Assembly (NCBI GenBank): GCA_016870775.1 | Contig: VGAK01000007.1 | Location: 1 to 64,000, forward strand | Reading direction: 5' to 3' | From: Actinomycetota bacterium | GTDB lineage: Bacteria; Actinomycetota; Acidimicrobiia; Acidimicrobiales; Ilumatobacteraceae | Length of the DNA stretch: 64,000 nucleotides | Shown: positions 1 through 64,000 of the stretch, piece after piece | Layout: each line of letters begins with the position of its first letter | Numbering within the stretch: position 1 is the first letter of the stretch | Translations under genes and position numbers: made by a program | The notes under the pieces: model-generated | Told to the model about the DNA's origin: nothing | Databases searched by the model: none | What the model saw: only the letters and a program-made list of their open reading frames with translations

Positions 1-1
1 C

Positions 2-376
2 CAAGCCATTGCCCGGGACGCGGGACTCCCGGTGGTGCGTCTCCACGCCACCCGGCACACGTCCGCGACCCTCCTGTTCGACGCGGGAGTGCCCGTCCAC
101 GTCGTCTCGAGACGCCTCGGGCACACATCGGTAGCCACGACCGCCGACGTGTACGTGGCGCGGATGCCATCGGCGGACCGGGCCGCGGCCGACACGTGGG
201 CCACCATCCTCGCGAGGTCCGGTGAAGGACGCCGGAAGGACGCCGGAAGGACGCCGGAAGGCCCGAACGACCCGAACATAGGCGGACTACCCGAACACGG
301 AACCCTTGTGGGACAAGGAATCGGGACGACACGAAATCCCCCGATGGAGGCGACGCCGAGAATCGAACTCGGATAA
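2..376 (+). CDS. Tyrosine recombinase/integrase, C-terminal part (5' cut by window edge)
   Basis: The frame is open from base 2, so the N-terminus lies outside the window. The visible part is the catalytic core end of a phage-type integrase: a box II HxxR (His-Ala-Thr-Arg), the LGH histidine in RLGHTS, and the nucleophile Tyr in DVYVARM. The family performs site-specific recombination at att sites. After residue ~75 the protein becomes a low-complexity Arg/Gly/Pro tail encoded partly by an 11-bp tandem repeat. The last codons run into the tRNA-Cys gene on the other strand and the TAA stop (374-376) lies inside the tRNA T-arm. This is the arrangement expected of an element that integrates into the 3' end of a tRNA gene; the rest of the element would lie to the left. 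It could be a degenerate remnant, but the visible catalytic residues are intact. Confidence 0.82.
   Translation, partial: QAIARDAGLPVVRLHATRHTSATLLFDAGVPVHVVSRRLGHTSVATTADVYVARMPSADRAAADTWATILARSGEGRRKDAGRTPEGPNDPNIGGLPEHGTLVGQGIGTTRNPPMEATPRIELG
226..258 (+). repeat. 11-bp tandem repeat, three copies, inside the integrase tail
   Basis: Three perfect consecutive copies of AGGACGCCGGA. Because 11 is not a multiple of 3, each copy is read in a different frame. This makes the Arg/Lys/Gly/Pro tail of the recombinase non-conserved low-complexity sequence and suggests recent slippage at the element boundary. Confidence 0.85.
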
Positions 377-419
377 ACGGCTTTGCAGGCCGCTGCGTAA
401 ACCATTCCGCCACGTCGCC
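345..419 (-). tRNA. tRNA-Cys (GCA)
   Basis: The reverse strand folds as a cloverleaf. The acceptor stem GGCGACG (419-413) pairs with CGTCGCC (355-349). The anticodon loop CTGCAAA gives anticodon GCA, the T-loop is TTCGATT, the discriminator is U (348), and CCA is encoded (347-345). U73 is a known identity element for cysteine tRNAs. The 3' half is overlapped by the end of the recombinase gene on the + strand, so the gene is the probable attachment site of the neighbouring element. A TAGCAT hexamer on the minus strand (450-455) is a possible -10 box about 30 nt upstream. Confidence 0.95.
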
Positions 420-471
420 AGCGACGGTGCGAACACCGCCACGACACCGATGCTACCCCCGTGTGCCCGTC

Positions 472-1872
472 TCAGCCCCTGCGGACTGCGTGGAAGATGG
501 TGCGGGTCCCGCCGGCAAGCAGCATCTTGCTCTTCACGTCGAAACGCCCCGTGAGCAGACGCTCGAACTCATCGAGGGTGAAGTCCGAGTGGATCCCCTC
601 GCGCTTGTTCTTCAGCAACTTCTTCACCATCGGATCATCGGCGTGTGGCATCTCGATCACCAACTCGGGTGTCGCATCAGCGAGCATGTCGATCTGGGCC
701 GCCACAGGGACGTTGAACGTGATCGCCAGGTGATGGATCACCGCGAGATACAGCACGATGTCGGGGCGACCGCGCTCGAAGATGCCGGGCCGCTCCCTGC
801 CGCGCCACCCGATCCCGCCACCGGCATCGGACATGTCGACGTACAACGGCAGGATCTTGTCGTTCTTCTCCGACTTGAGTGCCCCGTAGAGGCGGTCGAT
901 CACCAGGGGGTCGGCGTCCATCGCCACGACGGCATCGGCGTGCGCGGCCGCGATCCGCGAGAACACGCCGTCGTTGCAACCGATGTCCCACACCTGGGCG
1001 CGCGGCGACGAGGCCACTGCATCGCGGACGAAGCGCTGCTTCTCATCGAGGCTCGACTCGAGGTAGTGGCCGCGCTCCGAGTACTCCGACCATGTCGAGA
1101 CCGTGTCGCCGAGCGAGAGCCCCTCGACGATCTTGGTCAACTTCTTCAGGGTCGCATCGAGCACCTGCGGGTTCATGCCCGCCTTGGCGACCTCGCGCTT
1201 GACGTCGGCGTTCGAGTCCGCGAAGCGCCGCTGCGCGGCGGCGTGCAACACCACGTGCGTGAGCCGACCCTTGCGCGGGTGGCGCAGGCTCCCGGGGAGC
1301 AGCTTTGCCATCGTCTCGGGAGAGATGCCGTTCACCGATCCACGCAGGAACGGCTGGTAGCCGACACCGAGATGGGCCTGCAGCATGAGTGGGTAGAGGA
1401 ACATCTCGCAGAATTGCTTGTAGCCGTACCAGGGATCGCCCTTGCGGCGCACTTCGAAGGACCCGGCGTCGATGAACTGGGCGCGCGATCCGATGAATTG
1501 CACGTTGTAGGGGGTCGCATCCTTCATGCCCACACCTTCGGCGAGCATCTCGCGCGTCAGTTTGAGTTGCAGGAGTGCCGCATCCTTCAGCATCGAGAAC
1601 GTCCACTCGTAGGGATACGACACGAACGGGAGTCTCGGGTGTGTCATCGCGAGCGTCCACGGCACCGAGAGCCCCACCTGGGTCGGGTCGACCATCGTCG
1701 AGGCGATCAGATCACCCGAGTCGAGAGCTCGCCGGAGGGCGCCGGTCCTCCAGACCGCGTCGATGTCCTTGGCCCCCTCGGCCGTGAACGCGCGCACGAC
1801 AGCATCGGGACCGACGAAGACGCGACTCAGTGGGTCACGGAACGACCCGGAGTCCGGGCGGATCTCCGGCAT
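472..1872 (-). CDS. SAM-dependent methyltransferase, NoeA-like two-part protein
   Basis: 466 aa. A class I methyltransferase motif I, VWDIGCNDGVFS, lies near residue 295. It is followed by an acidic position in VAMDAD and a DIVLYLAVIHHL motif near 370, so the C-terminal half binds S-adenosylmethionine. The N-terminal ~260 residues form a separate conserved region with the motifs KDATPYNVQF and FIDAGSF, which I associate with NoeA-type host-specificity methyltransferases; the substrate is unknown. The start lies 3 bp after the stop of a small membrane protein gene, so the two form an operon read away from the Cys/Met PLP enzyme. No signal peptide is visible and it is probably cytosolic. A glycan or small-molecule substrate is only a guess. 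Confidence 0.8.
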   Translation of the reverse strand: MPEIRPDSGSFRDPLSRVFVGPDAVVRAFTAEGAKDIDAVWRTGALRRALDSGDLIASTMVDPTQVGLSVPWTLAMTHPRLPFVSYPYEWTFSMLKDAALLQLKLTREMLAEGVGMKDATPYNVQFIGSRAQFIDAGSFEVRRKGDPWYGYKQFCEMFLYPLMLQAHLGVGYQPFLRGSVNGISPETMAKLLPGSLRHPRKGRLTHVVLHAAAQRRFADSNADVKREVAKAGMNPQVLDATLKKLTKIVEGLSLGDTVSTWSEYSERGHYLESSLDEKQRFVRDAVASSPRAQVWDIGCNDGVFSRIAAAHADAVVAMDADPLVIDRLYGALKSEKNDKILPLYVDMSDAGGGIGWRGRERPGIFERGRPDIVLYLAVIHHLAITFNVPVAAQIDMLADATPELVIEMPHADDPMVKKLLKNKREGIHSDFTLDEFERLLTGRFDVKSKMLLAGGTRTIFHAVRRG

Positions 1873-1875
1873 CGG

Positions 1876-2058
1876 TCAGTCGTGCGAGGAGCCGGACTCG
1901 TCCTGTGCGGAGGGCTCCTGCTCGGGCAGGGGCTTTCCAGTCAAGCGAGACTTCAGACGGGCCATGCCCATCTTGGCCGCCACGCCGATTCCGGCCACCC
2001 CACCGGCGATCGCGGTGATGATCATGCTGCCGGTGCCGGCATCGAGGTACGAGAACAT
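1876..2058 (-). CDS. Small single-pass membrane protein (60 aa)
   Basis: 60 aa with an N-terminal motif SYLDAGTGS, one Gly/Ala/Ile-rich membrane helix (about residues 12-32), and a basic then acidic cytoplasmic tail. I do not know its function. It is likely real because it starts 7 nt after a TACGCT -10-like hexamer, is followed after 3 bp by the methyltransferase, and has the AGTGS/helix/basic layout of a genuine small inner-membrane protein rather than a shadow frame. It may act with the downstream methyltransferase at the membrane. Confidence 0.65.
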   Translation of the reverse strand: MFSYLDAGTGSMIITAIAGGVAGIGVAAKMGMARLKSRLTGKPLPEQEPSAQDESGSSHD

Positions 2059-2065
2059 GGCAAAG

Positions 2066-2071
2066 AGCGTA
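2066..2071 (-). promoter_or_regulatory. -10-like TACGCT directly before the ATG of the 60-aa gene
   Basis: TACGCT, a 7-nt spacer, then ATG (2056-2058). No Shine-Dalgarno sequence fits in the spacer, so transcription would begin at or next to the start codon. Confidence 0.5.
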
Positions 2072-2143
2072 CCCGATCACTTCGCGCGCGTGGCTGATCC
2101 CGCCAACGGGATAATGCCCGGATCGCCCGCATTCATGCGTCGT

Positions 2144-2149
2144 TAGCAT
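2144..2149 (+). promoter_or_regulatory. -10-like TAGCAT directly before the GTG of the PLP enzyme
   Basis: TAGCAT, a 6-nt spacer, then GTG at 2156. It supports the GTG start and a leaderless transcript. Confidence 0.55.
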
Positions 2150-2155
2150 CAGTGC

Positions 2156-3307
2156 GTGCCCCAGAAGCCCGACACCTCGGCAGTGACCGCTGGGCGCGAC
2201 GACTCCCGCTCACTCGCGCCGGCCCTCTGGCCGAGCACCGTCTGGGAAACGGCCAACATGGACGATGCCACCGCGCGCGCCACGGGGATGCGGTCCGAGA
2301 CGTTCTATTCGCGGTATGCGAACCCGACCGTGACACAGTTCGAACGGGCCATCGCCACCCTCGAACAGGCCGAGTCGGCACTCGCCTTCTCCTCGGGGAT
2401 GGGTGCGATCTCCTCGGTCGTTCTCGCGCTGTGCTCCAAGGGCTCCCACGTCGTGGCGCAGAACAACTTGTACGGAGCCACGTTGTCGTTCCTGCAGGGA
2501 CCGTGCGCCCGATTCGGCATCGAGACCACGTTCGTCGACCCCTCGGTGCCGGGCGCATTCGAAGCCGCGGTGATTCCGGGACGCACTGCACTCGTTGTCG
2601 CCGAGACTCCGTCGAACCCGCGCCTCGGCATCACCGATCTCGCCGAACTCGGACGCATCAAGGGCCCGTTCTCAGTGGTCGACTCGACACTTGCGACCCC
2701 ACTCGGGCAACGTCCCCTCGATTTCGGTGTCGACCTGGTCCTGCACTCGGCCACGAAGGGCCTCGGCGGGCACAACGATGCATTGCTCGGTGTGGTCGCC
2801 GGTGAACGCGACTTGATCGATGCGGTGTGGGGATATGCCGTGATGCACGGCGCGATCGCCTCTCCCCACGATGCGTTGAACGGATTGCGCGGGATCAAGA
2901 CGCTCGCGGTGCGCCTGAATCATCAGAACGTCTCGACTCTGCGCATCGCGCGTCGTCTCGAGTCACACGCCGCGGTCGAGCGCGTGTGGCACCCGTTCCT
3001 CGACTCCCACCCGCAGACCGGTCTCGCGCGCGGTCAGATGCGCCTCGGCGGAACCATGTTGTCGGTCGAGTTGAAGGGTGGCATCGACGCCTGCCGAAAG
3101 TTCCTCTCGGCACTGTCGCTCGCACGTGTCGCAACTTCTTTCGGTGGGCCCGAGACCTTGGTGTGTCACCCAGCCACGAGCACGCACGTCGGACTCTCGG
3201 TCGAAGCCTTGGCGGCGATGGGGGTCACCGACTCGCTGGTGCGGTTCTCTGTCGGTCTGGAGGATCCCGAGGATCTCTGCGCCGAGATCGAGGTCGCGCT
3301 CTCCTGA
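2156..3307 (+). CDS. Cys/Met-metabolism PLP enzyme (cystathionine beta-lyase/gamma-synthase family)
   Basis: 383 aa, GTG start chosen from the -10 hexamer 6 nt upstream. It is a trans-sulfuration family enzyme. The PLP lysine lies in LHSATKGLGGHND near residue 199, and SRYANPTVTQFE and the SSGMGAISSV phosphate-binding region are in the usual order. The final subgroup motif (lyase, synthase or sulfhydrylase) cannot be settled by eye. The GGHND form after the lysine occurs in several cystathionine lyases and synthases. With metX at 41-42 kb it fits methionine/cysteine metabolism, but it is not in an operon with it. The stop codon is the first base group of a four-copy 24-bp repeat shared with the convergent neighbour. 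Confidence 0.85.
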   Translation: MPQKPDTSAVTAGRDDSRSLAPALWPSTVWETANMDDATARATGMRSETFYSRYANPTVTQFERAIATLEQAESALAFSSGMGAISSVVLALCSKGSHVVAQNNLYGATLSFLQGPCARFGIETTFVDPSVPGAFEAAVIPGRTALVVAETPSNPRLGITDLAELGRIKGPFSVVDSTLATPLGQRPLDFGVDLVLHSATKGLGGHNDALLGVVAGERDLIDAVWGYAVMHGAIASPHDALNGLRGIKTLAVRLNHQNVSTLRIARRLESHAAVERVWHPFLDSHPQTGLARGQMRLGGTMLSVELKGGIDACRKFLSALSLARVATSFGGPETLVCHPATSTHVGLSVEALAAMGVTDSLVRFSVGLEDPEDLCAEIEVALS

Positions 3308-3398
3308 GACGCGTCAGACTGCCTTCCCTGAGACGCGTCAGACTGCCTTCCCTGAGACGCGTCAGACTGCCTCCCCTGAGACGCGTCAGACGGCCCGC
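3303..3398. repeat. 24-bp tandem repeat, four copies, bridging two convergent stop codons
   Basis: Units start at 3303, 3327, 3351 and 3375; the first three are almost identical and the last diverges at its end. Each unit contains CTGA-GACGCG-TCAG, a 4-bp inverted repeat around an MluI-type core, with the 8-bp palindrome GACGCGTC inside it. The TGA of unit 1 is the stop of the + strand PLP enzyme. The TCA of unit 4 (3386-3388) is the stop of the minus-strand gene. The array could act as a bidirectional transcription barrier, but no T-tract is present. Confidence 0.9.
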
Positions 3399-4162
3399 GG
3401 TGGGCGCGGGATGAAGGCGCTGGTGCGTGCCACATATTCGGTGTAGCCGGGGCGGCGCTTTGCCATCGAGTGCTCCAGCATCGGCACACCCGAGACCCTC
3501 GTGAGAAGGACGGTCATCACGACCGGCCCGATGAACCCGACCACACCCGAGCCGGTCTCGGCACCCACTATCCCGATCCCCCACCACAACAGCGCATCGC
3601 CGAAGTAGTTGGGGTGGCGCGTGTAGCGCCACAGACCCTTGTCCATGACCTGACCCTTGTTGGCGGGGTCGCGCTTGAAGCGCGCGAGCTGGGCATCACC
3701 GATCGTCTCGAAGGCGAGACCGGCGATCCACACCACGATGCCGACCACCGCGAGGGGACCGACCCCGGGTGAGTCGTCACCGTTGCCGAACTGCACGGGC
3801 AGCGAGACCACCCACATCAGCGCACCCTGCAGGGTGAACACCGTGAGAAGGCTCACGATCGGGAACTTGGCGCCCCACCTCCTGCGCATCAGGACATACC
3901 TGAAGTCCTCCCCGTGGCCGAGATTGCGTTTGGCGAGATACCCACCGAGTCGGAGACCCCACGCACCCACCATCACCGCGAGCAGCGTCTGTCGTCCGGA
4001 GTCACCATCGATGCGCCATGCGAGCACCCAGGCGACGGCGACGAACCCGAGGCCCCAGGCGATGTCCACGATGGATGCGTTCTTGATCAGGACACTCACC
4101 ACCCACGTCGAGACCATCAGGATCGCGATCGTGATCGCAGCCGTCGTCATCACGTCGCCCAT
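3386..4162 (-). CDS. DUF1295 / steroid 5-alpha-reductase-like integral membrane protein
   Basis: 258 aa from the ATG at 4162, chosen because AAGGGG lies 7 nt upstream; an ATG four codons further in (4150) is the alternative. There are about six membrane helices, and the conserved C-terminal motif RYTRHPNYFGDALLWW occurs near residue 180. That motif is typical of the DUF1295/isoprenylcysteine-methyltransferase-like superfamily, which includes steroid 5-alpha-reductases using NADPH and membrane lipids. The true substrate is unknown. It converges with the PLP enzyme and its TGA stop is provided by the last unit of the 24-bp repeat, so earlier repeat contraction or expansion would have altered the gene end. 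Confidence 0.8.
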   Translation of the reverse strand: MGDVMTTAAITIAILMVSTWVVSVLIKNASIVDIAWGLGFVAVAWVLAWRIDGDSGRQTLLAVMVGAWGLRLGGYLAKRNLGHGEDFRYVLMRRRWGAKFPIVSLLTVFTLQGALMWVVSLPVQFGNGDDSPGVGPLAVVGIVVWIAGLAFETIGDAQLARFKRDPANKGQVMDKGLWRYTRHPNYFGDALLWWGIGIVGAETGSGVVGFIGPVVMTVLLTRVSGVPMLEHSMAKRRPGYTEYVARTSAFIPRPPRAV

Positions 4163-4241
4163 GGGGAGACCCCTTCCGTGTCGTCGAGTTGGGACTCTGT
4201 CCGTCGAGTCGGGTGTGAGTCTCCCACACCGGCGGAACCGG

Positions 4242-5231
4242 TCATGCGCGAGACGAGAGATCGCCCATCGCGCGTGCCACCGCATCGTCCATCTCGAGCC
4301 AACGGTCGTCCAGCCAGTCGGCGAAAGATCCCGCACGGTCGACGTCCTCCCGGTGCCACCGAGTCACCACCATGCGCGCATGCGGTCGCCCGTCGCGGAG
4401 CCGCTCGAGGATCCCGCCGAAGGTGTCGAGTCCGTCGAAACCGGTGTGCCACATGAGCAGCACATCGGCATCGGGCACTGTCGCGAGAAGCGCCGACGCC
4501 CCGGCACTCTTGGGTGGCAACAATCTGCGGAGCGACTCCATCCGACTTGCACGCACCGGGTTGCGGGACCTCAACCGTGCCAGTTCCTTCTCGCGCTTCT
4601 TGGCGCTCGCACGACTCCCCTCCGGGAAGATCACGGCCACCTGCTTGCCCACGAGTCCATCGGCCATCTGCTCGATGCCGGTCAACTCGGCCGACACGTT
4701 CGACGAGCCCCGGTCGACGAAGTAATTCGGCAGACGGCCCCCGAATATGTCGAGGGCCGGCAGCATCTTCAATTCCTTCTTGAGGACGTAGCGGGGCTTC
4801 AGACCACCCGTGGTGGAGAGCACCCAGCACGACATGATCGCGTCGCCCAGACTCGCATGGCGGCACAGTGCCACGTACGGCCCGCTCCCCCAGTCGTCGG
4901 GGACCTCCACATCGACCCGCAGGCCCAGCGACAGCCGCAGCGAATCGATGACACGCGCCGACCACCAGCGCTGGAGGGCGTAGTGGGCGTTGCGGTTGCG
5001 GCCCCGGCCGACCAGCCACAGCACAGTCGAGGACGCGACCGCGACAACCTCGAGCCATGCCCACAGCACCGCGAAGAACAACAGCCGCACGGTCGGCACC
5101 CTCTGGCGCCCCCCGATGAGGTCGTACACGACCGCGATCGGCACCCAGACGGGCGCAAGCACAACAAGGACCAGCGCCAGCACGGCGACACCAAGGCAGG
5201 TGACGGGGCGGCGGATCCACGGAGACCCCAC
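4242..5231 (-). CDS. PlsC-like 1-acyl-glycerophosphate acyltransferase family protein
   Basis: 329 aa. The start is GTG at 5231, supported by TACAGT 6 nt upstream. Two N-terminal membrane segments (about residues 11-38 and 47-75) precede the acyltransferase core. The HX4D catalytic motif is CRHASLGDA with His125 and Asp130, and the acceptor-binding motif is FPEGSRAS near 211. The protein probably transfers an acyl chain onto a glycerophosphate or similar lipid at the inner membrane face. It is divergent from the Mop-type oxidoreductase with an 87-bp intergenic region. The frame stays open far upstream into that gene, but this is an antisense artefact of high GC. Confidence 0.82.
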   Translation of the reverse strand: MGSPWIRRPVTCLGVAVLALVLVVLAPVWVPIAVVYDLIGGRQRVPTVRLLFFAVLWAWLEVVAVASSTVLWLVGRGRNRNAHYALQRWWSARVIDSLRLSLGLRVDVEVPDDWGSGPYVALCRHASLGDAIMSCWVLSTTGGLKPRYVLKKELKMLPALDIFGGRLPNYFVDRGSSNVSAELTGIEQMADGLVGKQVAVIFPEGSRASAKKREKELARLRSRNPVRASRMESLRRLLPPKSAGASALLATVPDADVLLMWHTGFDGLDTFGGILERLRDGRPHARMVVTRWHREDVDRAGSFADWLDDRWLEMDDAVARAMGDLSSRA

Positions 5232-5237
5232 GTCCGC

Positions 5238-5243
5238 ACTGTA
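5238..5243 (-). promoter_or_regulatory. -10-like TACAGT before the acyltransferase GTG
   Basis: TACAGT, a 6-nt spacer, then GTG (5229-5231). It decides the start among several in-frame candidates. Confidence 0.5.
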
Positions 5244-5306
5244 TGCCCGTCGGGTGATCGAGCGAGGAACCCTTGATTTTCGTGGGTTTCGGTTTGACAA
5301 ATCGTA

Positions 5307-5312
5307 TAAATT
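5307..5312 (+). promoter_or_regulatory. -10-like TAAATT (within TATAAATT) before the Mop-type gene
   Basis: TAAATT lies 6 nt before the GTG at 5319, inside an AT-rich stretch unusual for this DNA. A TTGACA at 5294-5299 is too close to serve as -35 for this -10 and may be part of an operator. Confidence 0.45.
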
Positions 5313-5318
5313 GGTCCC

Positions 5319-7907
<2,589 letters not shown>

Positions 7908-7932
7908 TCGTCGGCACACGGAGGGACCCACC

Positions 7933-8934
7933 ATGACGAGCCCGGCCGCCATCTATCTGCAGGACGCCCATCCGATCGCCGAGGGCATGGACCATGTCCG
8001 CTACGCCGAACAGAAGGGGTTCGAGGCCGTCTGGCAGGCCGACAGCCGTCTCGTGCGCGACGCGATCGTGCCGATGTCGGCCTTTGCCGCCGTGACCGAC
8101 ACGATCAAGATCGGCTCCGGTGTCGTCGACTGCTGGACGCGCAACCCCGCGCGCCTCGCCGCCACCTTCTCCACCCTCGACGATCTCGCACCGGGTCGCG
8201 TGATCCTCGGGATCGGTGCGTGGTGGGATCCACTGGCGGCCAAGGTGGGCATCGACCGTGCCAGGCCCCTGCGCGTGATGCGCGAGATCATCACCTCGGT
8301 GCGTGCGCTGCTGGCGAACGAAACCGTCACGTTCCACGGCGAGTTCGTCCACCTCGACGGAGTCGAACTCGACTACGTGTACCAGGATCGCCGCCCCAAG
8401 GACGTGCCGATCTACCTGGGCGCAACCGGCATGCAGATGATGGAGTTGGCCGGCGAGATCGCCGACGGCGTGGTGCTGAACTACCTGGTGTCGCCCGACT
8501 ACAACAAGACCGCGATCGAGCACCTCGCCGTGGGCGCCGGCAAGGCGGGCCGTCGCTGGGAGGACATCGACCGTCCGCAGTTGGTGGTGTGCAGCGTGCA
8601 CGAGGACCGAAAAACAGCCCTCGACATGGCACGGCTCATGGTCACCCAGTACCTCGGCCAGCAGCCCCACATCATGAAGGCCTCCGGAGTGCCCCAGTCA
8701 CTGCTCGACAAGGTGGGTGAGGTGCTCACCTGGCCGGCCACCCACGAGCAGGTCGTGGCGGCATCGGCACTCGTCCCCGACGAGATCGTCCAGATGCTGA
8801 CGGCCTCGGGCACCGCCGAGGACGCCCGCGCCAAGGTGCGCGACTACATGCGCGACGGCGCCACGTGCCCCATCCTGTATCCGCTCGGGGACGTGCGCGC
8901 GATGATCGATGCGTTCTCCGGCTGGCAGGCCTGA
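7933..8934 (+). CDS. LLM-class (luciferase-like) F420-dependent oxidoreductase
   Basis: 333 aa with a clear GGAGGGA ribosome binding site. It has the bacterial luciferase/Mer TIM-barrel fold: [37 protein letters not shown], and [24 protein letters not shown] are the characteristic blocks, resembling methylenetetrahydromethanopterin-reductase-type F420 enzymes. It probably transfers hydride between F420 and an organic substrate in the cytosol. It is co-directional with the Mop-type hydroxylase (25-bp gap), so both may act on the same compound. FMN use cannot be excluded. Confidence 0.83.
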
Positions 8935-8960
8935 CGCCTGCGCGGCACCTGCCGAGCACC

Positions 8961-8966
8961 TACTCT
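8961..8966 (+). promoter_or_regulatory. -10-like TACTCT before the aminotransferase GTG
   Basis: TACTCT, a 6-nt spacer, then GTG at 8973. It indicates a separate leaderless transcript start 26 bp after the LLM gene. Confidence 0.5.
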
Positions 8967-8972
8967 GACGCC

Positions 8973-10172
8973 GTGACGGCATCACCACTTGCGCGGCGAC
9001 TCGAGGGCTTCGGCGCTTCGATCTTCGCCGAGATGACCGCATTGGCCGTCTCGACGGGCTCTATCAACCTCGGACAGGGCTTCCCCGACTACGACGGACC
9101 GCCAGAGGTGCTCGAGACCGCGCGTCAGATGATCGCGGCCGGCCAGAACCAGTACCCGCCCGGCACCGGGACCGCCGAGCTGCGCGCCGCGATCGCCGAG
9201 CACCAGAGGAGGTTCTGGGGGCTCGACTACGACCCCGACACCGAGATCCTCGTGACCATGGGTGCCACCGAGGCGCTCGCCGGGGCGCTCCTTGGGATGT
9301 TGAACGACGGGGACGAGGTCATCGTCTTCGAGCCGCTCTTCGACACCTACGCGGGCTGCGTCGCTCTCTCGGGGGCCCGGCTCGCACCCGTCACCCTCCG
9401 ACCCGACGACGCGGGACGGTGGGGATTCGATCCGCAGGAACTGCTCGATGTGGTCGGCCCGCGCACGCGGATGATCCTGCTCAACTCGCCCCACAACCCG
9501 ACCGGCATGGTGTTCTCGCGCGAACAACTCGACCTCGTGGCGGAGGTGGCGATCGACAACGACCTCGTCGTGGTCTCTGACGAGGTCTACGAGCATCTCG
9601 TGTTCGACGGTGCGGTCCACGTCCCGGTCGCGACCCTGCCGGGGATGCGCGAGCGCACGGTCACGATCTCCTCCGGTGGCAAGTCGTTCAACACGACGGG
9701 CTGGAAGATCGGCTGGGCCTGTGCGCCCGCTGGGCTCGTCCATGCCACCCGGATGGCCAAGCAGCTGTTCACCTTCGCCGGTGGCACGCCGTTCCAGTTC
9801 GCGATCGCCGCAGGCCTGCGCCTGCCCGACCAGTACTTCACGGACCTCGCCAATGATCTGCGGGACAAGCGCGACGTGCTGGTCGAAGCCCTCGGCGATG
9901 CCGGGCTCGTCGCGCACCGTGCCGAGGGCACCTACTTCGTGACCGCCGACATCGGCACTCGGCGCGCCGACGGTGACGCGATGGCGTTCTGTCGCGCGTT
10001 GCCGGGCGAGGCCGGCATCGTGGCGATCCCCGCCTCGGTGCTCTACGACCCACGTCACGCCCACGAGGGGCGCCGTCTGGTGCGCTTCGCCTTCTGCAAG
10101 CAGATGCCCACCATCGAGTCGGCCGCCGAGCGGCTGCGCGAGTGGGCATCACGGTCGACGGTGGCCGGATGA
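8973..10172 (+). CDS. Class I aminotransferase, glutamine transaminase K / methionine aminotransferase-like
   Basis: 399 aa, GTG start placed by the hexamer at 8961. Fold-type I PLP aminotransferase: INLGQGFPDYDGP near residue 30, LLNSPHNPTGMVF near 170, and PLP lysine in ISSGGKSFNTTGWKIGW near 236. The NLGQGFPD motif is typical of kynurenine/glutamine transaminase K relatives. It converts amino acids such as methionine or glutamine to 2-oxo acids. The last codon overlaps the ATG of a nitrilase-family omega-amidase by 4 bp. This supports a glutamine transaminase/omega-amidase pair in which the amidase removes 2-oxoglutaramate and pulls the transamination forward. Confidence 0.85.
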   Translation: MTASPLARRLEGFGASIFAEMTALAVSTGSINLGQGFPDYDGPPEVLETARQMIAAGQNQYPPGTGTAELRAAIAEHQRRFWGLDYDPDTEILVTMGATEALAGALLGMLNDGDEVIVFEPLFDTYAGCVALSGARLAPVTLRPDDAGRWGFDPQELLDVVGPRTRMILLNSPHNPTGMVFSREQLDLVAEVAIDNDLVVVSDEVYEHLVFDGAVHVPVATLPGMRERTVTISSGGKSFNTTGWKIGWACAPAGLVHATRMAKQLFTFAGGTPFQFAIAAGLRLPDQYFTDLANDLRDKRDVLVEALGDAGLVAHRAEGTYFVTADIGTRRADGDAMAFCRALPGEAGIVAIPASVLYDPRHAHEGRRLVRFAFCKQMPTIESAAERLREWASRSTVAG

Positions 10173-10927
10173 AACTCGCACTCGTGCAGGGCGAGACGGC
10201 CTGGGCAGACCGCGACGCGAACTTTGCGCGCCTGTCCCCCCTCGTGGACCGCGCGGCAGCCGACGGTGCACGCCTCGTGTTGCTCCCCGAGATGTTCTCC
10301 ACCGGGTTCATCGTCGACCGTGACGACATCGGCGAGCCCGAGGGCGGTCCGTCGTCGCGTTTCCTCGCCGAGCTCTCCGTGCGCCACCAGATCTGGGTCG
10401 GGGGGAGCTGCCCAGAGGTCACCGACGACGATCCCCGGCCGTTCAACTCCTTCGTCCTGGCCGGTCCGCTCGGCGAGATGCACCGGTACCGCAAGATCCA
10501 CCGCTTCGCCTACGGGGGCGAGAACCGCCATTTCCGGCCGGGCGACCGGCCCGTGACGGTCCGCATCGACGACATCTCGGTGTCGATGTTCGTGTGTTAC
10601 GACCTGCGCTTCGCCGACGAGTTCTGGCACCTCGCCCCGGACACCGACCTCTACCTGGTGCCGGCGAACTGGCCCGCGAGTCGCCGCGAGCACTGGCTCG
10701 CGCTCCTGAAGGCCCGCGCGATCGAGAACCAAGCATTCGTGGCGGGTTGCAACCGCACCGGTTCGGGAGGAGGGCTCGACTACGGCGGAGAGTCGCGCAT
10801 CTTCGACCCCCTCGGAGTCGAACTCGCCGAGGCCGACGGATCAGAGACGATCATCACCGCCGAGATCAGCCGCGATCGGGTCCGCGAGGTGCGCGAGCAG
10901 TTCCCGTTCCTGCGGGACCGCCGCTGA
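10169..10927 (+). CDS. Nitrilase-family omega-amidase (Nit2/YafV-like)
   Basis: 252 aa. The start is the ATG in the ATGA overlap with the transaminase. The catalytic triad of carbon-nitrogen hydrolases is visible: Glu41 in LLPEMFSTGF, Lys109 in YRKIHRF and Cys143 in FVCYDLRF. The FSTGF motif and RKIHRF are typical of the YafV/Nit2 group that hydrolyses 2-oxoglutaramate to 2-oxoglutarate and ammonia. The coupling to a transaminase of the glutamine transaminase K type agrees with the known glutamine transaminase/omega-amidase pathway used in methionine salvage. It is cytosolic and ends 27 bp from the convergent amidase gene. Confidence 0.86.
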   Translation: MKLALVQGETAWADRDANFARLSPLVDRAAADGARLVLLPEMFSTGFIVDRDDIGEPEGGPSSRFLAELSVRHQIWVGGSCPEVTDDDPRPFNSFVLAGPLGEMHRYRKIHRFAYGGENRHFRPGDRPVTVRIDDISVSMFVCYDLRFADEFWHLAPDTDLYLVPANWPASRREHWLALLKARAIENQAFVAGCNRTGSGGGLDYGGESRIFDPLGVELAEADGSETIITAEISRDRVREVREQFPFLRDRR

Positions 10928-10954
10928 CGCGGCCCGCCGCGGTTTCCCGAGTGG

Positions 10955-12358
10955 TCAGGCCCGCGGGTCGATCGGCGTGTCGAGACCGAGGGCTGCCTCG
11001 ATCTGCTCGGCGATCGCGAGGCACCGCAGGTCGGTGTAGGCGCCACCCATCACCTGGACTCCCACGGGGAGATCGTCGGCCATCCCCGCCGGCGTCACCA
11101 CGCAGGGCAGACCCAGCAGGTTGCCCGGGAGCACCGGACGCATCAACTCGAGCGTTCCCATCGAGCCATCCTCGTCGCTGATGTCCCAGTCGGCCACGAA
11201 CGCCGGCTGTGTCCACGTGGGCAGGACGACCGCATGGTGGTCGGCGAACCACAGGGACCACTTGCGCGCCAGACCATCGCGCTGGGCGTGCGCGAGGTAG
11301 TACTCGAGCGAGGAGAGTTTCGGGAACTTGTCGAGCGCGTTGGCGATCAGGGTCCTGCCGCCCTGTCCCATCACCATGTCGAGCTGGTCGCGAATGTCGT
11401 GCAACTCGGTGAAGAGCATCGCCCCCCAGAGAAGGTACGACAGCTCCATCTCCGGCGGTGCGCCCTCGACCACGTTGTGGCCCTCGTCGGACAGGACATC
11501 GGCGGCCTTGCGCACCGCCGCCGAGATGCCCGGGTGCGTCGATCCACCGGGTGGATCGCTCATCACCGCCACGGTGAGCCGCTCGCCCCTGCCGAGACCG
11601 GTCAGGGTCACCGGCAGACTCACGGGATCGCGCGGGTCCGGCCCCGCGACGATGTCGAATCCGGCGCGCACATCGGCGATGCGACGCGCCATCACGCCCT
11701 GGTTCAGCATCACCTGGGACGACAGCGACCGGTCCGGTGTCGGATAGGTCTGGGTGTCGGGCACGACGCCCCGGGAGGGCTTGATCGAGGCGACACCGCA
11801 CGCGTGCGCCGGGTTGCGCAACGACCCGCCGATGTCGTTGCCGAGACCGATCGGGGACATCCCGGTGGCGAGGGCGGCGGCCTCGCCACCGCTCGATCCT
11901 CCGGCGGTGCGCTCGGAGCGCCACGGGTTCTTGGTGCGCCCATAGAGCGTCGAATCGGTGTGGATGCGCAGGCCCATGTCGGGCAGGTTCGTGCGCCCGA
12001 TCGGGATCGCTCCGGCGGCCAGCATGCGCTCGACCACCGGAGCGGACTGTGGCGCGATCGCATCGGCGAAGATGGGCAGGCCGTTCGTCGTCGGCTGACC
12101 CGCCATGTCGATGTTGTCCTTGATCGTGAAGGGCACCCCGTGGAGCGCCCCGAGTTCGGCCCCGCTCGCCACCACCTTGTCGGCTTCGTCGGCCATTCGA
12201 CGGGCGTCGGCGGCGAGCACGCGCACGATCGCGTTCACCTGCGGGTTCACCGCCTCGATCCGCGCGAGGTGCGCCTCGACCACCTCGCGGCTCGTCACCT
12301 TCCGGTCCGCGATCTCAGCGGCGATCTCGAGTGCTGACAGTGTCCAAAGTTCGGCCAT
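10955..12358 (-). CDS. Amidase-signature family amidase
   Basis: 467 aa. The ATG at 12358 has AGGTGAG 7 nt upstream and lies 5 bp after the P450 stop. Amidase signature: Lys in FTIKDNIDM, cis-Ser in GGSSGGEAAALA, and nucleophile Ser in GNDIGGSLRNPA. The family hydrolyses amides with a Ser-cisSer-Lys triad. Nearby gatB/gatC are absent and the C-terminus resembles stand-alone amidases rather than GatA, so tRNA amidation is unlikely. It is co-transcribed with the P450; a joint catabolic or modification pathway is an inference. Confidence 0.87.
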   Translation of the reverse strand: MAELWTLSALEIAAEIADRKVTSREVVEAHLARIEAVNPQVNAIVRVLAADARRMADEADKVVASGAELGALHGVPFTIKDNIDMAGQPTTNGLPIFADAIAPQSAPVVERMLAAGAIPIGRTNLPDMGLRIHTDSTLYGRTKNPWRSERTAGGSSGGEAAALATGMSPIGLGNDIGGSLRNPAHACGVASIKPSRGVVPDTQTYPTPDRSLSSQVMLNQGVMARRIADVRAGFDIVAGPDPRDPVSLPVTLTGLGRGERLTVAVMSDPPGGSTHPGISAAVRKAADVLSDEGHNVVEGAPPEMELSYLLWGAMLFTELHDIRDQLDMVMGQGGRTLIANALDKFPKLSSLEYYLAHAQRDGLARKWSLWFADHHAVVLPTWTQPAFVADWDISDEDGSMGTLELMRPVLPGNLLGLPCVVTPAGMADDLPVGVQVMGGAYTDLRCLAIAEQIEAALGLDTPIDPRA

Positions 12359-12363
12359 GGGGC

Positions 12364-13611
12364 TCACCTCATCTCGTAACGGACGGGGAGACGCTTGAGA
12401 CCCCCCACGAAGATGGTCTTCATGAGCGCCGGCTCGCCGGCCAGTTCGATCGAGTCGAGCCTCGGGATCAACTCGGTGAGGAGCGCCTTGATCTCCATCC
12501 GGGCGAGCATCGCTCCGAGGCAGTAGTGAACCCCGAAGCCGAACGACAGGTGCTTGTTCGGGGAGCGACCGACATCGAAGGTGAAGGGGTCCGCGAACAC
12601 CGCCTCGTCGCGGTTGGCGGACGGGTAACTGAGCAGCACGCTCTCGCCCGCGCGCACGGTGTGGCCGCTCGCGAGCGTGTAGTCGGTGGCGGCGGTGCGC
12701 ATGAAGTGCTTCACCGGGGTCACCCACCTGATGATCTCGTCCGCCGCGGTCGCCACCAGCGACGGGTCGGACTTCATGCGCGCCATCTGGTCGGGGAACC
12801 GGATGAGCGCGTGCAGGCCACCGGCCATCGCCGAGGCGGTCGTGTCGTGGCCGGCGGTGGCGGTGATCACGTAGTACGAGATCGTCTGCATCATGGAGAG
12901 TTCGGCGCCGTCGATCCGGCCGTTCGCCACCGCGGAGGCGAGGTCGTTGGTGGGGTTGGCCCGCCGCTCCTCGGTGATGCGGGTGAAGTAGGCGAAGAAG
13001 TCCTGGATCACCTCGATGATCGCCTGCGGGTCGTCGCCGCGGCGCAGGTCCTCGTCGGCGCTCCCGAAGAGCTCCTGGGTGAGGCGGAGCATCCGCGGGT
13101 AGTCCGACTCGGGCAGGCCGAGGATGTCGAGGATCACGTTCAGGGGCATGTGCATTGCGATGTCGCGCGCGAAGTCGCATTCCCCGTCCATCGAGGCCAT
13201 CTTGTCGACGTAGATCCGCGCCAATTCGGTGAGCCGCGCGTCGAGCTTGGCGAGGTTCTTCGGGAGGAACCACTCACTGGTGACGCCGCGCAGTTCGCGG
13301 TGCTCGGTGTCGTCAACGTGGATGAGAGTGCGCAGCATGTGCCCGTTCTCGGCGTTGCGGCGGTCGCTCTCGGCGGGTCCGAGCACCGGGCGCGGCTCGT
13401 TCAGGAAGACATCGTTGTGCAGTTCGATCTCGAGCACGTCGGCGTGCCGGGTGGCCACCCAGAAGGGGTTGAAGAAGCCGGCTGGATCGGTGACGAGATG
13501 GAACGGTGACTCGCGACGCAGCAACGAACACGCCCCGTCGAAATAGTCGTCGTCGGCGTATGCGGCCGGATCGATGAAGACCCGCGATGCCTGATCGATG
13601 CTCAGTGCCAT
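12364..13611 (-). CDS. Cytochrome P450
   Basis: 415 aa from the ATG at 13611, with AAGGGGG six bases upstream; a TTG two codons earlier is the alternative. P450 hallmarks: I-helix TATAGHDTTAS near residue 250, K-helix ExxR region EIIRWVTP near 290, and the heme loop FGFGVHYCLGAMLAR with ligand Cys near 362. It is a soluble bacterial monooxygenase that needs ferredoxin and reductase, none of which is in the window. It resembles actinobacterial steroid/fatty-acid P450s such as the CYP125/142 groups, but this assignment is weak. It is the first gene of an operon with the amidase. Confidence 0.92.
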   Translation of the reverse strand: MALSIDQASRVFIDPAAYADDDYFDGACSLLRRESPFHLVTDPAGFFNPFWVATRHADVLEIELHNDVFLNEPRPVLGPAESDRRNAENGHMLRTLIHVDDTEHRELRGVTSEWFLPKNLAKLDARLTELARIYVDKMASMDGECDFARDIAMHMPLNVILDILGLPESDYPRMLRLTQELFGSADEDLRRGDDPQAIIEVIQDFFAYFTRITEERRANPTNDLASAVANGRIDGAELSMMQTISYYVITATAGHDTTASAMAGGLHALIRFPDQMARMKSDPSLVATAADEIIRWVTPVKHFMRTAATDYTLASGHTVRAGESVLLSYPSANRDEAVFADPFTFDVGRSPNKHLSFGFGVHYCLGAMLARMEIKALLTELIPRLDSIELAGEPALMKTIFVGGLKRLPVRYEMR

Positions 13612-13691
13612 GTCCAACCCCCTTCGACTTTCCCATCTTTCTCCACCTGCGGTCGTGGCCCCAAGCGCGGACCCGCTGGTCGGCGCGCATC

Positions 13692-13697
13692 TAGGCT
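13692..13697 (+). promoter_or_regulatory. -10-like TAGGCT before the GTG at 13704
   Basis: TAGGCT, a 6-nt spacer, then GTG. There is no Shine-Dalgarno sequence. Confidence 0.5.
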
Positions 13698-13703
13698 CCG
13701 ACG

Positions 13704-14633
13704 GTGCCCCGCGATGCCGCCCGCCGCCGCCTCGCCCGGCTCGCCCCGGCGGTGGGAGTGGTCATCGGCGTGGCCGGCGTCGGCTTCGTGGTCCGGACCC
13801 TCGTGTCGCGCTCCGGCGAGGTTGCAGACTCGTGGTCGGCTCTGGAGGCACCGCGCCTGTTGCTCGCTGTCGGGCTCGGTGCGGGCGCCATGTGGTGGAT
13901 CGGGCGCCTCTGGTCGGGTCTGCTCGTCGGCGGTCGGCCCCGACCCCCGACGCGGCACACGATGGCTTGGTACTTCACCGGCCAGTTGGGCAAGTACGTC
14001 CCCGGCGGCATCTGGCCGATCGTGGGACGGTCCGAGATGGCGGTGCGCGGGGGCGTCGAACGCGCCACCGCCTATGCGGCGACCGCACTCTCGATGGCCA
14101 CCACCTACGGTGCGGCCGCGCTCGTCGGGGGGATCGGCTCGCTCGTGTCGTGGCGCCATCCCGTGGCCGGCGTTGCCTCGTTGACCCTGGTCGTCGGCGC
14201 GGCTCTGGCGCCGTCGGTCCCGCTGCTGGGATCGATCGCGACACGGCTGTTCTCCCGGCTCGACACGCCACCCTCGACCATCCTGCTCGTGCGACTCGTC
14301 GGGGCCCACGCGCCATCGTGGGTGCTGATCTCTCTCGCCACCCAGGTGACGGCATCGGCCTTCGGGGCCGACATCGGGTTCGCCCACATGCTGTGTGCCG
14401 CGTCGCTGTCGTGGCTCGTCGGGTTCCTCGTCGTCGGGGTCCCCGGGGGAATCGGCGTGCGCGAGGCGGTGTTCGTGGTCCTCGTCTCGCCGTCGGTGCC
14501 GACCGGGGTCGCGGTGTCGGTCGCGATCGCGAGCCGAGTCGTGTTCATCGTCGTCGACGCCGCCTGTGCGGTGATCGCCGGACTGGCCGCGGGTCGGTCC
14601 GCGGTGGGTGGCACCGGGTCAGCGAAAGCCTGA
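13704..14633 (+). CDS. UPF0104 / lysylphosphatidylglycerol-synthase-type membrane protein
   Basis: 309 aa with about eight membrane helices. The motif YFTGQLGKYVPGGIWPIVGRSE near residue 90 and GVPGGIGVREAVFV near 245 are characteristic of the AglD/LPG-synthase transmembrane family, which moves or modifies lipid-linked glycans or phosphatidylglycerol. The position next to the FrhB/pyruvyl transferase/GT2/GT-C genes suggests a flippase-like role in envelope glycan assembly, which is an inference. Its 3' end overlaps the convergent FrhB-like gene by 15 bp. Confidence 0.75.
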   Translation: MPRDAARRRLARLAPAVGVVIGVAGVGFVVRTLVSRSGEVADSWSALEAPRLLLAVGLGAGAMWWIGRLWSGLLVGGRPRPPTRHTMAWYFTGQLGKYVPGGIWPIVGRSEMAVRGGVERATAYAATALSMATTYGAAALVGGIGSLVSWRHPVAGVASLTLVVGAALAPSVPLLGSIATRLFSRLDTPPSTILLVRLVGAHAPSWVLISLATQVTASAFGADIGFAHMLCAASLSWLVGFLVVGVPGGIGVREAVFVVLVSPSVPTGVAVSVAIASRVVFIVVDAACAVIAGLAAGRSAVGGTGSAKA

Positions 14634-15986
14634 GAAGCGCTCGCGCGGGATCTCGCGGCGCTGGCCCGAGAGGCTCTTGATGCGCAGGATCCGCACCGCG
14701 AACCACCGCACGTAGCGGGTCACGTACGGGCGCAACTCGAGCGTGGCCTTGCGCCACTTCAAGTACCTGTACCGCCGGGCGGCCATCAGCGCCTGCTTGC
14801 GGACCAGTTCTCGATGGAACTTGGCGACCTGCCGGCGCGGCTTCGGCGTGCCGTGGCCCTCGTTCGGGCCGTGCAAGTCGGGCACGTGGCCCCCGAGCGC
14901 CCGCAGGTGGTCGGCATAGGCGTAGGCGAATTCTCCGAACACGACGCGATCGGTCTGCGACTCGCGGATCTCCTCGGGGCCCACCTCGATCGACACGCAG
15001 CGACCGTCGGTGACCAACCCGGCGAGCACCTCCTCGGCGAGCGCGGTGCGGCAGACCACGAGGCTGACGCCGGTCCTGGTGAACACGGTGCTCGGCAGCC
15101 AGGCGTCGCCCACCACGAGGTCGGCGAGGAAGTTCGAGTGGTTCACGCAGACGTGGCAGCGCGTCGTGTTGAAGTGCCGGTCGAATGCCACCTGGTAGCC
15201 GAAGTCGACGCGGCGACTCGCCGAGAACGCCCCGCCGCCGCGGGTGGTGACGGTGAGCTTGCCCACCGGTCCCCCGCCGCGGTAGGCGATGTCGTCGATC
15301 TCGGCCGGATCGAAGCCCAGGTACTGACCCATCGCGGCGATGCTGTGGTGCGAGTACTGCCATCCGCACAGCAGACCCACTGTGAGCACCACCTTGTCGC
15401 GCAGGTGCGGGGCCTTGGTGCGCACCCACTGCCACATGCCCTCCAACTGGCACGGGATGCCCACGATCGCCAGCCGACCCGGAGTGTCGCGCAGCAATTC
15501 GAGCGCGCTCGTCTGGCGCAGGTTGTGGTAGATCGAGCCCGGGAGTGAATCCACGTCGTCGGGGTCGGTGACCAGTCGCGAGGCGAATTCGAGGCCCTCC
15601 ACGTGGTCGAGCGCGATCACCCCGTCGATGCGATCAGCGGACAGCATCGAGCGCAGCACCTCCTTGATGAGCCCACCCGATGACGCGCGCAGGTTGCGAC
15701 CCTCGTCGGTGCTCTGCGACAGGTGCACCGAGCGCACCACCCCGTGGGAACCGGGCTCGGCACCCGGGAACAACCACGACTGCAACCCCGCATAGTCGAC
15801 CCGCACCGCCGGGCACACCGTGGCCGCGTCGAGACCCCCGGGTGTCTCGGGCTGGAAGATGAGCCGCGTCGGATCAAGGCTCACCCGCACCGACCCATCG
15901 GCCATCTCGCAGGCTCCGCACCCGATGCACATGCCCGAGGCGATGACCCCCGAGAGGTCCCCGGTGATGCTCTTGCCGTCGTTCAT
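14619..15986 (-). CDS. Coenzyme F420 hydrogenase/dehydrogenase beta-subunit (FrhB) family protein
   Basis: 455 aa. The N-terminus has CIGCGAC plus a fourth Cys in ATVCPAVR, a [4Fe-4S] motif. The FrhB core follows: SGGLIKEVL, VGIPCQLEGM near residue 155, and CHVCVNHSNFLADLVVGDAW near 265. Family members reduce or oxidise substrates with F420/FAD and Fe-S. In polysaccharide clusters they occur next to pyruvyl transferases, where their function is not established. The start codon overlaps the stop of the pyruvyl transferase (ATGA). About 90 basic residues follow the core at the C-terminus, perhaps a membrane-surface or partner contact. Confidence 0.83.
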   Translation of the reverse strand: MNDGKSITGDLSGVIASGMCIGCGACEMADGSVRVSLDPTRLIFQPETPGGLDAATVCPAVRVDYAGLQSWLFPGAEPGSHGVVRSVHLSQSTDEGRNLRASSGGLIKEVLRSMLSADRIDGVIALDHVEGLEFASRLVTDPDDVDSLPGSIYHNLRQTSALELLRDTPGRLAIVGIPCQLEGMWQWVRTKAPHLRDKVVLTVGLLCGWQYSHHSIAAMGQYLGFDPAEIDDIAYRGGGPVGKLTVTTRGGGAFSASRRVDFGYQVAFDRHFNTTRCHVCVNHSNFLADLVVGDAWLPSTVFTRTGVSLVVCRTALAEEVLAGLVTDGRCVSIEVGPEEIRESQTDRVVFGEFAYAYADHLRALGGHVPDLHGPNEGHGTPKPRRQVAKFHRELVRKQALMAARRYRYLKWRKATLELRPYVTRYVRWFAVRILRIKSLSGQRREIPRERFSGFR

Positions 15987-17242
15987 CGCGGACCTCCCCG
16001 CACCCCGACCACGCGCGCGATCTCCTCGAAGTTGCGCTCGGATCTGGCGCGCACCGCGGCGAGCCCGGCTCCGATCGTGCCCGCCACCTCCCCGTGGCGC
16101 GCAAGGGTCGCCTCGACGAGGTCTGCGATCGCCCCGGGTGTCGTCAACTGCGCCGCATCACATCCGAGATCGGCCAGTCCGAAGTCGCCGAGCACCTCCC
16201 GGTACTTGTGGCTCCAACCCACCACGACGGTGGGCGTGCAGGTGGCCAACCCCGAGATCATCGCGTGGAACCTGCTCGTGACGAGCAGTCGCGCCCCGGC
16301 CACGAGTCGGCGCAACTGGCCGGCGGTGAGATCGGCGTCGATCAGCACGACACCGTCGTCGTTGGCCAGCTGCGCGGCGATCTCGCGGCACACGGGTCCG
16401 TCGTTCATGCGGCCCTCGGGCGCACCGGCCCGGTACGAGTGCGGCGCGATGACCACGGCGAGCCCGGTGCGCGAGCGCAACTCCCGCACGAGATGCACCA
16501 TCGCCCCCACGTAGTCGGGGTCACCCGCGCGTGTGCGCCGTTCGAGCAGTCTCCGCACGACCGCGCTCGGCATCACCACGAGGTGCTCCCCCACCCCGCG
16601 GATCGAGTCCGCGACATCGGCGGGGAGAGCCGCGGCTTCCTCGAGCGAGAAAGCCAGATCGGCGACATCGACCACGTTGTCGAGACCGAGTGTGTCGAGG
16701 TGCTCGCGCGTGCGCGACCCGCGCGCGCACACCACGGCGAGCCGGGGCAGCACCAGACGGGCCAGCGTCCGGTTCGGCTGGGTCGCGAAGGGCCCCGTCG
16801 CCTGGGCCAACTTGAGGGTGGGCACGCCGAGCAGCAGGGGCAGACCCGTCGTGAGCGCGTTGTAGACGGTGATCGGCACCCCGCGACCGTCGACGAAGGA
16901 GATGCCTGCGACATCGAGTGCGGCATCGGCGTCGAGGAGCGCACGGTTCGCGCCCGTGCGCACCCAACCACGCGGGATTCCCACGAGTGCGAGGATCGCC
17001 GAGAGCAGCGCCACGGGAAACTCGACCAGCGCGAGGCGCCACGGCTCGAGAGCGACCACCCGCATCGGCGCACCGGCGGGCGCGCGCGCGGCGTCCTCGC
17101 GAGGGTAGGTGGTGAGGAGCGCGAACTCGCAGTCACCGACGTGCCTCGGCGTGTTCTGCACCACCGACTCCACCATGGCGGCGGCACCCTTGTTGGCTGA
17201 GAGCGCCGCTCCGAGGAACGCGAGGCGCACCGGGTGCTGCAC
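15983..17242 (-). CDS. Polysaccharide pyruvyl transferase family protein
   Basis: 419 aa, GTG start. It is a WcaK/CsaB-type protein with a nucleotide-sugar-like two-domain fold: LGAALSANKGAAAM at the N-terminus, VVIAPHSYR near residue 265, and RLLVTSRFHAMISGLATCTPTVVVGWSHKY near 330, the conserved SRFHA block of the family. It adds ketal-linked pyruvate from phosphoenolpyruvate to sugars of cell-wall glycans. It lies between the GT2 gene (15 bp) and the FrhB-like gene (4-bp overlap), in one minus-strand transcription unit. Confidence 0.86.
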   Translation of the reverse strand: MQHPVRLAFLGAALSANKGAAAMVESVVQNTPRHVGDCEFALLTTYPREDAARAPAGAPMRVVALEPWRLALVEFPVALLSAILALVGIPRGWVRTGANRALLDADAALDVAGISFVDGRGVPITVYNALTTGLPLLLGVPTLKLAQATGPFATQPNRTLARLVLPRLAVVCARGSRTREHLDTLGLDNVVDVADLAFSLEEAAALPADVADSIRGVGEHLVVMPSAVVRRLLERRTRAGDPDYVGAMVHLVRELRSRTGLAVVIAPHSYRAGAPEGRMNDGPVCREIAAQLANDDGVVLIDADLTAGQLRRLVAGARLLVTSRFHAMISGLATCTPTVVVGWSHKYREVLGDFGLADLGCDAAQLTTPGAIADLVEATLARHGEVAGTIGAGLAAVRARSERNFEEIARVVGVRGGPR

Positions 17243-17257
17243 GACGATGCCGCTCCC

Positions 17258-18166
17258 CTACGCCGGCGGCACGGACGAGGGTGACTTGGTGGCGCGCACG
17301 ACCAGGTCCGCGACGAGGCCGACGGCGATCACCTGGAGCGCGGCGAAGAAGATCAGGAGGGTGTTCGCCGCGAGGCGGAAGTCGCGCTCCGCCCAGTCGA
17401 AGCCCAGTTTCACGAATCCGAGACCGAGCAAGGCGAGACCCACCGGGAGGAACACCTTCAGCGGGTTGTACGAGAGCGTCATGCGGACCACCTGCAGCAG
17501 GTACCGGCGCGTGTCGCGCAGCCAATGGAACTTCGAGCGCCCCGCGCGCGGGAAATAGTCGATCGGGAAGAAGCCCACCGAGTAGCCGTTGCCGAGGAAC
17601 GACATGGTCAGGGTCGTCACGCACGAGAAGCCCTTCGGGAGGTCGTGCACGTATTGCATCGCGACATCGCGCCTGAACGCGCGCAGACCCGAGTTCAGGT
17701 CCTTGATGTCGGTCTCGGAGAGATACGACGCGAGCTTGCGGATCACCCACTTGGCGGGTGTGCGAAGGAGCTTGTGCGTGCCCTCCTCGCTCTGGCGCCA
17801 CCCGACGACGTGGTCCCATCCCTCCATCGCGTCCACCAATTCGGGGATCCGGTCGTTCGGGTACGTCATGTCGACGTCGGTCCACACGACCACTCGGCCG
17901 TGGGCGGCCGTCGTGCCCGTGCGCCGTGCCGCACCGCTCCCCTGGTTGCGGCGGTGGGTGATCAGGGTGATGCCCGGGATCGTGGTGAGCTCGGTCTCGG
18001 AGCCGTCGCTCGAGCCGTCATCGACGACGATGATCTCGTAGGAGTGCCGGGACGCGTCGAGCGCCGCGCGGATGCGGTCGATCTCGGCGCGCAGGTGGCC
18101 CTTCTCGTTGTAGATGGGCAGCACCACGCTCACATCGCAGGTGTCGGGCTGGTGGGTGGTGCTCAT
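17258..18166 (-). CDS. Family 2 glycosyltransferase with two C-terminal membrane helices
   Basis: 302 aa. GT-A fold: VSVVLPIYNEKGHL at the N-terminus, VVDDGSSDGS near 48, and the DxD metal site in WTDVDMTYP near 95. Then come LNSGLRAFRR and a C-terminal pair of membrane helices (about residues 235-285). The layout is that of polyprenyl-phosphate mannose/glucose synthases (DPM1/GtrB-like), which charge a lipid carrier at the inner face of the membrane. It probably makes the donor used by the GT-C protein encoded immediately upstream. AGAGAGA is the ribosome binding site. Confidence 0.86.
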   Translation of the reverse strand: MSTTHQPDTCDVSVVLPIYNEKGHLRAEIDRIRAALDASRHSYEIIVVDDGSSDGSETELTTIPGITLITHRRNQGSGAARRTGTTAAHGRVVVWTDVDMTYPNDRIPELVDAMEGWDHVVGWRQSEEGTHKLLRTPAKWVIRKLASYLSETDIKDLNSGLRAFRRDVAMQYVHDLPKGFSCVTTLTMSFLGNGYSVGFFPIDYFPRAGRSKFHWLRDTRRYLLQVVRMTLSYNPLKVFLPVGLALLGLGFVKLGFDWAERDFRLAANTLLIFFAALQVIAVGLVADLVVRATKSPSSVPPA

Positions 18167-18190
18167 CTGGTCTCTCTCCTCGCCGCCGGC

Positions 18191-19972
18191 TCAACAACTG
18201 GTCTCGCCGACCCGCATGAACAACACCCGCCCGAGGAGCGGCTCGTCGGCCACCGGGGCCCACTCACCGTGGCTCGGTGGTTCCTCGATTCGGGCGTACA
18301 CACAACGGTACTCCGCCGGAATCTGCGCCGCGGGACTCGACACGTCGATGCGATCGAGCCGGATCGGATGCATCTTGTACCGCAGGAAGTAATAGCCGCG
18401 GTCGTTGCCGGGGCGCACGGGATCGTTCGAGAATCCGGTGGGATCACCGAAGTTGTCGTACCCGATCTTGTCGGGGGAACCCGCCGTCGCGCGCTCGAGG
18501 CTCGCGCCCGAGTTGGTGATGATCCGTTGCCGGCCGAGAACGCTGCGCTCCCCCGACACCACCGCCCCGGCCGCGAGCACCGCAACGATCGCCACCACTG
18601 CCACCCCACCACGCGCGCGGTGCAGCCACCACGCGAGCACTCCTGCCCCGCAGAACAGGAGCGTGAAGGTGATGATGCCGGGCTGGATGAGGTATTGGGC
18701 CGCATCGACGCCGACCGCGTTCGGGAACACGAGCGTGCGCCGCACCCATCCACCCTTGACACGATCGCCCATGTCGACGAGCACGTGGCAGACCGCGATG
18801 AACGCGACGAGCACGAGCGAGATGCTCCATGACCGGCGCGCCACCACCGGGGCGCGCTCGAGGGCCACGACGCCGACCATCCAGAGCACCGGAACGAGGG
18901 TCTCGACGTATCGGCCGTAGATGAGGTGGTCGGCGCGGTTGCCGTGGAGCAACTGCAGACCCCCGGTGAACAGCAGCACCGCCGCGCACCCGACCGTCAC
19001 GGCGAGGGCGATCCTCTCGGGATCGGTGCGCAACGGACGGGACTCACCGCGACCGCGCACGCGCACCACCGCCCACCCGAGTGCGATGCCGGCGATCCCG
19101 AGCGAGGTGGCCAACAGGTACCACCCCTGGCCGGCGATCCGACGGATGAGAGCCAACCACATCGAGTAGTCGGCGAGGCGCCTCAGCAGGCGGTTCTCCT
19201 GGTCGATCGAGGTGGGATAGAGCGTCGATTTGACCCAGGTGTTGAGCAGGTAGGTCATCGCGTAGGCAACGACCGTGGAGACGTAGGCGACCACGACCAC
19301 CGGACGCGGCACGTCGCGCCTCCAGCCCCACCACGCAACCACCGCGCAGATCACCGGGATCATCAGCGTGAACCGGCCGTGGAGCCCCGGCAGCAGACCC
19401 ACATAGGCGCACAATCCGACCACCGGCGCCATCGTCAGGCGGCGCGCGGCGAACACGACGGTCGCGACGAGCCCGAGGAAGGCGAGTCTCACCGCGGTCT
19501 CGGGCCACGAGTAGAGGGCGCTCACACTGGTGCCCGGCGCCACCACCACGAGAGCGGCCGCGAGCCGGGCCGCGGCTGGCGAGGCACAAAAGCCGGTCAC
19601 TGCGAGGCGCATCACGGCCCACGCGAGCACGGCCACGAGGACCACATTCACCACCAGGGCGAACCGGTACGAGCCCCCGATCGAGCCGGTGAGCAGGGCG
19701 CCCATGCCGGTGATGATGCCGTATCCGGCCGGGTAGAAACTCGGCGTGAAGATCTTGGCCTCCTCGTGACCGATGATCACCTGGCCGTTCGCGAGGAAAC
19801 CGAATTCGTCGGGGTGCATCGTCGGTCCGTGGATGCGCGCCATGACGCCGACCATGACCGCGAAGGTCACCCCACCGATCGCTGTTGCCCCCGTGATCAT
19901 TCGTCGGTCGACCGCGAAGTCACGCCACTGGTGGAACCGGGCGTCGAATCGCCGCAGAGCCGACCAGATCAC
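18191..19972 (-). CDS. Multi-spanning GT-C-type glycosyltransferase candidate
   Basis: 593 aa, GTG start. About 11-12 membrane helices are followed by a C-terminal ~110-residue soluble domain. The first extracytoplasmic loop carries HPDEFGF (near residue 58), an Asp-Glu pair as in GT39/GT83 polyprenyl-phosphate-sugar transferases. No other diagnostic motif is visible, so the family call rests on topology and context. It is the first gene of the transcription unit that continues with GT2, pyruvyl transferase and FrhB-like genes. A TAGGCT hexamer 6 nt upstream supports this GTG. Confidence 0.72.
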   Translation of the reverse strand: MIWSALRRFDARFHQWRDFAVDRRMITGATAIGGVTFAVMVGVMARIHGPTMHPDEFGFLANGQVIIGHEEAKIFTPSFYPAGYGIITGMGALLTGSIGGSYRFALVVNVVLVAVLAWAVMRLAVTGFCASPAAARLAAALVVVAPGTSVSALYSWPETAVRLAFLGLVATVVFAARRLTMAPVVGLCAYVGLLPGLHGRFTLMIPVICAVVAWWGWRRDVPRPVVVVAYVSTVVAYAMTYLLNTWVKSTLYPTSIDQENRLLRRLADYSMWLALIRRIAGQGWYLLATSLGIAGIALGWAVVRVRGRGESRPLRTDPERIALAVTVGCAAVLLFTGGLQLLHGNRADHLIYGRYVETLVPVLWMVGVVALERAPVVARRSWSISLVLVAFIAVCHVLVDMGDRVKGGWVRRTLVFPNAVGVDAAQYLIQPGIITFTLLFCGAGVLAWWLHRARGGVAVVAIVAVLAAGAVVSGERSVLGRQRIITNSGASLERATAGSPDKIGYDNFGDPTGFSNDPVRPGNDRGYYFLRYKMHPIRLDRIDVSSPAAQIPAEYRCVYARIEEPPSHGEWAPVADEPLLGRVLFMRVGETSC

Positions 19973-19978
19973 CCTCTC

Positions 19979-19984
19979 AGCCTA
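19979..19984 (-). promoter_or_regulatory. -10-like TAGGCT before the GT-C GTG
   Basis: TAGGCT, 6-nt spacer GAGAGG, then GTG (19970-19972). The spacer is also purine-rich, so a weak ribosome site cannot be excluded. Confidence 0.5.
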
Positions 19985-19987
19985 ATT

Positions 19988-20218
19988 TCACCGCCTCCTT
20001 CGGGACCGCGATGCCACCGGCGTCAACCACCACTCGAGTCGCCGAAGCGCATCGTCGTCGCGGTGCACGACTCCGATCACATCAGCGAGATCCACGCGTG
20101 GGCGCCCGACCCCAACTGACACCTCCGCGGCTGACTCGACCGTGGGCGTGCCCACCTCGGACGGCACGCTTCTCTCGCGGATCAGCCGGCACGGACCGCT
20201 CCCCCGCAGGGATCGCGG
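19988..20218 (-). other. 76-codon in-frame open extension after the stop of the AAA ATPase gene
   Basis: Reading on past the TGA (20219-20221) of the CbxX-type gene in the same frame, no stop occurs for 76 codons until TGA at 19988-19990. The extension contains RLIRERSVPSE, a partial copy of RLIREGHVPSA in the annotated C-terminus. The two are encoded by a 15-bp direct repeat, 20174-20188 and 20288-20302, exactly 114 bp (38 codons) apart. It ends with a protein-like segment, VDLADVIGVVHRDDDALRRL. The readings are a remnant of a longer ancestral C-terminus, read-through (the stop is TGA followed by C), or a separate 59-aa ORF from GTG at 20167. No function is known. Confidence 0.4.
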
Positions 20219-21640
20219 TCAGAGATACCCGGCGGGCACGAGGGTGTCCGTGTCGTGCGGCCGCATCGGCGCCGACGGCACGTGACCCTCGCGGATCAGC
20301 CGCAGGCCTTCGCCTGAGGTGATCCTCTTGTCGATCAACCACGCGGCGTGCTCCGCCACCACCTCGTTGAACAACCTGCGCACTTGGCGCGCGTTGCCGA
20401 ACGAGCGGCCCCTCGGCCACGACCCGATCACGCGACGCAACTTGGCCCTGGCCCCGTTCGAGAGGTAGTACTCGTTGTCGAGGATCATCCACTGCAGGAT
20501 GCTGAACAACTCGTCGTCGGTGTAGTCCGGGAAGTCGAGCGTGTGGTCGAAACGGCTGGCGAGTCCCGGGTTCTGCTCGAGGAACGCTGCCATCTCGGCC
20601 GGATACCCGGCGACCACCACGACGATCTCACCGCGGTTGTTCTCCATGTACGACAGGATGGTGGCGATGGCCTCGGCGCCGTAGTCGTTGTTGTGGTGGG
20701 AGGTCAGCGTGTAGGCCTCGTCCACGAACAACACCCCACCCTTGGCAGAGTCGAGCACGGCGCGCGTCTTGATCGCGGTCTGGCCGATGTAGCCACCCAC
20801 GAGCCCCGAACGGTCCACCTCGACCACGTGCCCGCTCGACAGGAGCCCGAGCTCCTTGTAGAGCCGCCCGATCAGGCGCGCCACGGTGGTCTTGCCGGTT
20901 CCCGGGTTGCCGGTGAAGACCAAGTGCGGCGAGGGAGCCACGGGCTTCATGCCGGCCGCCTTGCGCATCCCCGCCACCTGCTGGAGCGCGGTCAACCGGC
21001 GCACCAGCTGCTTCACCGGGATGAGCCCGATCAACGTGTCGAGTTCTGCGAGGACAGCCTCGGTGCCCTCGGCCTTGCGCACGACCGCGTTCGTCAGGTG
21101 CTCGGCGTCGGTCCTCTCCGACGCCGATTCCGAGCGCGCACGGTCCTCGCGCCGTCCGACGAAGTCGATCTGGCGCAGTTCTCGGTGCCAGCGGCGGGCG
21201 ACATGGTCGATCGACCCGAGAGCCTGCTCGATCTCGGTGTCGGTGACCTCGTCGGCGAGGAACGAATGCGTCGCATACACCGTGACACGGTTGTCCGAGG
21301 CCGGCTCGACGCGCGCCTGCACGAACGGCATCGTGCCGGTGTTCTTCGCGATCCAGGCATGGATCGCCGGACGATCCGGGTACGAATGCAGGCGCGCATC
21401 GATGCACACCACCCAGGTGTCGTTGAACCTCTTGTAGAGGCGCACCGACCCTCCGACGCGGTTCTCGAGCGTGCGGAAATGCAACGGGAACTCCACGTCC
21501 TCGGGCCGCAGGGACTCCTCGTCGTCGGTGGACTCACTGGTGCGGCGCACACCGGTCCGGCTCGGCCGACGCGTGATCGTGGCGTGGGCCCCGATCAGCT
21601 CGATGATCCTCAGTTCTCTCTCGAACTCGTCCGTGGTCAC
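20219..21640 (-). CDS. CbxX/CfqX-type AAA+ ATPase with N-terminal YbjN-like domain
   Basis: 473 aa, GTG start inside a GTGA overlap with the ADP-ribosylglycohydrolase gene. Residues ~45-165 resemble a YbjN/type-III-chaperone-like alpha-beta domain. A charged linker follows, then an AAA+ module: Walker A GNPGTGKTT near 245, Walker B GGVLFVDEAYTL near 310, sensor/arginine region NPGLASRFDHTLDFPDY near 375 and FGNARQVRRLF near 430. CbxX-family ATPases (CbbX, EccA) remodel or activate partner proteins. Here the genetic partner is the ADP-ribose hydrolase, so remodelling an ADP-ribosylated target is an inference. Secretion genes are absent, so an EccA role is unlikely. The frame stays open beyond its stop. 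Confidence 0.84.
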   Translation of the reverse strand: MTTDEFERELRIIELIGAHATITRRPSRTGVRRTSESTDDEESLRPEDVEFPLHFRTLENRVGGSVRLYKRFNDTWVVCIDARLHSYPDRPAIHAWIAKNTGTMPFVQARVEPASDNRVTVYATHSFLADEVTDTEIEQALGSIDHVARRWHRELRQIDFVGRREDRARSESASERTDAEHLTNAVVRKAEGTEAVLAELDTLIGLIPVKQLVRRLTALQQVAGMRKAAGMKPVAPSPHLVFTGNPGTGKTTVARLIGRLYKELGLLSSGHVVEVDRSGLVGGYIGQTAIKTRAVLDSAKGGVLFVDEAYTLTSHHNNDYGAEAIATILSYMENNRGEIVVVVAGYPAEMAAFLEQNPGLASRFDHTLDFPDYTDDELFSILQWMILDNEYYLSNGARAKLRRVIGSWPRGRSFGNARQVRRLFNEVVAEHAAWLIDKRITSGEGLRLIREGHVPSAPMRPHDTDTLVPAGYL

Positions 21641-23169
21641 TTGTCCTCCCCTGCGGCTCCAGTCCGCGTCCGTGTGTCGAAGTCATCGGCCCCACCGGGT
21701 GCCGTCCCCCATGTGCCGGGGTGCCACTGGTGGTCGAGGAACTCCTCGAACGAGGCGTTCCAACGCCCGACATGGGGCCACTCGCTCTCGATCCAGTGCA
21801 CTGCGGCCTCGTGGTCGACGCCGTTGGTGCGCATGTACCAGGCACGCAGAGCCAGCGTCGTGCGGCTGCGGCCCCCGTGACAGTGCACCACCACCTCGCG
21901 GCCCTCGGCGAGGAACGCATCGATGGCATCGACCACCTCGCGCACGACGCTCGCCAGTCCCGGATTGGCACCGCTGTCGCGCAGGAGTACCTGACGGCGC
22001 ACCGGGTGACCCTTGAAGAGATCCGCTGTGTGGCACATCGAGATCACCGCCTTGTCGGCATCGACCGAGGCCGCTCCGCCGAGATCGGCAGCCCAGACAC
22101 CCGCGGGATGCAGCTTCTTGAGTTTCCTCGGGGGCTGGGGCGGATTGTGAGGGGAGTTCTCTCCGCCCACGAGGCGACGCGCGAGGTCGATGAGATCTTG
22201 CGCGTCGTATCGGCGCACACCCTTGGGGCCGTGCACCGTGCCGTTGACGTACGTCGTCCACCGCACGGGGATTGCTTGTGCACCGAAGCGGGCACCGGCC
22301 ATCGCACCCGCGATCGCAGCGACGGTGTCGGTGTCTCCACCGAGATCGATCACCGAGGTGACGGTGTCGTGGAAGTGCACCCCGTGGCGCACGGCCCACA
22401 CCGCCTGGGCGACTGCGGTGCGTGCCGAGCCGTTCGTCGGGCCGTCGTCGGAGATGGGATCCCAGGTGCGCGAGAGCGCCGGCGCGAGACCGTGCCCGAA
22501 GACCTCACCCAACGGAGACTCCAACATCATGTCGGAGGCGTCGCTGATCGCATCCTCAAAATCGGCACCCTCCACGAGAAGACGGATGACTTCGGCGACG
22601 AACGCCGCCGCAACCGCTGCGATCGGGTCGTGGTGCGTGAGATTGGACTGTGCCACCGCCACGCGATAGAGCTCCTCGCGACCAAGGATCACCCCTCTCA
22701 CACCCACCGGTGCGATGCGCATCACCGATCCGTTCGAGCCGGTGCGCCCCCCGAGCATCTTGTGGGCCGACTCGGCCGCCCCGACATGGGACTCATGGCC
22801 CAGGGCCGTCGAGGTCGTGGCACCCACATCGTGTGCATCGGCACACCATGCACGGAAGTGGCGCCACACCGTCCCGGCATCGAATCCTCCGGCCTCTTCG
22901 AGGGCGGCTGCGAGAGCGAGTGCCATCTGGGTGTCATCGGTGAACTCACCCGGCGCCCATCCGAACGACCCACCACCCACGAGCTCGCCGATTCCGCCCA
23001 CAACTGGCGTGGGGAACTCCGTCGAATAGAGACCCGCCGGACCGAACTCGAATTTGGCTCCCAGCGCGTCGGCCACTGCGGAACCGAGGATCGCACCGAT
23101 TGCCCGGTCGAGAGCCGCGTCATCGAGGTCTTGACGGGGGGTGGTTGTTTCGGTGGGTGCTGGGGTCAT
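21637..23169 (-). CDS. ADP-ribosylglycohydrolase (DraG/ARH) fused to a dual-specificity-phosphatase-like domain
   Basis: 510 aa from the ATG at 23169, which has AAGGAG 5 nt upstream; longer in-frame starts lack a ribosome site. Residues ~20-330 form an ARH domain with all metal-binding motifs: GEFTDDTQM near 78, NGSVMRIAP near 145 and LGGDTDTVAAIAGAM near 275. The C-terminal ~150 residues carry a phosphatase P-loop, HCHGGRSRT (Cys-x5-Arg) near 428. An upstream RDSGANPGL holds a possible general-acid Asp. ARH enzymes remove ADP-ribose from proteins, nucleic acids or small molecules, and a fused phosphatase could remove a phosphate left on the product. It is coupled to the AAA gene (GTGA) and divergent from the NrtR-like regulator. 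Confidence 0.88.
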   Translation of the reverse strand: MTPAPTETTTPRQDLDDAALDRAIGAILGSAVADALGAKFEFGPAGLYSTEFPTPVVGGIGELVGGGSFGWAPGEFTDDTQMALALAAALEEAGGFDAGTVWRHFRAWCADAHDVGATTSTALGHESHVGAAESAHKMLGGRTGSNGSVMRIAPVGVRGVILGREELYRVAVAQSNLTHHDPIAAVAAAFVAEVIRLLVEGADFEDAISDASDMMLESPLGEVFGHGLAPALSRTWDPISDDGPTNGSARTAVAQAVWAVRHGVHFHDTVTSVIDLGGDTDTVAAIAGAMAGARFGAQAIPVRWTTYVNGTVHGPKGVRRYDAQDLIDLARRLVGGENSPHNPPQPPRKLKKLHPAGVWAADLGGAASVDADKAVISMCHTADLFKGHPVRRQVLLRDSGANPGLASVVREVVDAIDAFLAEGREVVVHCHGGRSRTTLALRAWYMRTNGVDHEAAVHWIESEWPHVGRWNASFEEFLDHQWHPGTWGTAPGGADDFDTRTRTGAAGEDK

Positions 23170-23342
23170 CTGGGCTCCTTGTCCGGCCCCGGGGTCCCGG
23201 GTGCCGCTCTCAATTGTGCACGAGGCCTGTACAGGGATTTCGTGTATGCTCGACAAGTATAGCAGACGCGATTTATGTCACTTTTCCCCTAACTCACGCC
23301 GAAAAACTGGTGTTTCGGTCAAGAAACTGCGAAAATCAGCCA
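23170..23342. promoter_or_regulatory. Divergent control region between the ARH gene and the NrtR-like gene
   Basis: A 173-bp region, AT-richer than its surroundings in the 23240-23342 part. It contains a perfect 10-bp palindrome CCTGTACAGG (23226-23235) and an imperfect inverted repeat TATGCT-5 nt-AGTATA (23245-23261). The right arm of the latter reads TATACT on the minus strand, a good -10 for the ARH gene. GAAAAT (23331-23336) lies 6 nt before the regulator ATG. NrtR proteins bind palindromic operators, so either palindrome may be the operator; this is inference. Confidence 0.5.
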
Positions 23343-24122
23343 ATGAGCAAGAGATCTGTCCAGCACAACTTCTACGTCTACGTCGACACCGTCGTCTTCA
23401 CGATCAACCAAGCAAGGTCGCTCGAGGCCCAGGATCGACTCGAGGTGCTCGTCATGAAGCGACCCGGGGTCCGCGACGGCCGATGGGCCCTGCCCGGCGG
23501 CCTCGTGGGTGACGATGAGTCCTTCGAGGAGACCGCCCTGCGCAAGGTCACCGAGGAGACCGGCCTGCGCCTGAACAAGCGGGATCTCCACCAAGTGGCC
23601 ACCTATGGCAACCCGGATCGCGACGACAGATGGCGCGCAATCGCGGTCGCCTACTTGATTCTCGTGCCCCATCCTGGCGAGTTGGGTCCCGAATTGAACT
23701 CCGAGGACGCCACATTCATGCGCTACCGCGACCTACGGGGTCGCAACATGCTCGAATTCGACCACCGCGACATCATCGAAGACGCCCGCAAGATGGCCAC
23801 CAAGATGCTGGAGGACACGAGCATCGCAATCGGTTTCTGCCAACCGAAGTTCACCATCAGTGAACTGCGCGGCGTCTACGAGGCCTTCTTCCAGAGCGAG
23901 GTCGACCCGGCCAACTTCAGGCGCAAGGTCGAGAAGGTCCCGGGGTTCGTCGAGGCCCTGGATGAGTACGCCGACTTCGGATCCTCACCGGGCCGGCCAC
24001 CACAGATGTACAGGGCCGGATTGGCCTCGCGGACACGGTCGGATCTCTCGGTGCCGATCCGATTCAGACTCTCCGACGCACCCCCGACGGATCGCCCGCG
24101 TCGCGGAAAGCCGAAACGCTAG
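23343..24122 (+). CDS. nrtR: NrtR-like regulator: Nudix domain plus C-terminal winged helix
   Basis: 259 aa, ATG with no Shine-Dalgarno sequence and a -10-like GAAAAT 6 nt upstream. The Nudix box spans residues 53-75 (Gly53, Glu59, Arg67, Glu71, Glu72, Gly74), but the Glu that should follow Arg67 is Lys68. Loss of this metal-ligand position suggests a sensor rather than an efficient hydrolase. Residues ~165-215 match the NrtR DNA-binding region: FTISELRGVYEAFF, then NFRRKVEKVPGFVE. Known NrtR repressors control NAD metabolism and release DNA on binding ADP-ribose. Its head-to-head position with an ADP-ribosylglycohydrolase fits control by ADP-ribose. A ~45-residue basic tail ends the protein. 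Confidence 0.85.
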   Translation: MSKRSVQHNFYVYVDTVVFTINQARSLEAQDRLEVLVMKRPGVRDGRWALPGGLVGDDESFEETALRKVTEETGLRLNKRDLHQVATYGNPDRDDRWRAIAVAYLILVPHPGELGPELNSEDATFMRYRDLRGRNMLEFDHRDIIEDARKMATKMLEDTSIAIGFCQPKFTISELRGVYEAFFQSEVDPANFRRKVEKVPGFVEALDEYADFGSSPGRPPQMYRAGLASRTRSDLSVPIRFRLSDAPPTDRPRRGKPKR

Positions 24123-24132
24123 GACCGCACGC

Positions 24133-25347
24133 TCACTTCTTGCTGGGATCGGGTTCCTTGGGCAGGCCGAGGACCCTCTCGCCCACGATGTTGCGCTGCA
24201 CCTGGGCGGTGCCACCCCAGATGGTCGATGACCGGTGCTGGAAGAACATCGAGGTCCAGCGGTCCGCCACATAGCGACCCTTGGTCCCGTCCTCGATCAA
24301 CATCGCCTCTGCCCCGCGCGCGTTCATCATCCGCTCGGTGAATTTCTGGGCGTACTCGGACCAGAACATCTTGTTGATCGAGGCCGCCGGGCCCGGCTCC
24401 TTGCGGGCCACGACCTCCGACAGCACCTTGAGCCCCTGGAACCGCATGATCTCGACATGGCTGTATGCCCACGCCAACTCCTGACGGATGATCGGGTCGC
24501 CGGTGCGGCCCTTGTCCCTGAGCAGCTCGACGGCCTCCCAGAACTGCTTGGTGTACTCGACGTGCTGGGTGGTGGCGTGCCCTCCGCGCTCGTTGCCGAG
24601 CGTGGTCATGGTCACGCGCCAGCCGTTGTTCATGCCGCCGATGATGTTGGTGACCGGAGCACGCGACTCGGTGAGGAACGTCTCGGTGAAGTGCGAGACG
24701 CCGTGGGGCTGCTTGATCGGGCGCAACTCGATCCCGTTGGGGGCACCGTCGCCGGTGAACATCGGCAGGAGCACGTAGGAAATACCGGCGTGCTTGGCGG
24801 CACTGTCATCGGTGCGGCACAGGCAGAACATCATGTTCGCCGCGGTCGCACCCGAGGTCCACACCTTCTGGCCGGTGATGACCACCTCCTCGCCGTCGAT
24901 CACGCCCCTTGTCTTCAGTGACGCGAGATCTGAACCCGCATCGGGTTCGGAGAATCCCTGGCAGTACCGATCGGTGCCGTCGATGATCCGTGGGAGGAAC
25001 GTCTTCTTCTGCTCCTCGGTGCCCCAGACGATGATCGAGGGGCCGACCAGCCACTCACCCATCCCCCGGGTCACGCGCGGCACCCGGGCGCGTGCGAACT
25101 CCTCGTTCATCACCGCCACCTCGACACCTGTGAGGCCGGCGCCGCCGTACTCCTTCGGCCACGAGACGCACATGTATCCGGCTGCCGAGAGAGTGTCGGC
25201 CCACGCCTTCACCGCGGGGAGGTCGGCGCGCTGGGCCATATCGGCCGACATCCCGATCAGTTCGGCCGGCGTGTTCGCCTCCAGCCAATCCCTGAGTTCG
25301 CCACGGAATTTCTCCGCAGCGGGTCCGAGGTCAAGTTCGAGCGGCAT
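24133..25347 (-). CDS. Acyl-CoA dehydrogenase (FadE-type)
   Basis: 404 aa. Typical ACAD blocks: WPKEYGGAGLTGVE near residue 65, YCQGFSEPDAGSDLASLKTRG near 133, ITGQKVWTSGA near 157, and the C-terminal WGGTAQVQRNIVGERVLGLP. It is an FAD enzyme that desaturates an acyl-CoA thioester at C2-C3. It resembles actinobacterial FadE proteins used for branched, steroid side-chain or other unusual acyl-CoAs. It converges with the NrtR-like gene with a 10-bp gap and precedes other lipid-type catabolic genes, though not as a clear operon (56-bp gap to the hydrolase upstream on the other side). Confidence 0.9.
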   Translation of the reverse strand: MPLELDLGPAAEKFRGELRDWLEANTPAELIGMSADMAQRADLPAVKAWADTLSAAGYMCVSWPKEYGGAGLTGVEVAVMNEEFARARVPRVTRGMGEWLVGPSIIVWGTEEQKKTFLPRIIDGTDRYCQGFSEPDAGSDLASLKTRGVIDGEEVVITGQKVWTSGATAANMMFCLCRTDDSAAKHAGISYVLLPMFTGDGAPNGIELRPIKQPHGVSHFTETFLTESRAPVTNIIGGMNNGWRVTMTTLGNERGGHATTQHVEYTKQFWEAVELLRDKGRTGDPIIRQELAWAYSHVEIMRFQGLKVLSEVVARKEPGPAASINKMFWSEYAQKFTERMMNARGAEAMLIEDGTKGRYVADRWTSMFFQHRSSTIWGGTAQVQRNIVGERVLGLPKEPDPSKK

Positions 25348-25403
25348 CGACGATCACTCCCTTTCACCGGTGGGGCGGGGTCCCCACGGGAGAAGTATCC
25401 CAG

Positions 25404-26180
25404 TCAGGACAGGCTGGTCAAGAACCGGGCGATGGCGGCATTCACCGGCCCGGGATGGGTCATGTTGGCGGCATGGGGCCCACCGGGGATCACCTCCAGA
25501 TGCGTCGGACCGCCGATCAGGTCGCGCAACTGCTCGGCCTTGGCGAGCGGGATCGCCACATCGGCGTCCCCGTGGATAATCAGGGTGGGTTGTGCGATCT
25601 CACCGAGCCGGCCGGTGATGTCGTCGCGGTGCATCAGGCAACGGAAGGCTTTCGAGAACTGTTCTGGCTCGAGTGTCGCCCACTTGGCGAACCAGTCGGA
25701 CCAGTCGCCGGCACCGAGGATGATGCCGGCGATCACGTCCTGCACCGCAGCGGCACCGTGTGCGACCCACGCGTCGTGGAGTTGGTTGTAGGGCTCGATC
25801 GTGGCGGGGTCCTCGGTGCCGGCTTGGGTGTCGATGAGGATCAGCGCCCGCACCCGCTCCGGTGCGGTGAGCGCCACCCTCATGCTGAGGAATCCGCCCT
25901 GGGACATTCCCCCGACCACGGCCGTGTCGATCCCCAGATGATCCATGAGCGCGAGCACGTCGTTCGCCGAGTCCCAGTAGGTGAACTCACCCGTCGCGCG
26001 GGTGGCGCCGAATCCGCGCTCGTCCCAGGTGACCACGCGGTGCGTGGCGCGCAGCGCAGCCACCTGGTGGTCGAACATCGAGTGGTCCATCAGGAAGCCG
26101 TGACTGAGGATCACCGCCGGGCCCGACCCACCGGAGTCCTCGTAGGCGATCGTGGTTCCGTTCAACTGCGCAGTCTTCAT
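25404..26180 (-). CDS. Alpha/beta-fold hydrolase
   Basis: 258 aa. Catalytic triad candidates: Ser93 in VGGMSQGGF, Asp in IHGDADVAIP near 208, and His in PGGPHAANMTHP near 238. The oxyanion HG is in LSHGFLMD. Cytosolic, no signal peptide. The family includes esterases, haloperoxidase-like enzymes and 3-oxoadipate enol-lactonases; the length and the WDERGFGAT motif fit that broad group, but the substrate is not predictable. The ATG is preceded by TAGGTT at 6 nt and no ribosome site. Confidence 0.82.
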   Translation of the reverse strand: MKTAQLNGTTIAYEDSGGSGPAVILSHGFLMDHSMFDHQVAALRATHRVVTWDERGFGATRATGEFTYWDSANDVLALMDHLGIDTAVVGGMSQGGFLSMRVALTAPERVRALILIDTQAGTEDPATIEPYNQLHDAWVAHGAAAVQDVIAGIILGAGDWSDWFAKWATLEPEQFSKAFRCLMHRDDITGRLGEIAQPTLIIHGDADVAIPLAKAEQLRDLIGGPTHLEVIPGGPHAANMTHPGPVNAAIARFLTSLS

Positions 26181-26186
26181 GGGGGC

Positions 26187-26192
26187 AACCTA
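26187..26192 (-). promoter_or_regulatory. -10-like TAGGTT before the hydrolase ATG
   Basis: TAGGTT, 6-nt spacer GCCCCC, then ATG (26178-26180). No ribosome binding site is possible in the spacer. Confidence 0.5.
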
Positions 26193-26238
26193 ATACCGGG
26201 ACGGGGGATGTCGGAGAAGCACCGTGATTCGGGCGACG

Positions 26239-27042
26239 TCAGGACCGGAACGAGCCCAGGTCGTCTGCCAAGGTCATGGACCAACGGGGATCGCGCTTCT
26301 CGAAAAAGGCCCGCACCCCCTCGGCGGCGTCCGGGCTGTGGGCCATCTTGGAGATGATGCGACCCTCCGTTGCGATCATCTCGTCGAGCGGCGAGGTCAG
26401 ACCCCTCCACAGCAGTTCCTTGGAGAGCGCGGCCGACACCGGCGCCACGTTCACCGCGATGTCGCGAGCCATCTCGAGCGCAGCCGGCAACACCTCGGCG
26501 GCGGGCAACGCCCGCGACACCACACCGATGCGGGCGGCCTCTGCCCCGTTCATCAAGGTGCCGGTGAGCAGCAACTCGGCGGCGGCGGAGAACCCGATCA
26601 CCCGCGGGAGGATCACGTGCGACCCCAGTTCGGGCAAGATCCCGCGGCGCACCATCGCGAACTGGATCTTGGCCTCGTTTGCCGCGATGCGGATGTCGCA
26701 GAGCATCGGATAGGTGATGCCCACACCCACCGCGTGCCCGTTGATGGCCGCGATCACGGGCTTTCGCACCTGGTGCGGCATCAAGCGCGGGGCATCGACC
26801 CCGCCGCGTTGGCCGGGGGCGAACCCGCCCTCGCCGCCGCTCAGGTCGGCACCGGCACAGAACGCACGTCCGGCGCCGGTCACCACCACGGCACGCACCG
26901 ATTCGTCGGCGTCGGCAGCGCCCATCGCCAGTTGAAGATCGTCCGCGAGTTGGGCCGTCCATGCGTTCATCGCATCGGGTCGGTTCAGGGTCACGGTCGC
27001 CACCCCGTCGGCGATCTCGTAGAGAACTGTCTCGAGCTGCAT
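26239..27042 (-). CDS. Enoyl-CoA hydratase/isomerase family protein
   Basis: 267 aa from the ATG at 27042, which has GAGGGGG 4-5 nt upstream. Crotonase fold: NRPDAMNAW near residue 20, oxyanion-hole FCAGADLSGG near 62 and GHAVGVGITYPMLCDIRIA near 105, then PELGSHVILPRVIG near 140. The catalytic Glu pair is only partly obvious (Glu in LPELG), so hydratase, isomerase or another crotonase activity is possible. It acts on acyl-CoA, probably in the same catabolic context as the neighbouring acyl-CoA dehydrogenase. Confidence 0.87.
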   Translation of the reverse strand: MQLETVLYEIADGVATVTLNRPDAMNAWTAQLADDLQLAMGAADADESVRAVVVTGAGRAFCAGADLSGGEGGFAPGQRGGVDAPRLMPHQVRKPVIAAINGHAVGVGITYPMLCDIRIAANEAKIQFAMVRRGILPELGSHVILPRVIGFSAAAELLLTGTLMNGAEAARIGVVSRALPAAEVLPAALEMARDIAVNVAPVSAALSKELLWRGLTSPLDEMIATEGRIISKMAHSPDAAEGVRAFFEKRDPRWSMTLADDLGSFRS

Positions 27043-27129
27043 CGGTCCCCCTCGTCGGCTCCGCACTGGCACGGTAGTCGGCGCGGACGACCGCAGCCAC
27101 GGCCGTAGACGGTGATCCTGGGTCGCGAC

Positions 27130-27135
27130 TACGGT
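27130..27135 (+). promoter_or_regulatory. -10-like TACGGT before the ATG at 27142
   Basis: TACGGT, 6-nt spacer, then ATG. It decides this start over an upstream in-frame codon. Confidence 0.55.
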
Positions 27136-27141
27136 CGGGAC

Positions 27142-28005
27142 ATGGAGATACCCCGCTTCGGACCGGATGCCACCGTCGACCAGGTGTCGGAGGCGCTGCG
27201 GTCCGCCGGGTGTGCGATCGTCGAACGACTGATGCCCGAGGCCGCCGTCGATGCCCTGATGGCCGACATGGCCCCGTGGATCGATGCGACACCGAACGGT
27301 GCCGACTCGTTCTCCGGTCTTCTCACCAAGCGCACCGGGGCTCTCGTGGCGCGCTCACGCGCGTCGTGGGACTTCGTGGCGCATCCCCTCGTGCTCGGGG
27401 CGTGCGAGTCGGTGTTGTGGCCGAAGAAGACCTCGTTCCAGTTGCACCTCACCCAGTTGATCTCGATCGGTCCGGACTCGCCGGAGCAGCCGTTGCACCG
27501 CGACCAATGGTGCTTCGACTCGTTCCCCTTCCCCGACGACATCGACGTGGAGATCTCCACGATCTGGGCGATGCACGACTTCACCGAGGGCAACGGCGCG
27601 ACCAGGATCATTCCCGGCTCACACCTCGAGTCGAACGAGACGCTTGGTCACTCGCACCGCGTGGTCCAGGCCGTGATGCCCCGTGGCTCGGTCGTGCTCT
27701 ACACCGGTCGCACCATCCACGGCGGTGGGGCGAACCGCAGCACCGCGGTGCGCACCGGGCTGAACATCGACTATGTCCTGGGCTGGTTGCGCCAGGAGGA
27801 GAACCAGTACCTCTCGGTGCCACCCGAGATCGCCCGCGACCTGCCCGTCCACCTGCAGCGCTTGTGCGGGTACGCGATGGGGTCGTATGCGCTCGGCTAC
27901 GTCGACGATGTGCGCAGCCCCGCCGATTACCTCGCGGGTGCGGTCTCACGGTCGTCGCTCGGTGCCGACGATGTCGCGTTCAATCGCGACGCCCTGGGCA
28001 CCTGA
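27142..28005 (+). CDS. Phytanoyl-CoA dioxygenase (PhyH) family protein
   Basis: 287 aa. Double-stranded beta-helix Fe(II)/2-oxoglutarate dioxygenase. The metal motif HxD is in QPLHRDQWCFD near residue 121. The distal His is in RTIHGGGANRST near 198, followed by the 2-oxoglutarate-binding Arg region. IIPGSHLESNE is the typical block between them. These enzymes hydroxylate lipid-like or secondary-metabolite substrates. It stands alone between the enoyl-CoA hydratase (divergent) and an LLM enzyme (convergent, 16 bp). Confidence 0.84.
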   Translation: MEIPRFGPDATVDQVSEALRSAGCAIVERLMPEAAVDALMADMAPWIDATPNGADSFSGLLTKRTGALVARSRASWDFVAHPLVLGACESVLWPKKTSFQLHLTQLISIGPDSPEQPLHRDQWCFDSFPFPDDIDVEISTIWAMHDFTEGNGATRIIPGSHLESNETLGHSHRVVQAVMPRGSVVLYTGRTIHGGGANRSTAVRTGLNIDYVLGWLRQEENQYLSVPPEIARDLPVHLQRLCGYAMGSYALGYVDDVRSPADYLAGAVSRSSLGADDVAFNRDALGT

Positions 28006-28021
28006 GCGAGGCGGCATCCCC

Positions 28022-28771
28022 TCAGCGTGCAGCGAGGGCCTTTTCCAGGAATCCGAGGTCGTAGGGGTTTCCGACCATGAAGATCACATGGTCGGCGCCG
28101 GCCTCGGCGAACTCTGCGATCTTGTCGGCCTCGGTCGGTGCGAGCGCGACGGTGCGTTCGATCTCACGGGGATTTCGCCCCACCTCGGTGCACCAGCGGT
28201 CGAGCACCTCCATCTTGTGGCGGAAGTGGTCGACCGGCCCGAAAGTGTTGTGCACGTCGGCGTGCTGGGCGGTCAACTTGAGCGTGACCTTCTCGCCGCT
28301 GCCGCCGATCATCAGCGGGATACGACCGTTCACGGGACCCGGGTTCAGGCGTGCGAGACGCTCCTTCACCACGGGCAAACCGGCCTCGAGCGCGCGCAAC
28401 CGGCCGATCGCGGTGCCGAACTCGTAGCCGTACTCGGTGTAGTCGCGCTCGAACCATCCCGATCCCAGCCCGAGCACGAACCGTCCGTTCGAGATGTGAT
28501 CGATGGTGCGCGACATGTCGGCCAGCAGATTCGCGTTCCGGTACGAGAAACAGGTGACGAGCGCGCCGATCTGGGAGTGGCAGGTGTCGGCTGCCATCAC
28601 GGCGAGCAGCGTGTAGGCCTCGAAATGCGCACCGCCTGGATCGCCGTAGAGCGGATAGAAGTGGTCCCACACCCAGATCGAGTCGGCCCCCAGCGCATCT
28701 GCGGTGCGCCAGGCGGTGCGCATCTCGTTGACGGTGGTGGCTTGGGGGTGGAGTTGGACGCCGATCTTCAT
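28022..28771 (-). CDS. LLM-class F420-dependent oxidoreductase (short form)
   Basis: 249 aa from the ATG at 28771; a GTG two codons upstream is less likely because a TAGCGT hexamer lies 7 nt before the ATG. Luciferase-like blocks: WVWDHFYPLYGDPGG, LVTCFSYRNANLLADMSRTIDHISNGRFVLGLGSGWFERDY split over residues ~65-110, and RIPLMIGGSGEKVTLKL near 150. F420 rather than FMN is inferred from the actinobacterial family type. It is related to the gene just upstream (28820-29755), with which it shares NxxLWDH-like and IGGxGxKxTL motifs, suggesting an old tandem duplication. Confidence 0.82.
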   Translation of the reverse strand: MKIGVQLHPQATTVNEMRTAWRTADALGADSIWVWDHFYPLYGDPGGAHFEAYTLLAVMAADTCHSQIGALVTCFSYRNANLLADMSRTIDHISNGRFVLGLGSGWFERDYTEYGYEFGTAIGRLRALEAGLPVVKERLARLNPGPVNGRIPLMIGGSGEKVTLKLTAQHADVHNTFGPVDHFRHKMEVLDRWCTEVGRNPREIERTVALAPTEADKIAEFAEAGADHVIFMVGNPYDLGFLEKALAAR

Positions 28772-28778
28772 GCGCACG

Positions 28779-28784
28779 ACGCTA
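28779..28784 (-). promoter_or_regulatory. -10-like TAGCGT before the ATG at 28771
   Basis: TAGCGT, 7-nt spacer, then ATG. It supports an independent transcript for this LLM gene despite the short gap to its paralogue. Confidence 0.45.
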
Positions 28785-28819
28785 TCTGCGCACCCGGTGG
28801 GCCGAGTGCGAGTCGGATC

Positions 28820-29755
28820 TCAGGAGAACTCGCGGCGCAGAGCGGGCACCACCTGCTCGATGTAGTCGGCGAGCAGTTCCTGGTCCCATGGCGGTCGGAT
28901 CGCGATGTTGACCATCTGGGCGCCGGCGTCCACGAAACGCGCCACTTGTTCGGCGGCATCGGAGGGTCTGCCGAGCAACGAACCCGAGATGATGCGGTCA
29001 GCGGCGGGCCCCCACTGGTCGCGCAGTTGCGACTCGACCGCACCGATGTCATCGCGACTGACTCCCCATGAGAGGTTGATCGAGCGCTCGACATCGGCGG
29101 GTTCGCGGCCGGCGGTGGCGCACCAGTCGTCGAGGATGCCGTTCAGCTCGCGGTAGTCGGCGGGGCTCACGTAGGCCGCATTCCATCCGTCGGCGAATGC
29201 CCCTGCCAGCCGGAGGGTCTTTTGCCGGCCGGTGCCACCGATCCAGATCGGGAGACGACCCATCGGCCCGGGAACCATCGAGGCGTCCGTCAACTCGACA
29301 CCGGGGGAGGATTGCGTGACCCTCTCCCCCTTTCGCCACGCGGTGATCGCATTCAACTGCGCCTCGAGCACCTTGAAGCGCTGACCGATGGAGGGGAAAT
29401 CAAAACCGAAGGCGGTCGCTTCCTGATCGTGCCAGCCGCTACCCATCCCGAGCTCGAACCGACCGCGGCTGAGGTGGTCGACCGAGATGGCTCCCTTCAT
29501 GACGATGCCCACGTTCCTGTACTGGGAACAGAACACGAGACATCCCAGCCGGGCGCGCGTGGTGTCGGCCGCGAGTGCGCCCAGCATCGAGAACGCCTCG
29601 AAATGAGGCTGCGTGCCGCCGGCGGGGGGCGCCTCGTAGAGGTGATCCCACAGCGAGATCCAGTCCACCCCCGCCGCATCGAGCCACGTCCAGAGCGTGC
29701 GCAATTGCTCCACCGTCGCGTTCTGGACCCCCACGTGCACTCCGAATTGCACCAT
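28820..29755 (-). CDS. LLM-class F420-dependent oxidoreductase
   Basis: 311 aa, ATG with GGGGAGAG about 8 nt upstream. Blocks: WISLWDHLYEAPPAGG near residue 35, CLVFCSQYRNVGIVMKGAISVDHLSRGRFELGMGSGWHDQE across ~72-110, and RLPIWIGGTGRQKTLRLAGAFADGWN near 170. It is longer than its downstream paralogue and keeps the full C-terminal barrel half. It probably uses F420H2 in the cytosol; the substrate is unknown. The leader upstream contains TATCGT and SD-like sequence, so this transcript, unlike many neighbours, has a 5' UTR. Confidence 0.84.
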   Translation of the reverse strand: MVQFGVHVGVQNATVEQLRTLWTWLDAAGVDWISLWDHLYEAPPAGGTQPHFEAFSMLGALAADTTRARLGCLVFCSQYRNVGIVMKGAISVDHLSRGRFELGMGSGWHDQEATAFGFDFPSIGQRFKVLEAQLNAITAWRKGERVTQSSPGVELTDASMVPGPMGRLPIWIGGTGRQKTLRLAGAFADGWNAAYVSPADYRELNGILDDWCATAGREPADVERSINLSWGVSRDDIGAVESQLRDQWGPAADRIISGSLLGRPSDAAEQVARFVDAGAQMVNIAIRPPWDQELLADYIEQVVPALRREFS

Positions 29756-29853
29756 GGCGTGCTCTCCCCTCGATCCGAACCGTGCCTAACCGACGATAGT
29801 GGCGAGCGGAAGATGCGGGACGATCATCCGTCGCGGTGCGCGGCACCGACCAC

Positions 29854-29859
29854 TACGGT
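29854..29859 (+). promoter_or_regulatory. -10-like TACGGT before the 42-codon ORF
   Basis: TACGGT, 6-nt spacer, ATG at 29866: the same geometry as at 27130. It is the main argument that the small ORF is expressed. Confidence 0.4.
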
Positions 29860-29865
29860 GCCGTC

Positions 29866-29994
29866 ATGAGCCGACTGAAGGACCACATCCGCGACGAGCA
29901 CACCAAGCGCGACCGCGGGGTGATGTCATCAGCGGCTCAGGTCGCGCACTCCGACTCGGACACCTCGGCGGTGAAGGGGTCCGCTTCGTCGTAG
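29866..29994 (+). CDS. Candidate 42-aa protein overlapping the end of the sulfite reductase gene
   Basis: The ATG is followed by a very polar sequence, MSRLKDHIRDEHTKRDRG, then a Ser/Ala-rich tail to TAG at 29992-29994. The last ~58 bp are antisense to the sulfite reductase C-terminus. Only the first ~24 codons lie in non-coding space, and these are the most protein-like. No family is recognised. It could be a truncated remnant of a gene whose end was replaced. The leaderless promoter geometry argues that it is more than noise. Confidence 0.3.
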   Translation: MSRLKDHIRDEHTKRDRGVMSSAAQVAHSDSDTSAVKGSASS

Positions 29995-31787
29995 TCGACG
30001 AAGAAGTCCGGCCCCTCGTCGGGAGTCGGGACATGGTCGAGATCACGCAAGTCGGCTGCGAGCGCGGTCGTGCCGCCAGCACGATCGAGCCACCCACGGA
30101 ACGACTCCCCCGCGTCTCGCTCGGCCGCGAAGCGTCGCACGACACGCGCCACGCCCTCGGGTGCGTTCCTGGCCGGCAGGCGCAGTGTCTTCTGGCCGAA
30201 GTGGATCTGTTCGTCTCCGACGTGGCCGCCGAGGAGCAATTGGTACCCGGGCAGTGACCGACCGTGTGCGCGCCGCTCGGCCCCGAAGAGGCCGATGTCG
30301 GATGCATGGTGCTGGCCACAACTGTTCGAGCAGCCCGAGATGTTGATCCTCACGCCACCGACCTCGGCGAGGCCTTCCTCCTCGAGTCGGTCGCCGATCG
30401 CCTTGGCGAGACCACGCGACTGGGTCACGGCGATGTTGCAGGTGTCGGCTCCCGGGCACGACACGACATCACGAGCCAGTTCTGCACCGGGCAGAGCCAT
30501 TCCGATCGCGGCGAGCGCCTCGAACAACTCGGGCAGACGCGCCGGGTCGACCGAGCGGAACACCACGTTCTGCCGGTTGGAGAGCCGCACATCGGCCGAG
30601 AACCGGCGCTGGATCGCGGCGAGTCCACGGAACTGGGCGGCCGTGATGTCACCCAGTTGGGCATAGGCGACCGCAGAGACGAGACCATCCTTGGTGCCGC
30701 GCACGACGGAGGCCTCCGCCCATCTCTCGTAGGGATCCCGCGAACGCAGTGTCACCCGCACCCCGTGGCCGACCTCGGTGACCTCACCCGCCGTGCCGGC
30801 CGGTTCATCCCCGGCAGCACTCACCGCAGTGGGGATTCCGCCGGGCCATGACGACGAGGCGGGCAGCGTGTGGCGCACCTTGATGACGCGACGGCGCACT
30901 TCGTCGATGCCCAACTGGTCGACCAGCCACTTCATGCGTGCGCGGAGCTTGTTCTCTCGATTGCCCGTCTGGTCGAAGACGCGCAGCGCCGCCTCGATCG
31001 TGGGGAGCAGATCCTCGCGACTCGTGAAGTCCTCGAGTGCGAGTGCGGGGTGCGGCGTCGCGCCGAGTCCACCGGCGATGTAGACGCGGAACCCGGACTC
31101 CACCGAGCCGTCGTCGCGCGTGCGGGTGACAGCCACCACGCCGACATCGTTGAACATCGCCTGGCCGCAGTCGGTGGAGCAGCCCGAGAAGTTCACCTTG
31201 AACTTGCGCGGCAGGCGCTGACCGAGCGGGTTGCGCACGAAGTGCTCGAACACGGCCTCTGCCCACGGGGTGACGTCGAGTTTCTCGTGGGGGCACGCAC
31301 CGGCGAGGTGGCACGCGGCCACGTTGCGCACGGTGTCGCCACAGGCCTCGCGCGAGGTCAACCCCACGCGCGAGATGCGGCGCAGAACCTCCGGGATCCT
31401 CGAGAGCTCGACGAAGTGGAACTGGATGTTCTGGCGCGTGGTGATATGGCCCCAGCCGCGCGAGAACTCGGTGGCGATCTCGGCCATCATCTCGAACTGC
31501 TCGGGGACGATGGTCCCGGCGGGGAACTTGATGCGGATCATCTGGTTGGTACCGCCCTGACGCTGGCCATAGACGCCGTTGTTGAGGCGCATCACACGGA
31601 ACACGTCCTCGGCGATCTCACCACGCAGGTACTGATCGATTGTGATCTCGAAGCGCTCGATGTCGCGCTGCTGCTCGGCATAGAGGTCGCGCGGTGCGGG
31701 AATCACCGGTGCGGGGCTCGTCGGTGCCGTACCAACAGGTCCCCGGCCAGTCGTCTGCTGGCCGTTCTGCGCGGTGGGGGTGGTCAT
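29937..31787 (-). CDS. Ferredoxin-type nitrite/sulfite reductase, probably assimilatory sulfite reductase
   Basis: 616 aa from the ATG at 31787, chosen because GAGGAGA lies 8 nt upstream; earlier in-frame starts have weaker sites. It has two siroheme-reductase repeats. The [4Fe-4S]-siroheme motif C-x5-C (CPGADTC) and C-x3-C (GCSNSCGQH) lie near residues 455 and 500. RQNIQFHF and RQNVVFRS are the paired repeat motifs. The enzyme reduces sulfite to sulfide (or nitrite to ammonia) with six electrons from ferredoxin. Operon context with siroheme-making genes and the divergent TauD-like dioxygenase favours sulfite. It is cytosolic. Confidence 0.9.
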   Translation of the reverse strand: MTTPTAQNGQQTTGRGPVGTAPTSPAPVIPAPRDLYAEQQRDIERFEITIDQYLRGEIAEDVFRVMRLNNGVYGQRQGGTNQMIRIKFPAGTIVPEQFEMMAEIATEFSRGWGHITTRQNIQFHFVELSRIPEVLRRISRVGLTSREACGDTVRNVAACHLAGACPHEKLDVTPWAEAVFEHFVRNPLGQRLPRKFKVNFSGCSTDCGQAMFNDVGVVAVTRTRDDGSVESGFRVYIAGGLGATPHPALALEDFTSREDLLPTIEAALRVFDQTGNRENKLRARMKWLVDQLGIDEVRRRVIKVRHTLPASSSWPGGIPTAVSAAGDEPAGTAGEVTEVGHGVRVTLRSRDPYERWAEASVVRGTKDGLVSAVAYAQLGDITAAQFRGLAAIQRRFSADVRLSNRQNVVFRSVDPARLPELFEALAAIGMALPGAELARDVVSCPGADTCNIAVTQSRGLAKAIGDRLEEEGLAEVGGVRINISGCSNSCGQHHASDIGLFGAERRAHGRSLPGYQLLLGGHVGDEQIHFGQKTLRLPARNAPEGVARVVRRFAAERDAGESFRGWLDRAGGTTALAADLRDLDHVPTPDEGPDFFVDYDEADPFTAEVSESECAT

Positions 31788-31844
31788 CGTGCCGGTCTCC
31801 TCGTGTGTGGTCATCGTCTCGTGCTTCAACAGAATTCGCCGGGC

Positions 31845-32102
31845 TCAGACCCCGGTGTCCTCGCCGATCTCGCGCAGCGCATCGCGCAGCGCGGCCCGCA
31901 GTCGCCGAGCATCTGCACCGGCGAGGTGAGCGGCGATCCCGGCTCCGGGTCGGCCCAAGTCCTCGACCGTCAGGATCACTCGGCAGGTCGCATCGCCGTA
32001 GTCGTCGCACACCGCAACCGCCCACGACACCGGGGTCGCATCGTCGATCCCGGGAGGGAGATCCTCGGCCGTGATCGGCTGGTCGTCGATCGAGCGTCTC
32101 AT
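31845..32102 (-). CDS. Conserved-looking 85-aa protein in the siroheme/sulfite operon, function unknown
   Basis: 85 aa. The ATG overlaps the cobA stop (ATGA) and the next gene (sulfite reductase) begins 57 bp further on, so it is embedded in the operon. It is acidic, with segments DDATPVSWAVAVCDDYGDAT and LAGADARRLRAALRDALREIG, the second an amphipathic helix. It has two Cys (in AVCDDYG and ATCRV) that could bind a metal or form a disulfide. I recognise no family. A role as a small partner of the reductase or of siroheme handling is a guess from position only. Confidence 0.7.
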   Translation of the reverse strand: MRRSIDDQPITAEDLPPGIDDATPVSWAVAVCDDYGDATCRVILTVEDLGRPGAGIAAHLAGADARRLRAALRDALREIGEDTGV

Positions 32103-32833
32103 CGGATCGTCTCCGTCGTCGCGAGGAGCCCACCGAGATCGAACGCAGCCACCGCACCGATCACGATCGTTGCGGGCGAGTCGATCGATGCCGCACCGAG
32201 CCCGGCGAGATCGCACCTCACGACTTCTTGATCCTGACGTGTGCCGAACCTGATCGCTGCCACCGGCGTGGCGGGGTCGAGGCCGCCTCGCATCAGGCGT
32301 GCGGCGATGACTCCTCGCTCGGCGACACCCATGAGCACCACGATCGTCGTGCCCACCTTGGCGAGTGACTCCCAGTCGATGCTGCTCGCACCGCCCCGTT
32401 CCCGATGCCCGGTCACCACGGTGAATCCCACCGAGACTCCGCGGTGGGTGACGGGGATGCCAGCGGCTGCCGGCGCACCCACCGCCGATGTCACACCTGG
32501 CACGACGGAGAACGGAATCCCCGCGTCGCACAGAGCGAGGGCCTCCTCGCCACCGCGACCAAAGACGTAGGGGTCCCCACCCTTTAGACGCACCACATGG
32601 CGACCTTGATGGCCGAGATGAACCAGCAGGGCGTTGATCATCTCCTGGGGAACTGCGCGGCCGGGACGCTTGCCGACGTCGATGATCTCGGCCGATCGCG
32701 GGGCGAGGTCGAGGATCGAGGCGTCGACCAGCGCATCGTGGACGATCACGTCGGCCGAGGCGATGAGCCGCGAGGCTCGCACGGTGAGAAGCTCGGGATC
32801 ACCGGGGCCGGCGCCGACCAGAGAGACGGTCAC
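32099..32833 (-). CDS. cobA: Uroporphyrinogen-III C-methyltransferase (SUMT)
   Basis: 244 aa. Tetrapyrrole methylase motifs: SLVGAGPGDPELLT at the N-terminus, VVRLKGGDPYVFGRGGEE near residue 80, VVPGVTSAVGAPAAAGIPVTHRG near 112, and VLMGV near 170. It methylates uroporphyrinogen III twice with SAM to precorrin-2, the branch point to siroheme and cobalamin. It overlaps the precorrin-2 dehydrogenase gene upstream (4 bp) and the 85-aa gene downstream (ATGA), so all are co-translated with sulfite reductase. No cobalamin genes are in the window, so siroheme supply is the likely job. Confidence 0.93.
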   Translation of the reverse strand: MTVSLVGAGPGDPELLTVRASRLIASADVIVHDALVDASILDLAPRSAEIIDVGKRPGRAVPQEMINALLVHLGHQGRHVVRLKGGDPYVFGRGGEEALALCDAGIPFSVVPGVTSAVGAPAAAGIPVTHRGVSVGFTVVTGHRERGGASSIDWESLAKVGTTIVVLMGVAERGVIAARLMRGGLDPATPVAAIRFGTRQDQEVVRCDLAGLGAASIDSPATIVIGAVAAFDLGGLLATTETIR

Positions 32834-33480
32834 GCCGGCACCTCGACTGTGTCTTCTGCAGGAACTATGTCTCCTGCAGGAACAGCGGCTCCCGCGGGAA
32901 GAACAGCCCCCGGGAGCGCGAGTCCGCGATCCGCGAGCACCTCGTCGATGATCGGGCGCCAGTCGATCGTCTCGGTGCTGATCCCGCGCGCATGGAAGTC
33001 GCGCCTGCGCTCAGAGAGATCCTCCACGACATGGGCCCACTCGTCGCCGAGCATCTCTGCGACCCGCGCCCTCAGGAACGACGAGAGTGCGGGGCTCGCC
33101 CCCGCGGTCGACGTGGTGACCATCAAGGCGCCCCGCCGCACGACGGCCGGCAGGGTGAATGTGCACCGGTCGGGGTCGTCGGCCGAGTTGACCCACACAC
33201 CGCGCCGCTCTGCCCCATCGAAGACGGCCTGGTCGACCTCGCGCACGCCGGTCGCGGTGATGACGAGGCGCACACCGTCGAGATCAGCGTCGTGGAACCC
33301 CCGCCGCACCCGCATCACGTCGAGAGCCTCGAACTCCGGCCGGATCTCGGGGGCGACCACCGTGATCTGGGCGCCCGTGGGGAGAATCTGTTCGGTCTTG
33401 CGGAACGCGATGCGCCCGCCACCGACGACGAGCACGGAGCGTCCCTCAAGATTCAGATTGACGGGAAACTGGTGTCCCAC
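32830..33480 (-). CDS. Precorrin-2 dehydrogenase / sirohydrochlorin ferrochelatase (Met8/CysG N-domain type)
   Basis: 216 aa from the GTG at 33480, selected because GGAGGAG lies 6 nt upstream and the protein then starts, as in the family, just before PVNLNLEGRSVLVVGGG. Rossmann GxGG(R) motif near residue 17, VVAPEIRPEF near 50, and WVNSADDPDRCTFTLPAVVRRG near 90-110. It oxidises precorrin-2 with NAD and may insert iron to give siroheme. The last ~30 residues are a Pro/Ala-rich tail encoded by short imperfect repeats around CTGCAGGAAC. It is the first gene of the sulfite-reduction operon, divergent from the dioxygenase. Confidence 0.88.
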   Translation of the reverse strand: MGHQFPVNLNLEGRSVLVVGGGRIAFRKTEQILPTGAQITVVAPEIRPEFEALDVMRVRRGFHDADLDGVRLVITATGVREVDQAVFDGAERRGVWVNSADDPDRCTFTLPAVVRRGALMVTTSTAGASPALSSFLRARVAEMLGDEWAHVVEDLSERRRDFHARGISTETIDWRPIIDEVLADRGLALPGAVLPAGAAVPAGDIVPAEDTVEVPA

Positions 33481-33552
33481 CTTGTGCTCCTCCTCGCCGT
33501 CGGGTCCCCACACAAACCCGACATTGTTTATCAGGAATTGCTGGAATTCCGC

Positions 33553-33558
33553 TATGGT
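33553..33558 (+). promoter_or_regulatory. -10-like TATGGT before the TauD-like ATG, in an AT-rich divergent region
   Basis: TATGGT, 6-nt spacer, ATG at 33565. Just upstream GGAATT is repeated (33534 and 33543), the second within the palindrome GGAATTCC (33543-33550), a possible operator shared with the divergent siroheme operon. Confidence 0.5.
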
Positions 33559-33564
33559 GTGGCC

Positions 33565-34461
33565 ATGAACCTGGCAGTGAGTGCAAAAACCACCCAAATA
33601 ACAGGGGTTTTCGGGGCCGAGATCGACGGGGTGGACCTGCGTCGCGACTTCGCCGAGGGCGAGGTTCTGACACTCCTCGAGAAGCATCTCGTGCTGGTCT
33701 TCCGCGATCAGTTCCTCTCCCCGGCCGACCAGGTGACCCTCGCGCGCAGCCTCGGTGAGCCCACCCCCGCTCACCCGGTGGTGCCGGGTCATCCCGATCA
33801 CCCCGAGATCCTCGTGCTCGATGCCCAGAAGGGCGGCAAGAACGCGCGCTGGCACACCGATGTCACTTTCGTGGCAACACCCCCTGCCGCGTCGGTGCTC
33901 GTGGCCGAGCATGTGCCCGACTGGGGCGGAGACACGATGTGGGTCGACACCCGCAGCGCTTACGAGCGGCTGCACCCCGCGCTTCGCGACGCGATCCGCG
34001 ACTTGCGTGCGGTGCACCGCATCTCTCCGCTCGCCTACTGGGGCGAGCCCTTCGACACCGCGCTCTCCCGCGAGGATGCCCAGAAGCTCCACGAGGACTC
34101 ACTGCGTGTGCCGCCGGTGGTCCACCCCGTGGTGCGCGTGCATCCCTCCACGGGCCGGCCCTCGTTGTTCGTGAACCCCGGTTTCACCAGCCACATCGTC
34201 GGGATGAGCCGCACCGAGAGCGACGGTCTGCTCGCGCTGCTGTACGCGCACATGACCCAGCCGGAGCTGGCGCTGCGCCACCGGTGGCGTCCGGGGGATG
34301 TGCTGATGTGGGACAACCGGGCGACGATGCACTATGCGATCGACGATTACGGCGCGACCGAGCGCATCGTGCGGCGCGTGACGCTGAGGGGCACCACCCC
34401 GACCGGGCCCGACGGGTTCGTCTCGCATGTCCCGAGCGATCCGACCGTCACGGTGCGATGA
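33565..34461 (+). CDS. TauD/TfdA-family Fe(II)/2-oxoglutarate dioxygenase
   Basis: 298 aa. HxD metal motif in ARWHTDVTF near residue 97, distal His in RATMHYAIDDY near 255, and the 2-oxoglutarate Arg in ERIVRRVTLRG near 268. The family oxidises a carbon next to a sulfonate, ether or sulfate so that sulfite (or another leaving group) is released. The divergent position next to sulfite reductase and siroheme genes suggests a sulfonate or sulfate ester as substrate and sulfur scavenging as role; the substrate is inferred. Leaderless start geometry. The stop overlaps the ATG of a membrane protein. Confidence 0.88.
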   Translation: MNLAVSAKTTQITGVFGAEIDGVDLRRDFAEGEVLTLLEKHLVLVFRDQFLSPADQVTLARSLGEPTPAHPVVPGHPDHPEILVLDAQKGGKNARWHTDVTFVATPPAASVLVAEHVPDWGGDTMWVDTRSAYERLHPALRDAIRDLRAVHRISPLAYWGEPFDTALSREDAQKLHEDSLRVPPVVHPVVRVHPSTGRPSLFVNPGFTSHIVGMSRTESDGLLALLYAHMTQPELALRHRWRPGDVLMWDNRATMHYAIDDYGATERIVRRVTLRGTTPTGPDGFVSHVPSDPTVTVR

Positions 34462-34808
34462 CCACTCTCACCGTCATCTCCTACGCGGCACTTGTGTTGG
34501 CCGTTGCCGGACTCACGTGGCTGGCCGAGTCGACGCGCACGATCCGCATCCAGGGCGACTCCATCGTCGTGCGCACCTGGTTCGGTGAGCGCATCATCGA
34601 GGCCGACCGGATCTCGAGGGCAACCGTGCGCACGGACACCCTCGGGGGCGAGGTGCTGGTGATCGGGCTCGAGGGTCGGCGCACCAGCATCGCGATCCCC
34701 CTCGGTGGTGGATCATTCGATGACTCAACCAGGAGCGCAGTCGAGATCCTGCTCGCGCGTGCCGCCTCCCGTGGTGCACTCGTGGACCCGGGCCTGTTCG
34801 CGGCCTGA
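34458..34808 (+). CDS. Membrane-anchored PH-like domain protein
   Basis: 116 aa. It starts in the ATGA overlap with the dioxygenase. One N-terminal membrane helix (residues ~3-22) is followed by a compact beta-rich domain: TIRIQGDSIVVRTWFGERIIEADRI over ~28-52, with alternating hydrophobic strands to ~95, like bacterial PH (bPH2) domains. No catalytic residues are visible. It is co-translated with the dioxygenase, but a functional link is not obvious. Confidence 0.6.
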   Translation: MTTLTVISYAALVLAVAGLTWLAESTRTIRIQGDSIVVRTWFGERIIEADRISRATVRTDTLGGEVLVIGLEGRRTSIAIPLGGGSFDDSTRSAVEILLARAASRGALVDPGLFAA

Positions 34809-34839
34809 GCCGAGCCTCGGAGCGGGTCACGACCGGTCG

Positions 34840-36735
34840 TCAGACCGGATCGGCGATGGCTCCTGCGAATTGCGACTCGTACAACCGCCGGTATGCGCCA
34901 TCGTGTGCCATCAGTTCCTCGTGCGAACCCTTCTCCACGATGCGACCCGACTCCATCACCAGGATCACCGACGCGTCCCGGATCGTGGTCAACCTGTGGG
35001 CGATGACGAAACTGGTGCGCCCCGCACGCAACGCTGCCATCGCCTTCTGGATGAGCACCTCGGTTCGGGTGTCGACCGAGCTCGTCGCCTCGTCGAGGAT
35101 GAGGATGCTCGGGTCGGCCACGAATGCGCGCGCGATCGTGATGAGCTGCTTCTCCCCCGCGCTCACCGCGCCGCCCTCGTTGTCGAGAACGGTCGAGTAG
35201 CCACGCGCCAGGGTGCGCACGAAATGGTCTACATGGGTGGCACGTGCAGCGGCGAGGATGTCCTCGTCGGTGGCCGCGGGATTGCCGTAGGCGATGTTGT
35301 CGCGGATCGTGCCCCCGAAGAGCCACGCATCCTGGAGCACCATGCCGAAGTGGCGGCGCAGGTCGGCACGTGGCATCCCGGTGATGTCGCGGCCGTCGAG
35401 GAGGATCGCACCTCCGTCGATCTCGTAGTAGCGCATCAACAGGTTCACCAGCGTCGTCTTGCCGGCCCCCGTCGGGCCGACGATCGCCACGGTCTGCCCG
35501 GGTTCGGCCACGAGCGAGAGATCCTCGATCAGGCGCGTGCCGGGCGCGTACGAGAAGGACACGTCACGGAACTCGACGCGACCCCGGACCCCGAGCGGCC
35601 CCGGCGACGCGGGGTCCGGGCGCTCGTCGGGTTCATCGAGCAACTCGAAGACGCGCTCGGCCGAGGCGACGCCCGACTGCAGGACATTCACCATCGAGGC
35701 GGCCTGCGTGAGGGGCTGGGTGAACTGACGCGAGTACTGGATGAAGGCCTGGACATCGCCAAGACCCAGGGTCCCCGAGGAGATCCGGACTCCGCCGATG
35801 ACCGCGATCACGACGTAGTTCAGGTTCCCGAGGAACCACATCAACGGCTGGATCGATCCGGAGATGAACTGGGCGGCGAACCCGGCGTCGTGGAGGCGCT
35901 CGTTGGTGGTGGCGAACCTGTGCTCCACGTCGGATTGGCGCCCGAAGGCCTTCACGATCGTGTGCCCGGTGAAGGTCTCCTCGATGAGACCGTTCAACTC
36001 GCCGGTGTGGGCCCACTGGGCGATGAACTTGGCTCGGGAGCGGGCGGCAATCTGTCTCATCATCGCGAGCGAGAGGGGCACGGTCACGAGCGCGACGAGC
36101 GCGAGCAGGGGTGAGACCACGAGCATCATCGCCAGCACCCCGACGATCGTGAGGAGCGCGGTGACCAGTTGACTGAGCGACTGCTGGAGACTCTGGGAGA
36201 TGTTGTCGATGTCGTTCGTGACGCGGCTGAGCAGGTCACCCCTGGCGCTGCGGTCGATGTGGGAGAGGGGCAGGCGGTGGATCTTGTCCTCGACATCGGT
36301 GCGCAACGCGCGCATGGTCCTCTGGACGACACCGGTGAGCAGGAACGATTGTCCGTACCCGAGCAGGAACGACACCACGTACAGCAGGAGCGCGAAAAGG
36401 AGCGTGCGGTGAAGCGCGGCGAAGTCGACCCCGTCGCGCCCGCGACGACGCAGGAGACCGTCGAAGAGGATGTCGGTGGCGTGACCGAGCACCCGCGGCC
36501 CGGTGACCACGAGACCGACGCTGACGAGCGCCATGAGACCGATCGCGACCACGAGCCACCGCTCCCCCGACATCCTGCCCGCCAGCCGTCGCGCGGCGGC
36601 ACCGAAATCCTTCGATGCCACGGTCGGCATTCCGACCGCACTCATCCGGCCCTCCCTCATCGAGGCTCCGAGCCGCGCGGCTGCGTCCCCCGAGGCGGGT
36701 GCCTGTGCGCCCTGTGCGCGTGACTGCTCGCTCAC
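34840..36735 (-). CDS. ABC exporter half-transporter, catalytically canonical subunit
   Basis: 631 aa, GTG start inside a GTGA overlap with the partner gene. N-terminal ~45 Ala-rich residues, six membrane helices (~60-340), then the nucleotide-binding domain: Walker A GPTGAGKTT near 425, Q-loop MVLQDAW, signature AVSAGEKQL, Walker B ILILDEATSSVD with the catalytic Glu, and H-loop IAHRLTT. The signature is the divergent SAGEK form. Paired with the upstream subunit, whose Walker B lacks the Glu, it forms a heterodimeric type IV exporter of lipids or drugs. Substrate unknown. Confidence 0.9.
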   Translation of the reverse strand: MSEQSRAQGAQAPASGDAAARLGASMREGRMSAVGMPTVASKDFGAAARRLAGRMSGERWLVVAIGLMALVSVGLVVTGPRVLGHATDILFDGLLRRRGRDGVDFAALHRTLLFALLLYVVSFLLGYGQSFLLTGVVQRTMRALRTDVEDKIHRLPLSHIDRSARGDLLSRVTNDIDNISQSLQQSLSQLVTALLTIVGVLAMMLVVSPLLALVALVTVPLSLAMMRQIAARSRAKFIAQWAHTGELNGLIEETFTGHTIVKAFGRQSDVEHRFATTNERLHDAGFAAQFISGSIQPLMWFLGNLNYVVIAVIGGVRISSGTLGLGDVQAFIQYSRQFTQPLTQAASMVNVLQSGVASAERVFELLDEPDERPDPASPGPLGVRGRVEFRDVSFSYAPGTRLIEDLSLVAEPGQTVAIVGPTGAGKTTLVNLLMRYYEIDGGAILLDGRDITGMPRADLRRHFGMVLQDAWLFGGTIRDNIAYGNPAATDEDILAAARATHVDHFVRTLARGYSTVLDNEGGAVSAGEKQLITIARAFVADPSILILDEATSSVDTRTEVLIQKAMAALRAGRTSFVIAHRLTTIRDASVILVMESGRIVEKGSHEELMAHDGAYRRLYESQFAGAIADPV

Positions 36736-38513
36736 GTCGGCACCGCCGCACCGGGCCTCGCGGTCTCGACCATGACCGAGCCCGCGACATCGTGTGCGGT
36801 CGCCTGCGATTCGACGATCTCGCGGTAGGTGGCACACCCCGCGAGCAACTCGTCGTGCGTGCCGAGGCCCACGGTGAGGCCATCCTCGAGCACGAGGATC
36901 CGGTCGGCCCCACGGATCGTGGAGATGCGCTGTGCCACCACGACCGTGATCGCATCGGCCAGCCACGGAGCGAGCGCGGCCCGCAGACGCGCATCGGTGG
37001 CGAGATCGAGCGCCGAGAACGAGTCGTCGAAGAGGTAGATCTCGGGTTTGTGGATCAGGGCTCGCGCGATCGAGAGCCTCTGGCGTTGGCCACCAGAGAC
37101 GTTCGCGCCGCCCTGCACGATCGTGGCCTCGAGTCCCCCGTCCATCGCGCGCACGAAGTCCTCGGCCTGGGCGACGCGCAGCGCCGCCCACAGCTCGTCG
37201 TCGGTGGCATCGGGCTTGCCGAACCGCAGATTCGATGCGACCGTGCCCGCGAACAGGTAGGGCTTCTGGGGCACCAGCCCGATGCGCGACCACAATTGCG
37301 ACGGGTCGAGGTCGCGGACGTCGACGCCATTGATCGAGACGGCGCCCTCGGTGACGTCGAAGAGCCGCGCGACCAGGTTGCAGACGGTCGTCTTGCCCGA
37401 CCCGGTGCTCCCGACGATCGCGAGCGTCTCACCAGCCGAGACCGAGACCGTGAGGTCCCGGAGCACCGGCTCCTCGGCACCGGGGTACGAGAACCCCACG
37501 CCCCGGAACTCGAGTGCGGCGCGACCCGCGGCCGGACTCACGGGATGCGAAGGCGGTTCCACCGAGGGCGAGGCATCCAGCACCTCCATGATGCGCTCGG
37601 CACTGACGGAGGCGCGCGGCAGGAGAGCACCGATGTAGGTGGCGAGCATGACCGACATGAGGATCTGGGTGAGATAGGTGAGGTAGGCCACGAGCGAACC
37701 CACCTGCATGTCACCCGACACGATGCGGTTCGCGCCGAACCAGACCACCGCCACGCTCGAGACATTCACGAGCAGGGTCACCGTCGGGAACATGAGGGCC
37801 ATCAGACGCCCGCCCCGGAGGGCGGTGTCGGTGAGCAGCCGATTGCCCTCGTCGAAGCGCGCCTTCTCCTCGGGTTCCCGGACGAAGGCCCGGACCACGC
37901 GAATTCCGGTGAGCTGCTCGCGGAGAACCCCGTTGACGCGGTCGATCCGCTCCTGCATCGCGCGGAACGCGGGGACCATCCGCACGATGATCGACCCGAG
38001 ACACACCAGCAGCACGGGCACCGCCACGAGGAAGATCCACGAGAGTCCGAGGTCGAGGTGGGCCGCGAGCACGATCCCCCCGACCGCCGTGAACGGTGCG
38101 CCGACCAGCAGGGTGCACGCCATCAGCACCAGCATCTGGACCTGCTGCACGTCGTTCGTGATCCGGGTGATGAGCGAGGGTGCCCCGAAGGTCCCGACAT
38201 CGCTGGCCGAGAACTGGTTCACTCGACGGAACAGGTTGGCCCGCGCGTCCCGTCCAAAGCCCATGGCGGCCCGTGAGCCGAAGTAGACCCCCCCGATCGA
38301 GAACGCGACCTGAACGAGCGAGACCACCAGCATCGTCGCGCCCATCCGCACGATGTAGCCCTGGTCGCCGAGGCGCACGCCCTTGTCGATGATGTCGGCG
38401 TTCAGGGTGGGCAGGGCAAGCCCGGCAAAGGATTGGATCCCCTGCAGCAGCACCACCAGCCAGAGGACCCTCTTGTAGGGGGCGAGGGTGTGTGTCAGAA
38501 GGCGCTTCAACAT
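36732..38513 (-). CDS. ABC exporter half-transporter, degenerate-site subunit
   Basis: 593 aa from the ATG at 38513 with GGAAGG 4 nt upstream. Six membrane helices (~15-310), then the nucleotide-binding domain: Walker A GSTGSGKTT near 380, signature VSGGQRQRL, Walker B IYLFDDSFSALD. The catalytic Glu after Walker B is Asp (DD instead of DE), so its own Walker B site is degenerate while its normal LSGGQ-like signature completes the active site of the partner. This asymmetric arrangement is typical of heterodimeric exporters such as TM287/288 or BmrC/BmrD. It is the first gene of a two-gene operon. Confidence 0.9.
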   Translation of the reverse strand: MLKRLLTHTLAPYKRVLWLVVLLQGIQSFAGLALPTLNADIIDKGVRLGDQGYIVRMGATMLVVSLVQVAFSIGGVYFGSRAAMGFGRDARANLFRRVNQFSASDVGTFGAPSLITRITNDVQQVQMLVLMACTLLVGAPFTAVGGIVLAAHLDLGLSWIFLVAVPVLLVCLGSIIVRMVPAFRAMQERIDRVNGVLREQLTGIRVVRAFVREPEEKARFDEGNRLLTDTALRGGRLMALMFPTVTLLVNVSSVAVVWFGANRIVSGDMQVGSLVAYLTYLTQILMSVMLATYIGALLPRASVSAERIMEVLDASPSVEPPSHPVSPAAGRAALEFRGVGFSYPGAEEPVLRDLTVSVSAGETLAIVGSTGSGKTTVCNLVARLFDVTEGAVSINGVDVRDLDPSQLWSRIGLVPQKPYLFAGTVASNLRFGKPDATDDELWAALRVAQAEDFVRAMDGGLEATIVQGGANVSGGQRQRLSIARALIHKPEIYLFDDSFSALDLATDARLRAALAPWLADAITVVVAQRISTIRGADRILVLEDGLTVGLGTHDELLAGCATYREIVESQATAHDVAGSVMVETARPGAAVPT

Positions 38514-38814
38514 CCGACCTTCCACGCTAGCGATCCCGGCATCTCCGACACCGGGCAAATCGACGTCCCGATCCGCGCATGGGTCACACGACGAGCAGAC
38601 CCACCACCCAGATCGCGCCGGGACTGACGAGCGCCGTCCCGTTCTGGCGCCGGAGCACCGCGTGTGCGAGCGGAATGGTGTCGATGACCACCACGACAAT
38701 CACACCGAGCCGCAGACGATGCGTCCGCAGCCCACGACGGTCAGGGCTGGAGGGCGCAACTCGTGCGGTGGATGGATGCGCGCCGTTGTGCGCGCCGACT
38801 CGCCGGGCCCCGGT
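38514..38814. other. 301-bp intergenic region between ABC operon and tRNA-Gly
   Basis: No convincing gene. On the minus strand a frame from GTG at 38703 to TGA at 38584 encodes 39 residues with a hydrophobic start (VIVVVVIDTIPLAHAV) and a hydrophobic end. It could be a truncated small membrane protein, but there is no ribosome site or -10 hexamer. The rest shows only GC-rich sequence; the ABC operon promoter must lie here. Confidence 0.4.
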
Positions 38815-38890
38815 TGGAGCGGACGACGGGATTCGAACCCGCGACCCTCACCTTGGCAAGGTGATGCTCTACCAACTGAGCCACGTCCGC
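38815..38890 (-). tRNA. tRNA-Gly (GCC)
   Basis: The reverse strand gives acceptor stem GCGGACG (38890-38884) pairing with CGTCCGC (38825-38819). The anticodon stem-loop CACCTTGCCAAGGTG has anticodon GCC, the T-loop is TTCGAAT, the discriminator is U and CCA is encoded (38817-38815). All arms are complete. Confidence 0.97.
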
Positions 38891-38901
38891 GAAGAAACTG
38901 G

Positions 38902-38929
38902 ATTGTAGCCCCGGGACGCACTCGCGCAA
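38902..38929 (-). promoter_or_regulatory. Promoter of tRNA-Gly
   Basis: On the minus strand, TTGCGC (38929-38924), a 16-bp spacer, then TACAAT (38907-38902), ending 11 nt before the mature tRNA 5' end. Both hexamers fit a housekeeping sigma factor. Confidence 0.65.
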
Positions 38930-38934
38930 CGGGG

Positions 38935-39864
38935 TCAGTGTTCCTTGCGGATCGGCACCACCGAGGCACTCGAACCAGTCTGGGAGCGCACGAGCAACGC
39001 GAGGGACCACATCACCACGGCGCCCCCGGTCAACTGCACGAATGTGAGCGACTCCCCGAGCACCACCCACGCGAGGGCCGTCGAGACCACGGGACTCAAC
39101 AAACCGAGTATCGAGGCGAGAGTTACGTCGACATGGCTCTGTGACCACGTCATGAGACCGTGACCAACGATGCCCGGACCGAGCGCCATCCCGATCACAC
39201 AGAGCCAGTCCTTGGAAGTCATCGCGCCGAGGTCGTTCGACGCGAGCCCGCCGAAGGGCAGCACCACGACCGAGGCCCAGAGGAACACCCCGGCGAGGAA
39301 CGACCACGAATCCACACCATCGACCCGGCGTTGCTTGGCGAGCAGGAAGTACGCCGTCCAGATCACGATGTTGACTGCTGCCATGACATCACCGGTCCAC
39401 TTGGCGCCGCTCGTGGGGGCGGCCGCGAGCATCACGGTGAGAACCCCGGCCATCGACACTGCACCGAGAATCAACTGATTCTTCCGGAGTCGCTCGCCGA
39501 AGAGCCTCGGCGCGACCAGGAGCACGAGGACCGGTTGGAGGTTCGTGACCAGTGTCGCGTTCGCGATCGAGGTCATCTTCACCGCCGCGAACCCGGTGAT
39601 GAACGACAACGAGAACAACAACCCGGGCAAGGCCGTTATGCGCATGAGCCGCCGGTCGATCCCGGTGCCGAATCGCCAGGCCATGAACACCATCATCGGC
39701 ACACCCACGACCATCCGGTAGAAGACGATCGCGGGGGTGTCGACCCCCATCGACTTGTTGAGGACCGCTCCCACACCCCACGCCACGACAGCGAGCACCG
39801 CGGCGATCAGGTGGACATCGTCGCGCCCGCGCAGGCGCGGACCCACCCCGGATTTCGGGTTCAC
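38935..39864 (-). CDS. EamA/DMT-superfamily transporter
   Basis: 309 aa, GTG start in a GTGA overlap with the upstream 72-aa gene. Ten membrane helices in two EamA repeats: AVLAVVAWGVGAVLNKSM opens repeat 1 and NIVIWTAYFLLAKQR opens repeat 2. SPVVSTALAWVVLGE near residue 255 is the typical EamA end motif. It is a permease for small metabolites such as amino acids or nucleotides, polarity unknown. Confidence 0.87.
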   Translation of the reverse strand: MNPKSGVGPRLRGRDDVHLIAAVLAVVAWGVGAVLNKSMGVDTPAIVFYRMVVGVPMMVFMAWRFGTGIDRRLMRITALPGLLFSLSFITGFAAVKMTSIANATLVTNLQPVLVLLVAPRLFGERLRKNQLILGAVSMAGVLTVMLAAAPTSGAKWTGDVMAAVNIVIWTAYFLLAKQRRVDGVDSWSFLAGVFLWASVVVLPFGGLASNDLGAMTSKDWLCVIGMALGPGIVGHGLMTWSQSHVDVTLASILGLLSPVVSTALAWVVLGESLTFVQLTGGAVVMWSLALLVRSQTGSSASVVPIRKEH

Positions 39865-40079
39865 TTCTCCGCGTTCAGATCGACGCGCAGGACGAGCACC
39901 CCGTCCTCGACGGCAGCGACCGCATCGCCGATGATCGCGAAGTCCCTGAAGTCCGTCTCCGCCTGCTTGATGAAGAGCTGACGCTCCTCGCCTGCCACCG
40001 GCGGGAGCGGTCGACGCCGCACCGCGGCCGCGCGCTCCTTGAAGCGCTCGATCATCTCGTTCGGGTCGAAGGTGGCCAT
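39861..40079 (-). CDS. 72-aa soluble protein of unknown function
   Basis: 72 aa from the ATG at 40079 with GGAGAG 7 nt upstream. It begins with an amphipathic helix (NEMIERFKERAAAVRRR), then a loop VAGEERQLFIKQAETDF and a beta-hairpin-like end, AAVEDGVLVLRVDLN. It is coupled to the EamA gene by a GTGA overlap and follows the membrane protein gene by 4 bp, so it sits in a three-gene operon. I do not recognise a family. The layout resembles small actinobacterial hypothetical proteins, and the start and coupling make it real. Confidence 0.72.
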   Translation of the reverse strand: MATFDPNEMIERFKERAAAVRRRPLPPVAGEERQLFIKQAETDFRDFAIIGDAVAAVEDGVLVLRVDLNAEK

Positions 40080-40083
40080 GGTC

Positions 40084-40527
40084 TCACTCTCCAGTGCGTG
40101 GGTGGTCGGGACGTGTCTCGCTCTCGGATGCACTCTGGCTGAGCAGCGGATCGATGATCGCGGGCACCGGGTCGCCGTGGCGCTCGCGGACGTCGACGGC
40201 ATCGTCGTCGTGGGGGAACGGATCCCGAGTGGGACGCGCCGGTTCGGAGTCGGGCTCGCGCGCCAACACCGGCGGTGCGGCGTCGTGCACCACGGGCTCT
40301 GCGCCCTCCGGCCGCACTTGGTTGAGCAGTGCCGAGCGCGTCGACTCGTCGGCGCGGGCGAATCGACGGTCGGCCATCACCTCGAGCGGAGCGAGCACGA
40401 CGGGATCCTCCACGGCCGAACGCCAGAAGACCGCCGTGACCGCAAGAAGCACGACCCCGAGCGCCACGAGCCCGCCACCGAGGATGTTCACCGTGGCGTC
40501 GGAGGCTGCGACGAGACCCGGATTCAC
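40084..40527 (-). CDS. Single-pass membrane protein with long acidic tail
   Basis: 147 aa, GTG start placed by GACACT 6 nt upstream. One N-terminal membrane helix (residues ~14-36) is followed by ~110 soluble residues rich in Asp, Glu, Pro and Arg, including VLAPLEVMADRRFARADESTR split across ~45-65. No family is recognised. It is the first gene of the operon with the 72-aa protein and the EamA transporter, and divergent from another small membrane protein, the two starts being 71 bp apart. Confidence 0.65.
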   Translation of the reverse strand: MNPGLVAASDATVNILGGGLVALGVVLLAVTAVFWRSAVEDPVVLAPLEVMADRRFARADESTRSALLNQVRPEGAEPVVHDAAPPVLAREPDSEPARPTRDPFPHDDDAVDVRERHGDPVPAIIDPLLSQSASESETRPDHPRTGE

Positions 40528-40533
40528 CCGACC

Positions 40534-40539
40534 AGTGTC
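40534..40539 (-). promoter_or_regulatory. -10-like GACACT before the GTG at 40527
   Basis: GACACT, 6-nt spacer GGTCGG, then GTG. It diverges by one base from TANNNT but has the same geometry. Confidence 0.4.
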
Positions 40540-40584
40540 GCAGAAGCGACCCCGGTCGGGGTGCTCCAACCCCGCGGTGCCTGC

Positions 40585-40590
40585 GACAAT
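40585..40590 (+). promoter_or_regulatory. -10-like GACAAT before the GTG at 40598
   Basis: GACAAT, 7-nt spacer, then GTG. It argues for the GTG at 40598 rather than the ATG at 40589, which lies inside the hexamer. Confidence 0.45.
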
Positions 40591-40597
40591 GGGGTTT

Positions 40598-40963
40598 GTG
40601 CTCAACGCGCTCACGTCGATCGCATTCCTCGCCGTGCTCGTGGTCGCCGTGTCGTGGCTCGGCCCCCGCCAGCCCCAGTGGATGTCGCGTGACGGTTCGC
40701 GATTCATCACCTACGCGTGCCGGCCCGACACCGGTGCCACCGCCCGGTGGACGCGCGTGCACGGCCGGCTTCGTGATGGCCGCGTCACACTGCGCCAATC
40801 CTTCCTCGCCCGCAGCCAATTGTCGGGACAGTGGTGGGTGGTCGCGGTCGACCGCGACGACACCCATGCGGTGTTCACACTCGGGCCCGACGACATCGTG
40901 CTGCTTCGGACACGCCGAGGCTCGGACCTCGACCGTGCGCTCAGCCCGCAGGTCAACGGCTGA
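40598..40963 (+). CDS. Small membrane-anchored protein of unknown function
   Basis: 121 aa from GTG at 40598 (an ATG at 40589 would add three residues). One N-terminal membrane helix (~2-20), then a soluble domain with WMSRDGSRFITYACRP near 30, a central LRDGRVTLRQSF, and the end block AVFTLGPDDIVLLRTRRGS. No family is recognised. Beta-strand-like alternation suggests a small extracytoplasmic or cytoplasmic beta domain. It converges with metX (8 bp). Confidence 0.65.
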   Translation: MLNALTSIAFLAVLVVAVSWLGPRQPQWMSRDGSRFITYACRPDTGATARWTRVHGRLRDGRVTLRQSFLARSQLSGQWWVVAVDRDDTHAVFTLGPDDIVLLRTRRGSDLDRALSPQVNG

Positions 40964-40971
40964 GCGGCGAC

Positions 40972-42153
40972 TCATAGCCGTCGCAGGAACCCCTCGATGG
41001 CCGATCCGACCGCAACGGTCTCGATGAGGAATCCATCGTGGCCCTCCGCGCTCCCGACCACCACGTGCTCGGTGCGCTGATCACGTCCCGCGACGCTCTG
41101 GTGGATGAACTCCTGTTGATAGGCCGGGTACAAGATGTCGGAGTCGATCGAGACGGTCAGCACCGGGCAGGCGATGCGCGCCAGGGCCTGATCGAGCCCG
41201 CCACGAGCACGACCCACATCGTGGAGATCCATGGCCTTGCCGATGTAGAGGTAACTGTTCGCATCGAACCGGCGCACGAGCTTGTCGCCGTGGTAGTCGA
41301 GATAGCCCTCGACGTCGAAGCACGAGAACAGGTCGATGCCATCCTCGAAGACATTGTCCTCGACGAGTCCACGACCGAATTTCTCGTTGAACTTGGTGTC
41401 GCTGCGGAACGTGACCTGGGCGATCTGGCGAGCAACCGCGAGCCCACGCCACGGCCCACCGTCGGGACCGGCTTCGTAGTAGTCGCCCCCGGCGAAGTTC
41501 GGATCCATCCACAGCGCGCGCCGACCGATCGCGCCCCATGCGATCTGCTGGGCGCTCGCCTCGGCGTTGGTGGCGATCGCTGCCAGTCCACCGACGCGAC
41601 GCGGGAACATGATCGCCCACTCGAGCGCCTGCATGCCGCCCATCGACCCCCCGACGACGGCGTGCCAGCGCGCGACACCGAGATGATCGGCGAGCAGGGC
41701 CTGGGCGCGCACCATGTCGCGAATCGTCACCACCGGGAACCGGAGCGCGTAGGGCCGACCGTCCACCGGGTGCGGCGAGGCGGGACCCGTCGAGCCCTGA
41801 CAGCCACCGAGCACGTTCACACACACCACGAAGTGGCGCGACGAGTCGACCGCGTGACCGGGACCCACGACACCCTCCCACCAGCCCGGTGTCGGGTGTC
41901 CGCGTCCGGCCGGTCCGGCAGCGTGACTGTCCCCCGTCCACGCGTGGCACACGAGCACCGCATTCGAGGCGTCATCGTTCAGCTCGCCCCACGTCTCGTA
42001 GGCCATGGTCACCTCGGACAGGCGCTCGCCGCACTCGAGCGAGAACGGACGATCGACGGCGAAGGTGAAGAACCTGCGGTTGCCGGCGGCGTCGCCGGGC
42101 ACCCATGCACCCGAGGCGGGATAGGGGCCGTCGCCGTGGAACGGTTCGTACAT
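40972..42153 (-). CDS. metX: Homoserine O-acetyltransferase
   Basis: 393 aa, ATG at 42153 with GAGAGGAGGG upstream. MetX-type alpha/beta hydrolase: LVCHAWTGDSHAAG near residue 70, VVCVNVLGGCQGSTGPASPHP near 105, nucleophile Ser in VVGGSMGGMQALEWA near 155, Asp in DSDILYPAYQQ near 335, and His in EGHDGFL near 372. It acetylates (or succinylates, which cannot be told by eye) homoserine in the first dedicated step of methionine synthesis. A structured leader resembling a SAM riboswitch lies 82-147 bp upstream, fitting feedback control by SAM. Confidence 0.93.
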   Translation of the reverse strand: MYEPFHGDGPYPASGAWVPGDAAGNRRFFTFAVDRPFSLECGERLSEVTMAYETWGELNDDASNAVLVCHAWTGDSHAAGPAGRGHPTPGWWEGVVGPGHAVDSSRHFVVCVNVLGGCQGSTGPASPHPVDGRPYALRFPVVTIRDMVRAQALLADHLGVARWHAVVGGSMGGMQALEWAIMFPRRVGGLAAIATNAEASAQQIAWGAIGRRALWMDPNFAGGDYYEAGPDGGPWRGLAVARQIAQVTFRSDTKFNEKFGRGLVEDNVFEDGIDLFSCFDVEGYLDYHGDKLVRRFDANSYLYIGKAMDLHDVGRARGGLDQALARIACPVLTVSIDSDILYPAYQQEFIHQSVAGRDQRTEHVVVGSAEGHDGFLIETVAVGSAIEGFLRRL

Positions 42154-42234
42154 TGGGCTTCCCTCCTCTCGGCTCGCGGATCGTTGCGCACCGGGCGGGA
42201 TCATTCGGCCTGTTGCCCCTCGCGGGACCACATC

Positions 42235-42300
42235 CTCCGCCTCGCGGCGGAGAGGCACCGTGCGGCTGTCACCCCGGTTGCCGGACCAAAAGGTCTCTCC
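42235..42300 (-). promoter_or_regulatory. SAM-riboswitch-like leader of metX
   Basis: On the RNA strand, GGAGAG (42300-42295) can pair with CTCTCC (42254-42249) as a closing stem. Inside are a GACC-TTTT-GGTC hairpin, the sequence CCGGCAACC, and ACC...GTG/CAC...GGTGCC pairing. CCGGCAACC and GGTGCC are the conserved blocks of the SAM-I/SAM-IV riboswitch clan. The 3' half of the closing stem overlaps a second strong hairpin, CTCCGCC-GCGA-GGCGGAG (42252-42235), so the two are mutually exclusive, and CCTCTC could also pair with the metX ribosome site. There is no T-tract. The class is uncertain. Confidence 0.6.
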
Positions 42301-42318
42301 TAATGCGTTGCTTTGAAT

Positions 42319-43176
42319 CTAGCGGTTCTCGGCGTCGCTGGCGAGGTGTTTGGGGAGGCCCACGAGGTCGGTGAACTCGTCGAAACCGGTGATCCGATCC
42401 AGCACGGAGCGCATCGTGCCAGCGGTGTGCAGGTGCCGGTACCCCTCGGCGAGGGCGTGCGTCGCCCACAACAGCCCCGAGAGCGGCGAGACCACGAGCC
42501 GGAAGCCCAGGCCGGCCAACTCGTCCGGCGCAAGCAACGGAGTCTTGCCCTTCTCGACCATGTTCGCCACGAGCACCGCGTCGGGCAGGGCGGCCGCGAT
42601 CGCCTCGAGATCCCCCACCGATTGGGGTGCCTCCACGAAGACCGCATCGACTCCGAGATCGCGGGCCATCTTGGCGCGTTCGATCGCATCACCCAACCCG
42701 TGCACGGCGCGCGCATCAGTGCGTGCGGTCACGAAGAGGTCGTGTCGCCGCGCGAGTGCCGCGCGCAACTTGTCGAGCCACTCATCGGCTGCGATCACCT
42801 GTTTGTCGGCCATGTGACCGCACTTCTTCGGCCACACCTGGTCCTCGAGGAACATCCCGGTCGCGCCGGCTTCCTCCCACAACTCGACCGTGCGCGCAAC
42901 CTCGCCGGGGCCGCCGTACCCGGTGTCTGCATCCACCACGACCGAGACGTCGGGCACCTGCGCGCACACTCGCCGCGCCGCATCGGCCACCTGGTCGCGG
43001 CCGAGGATGCCGATGTCGGGTTCCCCGAGGTGAGTGCCCGCGAGAGCGAACCCCGAGAGGAACACGGTGTCGAACCCGGCGTCGCGCGCGAGGAGCGCCG
43101 AGAGCGGATCCCACACACCCGGCATCAGCACGGGCCTGGCTGCGATGCGCGCCCGGAGCGCGTCTGCACGGTTCAC
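42319..43176 (-). CDS. Isocitrate lyase/PEP mutase family enzyme
   Basis: 285 aa. TIM-barrel blocks: PGVWDPLSALLARDAGFDTVFLSGFAL split over ~19-46, VVVDADTGYGG near 84 (metal-binding Asp pair), FLEDQVWPKKCGHM near 113 with the KKCGH loop holding the catalytic Cys, and FVTARTDA near 148. The KKCGH motif marks lyases such as 2-methylisocitrate or dimethylmalate lyase, or the related oxaloacetate hydrolase group, rather than phosphonopyruvate enzymes. It overlaps the acyl-CoA synthetase gene by 4 bp, which suggests a carboxylic-acid catabolic pair. The TAG stop is also the start of a TAGATT hexamer that may be the metX promoter. Confidence 0.83.
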   Translation of the reverse strand: MNRADALRARIAARPVLMPGVWDPLSALLARDAGFDTVFLSGFALAGTHLGEPDIGILGRDQVADAARRVCAQVPDVSVVVDADTGYGGPGEVARTVELWEEAGATGMFLEDQVWPKKCGHMADKQVIAADEWLDKLRAALARRHDLFVTARTDARAVHGLGDAIERAKMARDLGVDAVFVEAPQSVGDLEAIAAALPDAVLVANMVEKGKTPLLAPDELAGLGFRLVVSPLSGLLWATHALAEGYRHLHTAGTMRSVLDRITGFDEFTDLVGLPKHLASDAENR

Positions 43177-44792
43177 TTCACGCCGAGGGTGTCCATCGCG
43201 TGCTGCTTGAGCCGCTTGTAATCCACCTTGCCGTTCGGTGCGCGCCCGATCGTGGGAACGATCACGAGGTGTCGGGGCGACTTGTAGGCCGCGAGGTGGC
43301 TCTTGACGTGCTCGGAGAGTTCCTCGAGCGTCGGGCTCACCGCGCCCTCGGTCTCCACCACCGCACAGATCGTCTCCACCCAGCGCGGATCGGGAATGCC
43401 CACCGCCACCGCGTCACGCACGGCCGGGTGGCGCTTCAGGGTCTCCTCGACCTCCTCGGGGAAGACCTTCTCGCCGCCGGTGTTGATGCACACCGACCCC
43501 CGACCGAGCAGGTGCAGGGTGCCGTCTGGATTCACCTCGGCCCAATCCCCGGGCACCGTCCAGCGACGACCCTCGAAGGTGCGGAACGTCGCGGCGGTCT
43601 TGGCCTCGTCCTTGTAGTAGCCGAGGGGGATTGCGCCTCCCACCGCGACGAGTCCGCGCTCGCCCGAGCCGGGCTCGACGCGACGGCCGTCCTCGGTGAA
43701 GACGACGCAGTTCGGCCCGAGGGCGAACTGGGCGGTCTTGGCCGGCGCACCTTTGGTGGAGACCGATGCGCCCATGCCGACGGCCTCGGAAGACCCGAAC
43801 GAGTCGGTGATCACCATCTGGGGAATGTGCTCGAGGAGACCCTCCTTGTTCTCCTGGCTCCACATCACCCCCGAGGAACCCATCTGCACCACGCTCGAGA
43901 GGTCGTATGCACCGGGGTTGTCGTTCAGGTGGTCGAGCATCGGACCGGTGAAGGCCTGCCCCACGACCACGATCGTGTTCACGCGGCGGTTCTGAGTGGT
44001 CGACCAGATCACCCCGGGGTCCAGGTTGCGGTTCGGCAGGGTGATCACGCAACCCGCGTTGGCGAAATTGATGAAGGATGAGAACTGACCGGTGCCGTGC
44101 ATCAGCGGACAACAGACCAGGCTCCTCGGTCCCTCGCCACCGGTCTCGACGCGCGCGATGATCTCGGCCACGCTCTCTGCCGGGGGGACGCCCATCAGCG
44201 GGTTGGCGCCGAACCCGAGCACCGCGGCGAGGTCGTCCAGTCGCCACATCACGCCCTTGGGCATGCCTGTGGTGCCACCGGTGTAGAGGAACAACATGTC
44301 GTCACCCGACAACGCCCGCGGGGGCACGATGTCGGCCACGGGCACCGCCACCACCGCCTCGTAGTCCACGGCCCACCCGGGAACCTCGGTCACCTCGTCG
44401 GCGACCATGTACCACCGCTTCACCTGCGGGAGACGCCCACGCACACCGTCGATCAACTTGGCGAACACACCGTGGAACACCACCGCCTCGGCATCGGCGT
44501 TGTCGAAGAGATAGACGATCTCCTCCGGCCCGTACCGGTAGTTGGTGTTGACGGGCACGAAGCCCGAGAGGAACGAGGCGAAGATCGACTCGCTGTACTC
44601 GGGGCAGTTGTAGAGATACTGGGCGACCTTGGAGTCGGGGCCCAGGCCCGCGGCCAGCATGTCGGCGGCGAGCGCGTTCGACCTCGAGTGGAACTCGCCC
44701 CACGAGCGGACGAGTTCGCCGTGCATGAGCGCCGGTCGTCCCGGGTCCACCTCGGCGATTCCCTTCCACAGCACGCCGTAGTTCCACGTCAT
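43173..44792 (-). CDS. Acyl-CoA synthetase (AMP-forming ligase)
   Basis: 539 aa, ATG at 44792 with GGGGAGGGG 6 nt upstream. ANL superfamily: P-loop LFLYTGGTTGMPKGVMW near residue 175, adenine motif ITDSFGSSEAVGMG near 325, GDWAEVNPDGTLHLLGRGSVCINTGGEKVFPEEVE over ~410-450 (hinge Asp region), and the catalytic Lys in RAPNGKVDYKRLK near 520. It activates a fatty or other carboxylic acid to the CoA ester. It is upstream of and overlapping a PEP-mutase-family gene. It resembles actinobacterial FadD proteins, so a lipid-like substrate is probable. Confidence 0.9.
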   Translation of the reverse strand: MTWNYGVLWKGIAEVDPGRPALMHGELVRSWGEFHSRSNALAADMLAAGLGPDSKVAQYLYNCPEYSESIFASFLSGFVPVNTNYRYGPEEIVYLFDNADAEAVVFHGVFAKLIDGVRGRLPQVKRWYMVADEVTEVPGWAVDYEAVVAVPVADIVPPRALSGDDMLFLYTGGTTGMPKGVMWRLDDLAAVLGFGANPLMGVPPAESVAEIIARVETGGEGPRSLVCCPLMHGTGQFSSFINFANAGCVITLPNRNLDPGVIWSTTQNRRVNTIVVVGQAFTGPMLDHLNDNPGAYDLSSVVQMGSSGVMWSQENKEGLLEHIPQMVITDSFGSSEAVGMGASVSTKGAPAKTAQFALGPNCVVFTEDGRRVEPGSGERGLVAVGGAIPLGYYKDEAKTAATFRTFEGRRWTVPGDWAEVNPDGTLHLLGRGSVCINTGGEKVFPEEVEETLKRHPAVRDAVAVGIPDPRWVETICAVVETEGAVSPTLEELSEHVKSHLAAYKSPRHLVIVPTIGRAPNGKVDYKRLKQHAMDTLGVK

Positions 44793-44942
44793 CCCAGGTC
44801 CCCTCCCCGATCGATGTCGCCCGACGGTAGCAACCGCGAGCCGTCCCGGACAGGTGCGGACACGCACCGAACCGGGGGTTGCCGTCGCCCCGGGCCATCG
44901 CTACGGTGTGTCGGTATCCAGCGGGCGGAGTTGGAGTTGATC

Positions 44943-45266
44943 ATGTCGCGTGTCCCCGAATCTTCCGGCGGGCAGCCAGATTCGGGCAAGCAGCCAGATT
45001 CAGTTGGGCAACCAGATTCAGTTGGGCGTTCAGAGGTGGCCCCGCACGGGAGATACCTGACCAAGAAGGACGTCGAGGTGCTCGTGTCGGCCTACGACGA
45101 CGAACCCGTCCACGCTCTGCTCGCGGCTCTCCTGATTGTCGGAGCACCGGATGCTCTGCGTGTCTGCGTGCCGACGATGACGCAACTCGAACGAGATTGC
45201 TTGCTGAAGGACCTGATCGAGTGGCGCGGACTCACCCCGCCCACCGGTTCCCGCATCGACACCTGA
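44943..45266 (+). CDS. 107-aa protein with repeated Pro-Asp-Ser N-terminus
   Basis: 107 aa, ATG with GGAG about 9 nt upstream. Residues ~12-29 are three imperfect repeats around QPDSVG, encoded by an 18-bp tandem repeat with unusually high AT for this DNA. The remainder (TKKDVEVLVSAYDDEPVHALLAALLIVG) is helical with a hydrophobic stretch that is too short to be a sure membrane span, then ERDCLLKDLIEWRGL. No family is recognised. It lies between the divergent acyl-CoA synthetase and the convergent APH-like gene (12 bp). Confidence 0.5.
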   Translation: MSRVPESSGGQPDSGKQPDSVGQPDSVGRSEVAPHGRYLTKKDVEVLVSAYDDEPVHALLAALLIVGAPDALRVCVPTMTQLERDCLLKDLIEWRGLTPPTGSRIDT

Positions 45267-45278
45267 GCTGGGCGGTGG

Positions 45279-46337
45279 TCAGCGGCACAATGCGATCGAG
45301 TCGTGGTCGAGGGCCTGGAGCGCGTGGCGCGTCGCCATCGCCGTGAACATCTGGTCACCCCGATCGGTGCGCTGCACGATTTGTGAGGCCACCACGGCCA
45401 TCACGACCCCCGAGAGGGCCTCGCGCCGGTAGTGCGTACGCACCCAGTCACGGTCGAGCCGGTGACCGTAGGCCTCGACACCATCGATGTAGAGATCGAC
45501 GAGATCCCACTCGTGGCGCCGGCGCTCCTGCGGCAGGAGACCGGCACCGATGAAGTACGCGAGATCCACGATGCCGTTGCCGTGCCCGGGCGTCTGCCAA
45601 TCGACCACCGCGCACGGCACGCCACCGGTCCCCGATGCGAACAACATGTTGTCGAGCCGGTAGTCGCCGTGGGTCACCGTGAACGGCTCATCCTTGGCGG
45701 CGATGAATCCGTCGAGTGATTGCTCCAACTCGTCGATGAGCGCGGGACCGGCATCGCCGGCCGCCTCGCGCAAGGATGCACCGAAAGTGGCGAGGAACCC
45801 CGGCTTGACCATCTGGTAGATGAACTTCAACTGCGCAGCCCCGTCGGTCTCGCTGCGGCGCTGCAACCAGTCCACGTCCCAGAGGGAAGGGTCGTTCCAA
45901 CGGGGACCGTGGAGTCGTGCGAGTTCGGCGACGGCGATTCGCGCATGATCAATCGAGCAACCGGTGATCTGGTTTCCCTGTTCGGCGGGCGCCATGTCCT
46001 CGAGAACGATCACGAAGTCCCCCGCGGCCGCGTGCCGGTCGGCGAAGTGACACCGCGGCGCGCGCACATCGACCGTGCCCGCGATCTCGAGGTAGAACTT
46101 CACCTCGCGCTCGTAGTTGCCCAGTGAGATTCCGGTGGAGCGGCTGGTCGCATCCTCCGAGGCGAGTTTCACCACCACACTCCCGGGAACACCCTCCCCC
46201 CGGAGTCGGTACCGCAGGTTCATCCCCACGAGGCCGTCCCCGATGCGGGTCGGCTCCCCCGCCGTGACCGGCGTCGCGAAGATCTCGCTCCACCACGCGT
46301 CGTCCAGCGATGCGATGTCGTAGACCGCCGCCCCCAT
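45279..46337 (-). CDS. Aminoglycoside-phosphotransferase-fold (APH/ecdysteroid-kinase-like) kinase
   Basis: 352 aa. Protein-kinase-like fold: VVVKLASED near residue 65 (ATP-binding Lys), FVIVLEDMAPAEQG near 125, catalytic Brenner motif VTHGDYRLDNMLFA near 225, and Mg motif CAVVDWQTPGHG near 245. The family phosphorylates small molecules (sugars, sterols, choline, aminoglycosides). There is no sign of a resistance context. Neighbouring acyl-CoA genes make a metabolic hydroxyl substrate more likely. ATG with TACCGT 7 nt upstream; 46 bp from the divergent SURF1 gene. Confidence 0.83.
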   Translation of the reverse strand: MGAAVYDIASLDDAWWSEIFATPVTAGEPTRIGDGLVGMNLRYRLRGEGVPGSVVVKLASEDATSRSTGISLGNYEREVKFYLEIAGTVDVRAPRCHFADRHAAAGDFVIVLEDMAPAEQGNQITGCSIDHARIAVAELARLHGPRWNDPSLWDVDWLQRRSETDGAAQLKFIYQMVKPGFLATFGASLREAAGDAGPALIDELEQSLDGFIAAKDEPFTVTHGDYRLDNMLFASGTGGVPCAVVDWQTPGHGNGIVDLAYFIGAGLLPQERRRHEWDLVDLYIDGVEAYGHRLDRDWVRTHYRREALSGVVMAVVASQIVQRTDRGDQMFTAMATRHALQALDHDSIALCR

Positions 46338-46344
46338 GGACGCG

Positions 46345-46350
46345 ACGGTA
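46345..46350 (-). promoter_or_regulatory. -10-like TACCGT before the APH-like ATG
   Basis: TACCGT, 7-nt spacer, ATG (46335-46337). The divergent SURF1 gene has TAGCGT (46370-46375) 8 nt before its ATG, so two promoters may share about 47 bp. Confidence 0.45.
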
Positions 46351-46383
46351 GTGCCCGAACGACCGCCGGTAGCGTTCGAATCG

Positions 46384-47148
46384 ATGAGGCGCCTCGCCAC
46401 CCCCCGATGGCTCTTGGTGCATGTTCTCGTGGCGGGGCTCGCGGTGCTGATGGTCAACCTCGGGTTCTGGCAGCTCGACCGGCTCGAGACCAAGCGTGAG
46501 GTGAACGCCGCGGTCGCGGCCCGTGGTGCGGCCCCGGTTGCCGATCTCGCCACGGTGCTGGCGCCGGGAGCCGGACCCGACGAGTCGCTCGAGTGGCGGC
46601 GCGTCACGGCTGCGGGCACATGGGTTCCCGACGGGGCCGTCACCGTGCTGAACCGGTCGGCCGACGGAGTGGCCGGGACGCACTCGATCGTTCCGGTGCT
46701 CCTCGGGGACGATCGCATCCTCCTCGTGAACCGCGGCTTTGTTCCCCTCACAGAGACCGTCTCGACCCCCCGCGGCGCGGTGACCGTCGCGGGCTATCTG
46801 CGCCCGTCCGAGCGGCGCGGCCCGCTCGGGGTGGTCGACTCCAGTGACACCACCACGACCGAGTTCCAGAGGCTCGACATCTCCCTCATTGCCCGGCTCC
46901 TCGGCGCCGATGCGGTTCCGATGTGGATGCAACTGGCTGATCAGTCACCACGGACGATGAGCGACTGGCCGGCGGCGATCCCGTTGCCCGAACCGGACGA
47001 GGGTCCACACCTGTCGTACGCGTTCCAGTGGTTCTTCTTCTCCCTCGTCGCCGTGGCCGGATGGCTGGTCGCGGTCCGGAGGTCGCTCCGCGCGCCGGAT
47101 GCAACCGGCACGGTCGAGCGCGAGCCGACTGGACCCTCGACCGACTAG
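46384..47148 (+). CDS. SURF1-family membrane protein
   Basis: 254 aa from ATG 46384; an ATG at 46336 would overlap the divergent gene. Two membrane helices, residues ~9-26 and ~210-228, flank an extracytoplasmic domain. Signature: VNLGFWQLDRLETKREVN at the end of helix 1, RRVTAAGTWV near 78, LLVNRGFVPL near 118, and HLSYAFQWFFFSLVA at the second helix, the characteristic SURF1 C-terminus. SURF1 assists heme-copper oxidase assembly (heme a insertion). No cytochrome oxidase gene is in the window. Confidence 0.87.
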   Translation: MRRLATPRWLLVHVLVAGLAVLMVNLGFWQLDRLETKREVNAAVAARGAAPVADLATVLAPGAGPDESLEWRRVTAAGTWVPDGAVTVLNRSADGVAGTHSIVPVLLGDDRILLVNRGFVPLTETVSTPRGAVTVAGYLRPSERRGPLGVVDSSDTTTTEFQRLDISLIARLLGADAVPMWMQLADQSPRTMSDWPAAIPLPEPDEGPHLSYAFQWFFFSLVAVAGWLVAVRRSLRAPDATGTVEREPTGPSTD

Positions 47149-48074
47149 CCCGGCGTCTCCATGGCGCGCATGCGTCGGAACTGCTCGACCACATCGGGAC
47201 TCTTGTGGGCGGGGTCGAGCGTGCGGTACACGGTGTCGACGTTCACCGCGAGTCGGCCGTGCTCTCCCCACTCGGAGAACCCGTCGAGGGCGATGTCGCG
47301 CGCGGCATCCCACGCGTCCATCCCACCGTGGAACCGGTCGGTCGCCTCGTGCACCACGAAGGCCAGGTAGTCACGGATCGCCACGACGCCGGCCTTGTCG
47401 GTGAGCGGGCCGTGCCCGGGCACGATGTGGTCGACATCGGACGCACAGATAAGGTCGCACGCCGCGATCCAGTTCTCGAGTGGCCCCACCCACACGATGG
47501 GTGTGCCACCTATGAAGAGGATGTCGCCGCTGTAGACCACCTTGGCGTCGGGCACGAACACAAGCGTGTCGCCGCGCGTGTGGGCCGGCCCCACCTCGAC
47601 CAGTTCGACCTGCCGACCACCCACCTCGAACTCGAACCGACCCGTGAATGTGCGGGTCGGGAGCACCGGCTCGATGCCCTCGAAGTCGAACTCGCCGAAG
47701 AACCCGCGGAACAGATCACCCACCTCGCCCGGTGCCTTGTTGAGCGCGGCCAGCATCGCCGGGGGCACCTCGGCCATCTCGTGCGCGGTGGCATCGGAGG
47801 CGATGATCTCGGCGTCCCGCACGAGTTGGTTGCCGTAGCAGTGGTCCCCGTTGGCGTGCGTGTTGACCACCGTCGAGATCGGCGCGGTTCGGGTGGCACC
47901 ACCCATCGCATCGAGCATCCGTCGCGTGATCTTGAGGTCGAACAGCGTGTCGACGAGGAGCGATTGACCGTCCCCGACGACGAGCCCCGCGTTCGACCAC
48001 CCCCATCCACCGTCGGGCTGGAGATATGCGTGGCACCCCTCGGCCAGTTCGTGAAGTCCCAGTGTGTAGGTCAT
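47145..48074 (-). CDS. MBL-fold metallohydrolase
   Basis: 309 aa, ATG at 48074 within an overlap with the GMC gene. Metallo-beta-lactamase fold: NTHANGDHCYGN near residue 75 (THxxGDH, first His pair and Asp), later His in GPAHTRGDTLVF near 158, metal-bridging Asp in VVYSGDILF near 172, and the final His in VPGHGPL near 212. The first motif lacks the second His of canonical HxHxDH (HANGDH), as in quinoprotein-associated MBL proteins. Substrate unknown. It is co-transcribed downstream of the short GMC oxidoreductase; the 3' end overlaps SURF1 by 4 bp. Confidence 0.83.
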   Translation of the reverse strand: MTYTLGLHELAEGCHAYLQPDGGWGWSNAGLVVGDGQSLLVDTLFDLKITRRMLDAMGGATRTAPISTVVNTHANGDHCYGNQLVRDAEIIASDATAHEMAEVPPAMLAALNKAPGEVGDLFRGFFGEFDFEGIEPVLPTRTFTGRFEFEVGGRQVELVEVGPAHTRGDTLVFVPDAKVVYSGDILFIGGTPIVWVGPLENWIAACDLICASDVDHIVPGHGPLTDKAGVVAIRDYLAFVVHEATDRFHGGMDAWDAARDIALDGFSEWGEHGRLAVNVDTVYRTLDPAHKSPDVVEQFRRMRAMETPG

Positions 48075-49213
48075 CGCATCTCTTCCCCCATCGCGGTGGC
48101 GATCCGCAACGCCTCCATTGTGACAGGCGCCGCCGGGGTCACGGCCGGGACACCGGCCAGCACGGACGCGTCGGCGATCCGGACTCCCCCCACGCCGAGC
48201 AACCGGCCCTCGCCATCGACGGACATCGCGCACGACGAGGTCGCGTGCGACACCAGGGCGGGCGCCGGGAGACCGTGGGCGATGAAACCGCACGCGTCGG
48301 CGAGCCGGTCGAGCATCGCGCTCATCTCGGTGTGGGCGATGCGATCCCCCGGCGTGGAGAGATCGCCGAAGTGGAACGCGATGCGTCCGTCATCGAGCAC
48401 CACACGACCACGCGACTCGACCTCCATCAGCGACGACATCATCAAGCCGATGTCGCTGTCGTGGGCCGATGCGCGCTCGTAGACGATGGTCAGCACCGCG
48501 CGGCCGTTCGTGGTCCGCGCCTCGTGCACGACCGCCGCATCGAAGCGACCCTCGCCGGCGAGTGCATGGAACACGAGCGCGAGCGTCGGATGGTTCTGGA
48601 GCCCCTCGCCGATGTGCGGCACCAGGCGGTCGAGCCCGGACCGCAGGAGCAACACGGGTGTGAGGATCGCTCCGGCACACACCACCACAGACGAGCACTC
48701 GATCTCACCGGTCGCGGTGACCACGGCCACGGCCGCGCCGTCGCGGATCACGAGCCTCTCTGCGGTGGTCCGGCGGTGCTCGATGCGCCCCTCCTCCACG
48801 AGGTGCGATGCGACCCGTCCCGGATTCCACCGTCCCCCGTTCCACCACAGGCGCACCCTGCGCCCGCCGGCGCCGAGGAGCGCGAGCGACGCGGGTCCCA
48901 TCTCGTCCTCGTCGGCATCACGCGTGAGTTCTGCCACGTGCAAGGGTGGATCACCCGAGAGCACGAGACCGTTCACCGCGCTCCCACCACCCAGCACGCG
49001 GGGTTGGGTGTAGCCCTCGAGAGACCACGTGTCGGTGGCGGCGAGGACGTCGAAGAACCTCGGCTCGTCGTCCATGGGACTGGACGCGCCGGGCTCGACG
49101 AGGATGATCTCGCGGTCGGTGGCGTGCGCGAGGTGGGCGACCACCGTCGATCCGGCGGTCCCCCCGCCGACGACCACCACCGGTGGACGCGTGCTGGGTG
49201 CGTGCCCGACCAC
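48071..49213 (-). CDS. Short GMC-family oxidoreductase
   Basis: 380 aa, GTG start. FAD Rossmann GGGTAGSTVVAHLA near residue 17, LVEPGASS near 38, GGGSAVNGLVLSG near 76, ADP-loop SSVVVCAGAILTPVLLLRSG near 175, and a C-terminal block SHATSSCAMSVDGEG plus VRIADASVLAGVPAVTPAAPV near 325-360. Compared with normal GMC enzymes (500-600 aa) most of the substrate domain insertions are missing. The His of HATSSC is kept. GMC enzymes oxidise alcohols with FAD. It is linked in an operon with the MBL protein (4-bp overlap) and the VWA/MoxR genes (6 bp), so it may be processed or assisted by them. Confidence 0.75.
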   Translation of the reverse strand: MVGHAPSTRPPVVVVGGGTAGSTVVAHLAHATDREIILVEPGASSPMDDEPRFFDVLAATDTWSLEGYTQPRVLGGGSAVNGLVLSGDPPLHVAELTRDADEDEMGPASLALLGAGGRRVRLWWNGGRWNPGRVASHLVEEGRIEHRRTTAERLVIRDGAAVAVVTATGEIECSSVVVCAGAILTPVLLLRSGLDRLVPHIGEGLQNHPTLALVFHALAGEGRFDAAVVHEARTTNGRAVLTIVYERASAHDSDIGLMMSSLMEVESRGRVVLDDGRIAFHFGDLSTPGDRIAHTEMSAMLDRLADACGFIAHGLPAPALVSHATSSCAMSVDGEGRLLGVGGVRIADASVLAGVPAVTPAAPVTMEALRIATAMGEEMR

Positions 49214-49219
49214 GACGGC

Positions 49220-50662
49220 TCAGGCCAGCATCTCGACGAAGGCCTCCAGCTGCCGGAGATTGCGGCACTCGAAGACGCCGTCGGTGAAGGTGCCGTACTC
49301 GCCCACGATCGAGTCGCCGGTGTTCCAGTACGAACGCGGCTCGGGATTCAACCAGTAGACGTGCCGCGCCTTATGGCTCATCTCCTTGACGACCCACGAC
49401 TGCGACGCGTGGTAGTTGTTCCGCGCATCGCCCAGGAGGATCACCGTCGACTTCGGGCCGATCTCCTTGCCCCACCGGTCCCAGAACACCTCGAAGGCGT
49501 GCCCGTAGTCGCTGTGGCCGTCAACCCACACGACGTCGGCCTCGGTGTTGATGCGGTGGATGGCCTCGGAGATGTCCTCGGTCTTCTTGAAGTAGTCAGT
49601 CACCTCGTCGATGCCGTCGATGAACACGAATGCGCGCACCTTCGAGAACTGGTTCGAGATCGCGTACACCAGCATCAGGGTGAACCGCGCGAAGGCAGCG
49701 ACACTGCCGGAAATGTCGGCCACGACCACGAGCTCGGGCTTGGCGGGCCGCGGATACTTGAACTTCGGCTCGGCCGGCACGCCGCCGTAGGCGAGGCTGT
49801 GGCGCACGGTGTTGCGGAAGTCGAGCGGGCCCTTGCGACCGTGGCGGCGCTTGCGCGCGAGACGCGCGGCCAGTTTGCGGGTGAGGGGCTGGAGGGCCTT
49901 CTTCAGGTTCTGCATCTCGTCGCGGCTCGCGTGCATGAACTCGACATCCTCTGGGAGCGGCTTGCGGAGTGTCTTTGCCATCGCCTCGGCGCCACGGTCG
50001 GCCACGAGGCGCCTTCGGATCTCGGCCTCGACCTCCTGCTTGAACTTCTCTATGCGGTCCTGGTACTCGTCGCGCTCGAGGCGCTCCTCCAGCGAGGTGA
50101 GATCGCCCCCCACCTGCTGGCGACTCTGTTCCATCAACTTCTCGAGCATCCCGTCCAGATCGAGGTTTCGCAGCGTCCGGTACAGGTAGTAGGTGCCACC
50201 CACCGGCCGGCCGGGCTCCATGCCCGCGAAGCGCTGGACCGCCTGGCGTGCGAGGGCGCGCATCATGGCCTGGTCGCCGTTCATGAGTGCGCTCATCAGG
50301 ATGCTCATGAGCTCCTCGGCAGTGAGCTGCTCCATCGCACCACCGCTGCCCTCGCCGGGACCCTGGCGCATCTGATCCATCTGTTCCTGCATCTCGCGGA
50401 AGAAATCGTCGAGGTCGCTCTCGGTGCCGTCGATCTTGTACTCGGGACCCCGGAGACTGAAGTAGACCTCGAAGACGGTCTCGAAGGAGCGCCAGTGCGC
50501 GTTGTTCTTCACCAGCGTCGCGCCGAGGGCGTACTTGAAGGCCTCACGATCCTCGAGCGGGATGTGCTGGATCGCCTCCATGGCGTCGAGGTTCTCGGTG
50601 AGGCTCACGGGCAGGCCCGCGTTCCTCAGTTCTGTGATGAACCCGGAGAGAAGATCGAGCAC
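49220..50662 (-). CDS. VWA-domain protein, CoxE-like
   Basis: 480 aa, GTG start. The N-terminal ~270 residues are helical and strongly charged, with a Met/Gln-rich segment near 95-125. The VWA domain (from ~305) has MIDAS VVVADISGSV (DxSxS) near 317, a DGHSDYGHAF Thr/Ser-equivalent region near 390, and STVILLGDARNN near 415. CoxE-like VWA proteins work with MoxR ATPases such as the one encoded 10 bp upstream. In CO-dehydrogenase systems this pair helps assemble the molybdenum-copper site. Here the client may be the Mop-type hydroxylase or the GMC/MBL proteins; that is inference. Confidence 0.86.
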   Translation of the reverse strand: MLDLLSGFITELRNAGLPVSLTENLDAMEAIQHIPLEDREAFKYALGATLVKNNAHWRSFETVFEVYFSLRGPEYKIDGTESDLDDFFREMQEQMDQMRQGPGEGSGGAMEQLTAEELMSILMSALMNGDQAMMRALARQAVQRFAGMEPGRPVGGTYYLYRTLRNLDLDGMLEKLMEQSRQQVGGDLTSLEERLERDEYQDRIEKFKQEVEAEIRRRLVADRGAEAMAKTLRKPLPEDVEFMHASRDEMQNLKKALQPLTRKLAARLARKRRHGRKGPLDFRNTVRHSLAYGGVPAEPKFKYPRPAKPELVVVADISGSVAAFARFTLMLVYAISNQFSKVRAFVFIDGIDEVTDYFKKTEDISEAIHRINTEADVVWVDGHSDYGHAFEVFWDRWGKEIGPKSTVILLGDARNNYHASQSWVVKEMSHKARHVYWLNPEPRSYWNTGDSIVGEYGTFTDGVFECRNLRQLEAFVEMLA

Positions 50663-50672
50663 GCGAGCCCCC

Positions 50673-51536
50673 TCAGTCGACGGCCAGTTCCTTGGCGGCC
50701 TTGGTGATGTCGGACTGGTACTTGAGCAGGATGTGGAGTGTCTCCTTGGCCTGCTCCGCTTCGATCGTGTCGAGCCCGAGGAGCACCAGCGTGCGCGCCC
50801 AGTCGAGGGTCTCGCTGACCGACGGCGACTTCTTCAGGTCGAGCTGGCGGATGCTGCGAACGATGCGGGCCACCTGGTCGGCGAGCATCTCGGTGATGCC
50901 CTCGACCTTGGTCACCACGATCTCCTTCTCGCGCTCCATCTGCGGGTAGTCGACATGGAGGAACAGACAGCGGCGCTTGAGCGCCTCGGACAGCTCGCGC
51001 GTGTTGTTCGAGGTGAGGAACACGAGCGGCACCTGCTTGGCGGTGATCGTTCCGAGCTCGGGGATCGAGACCTGGTACTCCGAGAGGATCTCGAGCAGCA
51101 GCGCCTCGGTCTCGACCTCGACGCGGTCCACCTCGTCGATCAGCAGCACCACCGGCTCGTCAGCGGTGATCGCCTCCAGGAGCGGTCGTGTCAGCAGGAA
51201 CTCGTCGCCGAAGATGTCGTCGTTGACCTCGGACCAGGAGCCGGAGTTGCGGTCCGCCTGGATGCGCAGGAGCTGCTTCTTGTAGTTCCACTCGTACAGC
51301 GCCTTGGACTCGTCGAGGCCCTCGTAGCACTGCAGACGGATGAGGCGCGCGCCGGTCATCTCGGCCACGCTCTTTGCGAGCTGTGTCTTGCCCGTCCCGG
51401 CCGGGCCCTCCACCAACACGGGCTTGCCGAGTCGGTCCGCGAGGAACACCACACCGGCGATTCCGTCGTCGGCGAGATAATTGACATTCCTGAGACCCTC
51501 GCGGACCTCCTGCACGGAATCGAAGCGATGCGCCAT
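50673..51536 (-). CDS. MoxR-family AAA+ ATPase (CoxD-like)
   Basis: 287 aa. Walker A LVEGPAGTGKTQLAK near residue 44, Walker B PVVLLIDEVDRVEVE near 130, sensor 1 VFLTSNNTREL near 170, Arg finger region ALKRRCLFLHVDYP near 185. MoxR ATPases are chaperones that activate metalloenzymes together with VWA partners. The VWA gene follows after 10 bp, so they form a two-component module. CLADE-type traits (LRNVNYLADDGIAG at the N-terminus) match the APE2220/CoxD-like group. It is the first gene of a transcription unit continuing through VWA, GMC and MBL genes. Confidence 0.9.
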   Translation of the reverse strand: MAHRFDSVQEVREGLRNVNYLADDGIAGVVFLADRLGKPVLVEGPAGTGKTQLAKSVAEMTGARLIRLQCYEGLDESKALYEWNYKKQLLRIQADRNSGSWSEVNDDIFGDEFLLTRPLLEAITADEPVVLLIDEVDRVEVETEALLLEILSEYQVSIPELGTITAKQVPLVFLTSNNTRELSEALKRRCLFLHVDYPQMEREKEIVVTKVEGITEMLADQVARIVRSIRQLDLKKSPSVSETLDWARTLVLLGLDTIEAEQAKETLHILLKYQSDITKAAKELAVD

Positions 51537-51616
51537 AAGGCTCTCACGCTACTCCCCGACCGCCCGGCGGACGCACCGGGTGCGTTTGCTCCCGGTCCGC
51601 GCGGGTCGTCGGCTCC

Positions 51617-51622
51617 TAGTGT
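51617..51622 (+). promoter_or_regulatory. -10-like TAGTGT before the murJ ATG
   Basis: TAGTGT, 6-nt spacer TGGCCC, then ATG at 51629. There is no ribosome site. Confidence 0.5.
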
Positions 51623-51628
51623 TGGCCC

Positions 51629-53221
51629 ATGTTCAGGGACACGATCGTTGTTGCGATCGGCACCGCGATGTCCCGCCTCACCGGACTGTTGAGGGTGATG
51701 GTGTTCGGCATCATCGTCGGCCAGACCGCCCTCGCCGACGCCTTCGACGGGGCCAACAACAGTCCGAACTCGATCTACGAGCTGCTCGTGGGCGGCCTGC
51801 TCGCCGCCAGCCTCGTGCCGATGTTCACGCGCTTCGCCGAGGACGACGACGTGGAGTCGGCCCAGACCGTCGTCTCGAGCTCGCTCTTCATCCTGGTGGT
51901 GGCCACGGTGCTCGCAATCGCACTCGCCCCGCTCGTGTTCGGCCTGTACTCGCTCCAGCCGAGCGCGCTGGTTGATGCCGACGAGTTCCGCGCGGCGGGC
52001 ACGATGATGTCCCGGATCTGCCTGATCCAGATCTTCTTCTACGGCCTGTCCGCGATCGGGTCGGCGCTGCTGAATGCACGGCGCCACTTCTTCGCCGCGG
52101 CATGGTCACCTGTGCTCTCGAATGTGATCACGATCACGCTCCTGCTCATCATCCCCTTCACCCGCGACGGCACTCCCGATCTGGCCGACATCTCGTACGG
52201 CTCGTCGTTCTTCTGGCTGCTCACCCTGTCTGCGACCGGCGGGGTGACGGCAATGGGTCTGGTGCTCGTTCCCGCGCTGCGTCGGGCGCAGATCCCGTTC
52301 AGATTCGGCTTCAAACCGAACTTCGGCCATCCGGCGGTGCGCCAGATGGTGCGGCTGTCGTCGTGGACCTTCGGCTACGTGGTGACCAACCAGGTTGCGC
52401 TCGTGGTCATCAAGAACCTCGCCGAACCCGGGAGCGGCAACCAGGACGCCTACTCGAAGGCCTTCATCTTCTTCATGCTCCCCCACGGTCTGCTCGCGAT
52501 CTCGATCGCGACGACCTTCGTCCCCGAATTGGTGCGCAGGGTGCGGGCCGGCGACGGGGAGGGCTTCGCCAACTGGACCACATCGGGCATCCGATGGATC
52601 GCGCTGTTGACCATTCCCTCCTCGGTGGGGATCTGGGTCCTTGCGCGACCGATCATCACCTCGCTCCTCGAGTACGGCAACTTCACCTCGGTCGCCTCCG
52701 AGAACACCGCCCGGGCCCTGATGGGGTTCTCCGTGGGGCTCCTCGGATTCTCCCTCTACATCTTCTGCCTTCGCGGCTTCTATGCCCACGAGGACACGCG
52801 CACCCCGTTCCTGGTCAATCTCTTCCAGAACGCGGTGAACATCGTGCTGGCCCTCGTGCTCGTGGAACGCCACGGCGTGCTCGGTTTGGGGCTCGCCTTC
52901 GGCCTGTCGTACCTGATCGCCTCCATCGTGGTGCTGGCGCTGCTGCACCAGCAGTTCCACGCGGTGCGCTGGCTCGCGATGGTCTCGTCGCTGTGGCGCG
53001 TGGTGACCGCCAGTGGTGTCATGGGTCTCGGGCTATGGCGTGTCGAGACTCTCCTCGAGCCACAATCGGGCCTGTCGCGCCTGGCCGAGCTGTTCCTCAC
53101 CGTCGGTGGTGGTGTGGTCGCCTACACGGTGTTGCTGTTGATCCTGCGGGTTCCCGAGATATCCGATCTCCGCTCGCTGTTGCCGCGACGTGGAACCGAC
53201 GTCGGCCGCCCCCTCGACTGA
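51629..53221 (+). CDS. murJ: Lipid II flippase MurJ (MviN family)
   Basis: 530 aa, 13-14 membrane helices. MviN signatures: IGTAMSRLTGLLRVMVFG near residue 11, DAFDGANNSPNSIYELLVGGLLAASLVPMF across ~33-60, and the Arg/Lys-rich loops of the central cavity. It flips the peptidoglycan precursor lipid II across the membrane. It is transcribed alone, convergent with proB (22 bp), but lies within the wider cluster of wall-growth genes (rodA, mrdA, mreCD at 59-64 kb). Confidence 0.92.
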   Translation: MFRDTIVVAIGTAMSRLTGLLRVMVFGIIVGQTALADAFDGANNSPNSIYELLVGGLLAASLVPMFTRFAEDDDVESAQTVVSSSLFILVVATVLAIALAPLVFGLYSLQPSALVDADEFRAAGTMMSRICLIQIFFYGLSAIGSALLNARRHFFAAAWSPVLSNVITITLLLIIPFTRDGTPDLADISYGSSFFWLLTLSATGGVTAMGLVLVPALRRAQIPFRFGFKPNFGHPAVRQMVRLSSWTFGYVVTNQVALVVIKNLAEPGSGNQDAYSKAFIFFMLPHGLLAISIATTFVPELVRRVRAGDGEGFANWTTSGIRWIALLTIPSSVGIWVLARPIITSLLEYGNFTSVASENTARALMGFSVGLLGFSLYIFCLRGFYAHEDTRTPFLVNLFQNAVNIVLALVLVERHGVLGLGLAFGLSYLIASIVVLALLHQQFHAVRWLAMVSSLWRVVTASGVMGLGLWRVETLLEPQSGLSRLAELFLTVGGGVVAYTVLLLILRVPEISDLRSLLPRRGTDVGRPLD

Positions 53222-53243
53222 ACCCGCCCGGTGCGGGGTCGCG

Positions 53244-54329
53244 TCAGGCTCCGGCGAGCACCACCAGATCGTCGCGGTGCACGACTTCACCGCCGCCAGG
53301 GAGATCGTCCGTGCGCCGGCCCATGCTCGATCGCACCACGTCGGCGTCCATCGCGCTCATGCCGCGCGCCACGAGAGCACCGTCGGGTCCGAGGATCTCG
53401 ATCACCGCACCGACGGCAAAGGTGCCCCCGCATCCGACCACCCCGGCGGGCAGGAGGGAGGTTCCCCGCCCGGTGAGTGCATCCCGGGCGCCGGCGTCCA
53501 CCGAGATCGTCCCCTCCACGTCGGCCGCAAAGGCGATCCAGAGCTTGCGCGCGGGCAGGTGACGATCGTGGGGCTCGAAGCGCGTGCCCACGCTCTCGCC
53601 CGCTATCGCCCCCATCACCGCACCCTCGGAGGAGGCGGCCGCGATCACCGCCACGACTCCCGACCATGACGCGATGCGCGCGGACGCGAGCTTGGACGAC
53701 ATGCCACCGCTGCCGCGATCGGTTCCCGAGCCGGTGGTCGACACCGACAGGAGCGGATCATCGGCGCCCACCCTCTCGATGCGGCGCGCATCGAGATTCG
53801 TGCGGGGATCGGCGGTGTGCAGCCCGTCGGTGTCGGTGAGCAGCACCAGCATGTCGGCTCGCACCAGATGGGCGAGGAGGGCCGAGAGATGGTCGTTGTC
53901 GCCGTAGCGGATCTCGTTGTTGGCGATCGCATCGTTCTCGTTGATGATCGGGACGCACCCCAACTCGAGCAGGCGCAGGAGCGTGTCACGGGCGTGCAGG
54001 TACTGGCGACGGTCCACGAAGTCGTGCGGCACGAGCAGCACCTGGGCCGCGACCACACCGTGGCGCGAGAACGCCGCGTCGTAGGCCGCCATCAAGCGCG
54101 GCTGCCCCACCGCCGAGAGCGCCTGCAACGACAGGACATCTGCGGGGCGCGATGCGAGCCCGAGACTCGCGACCCCAGAGGCGACCGCACCCGAGGTGAC
54201 CAGCAGGACCTCGTGGCCGGCGGCCCTGGCAGCGGCGATCTGGTCGGCCACCGAGCTGATGACGGCGGGCTGGAGGACCCCGGCCTCGTCGGTGAGCGAG
54301 GACGTGCCGATCTTGACCACGACCCTCAT
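53244..54329 (-). CDS. proB: Glutamate 5-kinase with PUA domain
   Basis: 361 aa from the ATG at 54329; the frame is open further upstream but runs into the obg end. Amino-acid-kinase fold: VVKIGTSSLTD at the N-terminus, LVTSGAVASG near 45, NENDAIANNEIRYGDNDHLSA near 135, GSGGMSSKLASARIA near 210 with the catalytic Lys. Residues ~270-361 form a PUA domain. It phosphorylates glutamate in proline synthesis and is normally feedback-inhibited by proline. It follows obg by 37 bp, the usual obg-proB order. Confidence 0.94.
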   Translation of the reverse strand: MRVVVKIGTSSLTDEAGVLQPAVISSVADQIAAARAAGHEVLLVTSGAVASGVASLGLASRPADVLSLQALSAVGQPRLMAAYDAAFSRHGVVAAQVLLVPHDFVDRRQYLHARDTLLRLLELGCVPIINENDAIANNEIRYGDNDHLSALLAHLVRADMLVLLTDTDGLHTADPRTNLDARRIERVGADDPLLSVSTTGSGTDRGSGGMSSKLASARIASWSGVVAVIAAASSEGAVMGAIAGESVGTRFEPHDRHLPARKLWIAFAADVEGTISVDAGARDALTGRGTSLLPAGVVGCGGTFAVGAVIEILGPDGALVARGMSAMDADVVRSSMGRRTDDLPGGGEVVHRDDLVVLAGA

Positions 54330-54366
54330 CGCTGCGCGCTCCGACACTTCCCCATGCCCGAGAGCA

Positions 54367-55617
54367 TCACAGGTCCGGTGCGTACTCGAAAGAGAATTCG
54401 GCGATCCACACCACATCGCCCTCCGTGGCGCCGGCCCGGGCGAGCATCCGGGGGACACCCAGCTTGGCGAGCCGCTCGTCGATGTAGGAGAGCGACTCGG
54501 GCGAGCTCACATCGTTGAGCGCCACCGCGCGCTCCGCGGCGCGGCCGTGGACGCGGTACTCCCCCTCCCCGATCTGCTCGACCCATGCGTGCTCGGGTTC
54601 GGGGCGCACGATGACAGTCGCCTCCTCCAACGGCTCGGTGTCGCGTGCCTGGGCCACGAGCCTGGCGAGCGAGCCAGTCACCGTGCGCACGTTGAGCATC
54701 GTCACCGCGCTCATCGACAGGTGGGGCCACGCGGCCACCGCCTCGGCGGTCGCACTGTCGGTCTTGGTGCCCACGACGAGCGTGGGACGCTCGAGGAGCT
54801 CGGAGCGGTAGTTGCCCAGTTCGCGCCGCAGGGTGGCGAGCTGGTCGTCGGGCTCGACGCCGTCGAGTGCGGCGAGATCGATGAGGAAGCACAGCACCCG
54901 AGCGCGCTCGACATGGCGCAGGAACTGGTGCCCCAGTCCCCGGCCCTCGCTCGCGCCCTCGATCAGACCGGGAATGTCGGCCATGACGAACTCGGTCTCG
55001 TCATCGATGCGCACCACACCGAGGTGTGGCTCGAGCGTGGTGAACGGGTAGTTCGCGATCCTGGGTTTGGCGGCCGACACCGCACTGATGAAGGTGCTCT
55101 TTCCGACGTTCGGGAAACCCACGAGCGCGACATCGGCCATCAGTTTCAATTCGAGCCTCAGCCACCGCTCGCGTCCCACCTCACCCTGCTCGGCGAAGGA
55201 GGGCGCGCGCCGCCGGTTGTTCAGGAACTTGGCGTTGCCGCGGCCGCCGCGGCCGCCCTCGGTGGCGAGCCACTTGTCGCCGTGATTCACGAGATCGGCC
55301 AGCACCTCGCCGGTGTACATGTCGCGCGCGAGCGTCCCCTCGGGGACGTACACGATGAGATCCTCGCCCCGACGACCGTGGAGGTCCTTGCCCTTGCCGT
55401 GGACACCATCGGCTGCGCGCCGGTGCGGGTGGTCCCGGAAGGCCAGGAGCGAGGCGACGTTGCGGTCCGCCACGATCCAGACATCCCCACCCTTGCCACC
55501 GTCGCCGCCGTTTGGCCCGCCGTAGGCGACGGGCCCCTCCCGGCGGAAACTGACGCACCCTGCCCCGCCGTCACCGCCGCGCACGTTGAGCTGTGCTTCG
55601 TCGACGAATGCACTCAT
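54367..55617 (-). CDS. obg: GTPase Obg/CgtA
   Basis: 416 aa. N-terminal OBG domain with glycine-rich loops (GGDGGAGC, GGPNGGDGGKGG, GGRGGRGN). G domain (~160-320): G1 GFPNVGKST, G3 DIPGLIEGASEGRGLG, G4 as TKTD (in VVGTKTD). C-terminal OCT domain (~340-416) containing EYRVHGRAAER. It binds the ribosomal 50S subunit and couples ribosome assembly to growth and stress. It is upstream of proB. Usually rplU-rpmA precede obg directly; here the dgt gene is inserted between them on the other strand. Confidence 0.95.
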   Translation of the reverse strand: MSAFVDEAQLNVRGGDGGAGCVSFRREGPVAYGGPNGGDGGKGGDVWIVADRNVASLLAFRDHPHRRAADGVHGKGKDLHGRRGEDLIVYVPEGTLARDMYTGEVLADLVNHGDKWLATEGGRGGRGNAKFLNNRRRAPSFAEQGEVGRERWLRLELKLMADVALVGFPNVGKSTFISAVSAAKPRIANYPFTTLEPHLGVVRIDDETEFVMADIPGLIEGASEGRGLGHQFLRHVERARVLCFLIDLAALDGVEPDDQLATLRRELGNYRSELLERPTLVVGTKTDSATAEAVAAWPHLSMSAVTMLNVRTVTGSLARLVAQARDTEPLEEATVIVRPEPEHAWVEQIGEGEYRVHGRAAERAVALNDVSSPESLSYIDERLAKLGVPRMLARAGATEGDVVWIAEFSFEYAPDL

Positions 55618-55718
55618 AGAGAATCTCTCGAAGGCTACCGGCGCACCCCGACCGGCCCGGTGGATCGGAACCGGGCACCCGCGGCACGGATCGCACCGAT
55701 CGCGTCACATCCCCCACC

Positions 55719-55724
55719 TATCGT
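55719..55724 (+). promoter_or_regulatory. -10-like TATCGT before the dgt GTG
   Basis: TATCGT, 6-nt spacer GGATGC, then GTG at 55731. Confidence 0.5.
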
Positions 55725-55730
55725 GGATGC

Positions 55731-56876
55731 GTGGACGACGAACGCACGGAACGCGACGACATCTGGGTGTCGACGATGGGCGGCAATGCCGGAGGTGACG
55801 GCATCACCCTGGCGCACGCCGATTCATGGGCCGGCATCGGCACCACCGAGCTCGCCGACCGGCACGATCGCGAGGCTCACCATGTCGTCGAGTTGGCTCC
55901 TCTCGCCACGCGTGCGACCGGAGCCGGCATCCGCGCCCTCGCCGAGGAGGCGGACCCGTTCCGCACCTGCTTCGAGCGCGACCGGGACCGCATCCTTCAC
56001 GCATCGGCGTTCCGGCGTCTCGCGGGCAAGACCCAGGTGTTCGTCTTTCCCGACGACCACCAGCGCACCCGGCTCACGCATGCGCTCGAGGTCGCCCAGG
56101 TGGCGGTGTCGGTGGCGCGGGTGCTCCGCCTGAACGTCGCGCTCACCGAGGCGATCGCGCTCGGCCACGACTGCGGGCACGGTCCCGGTGGACACGCGAG
56201 CGAGGATGCACTGTCGCCGTATGTCGACGGGGGGTACGACCACGCGGTCTGGGGTGCCGATGCGGTCCTGTCCCCGCTCAATCTGTGCGACGAGACACTC
56301 GACGGTATCCGCAACCACTCGTGGTCGCGTCCCGCACCGCGCACACCCGAGGGAGAGATCGTCTCGTGGGCCGATCGGATCGCCTATGTGTGCCACGACT
56401 TCGAGGACGCCGTCTATGCGGGCGTGGTCGCCCCGGGGGATCTCCCCGCTCTCGTGCGCGAGCGGTGCGGCACCAGCCGTCGCGAGCAGTTGAGCACCTT
56501 CATCAACGGGATGATCGCGGCCACCGCGCGAACCGGTCGCATCGGCATGGTGCCCGACAGCGCCCAGGCTCTCGCGGAGTTCCGGCGATTCAACTACGAG
56601 CGCATCTACCAACGGCCCGAGTCACGGGCCCAGGCGACCGCGGTGATCGACATGTTGCGCGCACTCGTCGACCACTACCTGGTGCATCCCGAGGCGATCC
56701 CGGCCCACGCGGAGGATCCCTTCGATGCGGGGACAGAGCGCGCGGTGCGCGAGGTGGTCACCTACGTGGGGGGAATGACCGACAGGTACGCCTGCGAGCA
56801 GGCCGTGAGATTGATCGGATACCCGGAGAGCCGGTTGCCCCGCGGCATCGACACGATCCCCGGCCCGCGCCACTGA
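55731..56876 (+). CDS. dgt: dGTPase-like HD-domain dNTP triphosphohydrolase
   Basis: 381 aa, GTG start. HD-domain metal ligands: His in RLTHALEVAQVA near residue 120, His-Asp in ALGHDCGHGPGGHASEDAL near 143, and the distal Asp in VSWADRIAYVCHDFEDAV near 215. RILHASAFRRLAGKTQVF near 85 is typical of deoxyguanosinetriphosphate triphosphohydrolases. It removes triphosphate from dNTPs, balancing pools or limiting phage. It lies alone between rpmA and obg and points the opposite way, an unusual insertion in this ribosomal neighbourhood. The first ~60 residues are a poorly conserved acidic extension. Confidence 0.9.
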   Translation: MDDERTERDDIWVSTMGGNAGGDGITLAHADSWAGIGTTELADRHDREAHHVVELAPLATRATGAGIRALAEEADPFRTCFERDRDRILHASAFRRLAGKTQVFVFPDDHQRTRLTHALEVAQVAVSVARVLRLNVALTEAIALGHDCGHGPGGHASEDALSPYVDGGYDHAVWGADAVLSPLNLCDETLDGIRNHSWSRPAPRTPEGEIVSWADRIAYVCHDFEDAVYAGVVAPGDLPALVRERCGTSRREQLSTFINGMIAATARTGRIGMVPDSAQALAEFRRFNYERIYQRPESRAQATAVIDMLRALVDHYLVHPEAIPAHAEDPFDAGTERAVREVVTYVGGMTDRYACEQAVRLIGYPESRLPRGIDTIPGPRH

Positions 56877-56900
56877 CCGGGGCCCGAGCGCCGCCCACAA

Positions 56901-56914
56901 TCCGGGCGCCCGGA
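56901..56914. terminator. 14-bp GC palindrome between convergent dgt and rpmA
   Basis: TCCGGGCGCCCGGA is a perfect palindrome located 25 bp past the dgt stop and 24 bp past the rpmA stop. It could stop transcription from both sides, but no T-tract follows, so the function is uncertain. Confidence 0.35.
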
Positions 56915-56937
56915 CGCGTAGTGCGCGATCGGGTGCG

Positions 56938-57192
56938 TCAGTCGACGGGAAGGACGTCGACGATCTTGCGCCCGTTGCGCTCGCCGAACTTCACCGAGCC
57001 ATCCACGAGGGCGAACAACGTGTCGTCCTTGCCCTTGCCGACGTTCTTGCCCGGGTGCGTGCGCGTCCCGCGCTGGCGCACGAGGATCGTTCCGGCGGTG
57101 ATCCTGGTGCCGTCGAACACCTTCACGCCGAGGCGCTGCGCGTTCGAGTCGCGCCCGTTGCGGGTTGACCCGCCACCCTTTGTCTTTGACAT
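56938..57192 (-). CDS. rpmA: 50S ribosomal protein L27
   Basis: 84 aa, full length. It begins [21 protein letters not shown], the conserved L27 N-terminal tail that reaches the peptidyl-transferase centre, and continues with [18 protein letters not shown] and [16 protein letters not shown]. No N-terminal cleavage extension as in Firmicutes is present. It follows rplU by 6 bp in the standard rplU-rpmA operon. Confidence 0.97.
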
Positions 57193-57198
57193 GTCAGG

Positions 57199-57510
57199 TC
57201 AGCCTTTCGCGATGGAGACGATCTCGACGACCGAGTACTGCTGGCGGTGGCCGAAGCGCCGACGCTGATTGGTGCGGCGCTTGTAGGTGAAGCCGTCGAT
57301 CTTGACGCCCTTGGCGGTGCCGATCACGCGGCCCTTCACCGAGGCGCCCTTCAACTGGTCGGGGGTGGACAAGATGGTGGACCCATCGACCACCAGCACC
57401 GGGGTCAGCGAGACCTCGGCACCGTCTTCGACGCCGAGCAACTCGACCTGGATGGTCTCGCCCTGGGCGACCTTGGTCTGCTTGCCACCGGAAGCGATCA
57501 CTGCGTACAT
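57199..57510 (-). CDS. rplU: 50S ribosomal protein L21
   Basis: 103 aa from the ATG at 57510. The start MYAVIASGGKQTKVAQGE and the C-terminal block FTYKRRTNQRRRFGHRQQYSVVEI are the L21 signatures. It binds 23S rRNA. It is the first gene of rplU-rpmA; a leader of ~119 nt separates it from rne upstream and contains two hairpins. A TAGTGT hexamer on the minus strand lies 11 nt before the ATG, consistent with a very short leader from a proximal promoter. Confidence 0.97.
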   Translation of the reverse strand: MYAVIASGGKQTKVAQGETIQVELLGVEDGAEVSLTPVLVVDGSTILSTPDQLKGASVKGRVIGTAKGVKIDGFTYKRRTNQRRRFGHRQQYSVVEIVSIAKG

Positions 57511-57541
57511 AGCGGTCTCAAACACTATCCGTGCCCCCGGC

Positions 57542-57557
57542 GATCCCCACCGGGATC
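57542..57557 (-). other. Perfect 6-bp hairpin in the rplU leader
   Basis: GATCCC, 4-nt loop, GGGATC. It lies between rne and rplU and is a candidate regulatory or processing stem, perhaps relevant because the upstream gene is the RNase E/G itself. Confidence 0.35.
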
Positions 57558-57602
57558 CGCTCCCGAGGGACACCCACCGCTATCGGGCCTCCACGACGCA
57601 CA

Positions 57603-57619
57603 CCCCTCGCGCCGAGGGG
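57603..57619 (-). terminator. Hairpin just after the rne stop
   Basis: CCCCTC, 5-nt loop, GAGGGG, starting 11 nt after the rne stop. It is a stable stem without a T-tract, so a weak terminator or an mRNA 3'-end stabiliser. Confidence 0.4.
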
Positions 57620-57629
57620 AACCGCCGGC

Positions 57630-59444
57630 TCAGTCGAGCAGGCTGAAGTCGACCTTCACGCCGCGTCCGGCGCACTCGGGGCACTCCCCGGAGAAGGCCG
57701 TGATGAGTCCCTCGCCGATCCGCTTGCGGGTCATCTCGACGAGCCCGAGCTCTGAGATGTCGAAGACCTGGGTGCGCGTCTTGTCACGCGACAGGGCCTG
57801 ACGGAACGAGTCGACCACCTTGCGGCGGTTGTCCTTGATCTCCATGTCGATGAAGTCGATCACGATGATTCCACCGATGTCGCGCAGGCGGAGCTGGTGG
57901 GCGATCTCCTGGGCGGCCTCGAGGTTGTTCACGAACACCGTCTCCTCGAGATTCGACGACCCGACGTTGCGGCCGGTGTTCACATCGATCACGGTGAGGG
58001 CCTCGGTGTGCTCGATGATGATCGAGCCGCCGGAGGGCAGCCAGACCTTGCGGTCGAGTGCCTTGTGGAGTTGCTCGTGGACATGGTTCGTCTCGAACAA
58101 CGAGAGCGGCTCGGCCTCGCGGTCGAAGTACTCCACACGATCCGCGAGCTCGGGATTGAAGTCCGACACGTACGACTTGATGTCCTCGAAGAGTCTGCGA
58201 TCGTCGATGACCACTCCGCGGTACTCGGCACTGAACTCCTCGCGGATGACGCGCACGGCGAGTTCGGGTTCGCGGTAGAGCAGGCTGGGACCGTTCGCCT
58301 TCTTCGCGGCCTCCTCGATCTCGGCCCACTGCTCGAGCAGGCGTGTCATGTCGGCGGTCAGCTCGTGCTCGGTCGCATCCTCGGCTGCGGTGCGCACGAT
58401 GACGCCGTGCTCGGAGGGCTTGACGCGGTCGAGGATCGCGCGCAATCTGCGTCGCTCGGAATCGGCGAGGCGCTTGGAGATCCCGTAGGTCTTCGAGTTG
58501 GGAATGAGCACCACGAAGCGACCCGGCAGCGAGACCTCCTGCGTCAGGCGGGCACCCTTGGCCCCGATCGGGTTCTTGGTGACTTGGCACAGGATCATCT
58601 GGCTGCGTCGCAGGATGTGCTCGATGCGCGCGGTGTCCTTGTGCTCGACATCGGCGGTGTCGAAGGAGACATCGCCCCTGTAGAGAACCGCGTTCTTCGG
58701 CGTGGCGATGTCGACGAAGGCCGCCTCCATGCCCGCGAGCACGTTCTGCACCCTGCCCAGGTAGATGTTGCCGTGGATCTGTCCGATGTCGTCGGCGGGG
58801 CGGCTCACGTGGTGCTCGATCAGGTTGCGACCCTCCATCACGGCGACCTGAGTGACGCCGTCGCGCACCTGCACGCACATCAGGTAGCGCCCGACGGGCC
58901 GACCGTTGCGCTCGCGGCCGCGGCGCCGCTCGATGATCTCTGCGTCGGCATCGGGGCGCGGGGTCTCGCGCGACTGTTGCCCCCCACGGGAACGACCGCG
59001 TCCACCACGTCGGCGCTTCTTCTTGCCGTCGCTCTGCTTCTGCTTGCCGGCACCGTCCCCACCGTGACCCTTCGAGGCGGGCACCGGCGGAGCCGGACGG
59101 GTGTCACCGATGCGGGGCTTGCGCGCAAATCCGGGGGGCGGGCCCGGCGGTCGCGGCGGAGCCGACATGTCGGACGCCGAGCCGGTTGGTGCCGGGTCGT
59201 GTGCTGCCGGGTTGCCAGCGCCCGACGATGGTGCACTGCCGTGGGATGGGGAACTTCCGCCCACCCGGGGTGCGGTGCCGGTCTGGCCGGCGCCATCGGT
59301 GGGCTTGCGGCGGTTCTTGCCGCCGCGCGACCCACGCCGACGCTTGCGTGCTTGTCCGTTGCCGTTGGCCGATCCGTTGTCGGACCGGCCCTCACCTGAA
59401 GCGGCACCCCCGGAGGGCGCGACACCCGAGTCGTTGGTGTTCAT
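57630..59444 (-). CDS. rne: Ribonuclease E/G family endoribonuclease
   Basis: 604 aa from the ATG at 59444; the frame is open 35 codons further, but without a better start. The N-terminal ~190 residues are disordered and rich in Gly, Pro, Arg and Lys (RKRRRGSRGGKNRRK, KKKRRRGGRGRSRGG), a likely RNA or partner-binding region. The S1 domain starts near 200 (YLMCVQVRDGVTQVAVMEG). The catalytic DNase-I-like part has DVNTGRNVGSSNLEETVF near 495 and IVIDFIDMEIKDNR near 535 with both metal Asp residues. The end has the zinc-link CPECAGRG. It processes rRNA/tRNA and degrades mRNA. Arrangement rne-rplU-rpmA is the normal actinobacterial one. Confidence 0.93.
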   Translation of the reverse strand: MNTNDSGVAPSGGAASGEGRSDNGSANGNGQARKRRRGSRGGKNRRKPTDGAGQTGTAPRVGGSSPSHGSAPSSGAGNPAAHDPAPTGSASDMSAPPRPPGPPPGFARKPRIGDTRPAPPVPASKGHGGDGAGKQKQSDGKKKRRRGGRGRSRGGQQSRETPRPDADAEIIERRRGRERNGRPVGRYLMCVQVRDGVTQVAVMEGRNLIEHHVSRPADDIGQIHGNIYLGRVQNVLAGMEAAFVDIATPKNAVLYRGDVSFDTADVEHKDTARIEHILRRSQMILCQVTKNPIGAKGARLTQEVSLPGRFVVLIPNSKTYGISKRLADSERRRLRAILDRVKPSEHGVIVRTAAEDATEHELTADMTRLLEQWAEIEEAAKKANGPSLLYREPELAVRVIREEFSAEYRGVVIDDRRLFEDIKSYVSDFNPELADRVEYFDREAEPLSLFETNHVHEQLHKALDRKVWLPSGGSIIIEHTEALTVIDVNTGRNVGSSNLEETVFVNNLEAAQEIAHQLRLRDIGGIIVIDFIDMEIKDNRRKVVDSFRQALSRDKTRTQVFDISELGLVEMTRKRIGEGLITAFSGECPECAGRGVKVDFSLLD

Positions 59445-59580
59445 CTGGGTTTTCTCGATTCTCTTCGACGTGTCGCGCACGAGGCGCGCCACGCAGTTCC
59501 CGCCGCTGCCGGGTCTGGCGCGGCGGGTCCTGTCGGACGGTTGGCCCAAGGGACCCTGTGGACAAGGGTACCCGCCGCTG

Positions 59581-60753
59581 TCAGCGAAAACGGCGCATGT
59601 GCACGCTCTGGGCCAGCCCGATCATCATGGCGAAGGCCACCGTGTGGGACCCCCCGTAGGACACGAAGGGCAGGGGCACCCCGCTGACCGGGGTGATGCC
59701 CATCGTCATTCCGATGTTCTGGAAGGCCTGCCAGAGGATCATCGTGAACACCCCGGTGCAGACCAGGGTGCCGAGGCGGTCCTGGGCGAGGCGGGCGATC
59801 CTGAAGATGCGCCACAGCACAACTGCGAACAGAGACAGCACGATCCCGCAGCCCACCATCCCGAACTGCTCCCCCACCGCGGAAAAGACGAAGTCGGTCG
59901 ACTGCACCGGGATGAACCGGCCGTTGGTGAGCGGCCCGTCGAGATAGCCCTTGCCGAAGAAGCCGCCCGTGGCGACGGCGCGCTTGGCGAAGCGCACCTG
60001 GGTGATCAGTTGCTGGAGGCTTGCCGAGTCGGAGTTCTGGTTCAAGAACCCGGTGATGCGCTGCAACTGGTAGTCGCGCACCACTCCCGAGACCACACCG
60101 GCCACCACCGACGAGACGCTCAGCGTGGTGATCAAGATGATGTAGCGGGCCCTCGCGCCGGCCACCAACAGCACACCCATCGCCATCGCAACCACGACCG
60201 AGGCCGACCCGAGGTCGGGTTCGACCGCGATCAGCACCACCGGCACACCGACGATGAACAGCGACCGGATGAACATCTCGTAGGACACCTCCTCGGTGTC
60301 ACCGCGCGCGAGGTATCCGGCCAGCAGCAGGAGCGTCGTGACCTTCGAGATCTCGGAGGGCTGCACCGAGATCGGCCCGAGGTCGAAGGACAGGCGCGCA
60401 CCGCCGATCACCGCACCGGTCACGAGCACGAGCACGAGCAGGAAGAGTGTCCCCGCGTACAACAGGTTCGCGTTCCCGTGCAACTGCACGTAGTCGAGCC
60501 ACATCACCACCACCATCGCCACCAGCGCCACGATGATGAAGGCCACCTGGCGCTGTGCGAACGAGAACGGGTCCGATCCCCTGCTGATGAGGCGCGGCCG
60601 CGTCGCCGAGTAGACGATGAAGACCCCGATCGTGTTGAGCAGACCGACCGCGGTCATGAGGACCCAGTCGATGCTGCGCGTCGGCGCGGTGATCCCCCGC
60701 TTGATGTTGCCGAGCCCGGAGTCGGGCCGGCGCGTGGAGAGAATCCCAGCCAT
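59581..60753 (-). CDS. rodA: RodA/FtsW-type peptidoglycan glycosyltransferase
   Basis: 390 aa, ATG sharing one base with the mrdA stop (TGATG). Ten membrane helices. SEDS signatures: GPISVQPSEISKVTTLL near residue 140, VEPDLGSASVV near 190, GQ-like QSTDFVFSAVGEQFGMVG near 300, and GVPLPFVSYGGSHTVA near 360. It polymerises lipid II for cell elongation together with the class B PBP encoded just upstream. RodA rather than FtsW follows from the mreC-mreD-mrdA-rodA order. Confidence 0.94.
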   Translation of the reverse strand: MAGILSTRRPDSGLGNIKRGITAPTRSIDWVLMTAVGLLNTIGVFIVYSATRPRLISRGSDPFSFAQRQVAFIIVALVAMVVVMWLDYVQLHGNANLLYAGTLFLLVLVLVTGAVIGGARLSFDLGPISVQPSEISKVTTLLLLAGYLARGDTEEVSYEMFIRSLFIVGVPVVLIAVEPDLGSASVVVAMAMGVLLVAGARARYIILITTLSVSSVVAGVVSGVVRDYQLQRITGFLNQNSDSASLQQLITQVRFAKRAVATGGFFGKGYLDGPLTNGRFIPVQSTDFVFSAVGEQFGMVGCGIVLSLFAVVLWRIFRIARLAQDRLGTLVCTGVFTMILWQAFQNIGMTMGITPVSGVPLPFVSYGGSHTVAFAMMIGLAQSVHMRRFR

Positions 60754-62918
60754 CAGTCGCGCACCGACGATCCGGTGCCGACCAGACACAGCGGGTTCGG
60801 CAGGTACTGGGGTTGGGCGACCTCGAAACTGTTCACGTCGAGCGGATCCGACGGGAGGGCCTTGCCGACCCGGATCTTGCCCGCGAGCGCGGTGAAGACG
60901 CACTTCACCACGGGTGCAGCCGCGCGGGATCCGAAACCGGCTTTCTCGATGAAGGTGCTCGCGGTGTAGGGCTTCGCAGGATCCTTCGAGAACGCCGCGA
61001 ACGCCGAGGAGTCGTTCCACGGCAGGTTGCCCGCGCCCTGTGCGGTGCCCGTCTTGCCGGCGATCGGCAGTGTCGCCTTCGGGTACGAGCGGAAGAGTTT
61101 CTCGCCGGTGGTCGCATGGTAGAAGTCGTACCGCTTGCCCGGTCCGTTGATCACGCGCGTCAATCCGCGCACGATCGGGTCGCGGACGTCCTCGCGAAGA
61201 CCGATGTCGCGGATCACCTGGGGGGCCGTGAAGTCGCGCAGGATCGTCCCCGCCCGCAGATCGACTGCGCCCGATTTTCCGTCGGGGGTCCCCGGAGTCC
61301 AGATCGCACGCACCACGCGGGGTCGCACGACCTTGCCGCCGTTGGCGAGGGTTCCATAGGCGACGGCCAACTGCAGTGGTGTGGCCGAGAGCAGGCCCTG
61401 TCCGATCGCGAACTGGACGTTGTCGCCCACGTAATAGCCCTCGCCCTCCTCCCTGGCGATCGCGCCCGACTCGGCGAGTCGCTCCTTGAGGAGCCGGCTC
61501 GGGATCGTGCCGGTGAACTCGTACGGCAGGTCGATCTCGGTCGGCGAACCGAACCCGAACAAGCGGACCTGTTCCTCGAGCACCGGCCTGTTGCCGCGCT
61601 CGGTGAAGATCTGCTCGCCGATCTTGTAGAAGAACACGTCGGAGGAAACCGCGAGGGAGTCCACGACGTTGACCCGGCCGTACTTGCACGGGGCGCCGTT
61701 GCCGCAGTTGGCGTTCTTGAAGATGCACTTGACGTTCAGCTGGCACCGCTCCTCGGGGATGCTCTGGAGCTTGTAGGTGCCCTCGTCCAAGAGCAGGTAC
61801 GACGTGCCGCCGGGAAGCTGGCCGGTGTTGAGCGCCGCGAAGGCGACGAAGGGCTTGAAGGTCGAACCGAGGTTGTAGCGACCCGAGATCGCCCGGTTCA
61901 CGAGGATCGACAGGTCGGGGTCGTCGGTGCGCGGGAAGAGCTGCTGGAACTTCTCCGAGGAGATGCCGGCGTTGAACCATCTGTTGTCGAAGTTCGGGTA
62001 GGAGGCCATCGCGAGCACCTCGCCGGTCTCGTGGTTCATCACCACGCTCGAGCCTGCCGGCGCCTTGTAGAAGACAGCCTCCGGGTACCTCGGGTCGGGC
62101 TCGCCGAAGGCGAGGACGGTGGGAGCCTCGGTGCGACGGCGCGCGCGGATCTCGGTCTGGAGGGCCTGTTCGGTGAACTGTTGCATGTCGAGGTCGATCG
62201 AGAGCTGGACGTCGTTGCCGGGTATCGGCTCCCGGCGCTCCAACTGGCGCAGGATCCGACCGCGGGAGTCGACCTCGTACTTCACGTAGCCCGGCGTGCC
62301 GCGCAGGACCGACTCGTAGGTCTGCTCGACACCGAACTGACCGACGCGGGCATCGGGGTCGTAGCCGAGATTCCTGTAGTACTCGAGTTCGGACTCGCGG
62401 ATCGCCCCGAGGAACCCCACCACGTGGCTCGCCACCGGCGCGTACGGGTACTCGCGTCTCCAGTGCTCGCGCACATCGACACCGGGGTAGTCCTCGGATC
62501 TCTCGCGCAAGAACACCGCGAGCGACTCGTCGATGTCCTCCCTCAGCGGGGCTGGCTGCAGCTGGTCGTAGCGCTTGGACTTGTAGCGCTCCTCCAACTG
62601 CTCGAGGCTCAGCCCGAGCGCCCCCGAGAGCCGGTTCCACATCTGCTGGCGTGCGAGCGGCCGCGCGACCACTTGGCGATCGATCGTCACGGTCAGCACA
62701 CGCTCGTTGTCAGCAACGATGCGCCCCTCGAGGTCGAAGATCCGGCCGCGCTCGGGGGTCAACTTCACCGTACGGGTGCGCACCTCCCGCACGCGTTCCT
62801 CGAGCCCCGGGGCATCGAGGACCTGCAGGAACCACAGACGGACGCACAGGATTCCCCCGAGGATCGCGGCCACCGTGCCGAGCACCGCCGTGCGCGAGAC
62901 GCGCCGTTCACCGACCAC
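60753..62918 (-). CDS. mrdA: Class B penicillin-binding protein 2 (elongation transpeptidase)
   Basis: 721 aa, GTG start. N-terminal membrane helix (~10-30), PBP dimerisation domain (~55-230), then the transpeptidase: SxxK as GSTFKPFVAF with nucleophile Ser near 349, SxD as AVSSDVFFYK near 430, KTG as IAGKTGTAQG near 626. Between them lies a short Cys-rich loop, CQLNVKCIFKNANCGNGAPC (four Cys), which may form disulfides or bind a metal outside the cell. It crosslinks peptidoglycan with RodA. It overlaps rodA and follows mreD by 6 bp. Confidence 0.94.
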   Translation of the reverse strand: MVGERRVSRTAVLGTVAAILGGILCVRLWFLQVLDAPGLEERVREVRTRTVKLTPERGRIFDLEGRIVADNERVLTVTIDRQVVARPLARQQMWNRLSGALGLSLEQLEERYKSKRYDQLQPAPLREDIDESLAVFLRERSEDYPGVDVREHWRREYPYAPVASHVVGFLGAIRESELEYYRNLGYDPDARVGQFGVEQTYESVLRGTPGYVKYEVDSRGRILRQLERREPIPGNDVQLSIDLDMQQFTEQALQTEIRARRRTEAPTVLAFGEPDPRYPEAVFYKAPAGSSVVMNHETGEVLAMASYPNFDNRWFNAGISSEKFQQLFPRTDDPDLSILVNRAISGRYNLGSTFKPFVAFAALNTGQLPGGTSYLLLDEGTYKLQSIPEERCQLNVKCIFKNANCGNGAPCKYGRVNVVDSLAVSSDVFFYKIGEQIFTERGNRPVLEEQVRLFGFGSPTEIDLPYEFTGTIPSRLLKERLAESGAIAREEGEGYYVGDNVQFAIGQGLLSATPLQLAVAYGTLANGGKVVRPRVVRAIWTPGTPDGKSGAVDLRAGTILRDFTAPQVIRDIGLREDVRDPIVRGLTRVINGPGKRYDFYHATTGEKLFRSYPKATLPIAGKTGTAQGAGNLPWNDSSAFAAFSKDPAKPYTASTFIEKAGFGSRAAAPVVKCVFTALAGKIRVGKALPSDPLDVNSFEVAQPQYLPNPLCLVGTGSSVRD

Positions 62919-62924
62919 TGCCGG

Positions 62925-63446
62925 TCACCTCACCCTCGTCCGGTCGCTCAGTGCCCACCTGCACACCCAGTGCGCCGGCGGTGTCGCGAGTGCGTTGAAG
63001 ACGGCGACGACGAGCGCGATCAGGAACACCTGACCGGTCAGGGCGCCCTCGGTGCCGGTCACCTCGAGGGCGAGCGGCATGAGGAACATCCCGAGCGCAC
63101 TGGCCGCCGCTGCCATCAACATGCGCGTCCACCAAGTGGGTGCGTGCACGAACGTGTTCGCGAGCCCCGAGGCGTACCCCACCACGGCGAACACCGCCGC
63201 GCCGAGACCGAGCGGCGTGGTCAGGACGAGGTCGTAGAGCAGGCCGACCACGAACCCGGCGACCGCCCCGGTCTCGGACCCGCGCGCGAGTCCGCTGGCA
63301 GCCGCGAGCAGCACCATCACCTGCAGGCTCACACCGAAGGGCCGCATGTCGTTGAGGATCGTGGTCTGCACACCGAGCAGCACCATGCCCACGAGCACGA
63401 GCCGGAACCACCGGTTCTCCGCGATGCGCAGGAGAGCGTCGATCAC
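62925..63446 (-). CDS. mreD: Rod-shape protein MreD
   Basis: 173 aa, GTG start in a GTGA overlap with mreC. Five membrane helices; ILNDMRPFGVSLQVMVLLA near residue 31 and GFVVGLLYDLVLTTPLGLGA near 64 are the family-type blocks. It is part of the elongasome linking MreC/MreB with PBP2 and RodA. An MreB gene is expected beyond the window edge. Confidence 0.87.
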   Translation of the reverse strand: MIDALLRIAENRWFRLVLVGMVLLGVQTTILNDMRPFGVSLQVMVLLAAASGLARGSETGAVAGFVVGLLYDLVLTTPLGLGAAVFAVVGYASGLANTFVHAPTWWTRMLMAAAASALGMFLMPLALEVTGTEGALTGQVFLIALVVAVFNALATPPAHWVCRWALSDRTRVR

Positions 63447-64000
63447 GGCTCGTCCACCCTCTCGGTGCTCGGCCGGTAGAGGAGCACCCTCACGAAATTG
63501 AGATAGTCGAGGTTCGCCGAGAGGTCGACCTCGAGCAGCGGACCGAGCGTGCCCGGCCTGCGCACGACCTTCGACACCGTCCCGACCACTATCCCCGGTG
63601 GCGCGAGTGATGTCGCACCACCGGCGGTGACGATCGGCGAGCCAACGGCGACCTCACCGAATCGACTCTGGCTCTCGATGAAGCGCACGAACGGCGAACG
63701 CGACAGACCCCTGCCCTCGAGCGCCCCGGTCTCGCGGAGCGGCAGATCGACACCGGCCGGCACCGTGATCGGCGACTTCGTCGCCTGGCCCGGCTGGTTG
63801 GGGCTCCCGTCACCGGGGACCGTCGTGGTCGCACCCGGGACCGGGATCGTCGAGGTGGTCGCGACAGTGGCACCCGGTGTGAACCCGGGGATGCCCGTCG
63901 TGGTCGTCGTGCGCGGCACCGTGGTCGTCGTCGATGTGGAGGTCGTGGAGGGTGCGGACTCGCCGCCCGGAATCGTCGTGGTGGTTGTGGTGGGGGGGGT
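63443..64000 (-). CDS. mreC: Rod-shape protein MreC, C-terminal part with a Thr-rich insertion (5' cut by window edge)
   Basis: 186 codons to the window end, no start in the window. The C-terminal half shows the MreC beta-domain: RFIESQSRFGEVAVGSPIVTAGG near the middle, APPGIVVGTVSKV, then LEVDLSANLDYLNFVRVLL at the end. The visible N-terminal ~80 residues are almost only Thr, Pro, Ser and Gly (VPRTTTTTG, TTSTIPVPGATTTVPG), an insertion not found in textbook MreC proteins. MreC is the extracytoplasmic scaffold that activates PBP2. The insertion could be O-mannosylated or span the wall. It is the first visible gene of the mreC-mreD-mrdA-rodA operon. Confidence 0.85.
   Translation of the reverse strand, partial: TPPTTTTTTIPGGESAPSTTSTSTTTTVPRTTTTTGIPGFTPGATVATTSTIPVPGATTTVPGDGSPNQPGQATKSPITVPAGVDLPLRETGALEGRGLSRSPFVRFIESQSRFGEVAVGSPIVTAGGATSLAPPGIVVGTVSKVVRRPGTLGPLLEVDLSANLDYLNFVRVLLYRPSTERVDEP

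Follow-up and report, generated by a model that had tools for sequence, protein, structure and literature searches.

A mobile element has, with a probability of about 0.93, been integrated by a tyrosine integrase at the 3′ part of a tRNA-Cys gene, with its right attachment site (attR) in the window and its left attachment site (attL) on contig C11 of the same assembly. The window is the whole stretch of DNA that was analyzed, namely the first 64,000 bases of contig C7 (86,252 bases) from a draft assembly (G000; 1.74 Mb, 44 contigs, 80% complete). Both likely ends of a mobile element were thereby placed in an uncultured actinobacterial lineage, and an insertion split over two contigs by the assembly would explain the point at which the window starts. 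The features on which this reading draws are given below (positions are those of the window unless C11 is named).

1–339, plus strand: likely right-hand terminus of the inserted element, reaching from the contig start, by which it is truncated, to attR
2–376, plus strand: tyrosine integrase, C-terminal 124 residues (open frame from the contig edge, profile matches, alignment with relatives)
224–261, plus strand: tandem 11-bp unit (GAAGGACGCCG), three and a half copies, candidate arm-type integrase sites 79–116 bp from the core
340–368, no strand: probable attR core, 29 bp, identical to attL at G000:C11:55840–55868
345–419, minus strand: tRNA-Cys (GCA), intact, 75 nt (ARAGORN)
472–1872, minus strand: methyltransferase-like gene (Pfam match below cut-off), conserved chromosomal neighbor on the undisturbed (5′) side of tRNA-Cys
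C11:55869–57756: likely other element end, 1,888 bp right of attL, up to the contig end
C11:55931–55949: tandem 11-bp unit, two copies, starting 63 bp beyond the other core

Integrase fragment

The integrase frame (2–376) is already open where the window starts and closes with a TAA stop codon at 374–376, inside the tRNA-Cys gene. Because base 1 of the window is also base 1 of contig C7, the missing N-terminus was attributed to an assembly break. The fragment matched the Pfam Phage_integrase profile (2.1e-8; domain match over fragment residues 3–53) and a PHROG integrase family (4.6e-19). Residues R18, H41, and Y51, which we take to be catalytic-type positions, were identical in 29 of 29 aligned relatives. 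The frame was assigned as the C-terminal part of a tyrosine integrase on the basis of these comparisons. The gene is transcribed toward attR, and its frame crosses the candidate arm sites and the core and runs into the tRNA.

Within the order, relatives of the integrase were found in 98 of 397 genomes, its own counted (E up to 1e-10). A comparison to phage records matched 974 of them, all at < 60% identity and with less than 80% of the query covered in every case; judged by such similarity, these matches indicate only that the integrase is phage-type. Among 29 relatives that were fetched (the order-wide search gave many more matches), the integrase stop was located in a tRNA in none. A tRNA was present in 19 of these 29 loci, 14 times upstream of the integrase match and 5 times downstream, the nearest being 14 bp from the stop. 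In one locus (L101, G114:C191, 1–381), 14 bp separate the end of a related integrase from the 3′ end of a tRNA-Met. The contig of that locus likewise starts within the integrase, which may reflect the same kind of insertion cut by a contig start there too.

tRNA-Cys and the attachment cores

A genome search with positions 1–450 of the window returned one further match, in which 340–368 was identical to C11:55840–55868 over 29 of 29 bp in the same orientation (E = 5.7e-8). This second core copy stands near a contig end, and no tRNA was found at C11:55840–55868. The 29-bp core covers the T-loop, the 3′ T-stem strand, the 3′ acceptor strand, and the CCA of tRNA-Cys plus 5 bp beyond (tRNA parts were assigned by hand from the ARAGORN anticodon position). 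Beyond the core, the two sites have just 9 of 40 bases in common per side, a level that would be expected of unrelated DNA. The 24-nt tRNA part of the core occurs in two copies in G000 and in one copy each in 6 other genomes, and this exact sequence is absent from 54 (61 genomes searched, G000 counted). Given the E value of the match and the presence of the 24-nt part twice in G000 and only once in each of those 6 others, a chance origin of the second core copy was excluded. All 75 nt of the tRNA-Cys gene are identical to the tRNA-Cys of four relatives (G003, G012, G015, and G024).

The initial annotation had foreseen a second copy of the tRNA 3′ end, and the partial, 29-bp identical copy on C11 bears this out within the same genome. 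It had confined the att core to 345–376; the identical segment overlaps this interval, with the limits shifted to 340–368 so as to include 5 bp outside the tRNA. Its placement of the integrase stop codon within tRNA-Cys agrees with the ARAGORN call at 345–419, and its placement in the T-arm has to be amended, with 374–376 lying opposite tRNA nt 44–46 in the variable loop adjoining the T-arm (tRNA read by hand). The core ends at the T-loop, and the stop codon is therefore outside the common core. Finally, the element was correctly sought to the left, but not wholly outside the window, in which its last 339 bp appear to lie.

The two probable ends of the element

The segment to the right of attL on C11 encodes a pentapeptide-repeat protein, a 239-residue HTH_17 protein, and the C-terminal part of a second tyrosine recombinase that runs off the contig. 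The HTH_17 domain scored above the Pfam cut-off. Among PHROG families, the protein matched "excisionase and transcriptional regulator" (2e-10) better than "terminase small subunit" (1.2e-6). It was detected in 1 of 397 genomes of the order, its own, and a search of phage records with it returned nothing. The second recombinase fragment (G000:C11:57411–57755) fell below the Pfam cut-off. In the order, 14 of 397 genomes, its own counted, have a match to it, and no tRNA was found in the 15 of its loci that were scanned. Viral contigs held no relative of the integrase, the HTH protein, or the second recombinase, and searching them with the 24-nt tRNA part and the 29-nt arm repeat gave nothing.

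The tandem 11-bp units are present at both ends, and these repeats would tie the C11 end and the C7 end to one element. The 18-mer GACGCCGGAAGGACGCCG has 3 occurrences in the 1.74-Mb assembly, all at the two element ends (reversed control, 0), and the 8-bp kernel GGACGCCG of the unit is by itself common, with 14 occurrences in the window. The longest word common to the two 339-bp ends was 20, compared to a maximum of 17 among 2,000 random pairs of 339-bp segments taken from the window and C11. Arm-type sites of lambda-type integrases have this appearance, with repeats of similar size and spacing at either end, about 60 to 120 bp away from the core. By analogy, the 11-bp repeats are candidate arm sites to which the integrase may bind.

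The assembly contains four matches to PF00589, namely the window's, that of the C11 end, and two complete ones on contigs C31 and C1, and the N-terminal half of the window integrase was not among them. This half was also absent from the 17 smallest contigs, two of which show a GC of 0.0 and are probably masked. The interior is not in the assembly, and the element is seen over 2.2 kb, from its two ends alone. The complete tyrosine recombinases on C31 and C1 were both considered as parts of the element and rejected; the one on C31 sits between NUDIX-like and CTP-synthase-like genes. We presume the C31 recombinase to be the housekeeping XerD and the C1 recombinase to be XerC, by our own reading without an HMM, with the neighboring genes considered for C31.

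Chromosomal flanks and the unoccupied site

The methyltransferase-like gene and tRNA-Cys occur together in 17 of 29 non-own loci. Gene content beyond the tRNA-Cys 3′ end varied among the 10 loci listed, with an acyl-CoA synthetase in 5, a rhodanese-like protein in 3, and a membrane protein in 2 (G024 and G018); these gene names were read from sequence, without an HMM. Within the genus, the 3′ side of tRNA-Cys is thus variable in gene content and the methyltransferase-like gene on the 5′ side recurs. A homologue of the membrane protein is encoded at C11:52845–53681, roughly 2.2 kb left of attL, with identities of 65% over 215 residues (G024) and 76% over 37 residues only (G018, where the contig ends), and the next genes of G024 match C11 at 58, 73, and 85%. 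In G024, the membrane-protein DNA starts directly at the tRNA-Cys 3′ end, with no integrase there.

From this synteny, G024 would represent the pre-insertion state of the locus, except for one additional secreted-protein gene in G000 and an exchange of position between two surface-protein genes. The secreted-protein gene stands between attL and the membrane-protein gene in G000 only (its G024 homologue is on another contig), and the two surface-protein genes are in swapped order on C11 of G000 relative to G024. The evidence for the unoccupied site comes from G024 and, to a lesser degree, G018; 8 of the 10 listed relatives carry other genes beyond the tRNA.

Relatives of the integrase were found in none of 31 other genomes of the same genus (E up to 1e-6), and the 15 other genomes with an integrase match in that search all came from other families of the order. 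Beyond the tRNA in 40 oriented non-own loci, no match to the integrase, the HTH protein, or the second recombinase was obtained (E up to 1e-3); these 40 loci are not fully independent, as several genomes were present in two collections, and in 8 of the loci no more than 70 bp of sequence follows the tRNA.

The tRNA-Cys locus was compared in related genomes as the initial annotation had advised, and G024 was found to carry the DNA of the C11 flank at tRNA-Cys and no integrase. The proposal that the end of the integrase at tRNA-Cys is the right edge of an integrated element accordingly gained support from the second core copy and from the unoccupied sister site. Two outcomes had been named as contrary to that proposal. 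One was the lack of a repeat within ~200 kb; a repeat was found, though on another contig. The other was an unoccupied-site genome with the same integrase, of which the search of the 31 same-genus genomes yielded no case at its threshold.

In 4 of 17 relatives (L015, L019, L023, and L031), 70 bp or less lie between the 3′ end of tRNA-Cys and the contig end, and in one case the two coincide. Such contig ends may mean that the tRNA-Cys site is occupied differently among the cells of those populations. To the left of attL, G000:C11:43163–55747 (L003) holds a run of secreted/surface-like proteins, several of which resemble each other and proteins of G024 and G018 (about 30 to 85%); the last protein of the run had no Pfam match.

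Proposed integration and alternative explanations

In the proposed mechanism, the element would be a prophage or a conjugative or mobilisable element, and its tyrosine integrase would have recombined its attP with the 3′ part of the tRNA-Cys gene. The element would have carried its own copy of the tRNA 3′ end, which presumably now supplies the 3′ end of the gene at 345–419 and would have kept the tRNA intact at attR (340–368), and the displaced 29-bp fragment would mark attL (C11:55840–55868). The C11 end and the C7 start would then be the two ends of one element, with the HTH protein as its putative directionality factor. In keeping with a tDNA island, an intact tRNA gene was found at one end and a displaced 3′ fragment in the same orientation at the other, with the ends on separate contigs. 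A tyrosine integrase was found within the bounded segment, as a C-terminal fragment only, and an unoccupied site with the same flanks was found in G024, and in G018 over a short stretch, with synteny that was good but not perfect.

Two alternatives overlap with this explanation. The two ends could be what is left of an old insertion that has lost its middle, or had it rearranged, and no longer excises, and the cut integrase fragment and the lack of any interior found would fit such a degenerate island. However, the integrase frame is open up to the contig edge, the cut being a contig end, the two 29-bp cores do not differ, and none of the catalytic-type residues covered by the fragment is altered; we consider a degenerate island unlikely. 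Slightly less likely again are two different elements in tandem at tRNA-Cys, with the C11 end belonging to the outer one, the window integrase to the inner one, and a third core between them. Arrays at tDNAs are known from the Islander work (PMC4383910), the window integrase and the C11 end represent two different recombinase fragments, and the missing interior could hide a third core copy. Against this stand the 11-bp repeats shared by both ends, the restriction of the 18-mer to these places in the assembly, and the count of just two copies of the 24-nt core part.

A draft assembly of this fragmentation and completeness (44 contigs, 80%) also leaves room for there being no element at all, in which case a tRNA fragment arisen by duplication would have come to be associated with a recombinase fragment of separate origin by chance or by a binning error. 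The 29-bp identity, the matching orientation, the synteny of the left flank with the sister genome, and the common end repeats all argue against such a coincidence, which is highly improbable. Integration of a single element at tRNA-Cys is the explanation retained below.

Integrase C-terminus across the core

The att core lies inside the integrase frame. In the circle form (the two ends joined in silico, assuming one element), the frame crosses the core and ends ...PRIEPSADDDESPDSNG, and in the integrated form the integrase ends ...PRIELG; under the same assumption, the circle form carries 13 other residues instead of Leu-Gly. The swapped C-terminal part lies beyond the Pfam domain match (fragment residues 3–53). 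In the 15 of 29 aligned relatives that were viewed, most integrases end before about residue 92 of the fragment, one (L080) runs to the end, and a few have some residues past that point of residue 92. Third-position GC, for which no significance test was made, was 0.59 in codons 76–112 (n = 37) versus 0.85 in codons 1–75 (n = 75), and 0.75 in codons 113–124 over the core. Because most of the viewed relatives are shorter and because of this difference in third-position GC (0.59 versus 0.85), the tail resembles a translation of attachment-site DNA.

The integrase might alternatively be a switch coupled to integration, in which an acidic 13-residue tail (PSADDDESPDSNG) would be replaced by Leu-Gly from antisense tRNA-Cys, altering the stability or activity of the protein, with the arm-site DNA encoding the preceding stretch. 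An adaptive C-terminal switch was disfavored by the relatives mostly ending earlier and by the lower third-position GC of the tail. Since the changed part is beyond the Pfam domain, most of the viewed relatives are shorter, and the GC is unlike that of selected coding sequence, the C-terminal change was treated as a by-product, with only a small chance that a switch operates. If true, such a switch would be a much smaller version of the device of Myxococcus phage Mx8, in an uncultured actinobacterial lineage.

Comparison to known elements

The insertion is of an ordinary, well-understood kind, and both the general mechanism and a change of the C-terminus across att are already known. Islands described by Islander and TIGER (PMC4383910, PMC9580842) likewise have an intact tDNA at one end, a displaced 3′ fragment in the same orientation at the other, and a tyrosine integrase inside. 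From these descriptions no difference in kind is visible, the present element being known from its two ends alone. Island ends on separate scaffolds with missing middles are described for TIGER2 (PMC9580842), and the possibility of an integrase reaching across attP is taken into account in the Islander paper (PMC4383910).

According to the account of Mx8 (PMC4701971), very few elements have their att site inside the integrase gene. In Mx8 IntP, as here, the att core lies inside the integrase frame and integration changes the C-terminus (PMC4701971; a title on Mx8 is also among the references of PMC4383910). In that phage, integration is described as swapping 112 residues for 13, and the modified integrase as less active (PMC4701971), whereas here the exchange would be of 13 residues for 2 and would affect a tail outside the Pfam domain match. 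In pleolipovirus-like proviruses of haloarchaea (PMC7911831), attP is similarly reported to lie within a coding sequence that only the circular form has in one piece and that integration divides; there, however, this is a separate gene downstream of the integrase, and here it is the integrase frame itself. Actinobacterial integrative and conjugative elements (AICEs), as described in PMC3218068, share with the present element an actinobacterial host, a tyrosine integrase, a tRNA 3′ end as target, and a putative directionality factor, but of the present element only the two ends are assembled, with no transfer or replication gene in view there.

Other features of the window

Elsewhere in the window, ARAGORN reported a tRNA with an incomplete anticodon at 37399–37484. 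A 24-bp repeat unit is present in 3.9 copies (97%) at 3303–3395, where the frame 2156–3307 ends.

Follow-up and report, generated by a model that had tools for sequence, protein, structure and literature searches.

In riboswitches of the SAM-I/IV class, P2 has no internal loop (PMC2864571), and the aptamer contains P4, with neither a split P2 nor PK-1 (PMC6890682). SAM-IV is marked by P2a and P2b with PK-1, and by the lack of P4 (PMC6890682). The element analysed here lies on the minus strand of a 64,000-nt stretch of an Ilumatobacteraceae genome (contig VGAK01000007.1), referred to below as the window. Its helix order is that of the crystallised SAM-I/IV RNA (sequence in PMC5393176), in which the position of P4, between P3 and the 3' strand of P1, also matches (PMC5393176, PMC6890682).

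The element shared with SAM-I/IV (RF01725; crystal structure 4L81) the order P1-P2-P3-P4-P5, a P2 without internal loop (4 bp closed by a 4-nt loop in the window), the GGCAACC/GGTGC core, CAAC directly after P5, and the position upstream of a methionine gene. On the other hand, it differed from 4L81 in three respects. PK2, formed in 4L81 between the P3 loop and the 3' tail, was not convincing in the window; in the window's genus, a G facing a G is conserved within inner P3; and a long linker leads to the ribosome site.

With SAM-I the element had in common the core blocks and a P4. Its 4-bp P2, however, did not fit the kink-turn, internal loop and loop-borne pseudoknot of the SAM-I P2, and a P5 was present. 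With SAM-IV it had in common P5 and the position of PK2, but it carried P4 and did not have the P2a/P2b arrangement with PK-1.

Identity, extent and gene context of the element

The sequence-only reading had placed a SAM-I/IV-clan riboswitch ahead of metX and proposed a covariance-model search as a check. This was borne out. In a cmscan search of the whole window, RF01725 matched 42311-42199 on the minus strand with 42.8 bits, only 1.7 bits above the curated gathering cut-off of 41.1. RF01725, and not SAM-I, was the best match in the clan. Searching the local stretch gave an E-value of 6.8e-6, and searching the whole genome 8.7e-6; the core thus exceeds chance. Model positions 1-99 were all covered. 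The aptamer is therefore of full length, as RF01725 spans the entire 113-nt stretch. The features, all on the minus strand, are as follows.

42319..43176 (-), upstream gene of the PEP mutase/isocitrate-lyase family (PF13714, 133 bits)
42316..42321 (-), -10-like TAGATT, sharing bases with the upstream gene's TAG stop codon
42199..42311 (-), SAM-I/IV riboswitch aptamer (RF01725, cmscan)
42302..42307 (-), P1 5' strand CGCATT, pairing with 42229-42234
42284..42295 (-), P2 hairpin GACC-TTTT-GGTC, from covariation in the 86-sequence set
42254..42282 (-), P3 with the SAM-contact blocks GGCAACC and GGTGCC
42265..42271 (-), P3 loop TGACAGC, where the 5' strand of PK2 would lie (PK2 is clear in many relatives)
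42235..42252 (-), P4 hairpin CTCCGCC-GCGA-GGCGGAG
42229..42234 (-), P1 3' strand GATGTG, pairing with 42302-42307
42215..42228 (-), P5 hairpin GTCCC-GCGA-GGGGC
42199..42203 (-), weak candidate TGATC for the PK2 3' strand (by eye, four pairs to GACA)
42194..42210 (-), GGC...TCCCGCC, putative arm that would sequester the ribosome site, from the linker fold and the position in congeners
42161..42170 (-), ribosome-binding site GAGAGGAGGG, from its sequence, 7 nt before ATG 42153
40972..42153 (-), metX, homoserine O-acetyltransferase (NF001209, 463 bits, cut-off 331), starting at ATG 42153

The upstream gene also matched TIGR02317 with 244 bits, which is under the cut-off of that model. A single SAM-I/IV copy was found in the source assembly, which is 80% complete. 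A search of a phage collection gave no match to the element, and a literature search for SAM-I/IV elements in Acidimicrobiia found no relevant paper. The element is a fresh member of an already catalogued class, in an ordinary gene context.

Of 61 related genomes, 34 had SAM-I/IV above the cut-off, as did 77 of the 296 genomes of the class. The 80 related metX genes, from records titled Ilumatobacteraceae, Acidimicrobiaceae or other Actinomycetota, had a GCAACC...GGTGC leader ahead of them in 72 cases. The element precedes metX throughout the clade (Ilumatobacteraceae and other Acidimicrobiia).

Further copies were also seen. In the ~1 Mb genomes of the class (L031 and others), SAM-I/IV reached its top scores, up to 77 bits, often with two copies ~1.2 kb apart. 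The L031 copy precedes what we take from its sequence to be an O-acetylhomoserine sulfhydrylase-like gene. In relatives of the window's own genus (L002-L006, L141 and L143), a second copy lay ahead of a gene for a Cys/His-containing protein of 110-166 aa, starting ~27 nt past the aptamer. This protein matched no Pfam family above cut-off, and its uncharacterised gene is a candidate for regulation by SAM.

Covariation of the aptamer helices

Set A1 brought together 25 leaders of metX, taken from the window's genus and its near relatives, in a plain MAFFT alignment, and the structure tested on it was assigned by eye from the alignment and the Rfam match. In this plain set, 6 of the 7 P4 pairs and 5 of the 7 P5 pairs changed on both sides. 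The core GGCAACC...GGTGC and the GAG in J1/2 were invariant in all 25 congeners.

A model built from A1 was used to align 87 matches. In this alignment, which was fitted to the structure and hence leans towards it, 22 of the 32 pairs of P1-P5 changed on both sides, with 371 cells showing such changes against 94 in shuffles and 96.1% of cells paired. The helices behaved as follows in the 86-sequence set: P2 was paired in 99.7% of cells, with changes on both sides in 4/4 pairs; P3 was paired in 99%, around an invariant core; and both-side changes were seen in 7/7 pairs of P4 and 6/7 of P5. For P1, the relatives kept an invariant CAU/AUG core with variable closing pairs. Over these 86 sequences, P1-P5 covaries strongly.

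In the inner P3 stem (42272-42262), a G stands opposite a G (A1 columns 44 and 54) in 25/25 leaders of the genus set.

Expression platform and proposed regulatory mechanism

A sigma-70 consensus scan found no promoter. Comparison of the leaders, on the other hand, brought out a TANNNT box resembling a -10 element. It was present in 60 of 72 leaders, lying 14-20 nt ahead of the P1 CAT, and was rare in the rest of the 80 nt upstream. The overlap of this box with the stop codon was kept in many congeners. Given the usual distance from a -10 box, transcription would begin near 42309, where P1 has its base. A terminator search found no intrinsic terminator.

In most of the 25 congeners, the linker just after P5 carries a segment complementary to the region of the ribosome site. 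This anti-Shine-Dalgarno (anti-SD) arm gave a mean z of -1.9, with p < 0.05 in 13 of 25 leaders. The SD regions vary between species, and the anti-SD arms change along with them, as in the matching arm/SD pairs CTCTTTCG/CGAAAGGG, CTCCTTT/AAAGGAG and AAAACTTTCC/GGGAGTTTT. When the linker was folded with the aptamer set aside, the SD was mostly paired in nearly all leaders.

The linker segment can also pair with the 5' strand of the aptamer (mean z -1.4, p < 0.05 in 10/25), most strongly in L066 and L078. Since the leaders share kinship, these z and p counts are not independent trials. Part of this second complementarity may come from the purine-rich, SD-like J1/2. In L068, the PK2 3' strand shares sequence with the arm that pairs with the SD, which complicates the regulatory sign. 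The second SAM-I/IV copy of several congeners had an equal layout by eye, in which GACATCAAGAGAGG can pair with CCTCTGATGTC, or TGATGTCCTC with GAGGAATCA. Taken together, these pairings in the congeners agree with a translational switch that SAM turns OFF.

In the window, the linker fold was -19.9 kcal/mol with the SD ~35% unpaired. The predicted sequestor, TCCCGCC with GGaGGGA, was no better than shuffles (p 0.35), and the anti-sequestor was weak (p 0.20). The position of the sequestering arm equals that of the significant arms in the congeners, and we infer the switch mechanism of the window from these relatives.

In our interpretation, the element is probably a SAM-I/IV riboswitch that regulates the translation of metX in cis, with SAM turning metX OFF. 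Transcription would begin at the P1 base, driven by a promoter of the element's own, and the -10 box of this promoter would overlap the upstream gene's stop codon. When SAM is bound, P1-P5 would fold, together with PK2 where present, and the post-P5 linker would pair with the SD region, shutting metX off. Without SAM, the aptamer 5' strand (P1/J1-2/P2) could bind the linker arm instead, leaving the ribosome site accessible. Translational OFF by SAM is the best mechanism because no terminator was found, the anti-SD arm of the congeners tracks the ribosome site, and in several of them the linker can pair with the 5' strand. The sequence-only reading had left the ON state open; the relatives favour OFF with SAM.

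The SD helix of the window, not being above chance, would agree with a SAM-I/IV riboswitch that attenuates transcription, through Rho or otherwise, instead of masking the ribosome site. We consider such a mode clearly improbable, as no intrinsic terminator was found and the co-varying SD helix is kept in congeners. More improbable still is a riboswitch decaying in this lineage, its core kept, its PK2 and platform eroded and little regulation left. The unconvincing PK2 and the chance-level platform of the window are in line with such decay, but P1-P5 and all core columns are intact, and the aptamer scored 116 bits against the genus model (which was built with the window included).

The sequence-only reading had instead described a ~52-nt compact element with two mutually exclusive stems. 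Its strings are all present: CCGGCAACC at 42284-42276, GGTGCC at 42259-42254, and GGAGAG (42300-42295) with CTCTCC (42254-42249), all on the minus strand. P1 and P5 were overlooked in it. The covariation among metX leaders that it proposed to examine was found for P1-P5 but not for GGAGAG/CTCTCC as a closing stem, which among the 25 congeners had 65.3% of cells paired against a shuffle mean of 64.2, with pair 19-66 found only in the window. The hairpin CTCCGCC-GCGA-GGCGGAG, taken to lie downstream, is P4 within the aptamer, since the crystallised SAM-I/IV RNA has an equal order and a P4. It coexists with P1-P3, so the stems are not mutually exclusive. A minimal riboswitch toggling between these two stems is therefore hardly credible, even though its complementary strings exist, when the one stem stays at shuffle level, the other is a covarying P4 and the full-length model fits.

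Masking of the ribosome-site GAGAGG by CCTCTC also lost its support, because CCTCTC belongs to P3 and P4, and these covary as helices. CCTCTC is absent from sister genera that have different P4 sequences (e.g. L087). By comparison across relatives, the alternative pairing falls in the linker that follows P5.

Variation of PK2 and its meaning for the clade

Many relatives show pairing between the P3 loop and the tail, with compensatory changes, as in GACAAC/GTTGTC, GACAGC/GCTGTC, CGGAAGC/GCTTCC and ACGGACA/TGTCCG. In the window, GACA can meet TG(A)TC by eye with one bulged A; the best calculated duplex was only -0.3 kcal/mol, and the calculation missed the TGATC pairing.

In sister genera (L085-L121), PK2 was apparently shifted to a 4-bp helix beside P3 and P5, with the pattern NNCC-ACGG with CAAC-GGNN. 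This helix was paired in 79 of 88 cases against 72.5 in shuffles, and 0 of 5000 shuffles were as good, the comparison being between related sequences. A short pseudoknot adjoining P3 was also tried in the window's genus and rejected (p 0.89 and 0.81).

The variation of PK2 is the sole unusual aspect of the element, and it is not decisive. It is possible, though unlikely, that the Ilumatobacteraceae have a SAM-I/IV sub-type whose aptamer works with little or no PK2, this having been shortened, moved beside P3 (as in the sister genera) or almost lost (as in the genus of the window).

What looked like a minimal riboswitch here was a full-length one misread. For the freshwater Acidimicrobiia, SAM-I/IV on metX becomes a well-supported regulatory annotation that holds across the clade, accompanied by a comparative model of the expression platform. 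With its natural variation, PK2 offers a range of forms on which the required extent of this pseudoknot could be tested.
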